DNA from: a virus
DNA: 29,610 bases
Virus record (IMG/VR): IMGVR_UViG_3300017971_000642
Span: 1-29,610 of that record
Strand: one strand, 5' to 3'
Position numbers and translations under genes: made by a program. Shown one piece after another: positions 1 to 29,610 of the stretch (within the stretch, counting starts at the first letter, position 1; every line of letters starts with the position of its first letter). The notes under the pieces were generated by a model that was not told the origin of the DNA, did no database searches, and saw only the letters and a list, made by a program, of their open reading frames with translations.

Positions 1-111
1 ATAAATAGGGTTGATCTCCCACATCCCATGTTCTTGCTGGTAAACCATGTTTCCGGCACTGAATATCTGCAAGCCGATAAGTGATATCCAAAGTATGGTA
101 TCCAGTTCCAT
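1..111 (-). CDS. Partial small membrane protein, cut by the left edge
   Basis: An open frame starts with ATG at 111-109, overlapping the TGA stop of the tail-tip gene as TGATG, and stays open for 37 codons to the window edge. The visible part begins MELDTILWISLIGLQIF, a hydrophobic stretch that could be a membrane segment or signal anchor, and continues with a polar tail containing NMVYQQEHGMWEINP. The tight coupling to the tail-tip gene supports translation. A membrane protein directly after the tail genes could belong to a lysis cassette (holin or spanin), but nothing in the visible residues proves this. The 3' end is outside the window. Confidence 0.5.
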   Translation of the reverse strand, partial: MELDTILWISLIGLQIFSAGNMVYQQEHGMWEINPIY

Positions 112-3100
112 CAAGCCACCAGCCTCCCCATGAAATATGACTGAGCATTAGCCACATGCCCTTGAGAAGTGGACGTCCCGCAATAAACACTAAGTTTTGC
201 GGTATCGGTTGCATCCAGGTCTACGTCAACGGCAAACGCAAAGGTAGCATAAGTCAAATCAGCATTGAATTCTGACGAATCAAGATAATAGTTAAAGTTT
301 CTGGTTGTCGTTGTGAGCCTTACCCGATAATTGGTATTGTCGATGTCAATCGAATCAATCCTTATTAGGACCATAAAGTGGTATATGCCATCAACAGGAG
401 CGGTAAAAACCCCTGTTGAGTTGTCAAAATCTCCGCCCTGATCGTAGTTTTCAGTCCAGGTTGTAATTGTTTCATAAGTGCTGGCAGCAACGATATTCTG
501 GTCACCGTTTTTAACAGCGGAAAAGGCTGGCTGTAATGGGGTGGTTATAGCCCCATCCGCGGCTATCTTCATTGCCAAATCATTGGCAGTACCAATTTTA
601 AACGATATGGTTTCCCATTTATTAAATGCCAAATCTCCAGTTCTCGGAATATCTATGCTTGGCGTATAGCTTTCTGAATCATCCGTTACCGATATAATGA
701 TCGAGCTTTGACTCATATCTATCTTGGATGAATCACCACTTGTACTTGCGGCATTCAACTCTATGTTGTTAGCAAAGCCTGTTATTTGGTATAAAGGGTA
801 CGTTGAATTCCCCAAATAAAGATGAGAGCCATCTGCCACGGTAGGAAGAAGTGTAATTGCAGTACTGCCGTCTGAACTCATTTCAAAGTCGTTTAATCCA
901 ACTTCAAATTTAATCTTAGCCGGGTTAGATGCATGGCCGGTAAGTATTACATCGCCACCGCCCTCAAGTTTGAAACTTCCACCATTCTTTATGGTAATGG
1001 CATTTGCTTGTGCCGTGCTAATTGAGACCCCATTACCCGGATCATAAAACAGATATTCATTGGACCCATCCCCAAAATAGGCGTGACCAGCATTGTCGAT
1101 ATAGGCGGTCCATGCTGACCCGGTGTAGTACCCCAAATAAGTAGTGGTCAGATTTAACCCCGCAGTTGCGGCATCTGTAAATCTATTTGGAATGCTGTTC
1201 AGGTCGGTTCCCCAGGTGGCACCGACTGTGGCACTATCAGCAATGCCTATCAGTTTGTTGTTACTCTCGGTAATTCCGTAGGTGTACTGAATTTTGAAAT
1301 CATCGAATTTAACAGGAGCATTGCCGGTGCCTGACCATCCTTTTGCCCTTGCATTGTCGCTACCGTCCATCGCCCATGCCCGAACGACCACAAAACGTGT
1401 GTTTGTTGGGAGTGTCAGGGAATGGGTCAAGGTTGTCCAATCCTCCAGAGTTGTGGCACTACTGGCGGCATATTCGCAGTCGGACGCGGAATCGCTGTAC
1501 TGTTCATCTGTGGTAAGGGTCACCGTGTTGCCATCGATGTCATAGGCTATGACTTCAAAATATGCATCTTGTTCGCCCAACCAGATATTACCAGCACCAG
1601 GGGCTGAATAAGGTGTGCTTGTGCCATATCTTATATCGGCCTCGATGGATAAACTTAGGGTCCCACCATCATCGGATACCTCAAAAACTTTATAAATGTA
1701 CCAATATCCGCAAGACGTAGGATCGAGATTACCATCCCATCCATAGCAATGCTGCGAATTAAAGTCAGAGTCAGACGGGGCCGTGTCGTAATACTGTCCG
1801 CAATTTCCATTGCTATTCCAAAAGCCCCATCCTGTGGGAGCTATGATCCCATCGGCGGCCTCTCCGTCCTCAAAACCATAATCGGGCCGCATACCCACAT
1901 TGGTCAAAAGCGCCCCATTTCCTCCCGTTATTATAATTTGTCCACGGTAGTACATGATTCCAGCGGAATGGTCGTATTTTATGCCCTCATTGCCACTGTC
2001 ATAATCGCCAACATAGGCATCGCCCTGGTGGGTGCCGCCATAGACCAGCTCCAGCAATTTAAGGCCGCTGGAATTATATCCCGCCAGGGAGGTGGGCGTG
2101 ATCTCCATGCCGCCATCAGTATCCGGCACATCCCCTTCCGATGAGACCGCCCTAAGCCATCCAGCTGTATGGATTTCGTATTCGATTTCCTTAATCTTTT
2201 TCATAGAAGAATCGATTTGAAAAACCATGTTACCGGAAGCATCATTGACTTTAATCCCTGGATTGTTGGATCCCAGGTCTCCAATTTCAACAATGTTTTT
2301 GGACCCGTCATACAGCTTGATAATAGGATCAGATGGATCCAGGACAATGTAATTTGTCCCACTTCCTATTCTGACCCGGCCAGGGAGAGTATTCACTTCA
2401 TCACCGGATGAAACCTCACCATCCGGCCCGGAAACTATTTGGATCCAGGAATTGCCTGAATCGTCCGTTGCAGGGGAAAGGGCCGATGGTGTCAGATCCG
2501 TCCAATCATCCAAGGTTTGCTTGAAAACAATACAATCAAAAATAGGACCGCCATCTTCGGAGCTTATTTCCATCCGGTCGATCATGGCCGGATAGTTACC
2601 ACCATATAGAGAATCGTTAATGGTGATCCAATCCCCCGGTTGAAGGTTCAGGTGCTTCTCATGGGCCTCAAACGTGATGGTGGCTTTTTTGAGGTATTTC
2701 TGCTGGAAGTAAAGCTGGCCTATCCTTTGTGCATCCTGGGTATCCTGGACAAGAGGCAGTTCAAGGACCTCGTCACTGATATTGTTGTAATTGCCAGTAG
2801 CCGAAACCCTGAACTTCTGAAGAACGTCACCCGGATCCCCGGATTGGGCGAATGCAATATATCCGGAGTCATAGTCACTTTGGTCGAGCGGTCTATACTT
2901 GAATGAATTCTTGACAATATCGGCATCTGTCAGTGTGGCCCTGCTGGTGGTCACATTGGTTCTCAGTTGAACCTTGTCCTCGACTGACAGTTGAGAATGG
3001 CTCATCAGCAACAGGTTGGAAAGGAATGCCTCACGGTTACGCTTATAAAAGTAGCCGCCGTTCCATGCAAGGGTCCAGGTTGTGAAGTCGGAAGATGCGG

Positions 3101-4034
3101 CCTCGAATGTGGATCCGACCCCGGTGTCGATATCGTCAGAATCAATGCCGAAATCCTCCAGGACGAATTCCACAACGTCAGCCGGATCCGTCATCGATGC
3201 GGTATCGTTCCTGGTAAACTTGACCAGGATGTCCAGGAACCTGTCACTGGATAAAAATAGACCGCATGCATCAGGGGTACCGTCTGCATTGGAATCGGCA
3301 ATGATGGGTTGAAAAACTCTCCAACTTGTCGAATCCCCGTCAGTCTTTGAGGATTGCGTAAAAGAATAGGATCCACTGTCCCATATGCTGACACCGCCAA
3401 AATCCCGTGGTGACCGGACCTGAGTGATCGTGTATGTGTGTGAAGCAAGGCCAAGGAGATAATACCTCTGATCCGTGATATAAACCGACCTGAGAGGCAA
3501 GTAGGCCGTTCCAAACGGCTGTGGTACACATAGGCCGTCATCGGAATCCACGGAATCATCGGTAAAAATCGTTTTTACGAGTGGGGTATTAGGGTATGTA
3601 CCTTTCAAGAAGTGGCGAATGAAGTCATCACAATAAACCTGGATAGATTCATCCTGTCCGTCAGCTTTTCGGATACAGAATTTCCACTGGCGGATAATTT
3701 CTTCATTGGAATCATCGTCCATCACCATTTTAACGTGAACAATCGCGTCAATGAGATCGTCCGGGTCGATGGTGTCACTTTCATTTTCAATCGTGAAATT
3801 AAGGTCATCAGGGGCCTGGATCCCGTATTCCGAACGTCCCCTGGTGAGGATGATCCCGTGAAAAGTTTCGGGGATTACCTTTGCATCATAGGATTGGCCT
3901 CCAAAGCTGTAGGTTTCCAGGGACCAATAATGATCAACGGAAGAGGATCCGCTTTCGGTAACCTCAAACAACCACGAAAGTTTTTTATAGTCCGCGGCTG
4001 TGATGGTTGCTTGATTTCCACTCCAAGTGATCAT
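111..4034 (-). CDS. Tail-tip/receptor-binding protein with C-terminal C1q-like domain
   Basis: A 1307-residue protein at the distal end of the tail operon. Roughly residues 1-510 resemble the beta-rich hub region of siphophage tail-tip proteins. Around residue 570 comes a repeat-like segment (NYIVLDPSDPIIKLYDG). About residues 715-930 form a Gly/Asp/Trp-rich section that looks like a carbohydrate-binding jelly roll (starts near NVGMRPDYGFEDG). From about residue 1168 to the end is a C1q/TNF-like domain, recognised by AFSAVKNGDQN, then TGVFTAPVDGIYHF, and a C-terminal SYFMGRLVA. This order suits a structural hub followed by receptor-binding modules that touch the cell surface. The start overlaps the stop of the preceding gene as TAATG, implying coupled translation. 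The C1q and tail-protein identities are pattern recognition; the jelly-roll call is weaker. Confidence 0.8.
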   Translation of the reverse strand: MITWSGNQATITAADYKKLSWLFEVTESGSSSVDHYWSLETYSFGGQSYDAKVIPETFHGIILTRGRSEYGIQAPDDLNFTIENESDTIDPDDLIDAIVHVKMVMDDDSNEEIIRQWKFCIRKADGQDESIQVYCDDFIRHFLKGTYPNTPLVKTIFTDDSVDSDDGLCVPQPFGTAYLPLRSVYITDQRYYLLGLASHTYTITQVRSPRDFGGVSIWDSGSYSFTQSSKTDGDSTSWRVFQPIIADSNADGTPDACGLFLSSDRFLDILVKFTRNDTASMTDPADVVEFVLEDFGIDSDDIDTGVGSTFEAASSDFTTWTLAWNGGYFYKRNREAFLSNLLLMSHSQLSVEDKVQLRTNVTTSRATLTDADIVKNSFKYRPLDQSDYDSGYIAFAQSGDPGDVLQKFRVSATGNYNNISDEVLELPLVQDTQDAQRIGQLYFQQKYLKKATITFEAHEKHLNLQPGDWITINDSLYGGNYPAMIDRMEISSEDGGPIFDCIVFKQTLDDWTDLTPSALSPATDDSGNSWIQIVSGPDGEVSSGDEVNTLPGRVRIGSGTNYIVLDPSDPIIKLYDGSKNIVEIGDLGSNNPGIKVNDASGNMVFQIDSSMKKIKEIEYEIHTAGWLRAVSSEGDVPDTDGGMEITPTSLAGYNSSGLKLLELVYGGTHQGDAYVGDYDSGNEGIKYDHSAGIMYYRGQIIITGGNGALLTNVGMRPDYGFEDGEAADGIIAPTGWGFWNSNGNCGQYYDTAPSDSDFNSQHCYGWDGNLDPTSCGYWYIYKVFEVSDDGGTLSLSIEADIRYGTSTPYSAPGAGNIWLGEQDAYFEVIAYDIDGNTVTLTTDEQYSDSASDCEYAASSATTLEDWTTLTHSLTLPTNTRFVVVRAWAMDGSDNARAKGWSGTGNAPVKFDDFKIQYTYGITESNNKLIGIADSATVGATWGTDLNSIPNRFTDAATAGLNLTTTYLGYYTGSAWTAYIDNAGHAYFGDGSNEYLFYDPGNGVSISTAQANAITIKNGGSFKLEGGGDVILTGHASNPAKIKFEVGLNDFEMSSDGSTAITLLPTVADGSHLYLGNSTYPLYQITGFANNIELNAASTSGDSSKIDMSQSSIIISVTDDSESYTPSIDIPRTGDLAFNKWETISFKIGTANDLAMKIAADGAITTPLQPAFSAVKNGDQNIVAASTYETITTWTENYDQGGDFDNSTGVFTAPVDGIYHFMVLIRIDSIDIDNTNYRVRLTTTTRNFNYYLDSSEFNADLTYATFAFAVDVDLDATDTAKLSVYCGTSTSQGHVANAQSYFMGRLVA

Positions 4035-4453
4035 TAGTCGGCTATTCTCCCAAGGACCTTCAGTTTAATGTCGACCATCCGGTATTGGCCGGAAGGGTTG
4101 ATCTGTCTCGGTAAAGGGGATGCAAACCGCACAACATAGGTATGTCGGCTTGCAACTGGTTCACCGTAATTTACCCACCTGAAGGACTTCCCCATGCCAC
4201 AGGCCTTCGCACTGTCATGGTAAAGATCGAACAGTGTCCCGGCATCGGCCTCAGATAAAACCGTGAAATGCAGAGTGACAAAAAAAACGGACGTTGTCGA
4301 GCGAATTACCCTGGTTTCACTCTCATCGTCAAACTGTCTGATCTTGACATTTTTGGCACCATCCTCCACCAATACATTGTGAGGTTGCATGTCCAATGTA
4401 TAGGCATAGTCCGGTGAGATAGTTGACAGGTAGTCATACATTTCAGAGGCCAT
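4034..4453 (-). CDS. Minor tail protein, gpM/DUF2460-like position
   Basis: A 139-residue protein between the tape measure and the tail-tip gene, where lambda has gpM. It is beta-rich, with a core that fits small distal tail proteins: an acidic VLVEDGAKNVKIRQFDD strand, an ATRVI-like strand (ETRVIRSTTSVFF), a helix with LSEADAGTLFDLYHDS, and then an aromatic strand FRWVNYGEPV followed by YVVRF. It probably joins the tail tube end to the tip complex. An AAAGGA ribosome binding site precedes ATG 4453, and the gene overlaps the tail-tip start by one base. Family assignment rests on position and fold pattern, not on a diagnostic motif. Confidence 0.6.
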   Translation of the reverse strand: MASEMYDYLSTISPDYAYTLDMQPHNVLVEDGAKNVKIRQFDDESETRVIRSTTSVFFVTLHFTVLSEADAGTLFDLYHDSAKACGMGKSFRWVNYGEPVASRHTYVVRFASPLPRQINPSGQYRMVDIKLKVLGRIAD

Positions 4454-4464
4454 TGGTAATTCCT

Positions 4465-7400
4465 TTAATTCAGGTTCTGAATAGCCTGGATCAACTCAGG
4501 ACTCCTACCCTGAATCCCTGCGGCTACAATTGCGTAGATCTGGTCATTGGTGAGACCACCGCTTCCAGCGGTATTGATCATAATTTGTTCTGTTAAGGTT
4601 AAAAGGGTTTCCCAATTCTGGTCAATCTTATCGGCCCTGGTTTGAGCATTCTGGTTTACCAGGGAAAGATCCCCCAGGACGGTGTCGACTATATCTGAAT
4701 AACCGCCAAAGGCTTGCATAAAGGAAAGGTAGTCCGGAACGAACTGGTTCAAGGCAGACATTGCATCCGCAAGATCTTCATCGGGGGCGGCTAATGCAGA
4801 ACCTAAAAGGGTCTGGTACTGCTGGTTATAATATTCTGCACTGGTAACTGGCGCCATGGGTCCCCCGGACAGTTGGTGGATAAGATCACTGGTTTCCGCT
4901 ATAGCTCTTGCAATGCTGAGAGCAGACTCTTCCTGGACCTCGATGTTTTCCTGGATCTGTTGGGTCGTGTACTCTATGGCATCGGCCCTCAACTGCTCAA
5001 CCCTTGCCATTTCCTGTGCCAACTCAACAGCCTGTTCGATGGGATCGTAGGTTTCCTTCAATGCATCGGCCCAGGCATCGAAACGGTCCTCAACGTCCCA
5101 CAGTGCCTGATCAAGTTCTGTTGCGGATCCGGACAGTTCACCCATGTATCTCATAATGTCGACATTGATATCCCCCCGTTGCTCGGCAAATGCCTTTTCG
5201 ACTTGTTCAAGGGCCAATGTCTGAGCATCAAGGACATCCTGGTAAAGTTGGATTTCGTCATCGGTCAACAGCCCACGTTCCAGTGTCTTTATGGTGTCCC
5301 GGATCTGCTGTCTCAGATCTGCTCTTGATTGTTCGGCAGAGGCTACTAAACGGTCGTATTTTTGCCGATTGAATTCCCGGACAAAGTTACCCTCACGATC
5401 AAATCTGAAAGACGTTGCTTCGAATCTCAGGGCGGCATAGTCGATATCGGGAATACTCTTCAGAAGGTCCCGTTGACGGTTTATCTGAAAGATGAGCTTG
5501 TTATTGGCCTGGAGCATACCCTTGGCATCTGCAAAATGACCCTCCCAGGTTTCGGTGGCCATCTTAACGGCAGTCTGATAGGCGGTATCGTCATACTGAA
5601 GGTCGTATATGTAATCAGTCATTTCATCGATCATGTTCTTGGATATGATGATAATCGACTTTACATAATTGGACCATGCCTGGAGGCTTGTGGTAAGGGC
5701 CGCTTTTGCGGCATTGATCTTTTTCTGGTCACTCTCATTGACCACCGTGTCGATCATTGCACCTTCTGAAGAAAGGTACTGCCTACCCTGGCTTGCATCC
5801 CGGATCCCTTTCAGGGCGTCTTTGAGTGAATCATTCGCTGAATAAAAAGCCTGGGTCCAGTTTCCAATACTGTTGTTCAGCTTGTTTATCTCATCGCCAA
5901 GTGTGGACCCTATCTCCATAAGGGATGCGGTCAGGTTTTCCAGGTCCTTGCGGATGATATCGTTCATGTTCGGCTTGCTACCCATGAGGTAGTCTGTCAG
6001 TTTCATGGATGCAAAGCCAGCCACCGGGTCAAGTCCAGTGAACTGCGTGAACCCGAATTTTTGAGCATCGGACAAATCGTAATATTTGTCTTTGTATCGG
6101 TCCATGTACGATCCGCCAAACATCATGGCACCACCGATTGCCATCCCCTGCCAACTTCCCTGCATTGCTGAATTGGCCGTGATTTGGGATCCCGTCCGCA
6201 TTATGGTGTCAGCCAAGTTTTCCATTTCAACCTTGCCCGTTTTGGCAACATCGTAGAATGCGTCCGCCAGGGTATCCCGGATGATACTGGCAAGGGAAAC
6301 GTAAACCTCCTGGAGTTCCCCGGCCGTGTCGACCAGGGTGTCCTTCATTTCATCGCTGGACTTTTCCAGCATCCCGTTGATCCTGGTGAATTCATCGGAA
6401 AGGGAATCCATTGACATCGACCGGGGAAGATCCTGTTCGAAAATCTGATCAACGCCCCACACCTTCCACATGTCCTCCCGGATCCGCTTTGCGGTAACCT
6501 CTATGGTGTCAAGCTGGATGATCCTTTTTTCAACCTGTTTGTTATAGTTGCTGGCGGCAACTGTCAGCTTTTCGGTCTCTTCCCGTTCGTTGGTCAATAG
6601 ATAAAGTTTGTCCTGCAGCAACTTGATTTCTGTCTGATATTTTTCGATGAAAAGGTTCTTTCCAGGCATATTGCCCTTTTCATACATTGCAATCAGATCC
6701 TGGAGTTCCTTGATCCGGGCGGTCCACATTGCCTCGTTCGTTGTGGCCTGTTCACTCTCCAGGAGATTTCCGAAATTTTTGCCGAAGTCATAGGATACGG
6801 ATGCAAGTGCCGTTAAAAATGCACCCTTTTTGCCGAACAAGATTGCACCAAGGATCCCGTACCCTGCGGCACCCTTGATCTCGTTTGGGATAGCATTGTA
6901 TGTGTCAATTATTCCGCCGATGGAATTCTTTATGTTGTCGATGTATTCAGGGACCTTGACCTTGATCAGTTCCCGGTTGGTCTGTAACCAGTTGCTGGTA
7001 AGCCTGTTCAGTTCGCCCAACTGCGTTTTCAACTCTTCGAACACCCCGGCATCCATGACTTCCCTGGAGATTTCCACCATGTAGCTTTTGAATGTGGCGG
7101 TCAGTCCCTGCCATGATGTTTGAGCTTGCTTTGCGGCACCAGCATAATCGGCATCCAGGCCCTGCCAAATACTCTCGACAACCTTGTTGATTTCAATCCC
7201 GGACTTCTGGATTTCCTCAACCGTCATCCCGAAGGCGTCTTTCAGGTACTTTCTGGCATTGATACCGACTTCAGCCATCTGGTTAAGATCCTGGGCGGTC
7301 AGTTTACCAAGTGACTGCATTTGGCCCAATGCTCTTGCAACCCTCGGCATGGCCTCTTCACCAAAAATAGATGCAACATCCACCAGGGTTTCCATCTTTG

Positions 7401-7746
7401 CAATGGTGGGATCCAGGCCCATAGCTTGCATCATGGTAAAGGTGTCAACGGCCTTTTGGGTATTGACAGGCATTTCAAGAGCCCATGCATTCAGATCTTC
7501 AAGCGTTTGCCGGCCCTTTCCCCTGGTCAACACATCGAGCTTGATTTCCATCTTCTCGAAAGAGGACGCAACATCCAATGCACCGGATGCAACCGCTTTA
7601 AGGCCGTAACCACCAGCCAGGGTGACAAGTCCGCCCTGAAGGGAGAAAACCGACTTTTTAACCTTGTCGATCCTTCCGGTCAGTTTGGTAAAAGCGGCCC
7701 CTGTAATGTCTTTAGCCGCCAGGACTATTTCTAATTTAGAATCCAT
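4465..7746 (-). CDS. Tail tape measure protein
   Basis: A 1093-residue protein, by far the longest helical gene of the tail module and directly after the chaperone region. The N-terminal ~250 residues match the tape-measure N-terminal domain: LEIVLAAKDITGAAFTKL, a Gly-rich hydrophobic LVTLAGGYGLKAVASGAL, then SFEKMEIKLDVLTRGKG and LTAQDLNQMAEVGINARKYL. Another hydrophobic segment lies near residues 290-315 (GYGILGAILFG), and a Gly/Met-rich one near 530 (MAIGGAMMFGG). Most of the rest is charged, coiled-coil-like helix. Tape measures set tail length at about 0.15 nm per residue, so a tail of roughly 160 nm is inferred. The ribosome binding site is weak. It may be processed at the C-terminus as in lambda gpH, which cannot be seen here. 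Confidence 0.93.
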   Translation of the reverse strand: MDSKLEIVLAAKDITGAAFTKLTGRIDKVKKSVFSLQGGLVTLAGGYGLKAVASGALDVASSFEKMEIKLDVLTRGKGRQTLEDLNAWALEMPVNTQKAVDTFTMMQAMGLDPTIAKMETLVDVASIFGEEAMPRVARALGQMQSLGKLTAQDLNQMAEVGINARKYLKDAFGMTVEEIQKSGIEINKVVESIWQGLDADYAGAAKQAQTSWQGLTATFKSYMVEISREVMDAGVFEELKTQLGELNRLTSNWLQTNRELIKVKVPEYIDNIKNSIGGIIDTYNAIPNEIKGAAGYGILGAILFGKKGAFLTALASVSYDFGKNFGNLLESEQATTNEAMWTARIKELQDLIAMYEKGNMPGKNLFIEKYQTEIKLLQDKLYLLTNEREETEKLTVAASNYNKQVEKRIIQLDTIEVTAKRIREDMWKVWGVDQIFEQDLPRSMSMDSLSDEFTRINGMLEKSSDEMKDTLVDTAGELQEVYVSLASIIRDTLADAFYDVAKTGKVEMENLADTIMRTGSQITANSAMQGSWQGMAIGGAMMFGGSYMDRYKDKYYDLSDAQKFGFTQFTGLDPVAGFASMKLTDYLMGSKPNMNDIIRKDLENLTASLMEIGSTLGDEINKLNNSIGNWTQAFYSANDSLKDALKGIRDASQGRQYLSSEGAMIDTVVNESDQKKINAAKAALTTSLQAWSNYVKSIIIISKNMIDEMTDYIYDLQYDDTAYQTAVKMATETWEGHFADAKGMLQANNKLIFQINRQRDLLKSIPDIDYAALRFEATSFRFDREGNFVREFNRQKYDRLVASAEQSRADLRQQIRDTIKTLERGLLTDDEIQLYQDVLDAQTLALEQVEKAFAEQRGDINVDIMRYMGELSGSATELDQALWDVEDRFDAWADALKETYDPIEQAVELAQEMARVEQLRADAIEYTTQQIQENIEVQEESALSIARAIAETSDLIHQLSGGPMAPVTSAEYYNQQYQTLLGSALAAPDEDLADAMSALNQFVPDYLSFMQAFGGYSDIVDTVLGDLSLVNQNAQTRADKIDQNWETLLTLTEQIMINTAGSGGLTNDQIYAIVAAGIQGRSPELIQAIQNLN

Positions 7747-7792
7747 TTAAGTCACTTTTTTAAGAAATAATTGACATAAAACCCGGTTTAAA

Positions 7793-8101
7793 TCATTTTT
7801 TGCCGGATTTCTTGACATTCTTGGATTTTGGTTTGGAGGCCGTTTTTGCCTTGATGGTTCTCGGATAAACCTCGGTTTTAAGGCCTCTTACAAGTGTTGG
7901 TTTGAGCTTGTAACACTTGGGACACTTCATGTAGATACCACCGTTGTCGACCTCATAAACTGCCCCACCTTTGATGGTAATACCACCTTTGATCTCAACA
8001 CCTTTAACGGCAACCTTGACCCGGCAATGATGACACGCACCATCCATCTGGACAGGAAGTCCATTCTCTTTGACGATACCCTTAAAAGTCGCAAGTTTCA
8101 T
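7793..8101 (-). CDS. Small zinc-ribbon protein in the tail operon
   Basis: A 102-residue protein with two CxxC knuckles, CHHC (residues 23-26) and CPKC (60-63), separated by a beta-rich linker with IKGG repeats (VEIKGGITIKGGAVYEV). The C-terminal ~25 residues are Lys/Ser/Thr-rich and probably disordered. The knuckle arrangement predicts one bound zinc. The start overlaps the stop of the upstream gene as ATGA, so it is translationally coupled to it, and it lies just before the tape measure. I do not recognise a named family. Its place in the operon suggests a minor structural or assembly role. Confidence 0.7.
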   Translation of the reverse strand: MKLATFKGIVKENGLPVQMDGACHHCRVKVAVKGVEIKGGITIKGGAVYEVDNGGIYMKCPKCYKLKPTLVRGLKTEVYPRTIKAKTASKPKSKNVKKSGKK

Positions 8102-8709
8102 ATTCTCTCTCCCTTCATCTTACGCCTAAAATTTTTCCTGATATTGACCTTTGCTTCATCCTTATGAGCTTCCCAAAAAGGTTCCACAATCGGTCTCGCA
8201 GGGGTTCGGAATGTTGTGGTCGACTTCCGGATGAACATGATTCTCCGGATCCGGTTCCTTTTGCCAAGGAGACCACCGACCATCCTGAAATAGTCCCTTG
8301 CAAGGTCGCTCATGCCGTGGGTAAAACCTTCCTGTTGCATTTTGGCAATTCGCTTCCAGGACCTGGAAACATTTTTCCCTGTGAATCCAACCCTCATATC
8401 GAAATTCGGGCTGAACTTCAGGTTATACATGATTGCTCTGACGATAGAGTGTCCTGATTTGGTTCGTAGGAATGGCCTGTCCGGTCTGGAACGTTTGGTT
8501 CCTCTTTCATGCCATCTTCTCGATAGGAAAGACAGGGGAGCAAACCGCTTACCACCTGGGGATCCTTTTGCAACTTCCGACCTCATGGTTCTCATCAATC
8601 GGAAACCTTCGAACTTAACGGCTACCCGCATTGCTCTTTCTTGCCGTTTAGACTCGGCTTTAAGGTCTCTCTTTAGCTTACTCAGCCCCCTTACGGTTAC
8701 TTTTAACAC
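8098..8709 (-). CDS. HK97 gp10 / gpZ-like tail completion (virion morphogenesis) protein
   Basis: A 203-residue, very basic protein. The N-terminus (LKVTVRGLSKLKRDL, then a long helix with AMRVAVKFEGFRLMRTMRSEV) resembles the HK97 gp10/lambda gpZ/Mu G group, which join head and tail. Further on it has KRFAPLSFLSRRW and a C-terminal ARPIVEPFWEAHKDEA, similar to the rP(f/i)(l/v)xPa motif near the end of such proteins. Translation starts at a GTG (8709) behind AAGGGG, inside the end of the chaperone extension frame (32-base overlap). In lambda gpZ lies upstream of the tube gene; here the gene lies after the chaperone, so the functional equivalence is an inference. Confidence 0.6.
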   Translation of the reverse strand: MLKVTVRGLSKLKRDLKAESKRQERAMRVAVKFEGFRLMRTMRSEVAKGSPGGKRFAPLSFLSRRWHERGTKRSRPDRPFLRTKSGHSIVRAIMYNLKFSPNFDMRVGFTGKNVSRSWKRIAKMQQEGFTHGMSDLARDYFRMVGGLLGKRNRIRRIMFIRKSTTTFRTPARPIVEPFWEAHKDEAKVNIRKNFRRKMKGERI

Positions 8710-9279
8710 TTTTTGATATCCCCTTTAATGTTACAGATTCAAGCGTTCTTAGCTTATTCCACATGCAGGGCGATAGATCTATTTCCATGTCTTTGGCGAT
8801 AACGATGACTGTGTTGTAGTCGAGACCCATGACGGACATGCCTACCCTCCATTGGGTCGATACGGCCATCCAAAGTTCCATGGCCTCAAGGTTCTCTTCT
8901 AAAAGATCCGGACCCTTGCCGTATTCACAAGCGTCACATTTGTCGAACTTCTTACAGGCATCGCAGTACTTTAATCGCTCTTGGTCTGTTCGCCAACTCC
9001 AGACCTCTTCAAGTTTTTTTCCTCTTCCTTGCTACCGAAAGACTCCTTCAGAATGGCTCTCCAAATAGTGAGAGCATCCGGGTTGGGAAGTTCGTCAATC
9101 CGCTCAATGTCCCGATCATCGAAGATCATATCAAAAACCCTGTCAAGGCAGTCATCTGCATTTTCAGGGGTTAGGTTGTTGATATCGAGACCATCTGCTT
9201 TTAGCTTTTTGACTTCACCCCTTTTCAAAGGGCGAACATCGAACGATTGTTCCGGGTTACCTACTTTGATTTCTCTCAT
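8678..9279 (-). CDS. Tail assembly chaperone, -1 frameshift product (gpGT-like)
   Basis: A -1 shift on the heptamer at 9019-9013 joins the first 89 residues of the short form to an extension of 111 residues that is open down to the stop at 8678, giving about 200 residues. I translated the new frame by hand: it continues LEEVWSWRTD, then holds two CxxC knuckles (C106/C109 and C115/C118, both CDAC), then enters a segment (MELWMAVSTQWRVGMSVMGLDY) typical of the DUF1799 family, the T-type half of these chaperones. The end (LEEVWSW...SNRKGAE) overlaps the next gene. An internal ATG at 8881 exists but has no good ribosome binding site, which favours the frameshift route. The shift is inferred from sequence only. 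Confidence 0.8.
8971..9279 (-). CDS. Tail assembly chaperone, short form (gpG-like)
   Basis: A 102-residue acidic/basic helical protein between the tail tube and tape-measure genes, the standard site of the tail assembly chaperone. It starts MREIKVGNPEQSFDVRPLKRGEVKKLK and has a central acidic helix (ADDCLDRVFDMIFDDRDIERID). Such proteins bind the tape measure and recruit tube subunits, and are absent from the virion. Near its end, codons 87-89 (GAA AAA AAC) contain a canonical slippery heptamer, so a fraction of ribosomes should shift to the -1 frame and make the longer product. The unshifted frame ends 13 codons later. Confidence 0.82.
   Translation of the reverse strand: MREIKVGNPEQSFDVRPLKRGEVKKLKADGLDINNLTPENADDCLDRVFDMIFDDRDIERIDELPNPDALTIWRAILKESFGSKEEEKNLKRSGVGEQTKSD
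8983..9019 (-). promoter_or_regulatory. Programmed -1 ribosomal frameshift signal
   Basis: The slippery heptamer A AAA AAC (9019-9013) is exactly in the X XXY YYZ register of the zero frame. After a 7-base spacer (9012-9006) comes a perfect 6-bp stem, GGTCTG (9005-9000) with CAGACC (8988-8983), around an 11-base loop. Spacing and layout match known stimulatory hairpins. There is no stop in the -1 frame between here and 8678. Confidence 0.8.
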
Positions 9280-9301
9280 ACAATAGACCTCCTTATGTTG
9301 A

Positions 9302-9378
9302 TGGGAGCGGAGAGGGGATTTGAACCCCTGACCTCAAGGGTATGGGCCTTGCGAGCTACCAGACTGCTCTACTCCGCA
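9302..9378 (-). tRNA. Initiator-like tRNA-Met, anticodon CAU
   Basis: A 77-nt cloverleaf folds cleanly: acceptor TGCGGAG/CTCCGCT with positions 2-7 paired and 1-72 a T-T mismatch; D arm GAGC/GCTC with AGTCTGGTA; anticodon stem CAAGG/CCTTG around loop CCCATAC; T arm AGGGG/CCCCT with TTCAAAT; then CCCA, so CCA is encoded. The unpaired 1-72, A11:T24 and GG/CC at 30-31/39-40 are initiator features. Oddities: C instead of the near-universal U at position 33, and only two of the three usual GC pairs in the anticodon stem. It lies in the 117-base gap between the tail tube and chaperone genes, on the same strand. Confidence 0.9.
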
Positions 9379-9396
9379 ACACCGCTCTATTTGAAA

Positions 9397-10344
9397 TTAT
9401 GCGTGTGCATCACCGTTCGTCAGTTCAACGACTACGGCGGATGCGTCACCGTGATCGTCATAGTACCCCTGGAAGTTAAGATCTACCAGGAGACCTTGGG
9501 GTCCGGGGATGTCCGGGCTATTCCGGCTATACTGGATTTCATTGAACTCGATGATCATCTTCAAGCTGGCGCTCTGTGTGACGGTAATCACCAGACTTGA
9601 CTCGGTTCCGGCCTCCGCCTTGTCCAGCAGGGTATCATCTTCGAACAATGTTTTCAGGTTGCCGGATACGCCCACGATCCCTTCTGGCAGGGATCCACGC
9701 ACTCCGGATCCGCCTATGACGTAATTGTTGGGATCAAGACCGAAATTAACGGCAAATGACACTTCCAGGGCATTCGATAACGCACCACCGCCCTCTTCCA
9801 GCGAAACCTCGAAGTTATCCAGACGGTCCAGGGAGATCATCGAAGTAGGGGAAGCATCAAAGGGGGAAGTGGCCTGGGTGTCGACACATCCGATAACGTC
9901 AATATTCGAAACCAGTTCACCGTCACCGCCAAGGTTCATGCTCCAGTTGTTCACCTTGCATCCGGTGTACTGATAGTAAAGGTTTGTTGAAAGGTCCGTG
10001 TATTGGGCCTCGATGGAATAGCTCGGCATGGTGTCACCAATGTCGAACGTATGAACATAAGGGCCGGTTCCAGTGGTGGTCGGATCACCGAACATCATCT
10101 GCAACCAGTACCAGAATGCCGTTGCATCGAGCGGAGCAACAATGGTTCCCCCAACATCGCGGTTTCCACGGAAAGGCACAGCCGGATTTCTTGTCCCGGT
10201 CAAGGTCCCTGGTGTATTGACAGCCTGGGACCCTTTGAGATTCATACTGTTGAACGGCATCAGGAATCCAGCGGACGCCAAGGTCTTAAATGTCGATTCT
10301 TCGCCAATGACCAATTGGGAAGTTACGCCTTTTTGCTGTGGCAT
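9397..10344 (-). CDS. Major tail tube protein
   Basis: A 315-residue beta-rich protein in the position of lambda gpV. It opens with MPQQKGVTSQLVIGEESTF, typical of long tube proteins of the Phage_tail_tube group, and continues with repeated beta-sandwich patterns: GNRDVGGTIVAPLDATAFWYWLQ, YTGCKVNNWSMNLGGDGEL, and late VVVELTNGDAHA. The residues around SLDRLDNFEVSLEEGGG and LVITVTQSASLKMII fit a second tube-like domain, so it may be a two-domain protein. It would polymerise into the tail tube around the tape measure. A GGAGGTG site precedes ATG 10344. The gene is followed immediately by the tRNA rather than directly by the chaperone. Confidence 0.85.
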   Translation of the reverse strand: MPQQKGVTSQLVIGEESTFKTLASAGFLMPFNSMNLKGSQAVNTPGTLTGTRNPAVPFRGNRDVGGTIVAPLDATAFWYWLQMMFGDPTTTGTGPYVHTFDIGDTMPSYSIEAQYTDLSTNLYYQYTGCKVNNWSMNLGGDGELVSNIDVIGCVDTQATSPFDASPTSMISLDRLDNFEVSLEEGGGALSNALEVSFAVNFGLDPNNYVIGGSGVRGSLPEGIVGVSGNLKTLFEDDTLLDKAEAGTESSLVITVTQSASLKMIIEFNEIQYSRNSPDIPGPQGLLVDLNFQGYYDDHGDASAVVVELTNGDAHA

Positions 10345-10358
10345 GATTCACCTCCGTT

Positions 10359-10832
10359 TTAACTCATATAATCAGAACCCATCGTTACCGCTTCCTCAAC
10401 GGATATAGCCATGAACGTCCAGAAAAACGGGAAATCTGTTATGGGGTCATATTCAACATCGATATTGATCAGAACATTTCCAAGACTTAGGCCGATAATT
10501 TCTGTTTCGACCAGTTTCCTGTATTCCTCTGATTTCCGCACCCCGTTGTACTCAATCACATTCCCGTACCCAGGTTTTTCCCTACGGCTACTGTCATGTA
10601 AGCAGTTGACAACGTGGATGATGTGAGACTTTTGCGATCTTCCCTGGCCTACCTGTTTGATCTCGGGGTAGATAACAGAAAAGGGACAATAGCTCTCACC
10701 GGGCGGATTCTCAATGTCGAAATTTACAAACACATATTGATCGTTTCCGTAGTTATCGTTGGTCCAATCAAGGATTGTGGCGGATCTTGCAATGCCATCA
10801 ACCACCGTATCTATTAGGGTAAGAATATTCAT
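10359..10832 (-). CDS. Probable tail terminator protein (gpU-like position)
   Basis: A 157-residue protein between the head-tail connector and the tail tube gene, where lambda-like phages place the tail terminator that caps the tube and joins it to the head. I chose the ATG at 10832 because it overlaps the preceding stop as ATGA; an upstream in-frame start would overlap more and lacks this coupling. The protein starts with an amphipathic helix (MNILTLIDTVVDGIARSA), then beta strands (YVFVNFDIENPP), and a conserved-looking SHIIHVVNCLHDSSRREKPG. The mix of a helix plus beta sheet suits gpU-like folds. No diagnostic motif is visible, so the call is positional. Confidence 0.55.
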   Translation of the reverse strand: MNILTLIDTVVDGIARSATILDWTNDNYGNDQYVFVNFDIENPPGESYCPFSVIYPEIKQVGQGRSQKSHIIHVVNCLHDSSRREKPGYGNVIEYNGVRKSEEYRKLVETEIIGLSLGNVLINIDVEYDPITDFPFFWTFMAISVEEAVTMGSDYMS

Positions 10833-11143
10833 CTTAAAGAGGGCCTTTCGTCCCTGGTGATGAACAGCCACCATTCATGCCGGGTGGCCATCTTCAAATT
10901 CTTGACTCTCCAGGTATTGGAATCGAACACCACGGTATCCCGTTTGGCCCAGGATGCAACGTTGGCTTTGCTTACCTGGAGAACGGCATGTTGAGCATTC
11001 GCACCACGCATGTCCTCAAGGTGGCCATCGTAATGGACCAGTGCTGGAACTGTAGATCCGTTGTACGATACGGATAGCGCATGTCCATCCGTATCGTACA
11101 CGGCATCCGCTAAATCAGCGGTTATGTCATCGTATAATGACAT
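10829..11143 (-). CDS. Head-tail connector protein, lambda FII-like
   Basis: A 104-residue protein immediately after the major capsid gene, matching lambda FII in place and size. It begins with a helix (MSLYDDITADLADAVYDTDG) followed by a small beta barrel: LSVSYNGSTVPALVHYDGH, HAVLQVSKANVASWAKRDTVVF and WRVKNLKMATRHEWWLFIT. The strand order resembles the FII/gp17 attachment fold, including the 'xxVxxDGxxWxV' pattern near the end (VVFDSNTWRVKNL). It should dock on the portal/gpW ring and receive the tail. It overlaps the next gene as ATGA. Confidence 0.68.
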   Translation of the reverse strand: MSLYDDITADLADAVYDTDGHALSVSYNGSTVPALVHYDGHLEDMRGANAQHAVLQVSKANVASWAKRDTVVFDSNTWRVKNLKMATRHEWWLFITRDERPSLR

Positions 11144-11150
11144 TTACGAC

Positions 11151-12158
11151 TTAGGTTGCCAGTGTGTCGGTGAACAGATACCCGGCATCCGCACAGGTCA
11201 CCTTCTCGTCAAAGTATTCCCTGGCATCGATGATCCAGGAATCGGTGGTGTGATCCCACCATCTGCGGACCTCACGATAGGTGTCGCTTTTGATGAGGGA
11301 TGATTGATTCCCGGCATCCCCGGTCCATTCGAAAATGTACCCGGCATTCGGTTCTTCAATCGCAGGGGTCGGGGTTCTGTAAAGCAACAGACACGAACCC
11401 TTCCCGGCATTGGTCTCCCACATCTTGACCGCGTTGAACTCGGTTCCGGCAACGGTCTCTTCCGCATCGGAGTAGATGGCCTTGCCAACCAGGACTTCTT
11501 CGAAACCGAAGATCTGAGCAACCAGGGCCCTGGTGACGATGGCGGGCTTGCTGGTATCCGCACCACCGGAGATATACTGTTTCACGGTGTATTCCTGGAC
11601 GATGTTGTCCCAGGTCGCGGAATCCACGATCATGAGGTTCGGCTCGACACCGATCAGGTTGAGCATGACGGCTTTTGCGGCAAACACATCTGCAAGGAAC
11701 GTGTTCCCGGTACCGTCAGCCGTTTTCAACCACCCACCCTCGGCATCATTCGTGGTGGTCCAGTTGGCGGCTGTCATGCACAGGTTTGCCACCTGAAGTT
11801 CCTTTTTGAGCATTACCTGACGGGTAGCCCAATTTGTGCCGGAACGGAACGGATTGAGGACACTATCGGCGTTGTTGATCAACTCGATGGGAACCGGATG
11901 CTCGACTGCATACTTGATACAGCTGTATGTGTCACTGGTTACCTTGTAGCCGGACCGTGGTTTCTTGGCACCCGGACCAACGGCCTTTGCCGCAATGCTG
12001 AACCATGCAGCTTTGAGGAACTTGAAAAAGTAATCGCTCTGCTTCCCGACTGGAACATGGGGAAACACACGATCAGCGATAAAATTGGGGTTTTTATACC
12101 CGATGGAAATGTTGGTCAATGCCGCGTCTTTGTGGACGCTTTTGGGTGTGGGATCCAT
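11151..12158 (-). CDS. Major capsid protein, lambda gpE family
   Basis: A 335-residue protein with the hallmarks of the gpE-type HK97-fold capsid. It has an N-terminal ALTNISIGYKNPNFIADRVFPHVPV (the common 'p..fIad.vfP.v.V' pattern), then KYAVEHPVPIELINNAD, a helical spine region (ATRQVMLKKELQVANLCM), a PNLMIVDSATWDNIV segment, and a C-terminal REVRRWWDHTTDSWIIDAREYFDEKVTCADAGYLF. It forms the icosahedral shell. A strong AAGGAGG lies 7 bases before ATG 12158, consistent with high expression. No separate N-terminal delta domain is seen; a separate scaffold is encoded upstream. Confidence 0.92.
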   Translation of the reverse strand: MDPTPKSVHKDAALTNISIGYKNPNFIADRVFPHVPVGKQSDYFFKFLKAAWFSIAAKAVGPGAKKPRSGYKVTSDTYSCIKYAVEHPVPIELINNADSVLNPFRSGTNWATRQVMLKKELQVANLCMTAANWTTTNDAEGGWLKTADGTGNTFLADVFAAKAVMLNLIGVEPNLMIVDSATWDNIVQEYTVKQYISGGADTSKPAIVTRALVAQIFGFEEVLVGKAIYSDAEETVAGTEFNAVKMWETNAGKGSCLLLYRTPTPAIEEPNAGYIFEWTGDAGNQSSLIKSDTYREVRRWWDHTTDSWIIDAREYFDEKVTCADAGYLFTDTLAT

Positions 12159-12227
12159 TGTTGGCCTCCTTGCTAAAAGTGAATATTATGGGTTACGGCT
12201 TGAAACTCAATTCAGTATTTGGCCTTT

Positions 12228-12626
12228 TTAAGCCGGGATGCTCATGTAGCTCGGTCCGGTGAGATTGATGGCGCCAACGTCATCCTCGGCACCAGATGCA
12301 ATCACACAATTCCCCATGTGGATATCACCGTCCGTGTCGGCCGCATCACCCTTTCCATTATCGGAAGCGCCCACATACTCCGCTTTTAAGGGTGCGCCAA
12401 CGGCAACTGCATCGTTCATAACCAGCTTGCTGACCCCGGAGATCCGGACAACGGCAACTTCACCGGACTCCGGAGCATTCTGGAGAACGCCCACGGGAAC
12501 CTCGGTACCACTGTCCAGCATGTCCACGGTATTATCGTCAGCCTGATGGACGAAACGATACTGCATTGCCGACAGATCTTCACCAGCCAAGAAACTGATA
12601 TCCGTTCCTTCAAATTCGATAGCCAT
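12228..12626 (-). CDS. Head decoration protein (DUF2190-like)
   Basis: A 132-residue beta-rich, acidic protein just before the major capsid gene, in the place of lambda gpD. It has the features of DUF2190-type capsid proteins: MQYRFVHQADDNTVDMLDSG, then TEVPVGVLQNAPESGEVAVVRISGVSKLVMNDAVAVGAPLKAEY. This 'V.Gvl.n....G..a.Vr..G.skv....a..G..l' pattern is characteristic. It probably stabilises the expanded capsid by binding threefold sites. An AGGAGG site precedes ATG 12626. It could alternatively be a minor capsid component. Confidence 0.8.
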   Translation of the reverse strand: MAIEFEGTDISFLAGEDLSAMQYRFVHQADDNTVDMLDSGTEVPVGVLQNAPESGEVAVVRISGVSKLVMNDAVAVGAPLKAEYVGASDNGKGDAADTDGDIHMGNCVIASGAEDDVGAINLTGPSYMSIPA

Positions 12627-12694
12627 GATTTACCTCCTGAAAATAAGTATTAATAAGTTGATCTTACCAGATGGCTGATCAACAGCTAATGCCG

Positions 12695-13141
12695 TTACTC
12701 GGTCTGAAACTGCTCGTTGTATTTCTCTTTGAGCTTCGGCTCACTGGCAATGACCCTGTCCATTGCATCATCGAAACTGATGTCTTTGTCCTGAGCGAGC
12801 TTGGTCGCTTTTTCGGCAATGATTTCATCAGCGGGCCGATTGTCCTCACCTGGGGGATCCGTGGGGGGTTCCTGTCCGGCCGTTTCGGTGGCCCCTTCTT
12901 CCAGTTCCGACAGACCGTCAGCTTTTTTGCCCTTCAAGGACTCATAGAACTTGCGGTAGGTGTCGGCCTCTGAGGTTCCCTCTTCGATTGCCGCCAGTGT
13001 CACCACCTTGTCACCATCGGCCTTCAGGATGGCTACAACCCTGTTCCGTTCGGACTCGATCCCTTCGGCAAGAGCTTTTTTCCTGATTTCAGCCAGCAGT
13101 TCGGCATGATCACTTTCCAGTAATGCCAGTGTGATTTCCAT
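12695..13141 (-). CDS. Nested scaffold protein from internal in-frame start (Nu3-like)
   Basis: Within the protease-scaffold gene, an ATG at 13141 in the same frame is preceded by AAAAAGGAGG with 8 bases spacing, as strong a ribosome binding site as that of the capsid gene. Translation gives a 148-residue acidic helical protein starting MEITLALLESDHAELLAEI. This reproduces the lambda C/Nu3 arrangement, where the scaffold is made alone from an internal start and supplies most of the internal core. Independent production is inferred from the ribosome binding site and is not proven. Confidence 0.68.
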   Translation of the reverse strand: MEITLALLESDHAELLAEIRKKALAEGIESERNRVVAILKADGDKVVTLAAIEEGTSEADTYRKFYESLKGKKADGLSELEEGATETAGQEPPTDPPGEDNRPADEIIAEKATKLAQDKDISFDDAMDRVIASEPKLKEKYNEQFQTE

Positions 13142-13837
13142 GTTGACTTCCTCCTTTTTGGAAAATGTTAGTTCGACCGACACCGCGTCTTTTTCATCCG
13201 ATAGCACAATGCCGGCTGTTTGGTTATCGGCCCCCAATGCGACAAAGGACACTTCCCGCATATAACTTTCCATCCATATTTCTGCGGGACCCGTGACCTC
13301 CACACCGTTGACCGTTTCAACTTCCTTATCATCCTGGAGGACCTTGACCTTTTTGGGCCACAAACCCATTGATGCCTGGAAAGGTACCCCGTCATCTGCA
13401 AGTTTGGGAATCTCCCGGCCATCCCTTGAATCAGCAAATGTGCCTTTGAGATAAACCGATCCGTTTTCCTTCCATGCCATTCCGGATCCGGCGATCCTAT
13501 CCCTCATGTGTTCCCGTAGAACAGGGAGTTTTTCATCAAACTGGATCCCGTCCACGGAAAAAATCATGTCATAATAATAGCGTTCGATCTTTTGACCAGT
13601 GTACGCGGTTAGCATGAATGACCTGGGCTTGTTGGTGCCACTTCCATCATCGCCAAGGGTTTCAACGACAACCGGAACGGTCATAGAAATAGGTTCCCGG
13701 AGACCCTTTGCGTTGTTCCATGCAAGATCACAGGCGGCATATGCTTCCTTGTCCGTTGAACCGTTTTTCATTTCTGATGCCGTACATCTTTTCAGGAAAT
13801 CGGTTTTTGCCTCATTCTTTTTTGGTCCCTTCGCCAT
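12695..13837 (-). CDS. Prohead protease with C-terminal scaffold
   Basis: A 380-residue fused protease-scaffold. I placed the start at ATG 13837, second of two adjacent ATGs, because AAGGAGG lies about 6 bases upstream; it overlaps the portal stop by 26 bases. The protease part (to about residue 230) contains LPVLREHMRDRIAGSG with a candidate catalytic His (about residue 110) and PFQASMGLWP with a candidate Ser nucleophile (about residue 156), as in S78/herpes-like prohead proteases, plus EVSFVALGADNQTAG, a typical end of the domain. The last ~148 residues are acidic, helical and Pro/Glu-rich, as expected for a scaffold that is degraded during maturation. The N-terminal ~45 residues include DKEAYAACDLAWNNAKG. 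Confidence 0.82.
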   Translation of the reverse strand: MAKGPKKNEAKTDFLKRCTASEMKNGSTDKEAYAACDLAWNNAKGLREPISMTVPVVVETLGDDGSGTNKPRSFMLTAYTGQKIERYYYDMIFSVDGIQFDEKLPVLREHMRDRIAGSGMAWKENGSVYLKGTFADSRDGREIPKLADDGVPFQASMGLWPKKVKVLQDDKEVETVNGVEVTGPAEIWMESYMREVSFVALGADNQTAGIVLSDEKDAVSVELTFSKKEEVNMEITLALLESDHAELLAEIRKKALAEGIESERNRVVAILKADGDKVVTLAAIEEGTSEADTYRKFYESLKGKKADGLSELEEGATETAGQEPPTDPPGEDNRPADEIIAEKATKLAQDKDISFDDAMDRVIASEPKLKEKYNEQFQTE

Positions 13838-15326
13838 CATCTTCCTCCTTGGTCTGGTTGTTGGATGAACGGATAATCTCGATCCCCAACTCATCGGCTT
13901 TGGCATTTTCTTTCTGCTGTTGCTCAAGGATCTCTTCCCAATCACGCCCCTGGCCCGCTGCCTCTTCGGCAAGGGTTGACAGGCCATAGTCAATTGCCTT
14001 GCGACTGGAATCTACTTCCTTGACCGGGTCTACCCAACCCCAGGCGCCCCCGATCCACGCCGCCCTGGTCAATTCGGTTTTGAACTCGTAAAAATTCTTA
14101 CATTCGAACATGTCCCGGAGATAGGCCTCTTCCAGGACCAGTTCGTAAAAAGGCTGACAGAATCGTTTGGCAAACCAAGATCTCCAGGTCATAAACATCC
14201 TTCGACCTTCCAGGAGAGAAGCCCTGGCACTGGAGTAATTTGTTTTGGAGAAGTCCTTTGCCAATAACTCGTATGGTAGTCCAAGAGACATGCCGATCAT
14301 CCTGAGTATCCCCTCTATAAAGGGTGAAAATGAATCTCCAGGCCTCTTTGGGTCGACTACGTTGATGTCCTCACCGGAATTGAGATACCCAACCATTCCG
14401 GGTTGAATATTCTGGATCCTTTGACCGGAGGCGTTTGTGCTGGTCGACTGTCCCAATGCTCCGGAAATGGGATCCTGTTTTGTGATGAATACCGCCAAGC
14501 AAGCGGCTACCCTCATGTTGACCACTTCTGCTTCAAGGTAGTCTGCCAAATGCTTGAAGTATGTCAGAACAGGAGCGAAATAAGGGACACCCCGTTGTTG
14601 CCCTGGCCGGTTAGTGGGAAACACATGCAATATTTTGGGGCGTCCCTTTTTATCCAATGCGGGGATTTTGCGGTAGGTAGTTTGGCCCTTCTCATCAACA
14701 TTCCGAATACTGTATGTAAGCGGCTGGCCTCTTTTCCCGAAGGAGATACCCGTGATATCCTCATCTGACGTAAGCCGTTCGGCTTCCAGCAGTTCACAAG
14801 TACGTTTTATAGTTCTCCAGGGATCGGTGGCCATGGTGGGTATTGCAATCGTTTCCCCGTCCTCGATGATCTTTCTGATTGCCAATAGCTGGATCTCATC
14901 GAAATCGAGTTTATTGGCATTGTCCGGTCGAACACACCAGCCAGACCAAATATCTTCAGCTTGACGTTGTAACTGTTTACCCTCATCCTCCGAAATCCCC
15001 AACCTCTTGGCTCGTATGCGTGACTGAGGATGCAATCCCTGGCCTACAATGTTCAAGGACATGGTGTCCGTTGCTCCGGATGCCACGGGATCGTTACGGT
15101 TTAGATCCCGGCTACGGTTTCTCAAGGTCTCCAGTTCCCACGGATCCGGGGTTGCGGTCTCCAAACCCAGGACCCAATTGTTCAGGATCCTGTTTGCCTG
15201 GGCTCCTTTGTACTGCATGGTGGCAGACAGGTACTTTTGGGCCATGCGTTCGTTACCCAATTTTGGGGAAATTATAGAAATGACCCGGTCCAGGAAATTC
15301 GGTTCAATGGGCTTATGATGCATCAT
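13812..15326 (-). CDS. Portal protein, lambda gpB family
   Basis: About 504 residues. It shows the lambda-type portal signature: TPDPWELETLRNRSRDLNRNDPVASGATDTMSLNIVGQGL near the start, then WSGWCVRPDNANKLDFDEIQLLAIRKIIEDGETI, PGQQRGVPYFAPVLTYFKHLADYLEAEVVNMRVAACLAVFI, and SPFIEGILRMIGMSLGLPYELLAKDFSKTNYSSARASLLEGRR. It forms the dodecameric DNA channel at one capsid vertex. ATGATG at 15326/15323 follows GGAG; either ATG may be used, and both overlap the end of gpW. The acidic C-terminus runs into the protease gene. Confidence 0.93.
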   Translation of the reverse strand: MMHHKPIEPNFLDRVISIISPKLGNERMAQKYLSATMQYKGAQANRILNNWVLGLETATPDPWELETLRNRSRDLNRNDPVASGATDTMSLNIVGQGLHPQSRIRAKRLGISEDEGKQLQRQAEDIWSGWCVRPDNANKLDFDEIQLLAIRKIIEDGETIAIPTMATDPWRTIKRTCELLEAERLTSDEDITGISFGKRGQPLTYSIRNVDEKGQTTYRKIPALDKKGRPKILHVFPTNRPGQQRGVPYFAPVLTYFKHLADYLEAEVVNMRVAACLAVFITKQDPISGALGQSTSTNASGQRIQNIQPGMVGYLNSGEDINVVDPKRPGDSFSPFIEGILRMIGMSLGLPYELLAKDFSKTNYSSARASLLEGRRMFMTWRSWFAKRFCQPFYELVLEEAYLRDMFECKNFYEFKTELTRAAWIGGAWGWVDPVKEVDSSRKAIDYGLSTLAEEAAGQGRDWEEILEQQQKENAKADELGIEIIRSSNNQTKEEDDGEGTKKE

Positions 15327-15543
15327 TAAACTCCACAAGGTTCACGTTGCCGCCACTCGACTGATTGTCAAGTGCTTCGATTTTGTCCAGGAGTTGCTTT
15401 TCCCTCCGGTATAGGGCGTTCAGATTACCCCGTTGGAGAGTAGTGTCCCCGGATCCCCAACTTTGAGCGGTCTCAGCCTTTTCGATATTAGCTCTGACCG
15501 TTTCCAACATTGTCACCAGTGTTGCTCTGCTATCATATCCCAT
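15313..15543 (-). CDS. Head-tail joining protein, gpW family
   Basis: A 76-residue helical protein just before the portal gene, as lambda W is. Two helices are evident: SRATLVTMLETVRANIEKAETAQSW and RGNLNALYRREKQLLDKIEAL, linked by GSGDTTLQ, followed by a flexible GGNVNLVEF tail. This helix-turn-helix hairpin and size are typical for gpW, which binds beneath the portal and prevents DNA leakage before tail attachment. GAGG precedes ATG 15543. In lambda it directly follows the large terminase, while here about 5.8 kb separate them. Confidence 0.82.
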   Translation of the reverse strand: MGYDSRATLVTMLETVRANIEKAETAQSWGSGDTTLQRGNLNALYRREKQLLDKIEALDNQSSGGNVNLVEFNDAS

Positions 15544-15676
15544 TAAATGGCCTCATTTGTGGGTGTGGATGATGAATGTCATAATAAATACCACGGGATT
15601 TGCGGCAAAGATCGTGTTCTGTAGAAGTTCTGACAATATTCGGTAAAATTCCCGTAAACCAAAGTGTATTGACAGG

Positions 15677-15928
15677 CTATTTTTGGGGGGGTTCCTGGAA
15701 GTCCTGGATTAGATCTGGCGGTGGTTCTCCGTTCTTTACCTCAACGGGGGGACCGATGGTGATTTTTTTAAACCACAAATCGATGTTCTCTATGTGTCCA
15801 TACCAGCGGTTATTGATCTTACGGATTGGCATACCCAGGCCGACAAACATGAAGAATTGGTCCCGACCCAACTTGAAATGATCACAAATATCGTTCATTC
15901 CCTGAATTAGTTGGTTTCTATGACCCAT
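15677..15928 (-). CDS. Small helix-turn-helix (AlpA/MerR-like) DNA-binding protein
   Basis: The clearest part is a winged-helix motif of the excisionase/AlpA kind: LIQGMNDICDHFKLGRDQFFMFVGLGMPIRKINNRWYGHIENIDLWFKK, i.e. a helix, a recognition helix and the GxPxxKxxxRWxxxxxxIDxWF wing (written here across positions about 5-53). The C-terminus is Pro/Glu-rich. I favour ATG 15928 (83 residues) behind AGGGA; an upstream GTG at 16093 gives 138 residues, but the added stretch is unusually AT-rich and Lys/Ile-rich, more like leader sequence. It could be a regulator of the adjacent divergent operon, or a small-terminase-like DNA recognition protein given its place next to gpW. Neither role is shown. 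Confidence 0.6.
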   Translation of the reverse strand: MGHRNQLIQGMNDICDHFKLGRDQFFMFVGLGMPIRKINNRWYGHIENIDLWFKKITIGPPVEVKNGEPPPDLIQDFQEPPQK

Positions 15929-16093
15929 ACAATGCTTGTCCCTGGCTGTGATTATAGATGGGAAAGTCGAATTAACAGCCTCTATACCAGGATAGTTTCG
16001 AACTATGCAAGACAATTTAATGAACACCCTGGACGGTATTAAAAGTTTTAAAGGTTTCTTAATTTCTTTTAACCTTATTAACTTTTTTAACAC

Positions 16094-16367
16094 CCCAGGA
16101 CCCCGGAAATCATGGAAATAAAACAGCGGTTCATCCGATGGTACTTATAGGCCCACCGATCCACTATTGGACCCCACACGACACTGATTTTTCCAATCTT
16201 TTTGCCTACTTAACTTTTCAAAACGGACGATGTTTTTTATTTGGCGGTCTCGGAAGAGGTCCCCCAGGATCCCCCCCAGGACCCGAAAAAAGACCATTTT
16301 TTTTGCTCGAATTTCCATATCATTTCGCCCGGTTATGTCGGTGTAAAAAAATGTTCAAAAAAAAGTC
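16094..16367. other. Non-coding divergent intergenic region
   Basis: No convincing gene is seen between the minus-strand HTH gene and the plus-strand promoter. The region is rich in long A and T runs (around 16296-16310 and 16346-16364) and has C-rich GGWCC-type elements (about 16091-16101 and 16259-16288). I looked for a minus-strand promoter here and found none with a good -35/-10 pair. Confidence 0.6.
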
Positions 16368-16394
16368 TTGACAGGAAAATTAGCACTATATAAG
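16368..16394 (+). promoter_or_regulatory. Sigma70-type promoter for the plus-strand operon
   Basis: A perfect TTGACA at 16368-16373 and TATAAG at 16389-16394 are separated by 15 bases, slightly short but usable. A-tracts at 16346-16364 directly upstream resemble an UP element. The first gene of the rightward operon starts 56 bases downstream. Confidence 0.6.
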
Positions 16395-16403
16395 GAACGC
16401 GTA

Positions 16404-16420
16404 CCATTAATTTTTAATGG
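16404..16420 (+). promoter_or_regulatory. Inverted repeat at the start of the rightward transcript (possible operator)
   Basis: CCATTAA (16404-16410), TTT, TTAATGG (16414-16420) is a perfect 7-bp dyad located about 10 bases after the -10 box. Its place suggests a repressor site, or a hairpin at the 5' end of the mRNA. The HTH protein encoded next door is a candidate binder, by inference only. Confidence 0.45.
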
Positions 16421-16449
16421 AAAACCAAAACATATCAGGGGGTTATCAC

Positions 16450-16587
16450 ATGGGATCACAACTAATCGACAAATTGATCATCATAGAAGGGCAAGAGCAT
16501 AGGATTTTCTGGGTTCAACCCACCGGAAATCCGCCCAACTTCAAACATTCCAGAGAGTTATTCACCAAAAAACCTGCAATCAACTAA
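16450..16587 (+). CDS. Small hypothetical protein, first gene of the plus-strand operon
   Basis: A 45-residue frame from ATG 16450 to TAA 16587, preceded by AGGGGG with 7 bases spacing. It starts MGSQLIDKLIIIEGQEHRIF and ends with basic residues (TKKPAIN). Its stop is followed at once by the ribosome binding site of the next gene, giving typical operon packing. No family recognised. Confidence 0.5.
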   Translation: MGSQLIDKLIIIEGQEHRIFWVQPTGNPPNFKHSRELFTKKPAIN

Positions 16588-16601
16588 AAGGAGGCGAAAT
16601 C

Positions 16602-16820
16602 ATGAGAGATTTTATCGATCCCAAAGATGCAAAGTGTATTACCGACCTCGGAACCTCGCTGGTCTCGGACAGTGGGATGCTTCAGATCCGGAGATATGGT
16701 GTATGGGGGCCGGATCCCGACAAACCCGGAAGTGACTGTGTCTACGATACCGCCAATGATCTGGATTCCCTGAAGGAAAAATTCGGCAACCTTCCATTAA
16801 TCAAAATGACCATCAAATAA
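16602..16820 (+). CDS. Small hypothetical protein
   Basis: A 72-residue acidic protein starting MRDFIDPKDAKCITDLGTSL, with a GMLQIRRYGVWGPDPDK centre. The ribosome binding site AAAAGGAGGCGAAATC before ATG 16602 is strong and belongs to a leader sequence repeated before several genes of this operon. It lies 14 bases after the previous gene. No family recognised, no membrane segment or metal motif seen. Confidence 0.65.
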   Translation: MRDFIDPKDAKCITDLGTSLVSDSGMLQIRRYGVWGPDPDKPGSDCVYDTANDLDSLKEKFGNLPLIKMTIK

Positions 16821-16832
16821 GGAGGCGAAATT

Positions 16833-17072
16833 ATGTCAAAATTAGGATCATCCAAAGGAATGACAACCCGGAATTACAATGGACTTGCAAGGGAACTTCG
16901 ATCAACCCGGCCACAGTCACCGGATGAAGCAAGGGTGTCCGGTGGAAGTCCTTTTGTGAGCGTACGTTGGAACATGTGGTGTGATTGTGTCAATCATATC
17001 GCAGACTTCTGTAAGAGGGGAAATCCACATTTCGATGTCGAGAAATTCAAACAGGCCTGTCACAACAAATAA
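16833..17072 (+). CDS. Small hypothetical protein
   Basis: A 79-residue basic protein, starting MSKLGSSKGMTTRNYNGLAR and containing a Trp/Cys-bearing core (VRWNMWCDCVNHIADFCKRG) that looks like an amphipathic helix. AAGGAGGCGAAATT precedes ATG 16833, and the previous stop overlaps this site. Three Cys and one His in the core could bind a metal, but spacing is not diagnostic. Function unknown. Confidence 0.65.
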   Translation: MSKLGSSKGMTTRNYNGLARELRSTRPQSPDEARVSGGSPFVSVRWNMWCDCVNHIADFCKRGNPHFDVEKFKQACHNK

Positions 17073-17102
17073 CCTTAAAAATGTCGATGAAAGGAGCCAA
17101 CC

Positions 17103-17336
17103 ATGAACAAAAAAGAGAGAAAGACTATTAAAACAGATGATATCCGGACCTTTTTGAAGGAAAAACTTAATACTCTCGCCATGATACGAAAAAGGCATGA
17201 AAGAAAAGGTAAAATTGCAGTCCGTGAATGTCGCCCTGATCAGGTAAGATACCACCATGAAATGAAATTGAGGGCTGAAGCAAAATACTTCAACACGGAA
17301 CAAATCCTGATAGATTTGATGAAGATGGCACAATAG
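17103..17336 (+). CDS. Small basic hypothetical protein
   Basis: A 77-residue Lys/Arg-rich, probably all-helical protein (MNKKERKTIKTDDIRTFLKEKL, then HHEMKLRAEAKYFNTEQ). AAAGGAG precedes ATG 17103. Strong positive charge suggests nucleic-acid binding, an inference from composition only. No family recognised. Confidence 0.6.
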   Translation: MNKKERKTIKTDDIRTFLKEKLNTLAMIRKRHERKGKIAVRECRPDQVRYHHEMKLRAEAKYFNTEQILIDLMKMAQ

Positions 17337-17353
17337 GAGGTTAAGAGGGCGAA

Positions 17354-17521
17354 ATGACTAAATATTTCATAAATATCACCACTGAGGACGGGGAATTGCT
17401 CAACCGTATGGCCATAGAGACCTTCGAAATGAATTGGGATACGGCCAATAGCAAGAGAGAAATAACAATGGAAATTTTCGATGAAATCTATCGGGATATA
17501 AGGAGGCGTGAAGATGGATAA
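17354..17521 (+). CDS. Very small hypothetical protein
   Basis: A 55-residue frame starting MTKYFINITTEDGELLNRMA, ending RRREDG. It is preceded by GAGGGCGAA, a shortened copy of the leader used in this operon, and its last bases overlap the start of the next gene (ATGGATAA). Acidic with a mixed beta/helical pattern. Placement, ribosome binding site and overlap support it as a real gene; function unknown. Confidence 0.55.
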   Translation: MTKYFINITTEDGELLNRMAIETFEMNWDTANSKREITMEIFDEIYRDIRRREDG

Positions 17522-17735
17522 AAAAGCCCAAACATACGTTGAAATCAGAAAAACCCTGGATTCAATGGGGAATAACCCGGCGTGGCAACTGGCAATTCTC
17601 GAACAGGTCAAGAAAGATATCCGCCAGGAAGAGGAAGATCGGATCAACATCATTCATGCAATCACGCAATCCATAGTGGATTACGATAGAAAAATGACGG
17701 TCGGAGTGGTTCACATCTGTAAAAATCAAATATAA
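17514..17735 (+). CDS. Small hypothetical helical protein
   Basis: A 73-residue protein. I take ATG 17514, seven bases after AGGAGG, rather than the in-frame GTG at 17508, which is too close to the site. It reads as two helices (KKAQTYVEIRKTLDSMG; LAILEQVKKDIRQEEEDRINI) and a short C-terminal strand with VGVVHIC. No family recognised. Confidence 0.6.
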   Translation: MDKKAQTYVEIRKTLDSMGNNPAWQLAILEQVKKDIRQEEEDRINIIHAITQSIVDYDRKMTVGVVHICKNQI

Positions 17736-17747
17736 GGGGGCGAAATC

Positions 17748-18281
17748 ATGCCAATTTATGACAACAAAATCGTATTCACCTACTCTTCAAGTGTCGACTC
17801 TTTTGGGGATACAGAAGGGCGATATCTTTACACAACTCACATCCTGACCGTTTGGACATACGATTCCGAACGGGCCAAAAGCATGTCAACCGGACACATG
17901 ATCGTCCGATTCATCGGACAGGGCCATGCTCACCCGACAACCAAACGACTGATCCGCCTACCATACGCATTCAGAGCAGAAATCGACATGGACTACCTGT
18001 GGGACGATTCTTACAAGGCGAAATCGTTGAAAAAAATTGTCAATAAGATTGTCAAATTGGGGGGATGCAATCACATTAAATCATTAATTCGCCTACTTAC
18101 GGAATTAAAAATCCCCCGTTTGATCCGGGTACCCAATCCGGACAACCCACACCGCGTAAATGACCTGTATATACCCCGTCCGTTCAAGCAACAGGCCGAA
18201 GGATACATTCAAGCCACTAAAAACGGGCTACGGGTAATGCCTCCCAACCATCCGTTCGTACTGAAAAGGAAGGTTGCATAA
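17748..18281 (+). CDS. Hypothetical protein
   Basis: A 177-residue protein with a beta-rich N-terminal half (NKIVFTYSSSVDSFGD, YTTHILTVWTYDSERAKS, GHMIVRFIGQGHAHP) and a basic helical second half (KSLKKIVNKIVKLGG, IKSLIRLLTELKIPRLIRV). The ribosome binding site AAGGGGGCGAAATC is one of the repeated leaders. No known family comes to mind. Its mixed fold and basic C-terminus could suit a nucleic-acid-associated role, unproven. Confidence 0.65.
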   Translation: MPIYDNKIVFTYSSSVDSFGDTEGRYLYTTHILTVWTYDSERAKSMSTGHMIVRFIGQGHAHPTTKRLIRLPYAFRAEIDMDYLWDDSYKAKSLKKIVNKIVKLGGCNHIKSLIRLLTELKIPRLIRVPNPDNPHRVNDLYIPRPFKQQAEGYIQATKNGLRVMPPNHPFVLKRKVA

Positions 18282-18282
18282 C

Positions 18283-18519
18283 ATGGCAAGATCCTTTCAA
18301 AATTTGGACCTCTTCACCTGGGTCCCTGATAGTCGATTTGACGGGTTTTTTCCTTCAATCGGCACTAATCCCCTTATTTTGGGGGAAAAAGCTGAAATAT
18401 GGACCCCTGGACCCCTTGACGTTGATTACCTGGGGTCCGGGGTCCCTGTTTTGGGGTCCCGGAATGGGTCCCGGATCCCTGTTTTTCTAACATTCCGCAA
18501 TCTTAGGAGGGCAAAATGA
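18283..18519 (+). CDS. Small hypothetical protein whose 3' half is a GGGTCC repeat hairpin
   Basis: A 78-residue frame from ATG 18283 behind AAGGAAGG, ending in an ATGA overlap with the next gene. The first ~35 residues (MARSFQNLDLFTWVPDSRF, then PSIGTNPLI) look protein-like, but the rest (WTPGPLDVDYLGSGVPVLG and onward) is read through a strong DNA hairpin and GGGTCCC repeats. The frame may be a short gene extended by an inserted repeat, or only appear open because the repeat has no stops in it. Confidence 0.4.
   Translation: MARSFQNLDLFTWVPDSRFDGFFPSIGTNPLILGEKAEIWTPGPLDVDYLGSGVPVLGSRNGSRIPVFLTFRNLRRAK
18401..18445 (+). repeat. Strong GGACCCC/GGGGTCC hairpin
   Basis: Two tandem GGACCCC units (18401-18407 and 18409-18415, with a bulged T between) pair with two tandem GGGGTCC units (18432-18445) across a 16-base loop, making a 14-bp almost all-GC stem. 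Further GGGTCCC units follow at about 18453-18471 and GGATCCC near 18473, then T5. It could attenuate or punctuate transcription of the operon or be a dispersed repeat element. Confidence 0.7.
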
Positions 18520-18896
18520 CTTTTAAAGGCAACTACGGCGAATCTGTCAAAGGAAATTTCAGGATTATTGATTCAATCGGTATCCCCCACCCATACTGCA
18601 TTGGCCCACGGCATGTAGCTTATGCATCCGACCACTGTATGGGGATGTTGGGGGCCGATGCAATCAGGGGTGCCGAACGAAATGGGGCTGGATGCTGTGT
18701 CAGGGGATGCAATCTCCCCTACGATGAGCATGAACAAGCGCTATTGGTCGAGTGTGACACGTGGATCACCGATGAACACCGCAAGGCAAACCCTGAATTG
18801 CATGAGTATCTTCTGAAAATCAAGGACATGGCCGAAATGAACGGATATTCCGGTTTTGCATTCAAGGATAACCGCCAGGGTAAAGACAATGGGTAA
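18516..18896 (+). CDS. Hypothetical Cys-rich protein
   Basis: A 126-residue protein, starting MTFKGNYGESVKGNFRIID. It has six Cys, with a cluster GAGCCVRGCNLPYDEHE and a later LVEC, plus HPYC and HCMG earlier, suggesting metal binding or an Fe-S site; the pattern matches no family I know. AGGAGGGCAAA precedes ATG 18516. The end overlaps the next gene by 8 bases. Confidence 0.6.
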   Translation: MTFKGNYGESVKGNFRIIDSIGIPHPYCIGPRHVAYASDHCMGMLGADAIRGAERNGAGCCVRGCNLPYDEHEQALLVECDTWITDEHRKANPELHEYLLKIKDMAEMNGYSGFAFKDNRQGKDNG

Positions 18897-19137
18897 TCTC
18901 AGTCCATGCATAGCATGCGGGGAACCTGCATTGACAACGTATATTGTCCGGGAAACGGGCAATTCTTACAAATTTTGCGATGAGTGCCTTGAGATAAACA
19001 CTGGCACTCGCGTAACCAGGACTGATCGTACCGTGTCGTACGGCTCTGGTCGGTCCTTTAATCAACCCGGTCCCGTTAAAGGGGCCACCAAATGGACCCA
19101 ACCGGAAATCCGGTTTGGGGAAGGGAGCAAATCATGA
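18889..19137 (+). CDS. Small zinc-finger protein
   Basis: An 82-residue protein from ATG 18889. A four-Cys zinc knuckle is obvious: CIAC at residues 6-9 and CDEC about 20 residues later (YKFCDECLE). The second half is basic and polar (TRVTRTDRTVSYGSGRSF). It overlaps both neighbours, the next as ATGA, so translation is coupled to the DUF932 gene. Probably nucleic-acid or protein binding; exact role unknown. Confidence 0.6.
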   Translation: MGNLSPCIACGEPALTTYIVRETGNSYKFCDECLEINTGTRVTRTDRTVSYGSGRSFNQPGPVKGATKWTQPEIRFGEGSKS

Positions 19138-20201
19138 AAGAGGGCAGAACGATTGAGGAATTGGCAAGAGAAATCATGCGTCAGGCGGAAGTAAAGAGGG
19201 ACTTTGTTGCAGATACCCGACAAATGACGATGACCAGGACGGACGGAACCGCCAACGATGGGACCCCGGCACACCTTTTGAGCTTGAAAGGGGCCGGAGC
19301 ATTCCCCTTGACACCCCACACCCACGGTCAGATCGCCACCCACTTCAAGATCCCGAAAAAGTATTATGACCACATGCAGGGTGCCGCCCCGGATCTGCTT
19401 TCCACCAACGTCAACCACTGGATGCAGAACAAGCCGGCCAAACGGATGGTGAGGACCCTTGACGGTGGGGCCAGGGCATTCCTTTCCAACAGGTACCGTC
19501 CTATCGACAACATGGATGTGGCCCAACCGATGCTGGAGGTTCTTGGGGACCTCGATGTAAACATTGTATCGTGCGACATTACGGAACGGAAAATGTATCT
19601 GAAGGCCGTATTCCCCAAAGTAGAGGGGGAAATAACGGTGGGAGACCCGGTCCAATCAGGAATTGTGATTTCCAACAGTGAGATAGGACTCGGAGCATTG
19701 CGGATCCAGGCACTTGTTTACCGTTTGGTCTGCAAGAACGGCATGATCTCCCAGGATGCATCCATGAAAAAGTACCATGTGGGCCGGGCATTCGGGAATG
19801 AAGGATCCCTGGAGTTTTTCAAGGATGAAACCTTGTTGGCCGATGACCGGGCATTCATGCTGAAGGTCCGGGATACGATCAATGCTACGGCGGACGAAGC
19901 CAAGTTCCAGGTCATAATCGACCAAGTACGGCAGACCACGGAACGGGAGATCGAAGGGGATCCCGTGGAGGGCGTAAAAGTACTCCAGAACAAGTTCAAC
20001 ATGAATGATGAGGAACGAACCGGGATCCTGAAACACCTTATCAAAGGCGGAGACCTCACACAGTACGGGTTGATGAATGCCGTGACACGCCAGTCCCAGG
20101 ACGTTGAGGACTATGACCGGGCCACAGAACTGGAAGAAATCGGTGGCAAAATCATCGAATTACCTAAAAACCAGTGGAAGGTCATCAGTCAAGCTGCATA
20201 A
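19134..20201 (+). CDS. DUF932 (phage/plasmid-like) protein
   Basis: A 355-residue protein. The start ATG 19134 overlaps the preceding stop as ATGA and follows AAGGGAG, so I prefer it to an upstream in-frame ATG. It fits the DUF932 family found on phages and plasmids: FKIPKKYYDHM, then LDGGARAFLSNRYRPIDNMDV, and RIQALVYRLVCKNGMI, a highly typical block, followed by a helical C-terminal half. The biochemical role of the family is not settled; it is frequent in accessory or anti-defence gene clusters, which would fit this operon. It is the longest gene here and probably one of the operon's main products. Confidence 0.82.
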   Translation: MKEGRTIEELAREIMRQAEVKRDFVADTRQMTMTRTDGTANDGTPAHLLSLKGAGAFPLTPHTHGQIATHFKIPKKYYDHMQGAAPDLLSTNVNHWMQNKPAKRMVRTLDGGARAFLSNRYRPIDNMDVAQPMLEVLGDLDVNIVSCDITERKMYLKAVFPKVEGEITVGDPVQSGIVISNSEIGLGALRIQALVYRLVCKNGMISQDASMKKYHVGRAFGNEGSLEFFKDETLLADDRAFMLKVRDTINATADEAKFQVIIDQVRQTTEREIEGDPVEGVKVLQNKFNMNDEERTGILKHLIKGGDLTQYGLMNAVTRQSQDVEDYDRATELEEIGGKIIELPKNQWKVISQAA

Positions 20202-20234
20202 GTGGGCAAGATGATAGAAAATTCAACGAAAAAC

Positions 20235-20257
20235 GGGGTCCCTGACCAGGGGACCCC
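20235..20257 (+). repeat. GGGGTCCC/GGGACCCC hairpin between DUF932 and GP88 genes
   Basis: GGGGTCCC (20235-20242) and GGGACCCC (20250-20257) form an 8-bp GC stem with a 7-base loop. It has no T-tract, so it is not a standard terminator; it resembles the hairpin at 18401-18445 and may be an mRNA-stability or attenuation element. Confidence 0.65.
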
Positions 20258-20283
20258 GGAAAGCATGAAAAGAGGAGCGAACC

Positions 20284-21252
20284 ATGGCGAAAGTAGCAGA
20301 TTTGGCACAGCAAGTCAAGGCCCAGAATGAGCGTTTAGGTCTAACCCCTAAAAACAATACGGCCAAGTCCGGGAAAACGTCCAGGAAGGGGTCTGAGACC
20401 CCCAAATCCGGGACCGGGACCAATTCCGGCACCAAACCCATTGACAAGGGGTCAAAGTCCCCGAAAACGGGACCTGAGACCCCTAAAAAGGGAAATCCCC
20501 CAGGAAAAACCCGGAAAAAGGACAAAAAACGGACCACGTTGACCAATGTCAACACATCCAAAAAAGTGGATGATCACAGGAAGGGGGCCAAGGATGAGAA
20601 AAAGCCCACGGAAAAGCCTAAAGATCCGCCGAAGGTCAAGGAATGGTATGAATCGTTCGGTGGAATATCCAAGAAAATGAGTATTTCCGGGGGAAACAAG
20701 AAACTAGGACAGGTACCGTACCTTTCTCTTCCGCCTGGGGAGACATGTTCCAAAGAAATCCCTTGTTATGACATGTGTTACGCCCAAAAGCAGACCGGAA
20801 TGCTTGCAAGTGTTCAGTCCGGCTACAAAAAGAACCTGGACTTCTGGAAATCGGCCCCGGATGACTTCTGGAAAGGGTTGAAGTCCTGGATCAAGTTAAA
20901 AGGGGACATCACCATGTTCCGGTTTCATACCGCTGGGGACATACCGTCCCAGGAATACCTTGACGGTCTGATCAAGTTGGTGGCGGAACACAAAGACATC
21001 GTATTTATCCTGTTTACCAAAAAATACGATCTGAAGTTCCCAACCCCGGCCAAACTTCCCGGAAACCTTGTCCTGATCTTCAGTATGTGGCCTGATCTGA
21101 AATTCCCAAAAAAACTGTCCGGATACAGTCGGGCATGGATTGAAGGGGACCCACGGATCCCGGCCAAGGCAATGAAGCTCTACGGGACCTGTGACTATTT
21201 CGGCCTTGATATGAGGGGTACGGAATGGGACATCATTTTCAGGAAAATATGA
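20284..21252 (+). CDS. GP88-like protein with long disordered N-terminus
   Basis: A 322-residue protein. Residues ~20-118 are a low-complexity Lys/Thr/Pro/Gly/Ser linker with near-repeats such as GSETPKSG and GPETPKKG. The C-terminal ~200 residues match the phage 'gene product 88' family: YLSLPPGETCSKEIPCYDMCYAQ (Cys 155, 161, 165), then FRFHTAGDIPSQEYLDGL, DIVFILFTKKYDL and NLVLIFSMWPDL. The Cys cluster, beta-alpha repeats and RxHxxGD motif suggest a barrel enzyme distantly like radical SAM proteins, but spacing is C-x5-C-x3-C, not the canonical one. GAGGAGCGAACC precedes ATG 20284. Last gene of the operon; activity unknown. Confidence 0.75.
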   Translation: MAKVADLAQQVKAQNERLGLTPKNNTAKSGKTSRKGSETPKSGTGTNSGTKPIDKGSKSPKTGPETPKKGNPPGKTRKKDKKRTTLTNVNTSKKVDDHRKGAKDEKKPTEKPKDPPKVKEWYESFGGISKKMSISGGNKKLGQVPYLSLPPGETCSKEIPCYDMCYAQKQTGMLASVQSGYKKNLDFWKSAPDDFWKGLKSWIKLKGDITMFRFHTAGDIPSQEYLDGLIKLVAEHKDIVFILFTKKYDLKFPTPAKLPGNLVLIFSMWPDLKFPKKLSGYSRAWIEGDPRIPAKAMKLYGTCDYFGLDMRGTEWDIIFRKI

Positions 21253-21298
21253 CCTCCTGATTTGACGTATAACGGGACTTAATCCCCTTCCGGCATAG

Positions 21299-21326
21299 AT
21301 CCCCTGGATTTTCGGATCCAGGGGAT
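21299..21326. terminator. Hairpin between convergent genes, probable bidirectional terminator
   Basis: ATCCCCTGGAT (21299-21309) and ATCCAGGGGAT (21316-21326) form a perfect 11-bp stem with a 6-base loop, between the ends of the rightward GP88 gene and the leftward large terminase gene. Neither side has a clear T-run, so it is a strong hairpin of terminator position rather than a textbook intrinsic terminator. Confidence 0.6.
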
Positions 21327-21350
21327 TCTATCGCGCAAAAATCTCCCCTA

Positions 21351-23279
21351 TTAACGGTTTAACCAGTTCCCCCCGGTCTGTATCCAGGGATTGTGTTGTT
21401 CCTCAACTGGCTCGACTTTGGGGGTCTTTGGTTTCAGCTGGCTACCAACCAGCTTCAGACCTCCGGACCACTGTGGATCCGCACATGCATGTGCATAGAT
21501 GGAGCAATCCAGATAATGGTTGTCCTTTCTGATCTTGACCCACTCCCATTCCAGGTTTTTATTCCGCTTTTTCTCTTCCGCCAGTAACTGGTTGAAAAAG
21601 ACATCATCGGTTTCCCGGTGGAAGTGAAGGGGCTGTGGATCCGAATCTTTGTTGGACACCCTCCAGAAAAAAACGTCCTTAAAAGCATGAGTGTCCAGGA
21701 ACCACAGGACCAGGCCTCCGGTGATCCTTGCTTTAGTCCCCGGCATTTTATCAATGATTGTATGGCGGACCCGTTGTCCCCCGGTCCTGTTGGTCATACC
21801 CTTGATCCCCCATGCCGTATTCATCCCGTTATTCCGCAACCACTGGTAGATTTCTTCAGTCTTTGGATGCTCCCCCTCTTCACCGGGACCACCACCAGTG
21901 TCCACAGCGGCTCTCCAAATGGACATGGTGTATTCCGGGTTGTCCTGGATCTCGAATTCCCTGGAAAATATAAGAGCGAATACCTCATCCCAGGTTGTCA
22001 GCCATCCGTAGTCGATCAACCAGGATTCGAACGTTTCCGAAAAGGCCCACACGGTAAAATAAAACCCGTATTTCTGGACATCGACCCCACAGGTCAAAGC
22101 TATTGCATCCTTCGGCACGATCCCGGCTGGCATATTGTTTTTCCGGTTTTCAAGCTCATCGAACATCGGCTTTTCAGCCAGATCCTTCCAGGGTTTTGCC
22201 AACCATCCGTTCGTGAAGTTCTGAAGGTCCGTTATCACGCCTTCTTCCCTCAGCTTGTACTTTGCTCTCAGAAACTTTTCCGCCACATCCCCCCATCTCA
22301 ACCAGGGTGAATAAAGGGATGACACATGGAAACCGATTTTTTCGGTCTGGTATTTAAACTTTTTATCGGCGATGTATTCACCGTGTTCCCCCATTTGCGA
22401 CTTGTGGTGATCCCCTATGGGTCGACCACATTCGATGCATTCATACCGGGCTGTATTCTTGGCAACATTGATCCGTTCGTGTCCTTCGCCCTCCAGGTCG
22501 AACTTGATCTGTTCGAACACCAGGGTCTGCATCCATTCACAGTGCGGACAGGGGACATAGAATCTTCTGATTTCATCACATGAGTTTAGTTCTTTCCAGA
22601 TACCGATCTCTTCCAGGGTCGGGGAACTGACATCAACTATCTTGCGGATATCCCAAAAGCTCTTGGTTCTCTCTTCGGACAGGTTCAGTGGATCCGCGTC
22701 CTTACCCACCCTCAATGGATATTTGTCGATTTCATCCCGCAGGACGTTCCGGCATGGCTTTTGAGCAAGTGCGGCAGCTGAATTGGCACCCACCAGATAT
22801 AGGTCCATGCCTGGGAAGTGCATTTCAAGCAACTGGTAAAGTTCCCGTTTGTCCGGGATCTTTTCCTTCAGGAATTCAGAGGCCTCGAACATGGGTCTCA
22901 CCCTGGTCCGGGAAATGGTTTTCGCGTCATCTTCCCTGGGGTAAACAACCATCGTGGAATAGGGTTCAAGGTCGATGATATAGCCAAGGATGTTATACAG
23001 GCATTCGGTTTTTCCAAGCTGTGTGCCGAAACATAGGACGATATGTCGAATATTTGGATCCCGGTATGCGTTCATGGGTTCTTCAAGGTAGGGAGTGAGA
23101 CCTGTTGACCAGGGGCCGGGTTGACGGGATGTTCCGGGTTGAAGGATCCTTCTTTCATCCGCCCAGGTGGACACCCCTATGTCCGGTGGTGGACGGAACG
23201 CCATTCGTTCGTTACCTGTCCATTCTGCTTTGTTCTCGCAATCAATAACACCGTCCCATTCAATGCAGACATCCGACAT
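21351..23279 (-). CDS. Terminase large subunit, lambda GpA family
   Basis: A 642-residue packaging ATPase/nuclease. The ATPase part has Walker A GTQLGKT (residues 85-91) and TMVVYPREDDAKTISRTRVRPMF. A zinc knuckle pair follows (CPHC ... CIECG, about residues 250-285), typical for GpA. The C-terminal nuclease domain begins ALTCGVDVQKYGFYF with its first Asp and includes VDTGGGPGEE and the late DNHYLDCSIYAHACA. It cuts concatemers and pumps DNA into the prohead. Its start overlaps the small subunit stop as TGATG. Unusually, the next minus-strand gene is 5 kb away because of the inverted operon. Confidence 0.95.
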   Translation of the reverse strand: MSDVCIEWDGVIDCENKAEWTGNERMAFRPPPDIGVSTWADERRILQPGTSRQPGPWSTGLTPYLEEPMNAYRDPNIRHIVLCFGTQLGKTECLYNILGYIIDLEPYSTMVVYPREDDAKTISRTRVRPMFEASEFLKEKIPDKRELYQLLEMHFPGMDLYLVGANSAAALAQKPCRNVLRDEIDKYPLRVGKDADPLNLSEERTKSFWDIRKIVDVSSPTLEEIGIWKELNSCDEIRRFYVPCPHCEWMQTLVFEQIKFDLEGEGHERINVAKNTARYECIECGRPIGDHHKSQMGEHGEYIADKKFKYQTEKIGFHVSSLYSPWLRWGDVAEKFLRAKYKLREEGVITDLQNFTNGWLAKPWKDLAEKPMFDELENRKNNMPAGIVPKDAIALTCGVDVQKYGFYFTVWAFSETFESWLIDYGWLTTWDEVFALIFSREFEIQDNPEYTMSIWRAAVDTGGGPGEEGEHPKTEEIYQWLRNNGMNTAWGIKGMTNRTGGQRVRHTIIDKMPGTKARITGGLVLWFLDTHAFKDVFFWRVSNKDSDPQPLHFHRETDDVFFNQLLAEEKKRNKNLEWEWVKIRKDNHYLDCSIYAHACADPQWSGGLKLVGSQLKPKTPKVEPVEEQHNPWIQTGGNWLNR

Positions 23280-23935
23280 CAGTAATCAAGCCCCCTTGAA
23301 TATGCATCCATTAAACGGTGGACCTCTTTGTCGATAATAGCGACAACCGCCTTGTAGTCCTGGGATCCCTTTGCCGCCACCTTGTGACCAATTCTCCTGG
23401 ACAGAACCAAAAGGGACCTTGCAAGTTCATAGGCCCGATTCTCAAAAGCCCGTTCGACATCATCGACCGGGATCAATTTTTTCCGCAACTGGTCGACAAT
23501 AAGTTCTTCCCGTTCAGCTTTGGCAACGCGATACCTGTAGTTTGCCTTTTCGGTTTTCTCATGGGTGGTGATGATCTTCTTTTTGTGCTTTCCGCCACCA
23601 GCTTTTAACCATGCATCGACTGTTTCCTGTTTTATGGTTCCGTCCGGTTCAAGGGCAATTTTCTTGGACTTGTTGATATGGTAACTGATCGTTCTTTTTG
23701 TGACCCCGGCATAATCAGCGGCTTCCTGGAGAGTTTTGAATATACCGGGTCCCTGTTGGGCCTTGCCGTTCAGGTGGGATGATATTTCGTTTTCGAGTTT
23801 CCGGAATTCCTTCAACTCGGATGCATTTAACTCATGACCACTGGCGGCTTTTTTGACAAGCCCCTGATAGATCTTGACCTTCGCTATTTGACCAGCGGCG
23901 AGACTGCTTTCGTAGACTTCTTGCTCATTTGCCAT
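23279..23935 (-). CDS. Terminase small subunit, Nu1-like
   Basis: A 218-residue protein in front of the large subunit. A helix-turn-helix region about residues 65-110 (FKTLQEAADYAGVTKRTISYHINKS, then GTIKQETVDAWLKAGG) is the DNA-recognition domain, as in Nu1. A basic linker GGGKHKKK and a long helix (EKANYRYRVAKAEREELIVDQ) precede the C-terminal helices that bind the large subunit (ENRAYELARSLLVLSRRIGHKVA). ATG 23935 lies inside the end of the radical SAM gene, a 52-base overlap. Confidence 0.88.
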   Translation of the reverse strand: MANEQEVYESSLAAGQIAKVKIYQGLVKKAASGHELNASELKEFRKLENEISSHLNGKAQQGPGIFKTLQEAADYAGVTKRTISYHINKSKKIALEPDGTIKQETVDAWLKAGGGKHKKKIITTHEKTEKANYRYRVAKAEREELIVDQLRKKLIPVDDVERAFENRAYELARSLLVLSRRIGHKVAAKGSQDYKAVVAIIDKEVHRLMDAYSRGLDY

Positions 23936-25260
23936 TTATCGGACCTCACGACCTTCCAGGGTGCGGTTTCTTCGGTGTATGTTCCACAATACTTTTCGGT
24001 TCCGCCAAATGGCTCAAGGTAAAGTTCCAGCTTTTTGATGTTGAGCGACATGGGGCGTCCACCACGGACATTCAGAGCATTTTTCCGGACCAAATGTTCT
24101 TCCATTTCCTTGAATTCCGGACCGGCCCTGGTGGATAGCATAGACAGAACCCTTGAAGTAGGCCCGAACACCCGGTTAGCTTCACACATCATCACCTTCC
24201 AGCCCCGTTCACCTTCTTTGGACATTACCCTGTGCCATTTTGAGCGATAATCCCTCCAATAGTGGATGTTGTCGTATTCCATAGGCGTGTGGGGGGATGG
24301 CATAAAGACATTGGGTTGCGGTTTCAAAAGGAAGTTTTCCGCACCAGGGATCTCTCCGATCATTTCGAACATATTTACCATGTCCGCCCAATCGTCCTCA
24401 TCTTCGCCCGGTAGATCCAGAATGAAATACATGAACAGACCTCTCCGACCAGCATCGATAAGTTTTTTTACCTGGGTGAAGATCTTTTCGTCCGTGTAGG
24501 CCTTATTCACAGACTTCCGGAGCTTATAGGATATCCCCTCGATCCCCACCCTTGGCATGTTGTCACGCCTTTTACCAAGATTATCGAGCCGAATATCGGT
24601 ATCCAGGCGTGTTTTGCCGAATATGTCACACAAGTCATCGACTTCCTTGTCCTGGGAATGAAGAGTGGGTTCAGGGGCGAACAATGCAACTCTTTTGACC
24701 GTACACCCGACCAGAGCCCTCTTGATCTCTTCGACAGGTACCTCTCTATACGGTTTCAAGAACGTGACCGCACAGAAACGGCATTTATACCGACACCCCC
24801 TTGCAATTTCTATCCGGCCTATCTGGTTGGTTTCGTGACAGTACCCCTCGAGCGGATCCACGATCTGGTATTCGACCGACTTGTCCCCGTCCCGATAGAC
24901 CCCCGGCAAATCAGCGTCAAGGTTTTCGATGAGTTTGTAAAGGGTTAGCTCTCCATCACCAACGATCACCGCGTCAGCATATTTCCCGAACGGGACCGGG
25001 TTGAAAGTATTGAACCCACCGACAATTATGAATGGCCTCCTGGACAGATCCTGGGACTTGTCTATCTCTGCCTTTCTAAGAAAGTCGGCCATGACATAGA
25101 TATGTTCCCACCAGAAGCACGAAAACAGCAAAACATCCACATACCTTGCTGTTCTGGGCGAGACACGGAAAAATTCATGTTCCTTGCTGATCCTTTGCAT
25201 GGACAAAGACAACCCATAGCTGAAGTCATCACGCCCAAAAGTCAAATATCCGATCTTCAT
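23884..25260 (-). CDS. B12-type radical SAM enzyme
   Basis: A 458-residue protein. I take ATG 25260, two bases after the DUF5131 stop and 8 bases after GGAGG; a longer frame upstream lies in the neighbour gene. Residues 1-145 look like a B12-binding Rossmann domain (RPFIIVGGFNTFNPVPFG, YADAVIVGDGELTLYKLIENL) but the DxHxxG cobalamin motif is missing. The radical SAM 4Fe-4S motif CRYKCRFC (Cys 156, 160, 163) follows, then GIEGISYKLRKSVNKAYTDE and MYFILDLPGEDEDDWAD, typical of YgiQ/MiaB-like members. It would cleave S-adenosylmethionine to modify an unknown substrate. The gene overlaps the small terminase by 52 bases, so expression is tied to packaging genes. Confidence 0.82.
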   Translation of the reverse strand: MKIGYLTFGRDDFSYGLSLSMQRISKEHEFFRVSPRTARYVDVLLFSCFWWEHIYVMADFLRKAEIDKSQDLSRRPFIIVGGFNTFNPVPFGKYADAVIVGDGELTLYKLIENLDADLPGVYRDGDKSVEYQIVDPLEGYCHETNQIGRIEIARGCRYKCRFCAVTFLKPYREVPVEEIKRALVGCTVKRVALFAPEPTLHSQDKEVDDLCDIFGKTRLDTDIRLDNLGKRRDNMPRVGIEGISYKLRKSVNKAYTDEKIFTQVKKLIDAGRRGLFMYFILDLPGEDEDDWADMVNMFEMIGEIPGAENFLLKPQPNVFMPSPHTPMEYDNIHYWRDYRSKWHRVMSKEGERGWKVMMCEANRVFGPTSRVLSMLSTRAGPEFKEMEEHLVRKNALNVRGGRPMSLNIKKLELYLEPFGGTEKYCGTYTEETAPWKVVRSDKWQMSKKSTKAVSPLVK

Positions 25261-25262
25261 GT

Positions 25263-25925
25263 CTATACCTCCGGAAACTCCTTTAGTTTGTGCGGAAAAT
25301 AGGTGTAGTTGTCCTTGATCCAGACCCTGCACCCCTCTTGTTTCGCCACATTGACAATCCTGTCCGCCCATCCGAACGGTGGTTTTTCGGCACCCCTATT
25401 GGAGTTGGCCCCTATGATGATCCAGTGGATCCCGGACAGGTTCAATTCATGCTGGTAAATCTTTTTTAACAAGGGTTCGAACGATACAAACTTTATCCTA
25501 TCGCCCGTGTAGCTGTAAAGGGAGTCTATTTTATCGACCCCGTGTTTATCCCCGTCAACGGTGGTTCCGTACCAGCCATTCTCCGGAAGATCAAACTCGG
25601 CGTACCTTTCAGGGTTCTTGGTTAAAAACTGGTAGGTGTGCCAGGGTGTGGCCCTGCAAACGTCCAGGACTTGGTGAATCCAGGACGGTTCGACCCATTT
25701 ACCCCACATATCGCCGGATGAGCATACAAAGATTTTGGCCGGCTTTTGCTTTCTGCCCGGATCCAGAAGGTAATTTGGTCTGAATTTCGGTTTCATGGTT
25801 CCCTTGAACCTTTTCTCCAGGCGGAGCATATAGCAATACGGACATCCGTGTAGGCACCCGGCTATTGGGTTCCATGTCCAATCCGTCCAATCGATTTTGT
25901 CCGCTCCTTGTTTGTTCATCGTCAT
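25263..25925 (-). CDS. DUF5131 (Gp37/Gp68-type) radical SAM-like protein
   Basis: A 220-residue protein with the family signature IDWTDWTWNPIAGCLHGCPYCY; Cys 24, 28 and 31 give the canonical radical SAM CX3CX2C cluster. Further family blocks are IFVCSSGDMWGKWV, TPWHTYQFLTKNPERY, IKFVSFEPLL and WIIIGANSN. The likely activity is 4Fe-4S/SAM radical chemistry on an unknown, perhaps nucleic-acid or nucleotide, substrate. AAAGGAGG lies before ATG 25925. It ends 2 bases before the B12-type radical SAM gene, so the two are co-translated. A 304-base insertion separates it from the gene upstream. Confidence 0.85.
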   Translation of the reverse strand: MTMNKQGADKIDWTDWTWNPIAGCLHGCPYCYMLRLEKRFKGTMKPKFRPNYLLDPGRKQKPAKIFVCSSGDMWGKWVEPSWIHQVLDVCRATPWHTYQFLTKNPERYAEFDLPENGWYGTTVDGDKHGVDKIDSLYSYTGDRIKFVSFEPLLKKIYQHELNLSGIHWIIIGANSNRGAEKPPFGWADRIVNVAKQEGCRVWIKDNYTYFPHKLKEFPEV

Positions 25926-25943
25926 ACTATTGCCTCCTTTCAG

Positions 25944-25971
25944 CCGACAACTGGCGAGTTGTCAGCCTCTT
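25944..25971 (+). repeat. 28-bp direct repeat, left copy
   Basis: Identical to 26248-26275. Contains the dyad GACAACT-GGCG-AGTTGTC (25946-25963). In the minus strand this copy would give the end of the upstream gene (...EADNSPVVG then TGA), directly followed by the ribosome binding site of the DUF5131 gene, so it is likely the original 3' end of the gene at 26223-26588. Confidence 0.85.
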
Positions 25972-26155
25972 CTTGAAACGGTCGGAAATGTGGCCATCAA
26001 AAGGACCAACAAGTATTCCATAATAACCATAATAAATTGGGATGTTTACCAGGGCGAAGAAAACAAAAAAGGCCAGCAAAAGGGCCAGCAAGGGGCCACA
26101 TACAAGAAGGGATAAGAATGTAGAAGAAACATACACTGCTTTTACTCCGGCCTGA
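25972..26155 (+). pseudogene. Fragment of a phage replication protein, frameshifted
   Basis: On the plus strand, immediately at the boundary of the repeat, the reading LLETVGNVAIKRTNKY then SIITIINWDVYQGEENKKGQQKGQQ matches the N-terminal-domain end and low-complexity KKGQQ linker common in phage replication/primosomal initiator proteins ('TKxTNKYSIITIxNWxxYQ'). A frame change within the Gln/Lys-rich linker would restore KGPHTRRDKNVEETYTAF, the usual continuation, which then stops near 26155. No start, no C-terminal domain. It is antisense to the surrounding genes, inside the 304-bp insertion. I consider it a non-functional remnant. Confidence 0.65.
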
Positions 26156-26157
26156 AA
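26133..26157 (+). repeat. 25-bp imperfect direct repeat, copy 1
   Basis: Pairs with 26191-26215 (23 of 25 bases the same; shared core TGCTTTTACTCCGGC), 58 bases apart, within the insertion. Between them lies a 12-bp palindrome ATGTCCGGACAT (26170-26181). Confidence 0.65.
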
Positions 26158-26190
26158 TTTGATTTTTTTATGTCCGGACATTTTAAAAAC

Positions 26191-26215
26191 ACAATGCTTT
26201 TACTCCGGCATGAAA
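26191..26215 (+). repeat. 25-bp imperfect direct repeat, copy 2
   Basis: Second copy of the repeat at 26133-26157, sharing TGCTTTTACTCCGGC. Both copies fall inside the 304-bp insert and outside any supported gene. Confidence 0.65.
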
Positions 26216-26222
26216 AATGCAG

Positions 26223-26588
26223 TCACGATAAAACCCTGTTAAAACAACCGACAACTGGCGAGTTGTCAGCCTCTTTCTGTTTCCGTTTCTTTTCGAGTGT
26301 CAAATAATGGGCGATTTGATGATTATGTGAATCGATAAATCCAATTATCGCCTTTGCTCTTTTATGCCAACAATCGCAATCCGTAACATATTCTATACCC
26401 TCAAACATGACTCTTGGCACAGCATAGTCCAAATAGGTTGCGTTTGGGTCGTTCCGATAACTTTCAAGCTCACCCTCTTCAAAATCCCATCCATCGTCAT
26501 TATAGAAAATACGGCCACATTCGCAAACAGACATACAGGACCCCGTCATCGTGTCGAAGGCCTCTTCAAAACTTCTATGGTAGACCAT
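26223..26588 (-). CDS. Small Cys-containing hypothetical protein, 3' end altered by insertion
   Basis: A 121-residue protein, starting MVYHRSFEEAFDTMTGSC behind AAAGGAG. It has a CECG motif followed by an acidic stretch (IFYNDDGWDFEEGELE) and later CDCW, together suggesting a small metal site; this type of CxCG...C.C protein occurs in phage early regions but has no known function. Its C-terminus (after ...KEADNSPVVG) continues into inserted DNA for eight residues (CFNRVLS and stop). The uninterrupted version would stop right after VVG. Confidence 0.7.
   Translation of the reverse strand: MVYHRSFEEAFDTMTGSCMSVCECGRIFYNDDGWDFEEGELESYRNDPNATYLDYAVPRVMFEGIEYVTDCDCWHKRAKAIIGFIDSHNHQIAHYLTLEKKRKQKEADNSPVVGCFNRVLS
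26248..26275 (+). repeat. 28-bp direct repeat, right copy
   Basis: Identical to 25944-25971, 304 bases apart; contains the same GACAACT-GGCG-AGTTGTC dyad (26250-26267). It falls within the last codons of the minus-strand gene at 26223-26588. The insert with its duplication starts after this copy on the minus strand. Confidence 0.85.
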
Positions 26589-26601
26589 AGGAATTCTCCT
26601 T

Positions 26602-27072
26602 TCAGAAAGATATATTCAGGTCCGAATCAGGGACATTAAACAGCCCCTGCCTTCCCCTAATTGGAAAAGGTACAAAGTCGTTCCGGACCATTTTGGTTAT
26701 CCATGCATATCGGCCCGGTGAAAAATCCCCAAGTTGGCCCTCTTCCCTCCACTCTTCCCTGTCCATTTTGACCGTGGGGATGCAGTCGACCAAGTTGACA
26801 ATGGCCACAGCTTTTCCAAAGTTCAGGTTTCCGATGTCAACATGCTTGCCCACAACACTGTCTGACAAAGGTTTCCCGATCAATGGTAACAAACCGGCCT
26901 GGAAATGAGTGTAGTACAAAAGGGCGGTCAACTCCTTTTTGGATAAACCACCCTTGGCGGCACAGATCAAAATTTCACCCCGGTATTGAGTGTACCAGCC
27001 CCTGGTTTCAATGGTCTTTGCTCCGGTTCGCATAAGGGACGCCCACGGCTCCCATAAAGAAATTGCTTTCAT
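26602..27072 (-). CDS. ASCH domain protein
   Basis: A 156-residue protein opening MKAISLWEPWASLMRTGAKTIETRGW and then YRGEILICAAKGG, the characteristic ASCH motif (S.xPWAxLixxGxKtiEtRxwxxxyRGxlxixA). Later GKAVAIVNLVDCIPT is the typical second strand/loop. ASCH domains bind RNA or modified nucleotides, and some members are nucleases or base-specific hydrolases. AGGAGG lies 11 bases before ATG 27072. It ends close to the Cys protein downstream. Target unknown; context with radical SAM genes suggests nucleic-acid modification. Confidence 0.85.
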   Translation of the reverse strand: MKAISLWEPWASLMRTGAKTIETRGWYTQYRGEILICAAKGGLSKKELTALLYYTHFQAGLLPLIGKPLSDSVVGKHVDIGNLNFGKAVAIVNLVDCIPTVKMDREEWREEGQLGDFSPGRYAWITKMVRNDFVPFPIRGRQGLFNVPDSDLNISF

Positions 27073-27087
27073 TTGTGCATACGCCTC

Positions 27088-27984
27088 CTATAGATCTCTC
27101 CAGTTTCGTTTGACTTTTTTCAAAATTTTGAGATATCGCTTTTCACGCCTTTTTATTCGGTTGTAAATATCCTGGTCCCGGTACTTCAAGACTTCGCGTT
27201 CTATCAGTCCCCGTAAAACCTTTGGTTCCAATGCATCGAGTTCCCATGATTTACCGCCGAACCTCTTGATGTATTTTTTATACCTGGAGTCGGTCACTTT
27301 GGCAGGGTTTGGTGGTGGGCTGTAGACTTCTATCTGATCCATATTCAGGGCAATTCTGACAACTTTCACATAGACACCTTCGAGTCCAGCGAACATACCC
27401 TGCCTGTCCTCTATGTCCCTGGTCATATCGATCCCGGAAGGGTCATGGTCCCCCAGGTGAATTATCACCGGGATCTGATCTTTCCTCTGGCTGTGATAGA
27501 TAAGCCTTTGTGCCGCCGACCACATTTCACTTAGACTGACGTACCCTTTACATGCAAAATGGTTGACATCCAGATCTTGGCATATCCTGGAGATTACCCC
27601 GACAAGGGCCTCTTTCTCGATCCACACTTCCGGATGAAAATCTTGACCCTCCCAATGATCCAGGCGAAATGAACGTGCAACTGCTCCAATGATGTGGCCC
27701 GGATCCGTCCAGTGAGTGTTCCCCATTAGGTTCCGTGTCCTGTCCTCTATGGAATACCAATCTATCAGCCCTGCCATTCGAGCATCACTGATAATACCGC
27801 CCAGCCGTTTATATTCGGAGTCTTTGTTCCGGATAAGATCCCTACTAACAAACTGGTAATACAGTTGGCGGAGAGTGAGTTTTAAATTATCCTGGACATA
27901 CTCATCGATAATATCATTGGCCATATCGATTATCTTCAGAGTTGACCGTCTGAACCGTTTCTCTATATAAGCTGTTTTTGGCAT
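27088..27984 (-). CDS. Spo11/Topo VI-A-like protein with Toprim domain
   Basis: About 298 residues from ATG 27984 (an in-frame GTG at 27993 abuts the previous stop; AGGTG precedes the ATG). The N-terminal 5Y-CAP part has LTLRQLYYQFVSRDLI with the candidate catalytic Tyr (about residue 42 or 43). The Toprim part has EVWIEKEALVG with the conserved Glu and IHLGDHDPSGIDMTRD with the DxD pair. This is the type IIB topoisomerase A-subunit/Spo11 architecture in short form, like the stand-alone 'Mini-A' relatives described from mobile elements. No B subunit (GHKL ATPase) is in the window. It may make or process DNA breaks in replication or recombination; activity is not known. Confidence 0.82.
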   Translation of the reverse strand: MPKTAYIEKRFRRSTLKIIDMANDIIDEYVQDNLKLTLRQLYYQFVSRDLIRNKDSEYKRLGGIISDARMAGLIDWYSIEDRTRNLMGNTHWTDPGHIIGAVARSFRLDHWEGQDFHPEVWIEKEALVGVISRICQDLDVNHFACKGYVSLSEMWSAAQRLIYHSQRKDQIPVIIHLGDHDPSGIDMTRDIEDRQGMFAGLEGVYVKVVRIALNMDQIEVYSPPPNPAKVTDSRYKKYIKRFGGKSWELDALEPKVLRGLIEREVLKYRDQDIYNRIKRREKRYLKILKKVKRNWRDL

Positions 27985-27993
27985 TGGCGGCAC

Positions 27994-28494
27994 CTATTCG
28001 AAAATTATTGTTTGTTCATAACTGAAAGTCTGGTCTGTGGTCATGTAACCTTGAAGACCCAACAGTTCATAATAATTAAACTTGTTCTCAAGGATCTCCT
28101 TTACGCCCACCAGTGGTTTATCGTAACCGATCCGGACATTGTTGTAGGTGATAACGTATTTCGGTATATTTACGCGACCCTTGGCAAAGTCGACCCCCAA
28201 CTTGGTAGGAGCCCACATCCCGGAAGATCTTTTCTCATCCGATGGCAGGGTCCTGACAAGATCCCACAGTTTCAATTGAGAGAAATTCCTGTCCTTTGCC
28301 ACAACATTGAATTCGTCCAGGTGGATATGATCTCCTTTGTAAACCCTGACCAACTTCACCAAAGAGGCCACAGCAGTCGATATTAGGGATTTCTTCCATT
28401 GCATTGCTTTCTGTTCGCAACATGGACAGATGCACCCGTTTTTATCCCCCCGGTGATCCCTCACAAATTGTTTGGCCTCATGCAATGACCGCAT
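27994..28494 (-). CDS. Hypothetical protein with CxCxxC zinc motif and helical core
   Basis: A 166-residue protein starting MRSLHEAKQFVRDHRGDKNG. A CICPCCEQK cluster (about residues 21-29) predicts zinc or Fe-S binding. The following LISTAVASLVKLVRVYKG and NFSQLKLWDLVRTLPSD, with MWAPTKLGVDFAKGRVNIPKYV, look like a winged-helix unit. This arrangement is common in uncharacterised phage proteins. It overlaps the gene upstream by 17 bases and ends against the Spo11-like gene, suggesting coupled expression. Confidence 0.68.
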   Translation of the reverse strand: MRSLHEAKQFVRDHRGDKNGCICPCCEQKAMQWKKSLISTAVASLVKLVRVYKGDHIHLDEFNVVAKDRNFSQLKLWDLVRTLPSDEKRSSGMWAPTKLGVDFAKGRVNIPKYVITYNNVRIGYDKPLVGVKEILENKFNYYELLGLQGYMTTDQTFSYEQTIIFE

Positions 28495-28705
28495 TTCTAC
28501 CCCCTACATCCAGGAGTGTTTGCTCCAGGACAAACTGGTCGTTCAGAATCGCCACAACCAAGTCCTTTTGGGTCAATCCTTCCACCAGTTTAATTTCATA
28601 ATAGTGTTTCGCCTTAACATTTTTAGCGTGATGAATTGCATCCGGTTTTCTGGCGAAATACATGTCCTCTGAACGTTCCGGGTCCCATACACTGTAAACT
28701 TTCAA
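28478..28705 (-). CDS. Small hypothetical protein with TTG start
   Basis: A 75-residue protein reading MKVYSVWDPERSEDMYFARK, from a TTG at 28705 five bases after AAAGGAGG; no ATG lies nearby in frame, so TTG is the likely start. A beta strand, then helices (KAKHYYEIKLVEGLTQKDLVVAIL). No recognised family. It overlaps the zinc-motif gene. Confidence 0.6.
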   Translation of the reverse strand: MKVYSVWDPERSEDMYFARKPDAIHHAKNVKAKHYYEIKLVEGLTQKDLVVAILNDQFVLEQTLLDVGGRNAVIA

Positions 28706-28717
28706 TGCCGCCTCCTT

Positions 28718-28915
28718 TCAGACCTCGACCATCAGATCTCCAAAGTTTTTAATTTCCTCTCTCCAGCCCTTTTCCACCCGGTCCCGGTGGGGACTGTCCA
28801 GGCGAATTGCTTGGGATCTTGCCTTTCCCTCACAGACATCTTGAAGCTCTGCAGAACAATGATATTCCAACCAACCGTCCCGTTCGAAAATTCTCCAATA
28901 GACTTTGTTCGCCAC
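28718..28915 (-). CDS. Small hypothetical protein with GTG start
   Basis: A 65-residue protein reading MANKVYWRIFERDGWLEYHC from GTG 28915, a few bases after a GGGGGTGATGGA leader. An alternative frame here from a nearby ATG looks less protein-like. The sequence is charged and aromatic, with LDSPHRDRVEKGWREE in the middle. Compact spacing with both neighbours supports it; no family recognised. Confidence 0.55.
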   Translation of the reverse strand: MANKVYWRIFERDGWLEYHCSAELQDVCEGKARSQAIRLDSPHRDRVEKGWREEIKNFGDLMVEV

Positions 28916-28926
28916 TCCATCACCCC

Positions 28927-29526
28927 CTATTCTTTGATTTTAAACCCTGCGTCATATGTTGCTTTCAGGTTGTTGAAAACGTTGGTGATCTCTTCCCGTT
29001 TCGACAACCAGATTGCCGGATGAACGGAAACCTTGATGATAATGTTCTTTTCCTTTGGCGGAACACTAACGGACGGACCTTCCTTTTCCTCGGAAAGATA
29101 CCGATTCAGATCCAGAGGATTCAAGGCGGTCATGCTGATATCGTGATCAAAATCCTTCATACCCTTCAGAACGTCAGCCATCATGTCGTCATCGATTTCG
29201 GACAGTTCCGGAAGTTTGTTGTCGGCCACCAGATCCGCATGTTCCTCCGCCTCGGATGCATAATCCTGGTAATCGACCGGAACTTCCGTCATGCCCAACA
29301 ATAATGCCGCCTCAAGTCGACCATGCCCGGATACGATGAACCCGGACAAATTCGACACCACAATTGCCTTTCGCCACCCGGTCCCCTTGATAATTTCCCC
29401 CAATAATTTGATCTGTTTAGAGGGATGTTGGTAAGGATTTTTCGGATTAGGTTTCAGTTCATCGACTGCCACCATCTTGTCGTAAGTACAATGTATTGTA
29501 ATTTCAGGGGATTTCTCTTCACTCAT
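28927..29526 (-). CDS. ParB-like nuclease-domain protein
   Basis: A 199-residue protein; ATG 29526 is chosen because AAGGAGG lies 8 bases upstream, rather than a frame-extended start. It shows the ParB/sulfiredoxin-type N-terminal domain: MVAVDELKPNPKNPYQHPSKQIKLLGEII, then TGWRKAIVVSNLSGFIVSGHGRLEAALLLG (the GHGR box), and VPVDYQDYASEAEEHADLVADNKL. The C-terminal part adds about 70 acidic/basic residues, with VPPKEKNIIIKVSVHPAIW. Phage proteins of this kind bind DNA or nucleotides and are often next to DNA modification genes; whether this one cuts DNA is unknown. It heads the visible part of the minus-strand operon. Confidence 0.85.
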   Translation of the reverse strand: MSEEKSPEITIHCTYDKMVAVDELKPNPKNPYQHPSKQIKLLGEIIKGTGWRKAIVVSNLSGFIVSGHGRLEAALLLGMTEVPVDYQDYASEAEEHADLVADNKLPELSEIDDDMMADVLKGMKDFDHDISMTALNPLDLNRYLSEEKEGPSVSVPPKEKNIIIKVSVHPAIWLSKREEITNVFNNLKATYDAGFKIKE

Positions 29527-29589
29527 AGTATCAGCCTCCTTGTCAGCTTGAAATTTTGTTACATTGAAAAAACAGCCCCACATAAACTT

Positions 29590-29610
29590 TTAGACCTCGA
29601 TGACCGAAAC
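29590..29610 (-). CDS. Possible C-terminal end of an upstream gene
   Basis: Six codons (VSVIEV) and a TAA stop in the minus strand at the right edge, about 64 bases before the ParB-like start. Too short to establish the frame or the product. Confidence 0.2.
   Translation of the reverse strand, partial: VSVIEV

Follow-up and report, generated by a model that had tools for sequence, protein, structure and literature searches.

The 29,610-nucleotide virus sequence analysed here (the window; IMG/VR record IMGVR_UViG_3300017971_000642) very probably encodes a programmed -1 ribosomal frameshift of the lambda G/G-T type, from which a short tail assembly chaperone and its -1 fusion would be made. 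Comparative sequence evidence strongly supports the frameshift cassette. The initial annotation had proposed such a cassette with a tail-chaperone role, and this is borne out by a heptamer that is universal among relatives, a DUF1799 domain, and a position between the tube and tape measure genes. The conserved cassette is real and of an already known kind, and its slip site is ordinary for the DUF1799 family. Its parts and the flanking tail genes are as follows.

8971..9279, minus strand: zero-frame gene, G-like tail assembly chaperone, 102 aa, with Shine-Dalgarno sequence AAGGAGGT before ATG 9279
9019..9013, minus strand: slippery heptamer A_AAA_AAC, zero-frame codons GAA AAA AAC, the exact -1 register
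8983..9005, minus strand: downstream stem-loop GGTCTG-11 nt-CAGACC, 6 bp, from folding of the window and conservation in relatives
8678..9013, minus strand: -1 frame extension (T-like), 111 codons plus TAA at 8680-8678, from ORF reading and profile matches
8927..8965, minus strand: CDAC-x5-CDAC module, extension residues 17-29 (C17DAC20, C26DAC29), from sequence and conservation
8723..8896, minus strand: DUF1799 domain (PF08809), extension residues 40-97, from a profile match and from the similarity of the extension's predicted fold to annotated tape measure chaperones
9397-10344: tail tube protein (Phage_tube_2), profile match
4465-7746: tape measure protein (TMP_3), profile match

The zero-frame ORF covers 89 codons from its ATG up to and including the slip site, and continues for 13 codons past the heptamer before the stop at 8971. 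The coordinates first given for the cassette, the register of the heptamer and the claimed 111-codon open -1 frame are all correct. A stop in the -1 frame only a few codons upstream of the heptamer rules out entry into the extension from any long ORF further upstream. For the G protein itself, profile and family searches gave no significant family match, the PHROG 344 (tail assembly chaperone) profile reaching only E 0.084. Its AlphaFold model (pLDDT 91) has two strands and four helices, and annotated tail assembly chaperones are among its top viral fold matches, at non-significant E values above 0.5. An upstream Shine-Dalgarno-like GAGG was considered as a general shift stimulator and rejected; it is common among the relatives but absent in the GTA/ATA-preceded subgroup.

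The first relatives were found via the tail tube and capsid proteins; the fused protein by itself, used as a query against viral contigs, yielded none. In those that have the extension, GAGGAAAAAAAC occurs in identical phase (7/7). Alignment of their extensions led to 80 loci; the peptide patterns used for this search came exclusively from DUF1799, so that possession of the heptamer played no role in the selection. With the window included, the sample comprised 81 virus sequences, or 69 after removal of near-identical copies. The homolog alignment, set beforehand as a possible refuter of the frameshift, showed an in-phase heptamer at the same junction in all relatives found (81/81 sequences). 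The non-redundant loci, which are not phylogenetically independent, have A_AAA_AAC in 65 and G_GGA_AAC in 4 of 69 cases. If both heptamers were as frequent over the total overlap length as they are, in phase, within the long ORFs of these loci, 0.8 in-phase heptamers would be expected by chance, as compared to 69 of 69 observed in this set of phylogenetically related loci. One alignment search of bacterial genomes found nothing, and a further one found a single Candidatus Wallbacteria MAG contig, likewise with A_AAA_AAC, which does not identify the host.

Codon usage points in the same direction. The slip-site AAA is retained in 15 loci where AAA serves less than 30% of the Lys codons, and for retention of AAA AAC against codon bias the log10 p values sum to -74 over 65 loci. 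The first -1 residue is Leu and the base after the heptamer is T in every non-redundant sequence (69/69 for each). Judged from these sequence comparisons, the heptamer at the junction is not a product of chance. An A7 run, present in the window and in most relatives, might also let RNA polymerase add or lose an A, so that the fusion would arise by transcriptional slippage without ribosomal frameshifting. We consider this highly improbable. The conserved unit is the heptamer and not a longer run, several relatives having A6 only (e.g., GTAAAAAAC and ATAAAAAAC), and the four relatives with G_GGA_AAC would offer a slipping polymerase only three-base runs. Furthermore, the conserved phase and the downstream stem are what ribosomal slippage would lead one to expect.

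The stem following the slip site had been described as a 6-bp helix after a 7-base spacer, and both elements are present in the window (spacer TTGAAGA), but the stem of the window has no stability advantage over dinucleotide shuffles (z +0.62) or synonymous recodings (z -0.05). It is among the weaker stems of the group. Because it is indistinguishable from shuffles, the stem is unproven from this phage alone and its support comes from the relatives. There, positions 10-12 past the heptamer have the highest pairing probability (0.95-0.96), and folding of the approximately 50 nt that follow the slip site is more stable than in synonymous recodings that preserve the -1 protein (mean z about -1.5), as compared to z values of -0.1 to -0.8 for other windows of the same genes. 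In 31 distinct indel-free sequences 84.7% of the stem cells are paired, with 8 cells changed on both sides; none of 500 shuffles and no slid register reached the fraction of paired cells or the covariation score of the stem. Other relatives have a 3' arm located farther away as the partner of this 5' arm. These alignments indicate that the stem is conserved in relatives and carries a signal beyond codon choice.

The profile search proposed for the supposedly DUF1799-like extension returned Pfam DUF1799 (PF08809) with E 6.8e-10 and 39.5 bits, above the curated cut-off of 26, and the domain was matched by all aligned extensions of relatives (61/61). The extension also matches PHROG 680 (E 8.4e-17) and, over residues 12-103 with the Cys region included, PHROG 23549, a family whose function is not known. 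Its structural model has a pLDDT of 90.5, and among the viral folds that it matches best are those of annotated tape measure chaperones from phages F20, Solomon, W011D and Scapp. When the G and extension models were compared with the PDB, no meaningful match was obtained for either.

A separate DUF1799 gene is annotated in some cultured phages, and in the window an ORF from an internal ATG at 8881 (67 aa) spans most of the DUF1799 domain. The extension might thus be translated independently as the second of two genes whose overlap is incidental, but the relatives make this very hard to maintain. They have L, W or F where the window has the Met at 8881, so that the internal ATG, named beforehand as a start whose exclusive use would count against a fusion, is not conserved. 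The conserved part begins at the heptamer, and translation from the internal ATG would leave out the invariant Leu1 and the Cys pairs. Retention of the heptamer against codon bias likewise argues against two genes, a reading to which we give very little credence.

With a programmed ribosomal frameshift, the majority of ribosomes would stay in the zero frame over AAA AAC and terminate 13 codons on, releasing the short chaperone G of 102 aa. A minority would slip back one base on A_AAA_AAC, aided by the short downstream stem, and produce a 200-aa fusion whose extra part would consist of a four-Cys module and the DUF1799 domain. In lambda the tape measure is bound by G, and the tail tube protein by the T part (PMC5009743); by analogy, the tape measure protein would be coated by G, and the fusion would use its extension to recruit the tail tube protein. 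The amount of fusion and its binding partners are what we infer here. E. coli ribosomes shift weakly on A_AAA_AAC, far less than on A_AAA_AAG (PMC5009743, PMC4066793), so the efficiency in the host of this phage is uncertain; weak slippage as in E. coli would be consistent with a low fusion ratio.

The two CDAC knuckles had been put forward as a distinctive trait. Both motifs are present, but they are not peculiar to this phage: Cys pairs of the form CxxC-x(5-36)-CxxC occur upstream of DUF1799 in 62/69 non-redundant sequences. Six of the seven exceptions form a Cys-free group (L090-L095) and the seventh, L087, has variant spacing. The linker between the retained pairs varies from 5 to 36 residues in the relatives (see L033, L036, L040, L042, L045 and L047), with long charged insertions in some. 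Among the cultured phages examined, the Cys pairs are absent except in Microcystis phage MACPNOA1, which has CRECRAHGRCDGC. Two conserved CxxC pairs are a trait of zinc knuckle or zinc ribbon modules. No Pfam match was found for extension residues 1-39, nor did a PDB sequence search return a match for the Cys module.

Since the Cys module lies wholly upstream of ATG 8881, it could be carried by the frameshift product only. With slightly less than even confidence, we propose that the frameshift adds a putative metal-binding four-Cys module, exclusive to the fusion, beside the DUF1799 domain. If so, tail initiation in a large, almost wholly uncultivated phage group would require the rarer chaperone in a metal-stabilised state. 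The module is the sole part of the cassette for which we found no description, and as a candidate metal-binding patch suggested by its sequence it is a possible lead rather than a result.

Comparison with known systems places the cassette close to lambda gpG/gpGT (PMC5009743). Common to both are a short protein and a -1 fusion from a single start, encoded between the major tail protein and tape measure genes, and an X_XXY_YYZ heptamer near the end of G. The heptamers differ (G_GGA_AAG in lambda, A_AAA_AAC in the window), as do the extensions: that of the window matches DUF1799 and no other Pfam family. Unlike in lambda, G follows a tRNA gene in the window, and two small genes separate the fusion from the tape measure gene. 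The slip site had been presented as distinctive in comparison with lambda GGGAAAG, which did not hold, since A_AAA_AAC or G_GGA_AAC is the norm in DUF1799-type phages, cultured ones included.

The same two heptamers were found in 10 of 12 cultured DUF1799 phages examined; in the other two, 2725-N35 and phiKp_7-2, no canonical in-phase heptamer was detected by the pattern used. Klebsiella phage Solomon (PMC8407766), Enterobacter phage Phc, HK639, HK578 and Serratia phage Smarc2 share A_AAA_AAC, the phase, the -1 direction and DUF1799 with the window. The Solomon fusion was annotated and reported as a programmed frameshift (PMC8407766), the Smarc2 fusion is annotated as a frameshift product, and the predicted fold of the window's extension matches the Solomon and F20 chaperones. 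These five phages differ from the window in having the zero-frame stop immediately after the heptamer and in lacking the four-Cys module. For Acinetobacter phage Loki, AAAAAAC beside the stop codon of a chaperone gene (gp12/gp13) was noted in 2017 (PMC5313236). As far as the part of that description consulted goes, Loki resembles the window in having an HK97 gp10-like gene between the chaperones and the tape measure, and DUF1799 and the Cys module are not named in it. By slip-site description, the haloarchaeal viruses HCTV-1 and HCTV-2 also use the two sites of this family, G_GGA_AAC and A_AAA_AAC, but in archaeal hosts (PMC5009743).

The 69 diverged bacterial-virus sequences thus provide a clean comparative case of a tail-chaperone slip site fixed as A_AAA_AAC or G_GGA_AAC, a type reported to be preferred by mammalian ribosomes and to act weakly in E. 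coli. With standard ORF calling the DUF1799 chaperone is missed or truncated and nothing of the Cys module is retained; both frames should therefore be joined when these phages are annotated.

The gene order, tube - G/T - HK97gp10-like - small gene - tape measure, is the same in the relatives. Between the fusion and tape measure genes lie an HK97gp10/Neck1-like gene and the gene of a small CxxC protein (102 aa, 7793-8101, minus strand). The latter protein gave no significant family match; it has CHHC and CPKC pairs and may be a zinc ribbon. A tRNA-Met (CAT) gene (9302-9378, minus strand) separates the tube gene from G, whose start codon follows after about 22 nt. It looks initiator-like, with a 1:72 mismatch and an encoded CCA, and its position is retained in L002, L003 and L004 and absent in all more distant loci scanned. 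This tRNA could be a processing point that splits the tube and chaperone messages. Around the terminase gene, within 20284-25925, we observed genes for a GP88-type protein (20284-21252, plus strand), a radical SAM protein (23884-25371, minus strand) and a DUF5131 protein (25263-25925, minus strand), the reading frames of the latter two overlapping by about 109 nt.
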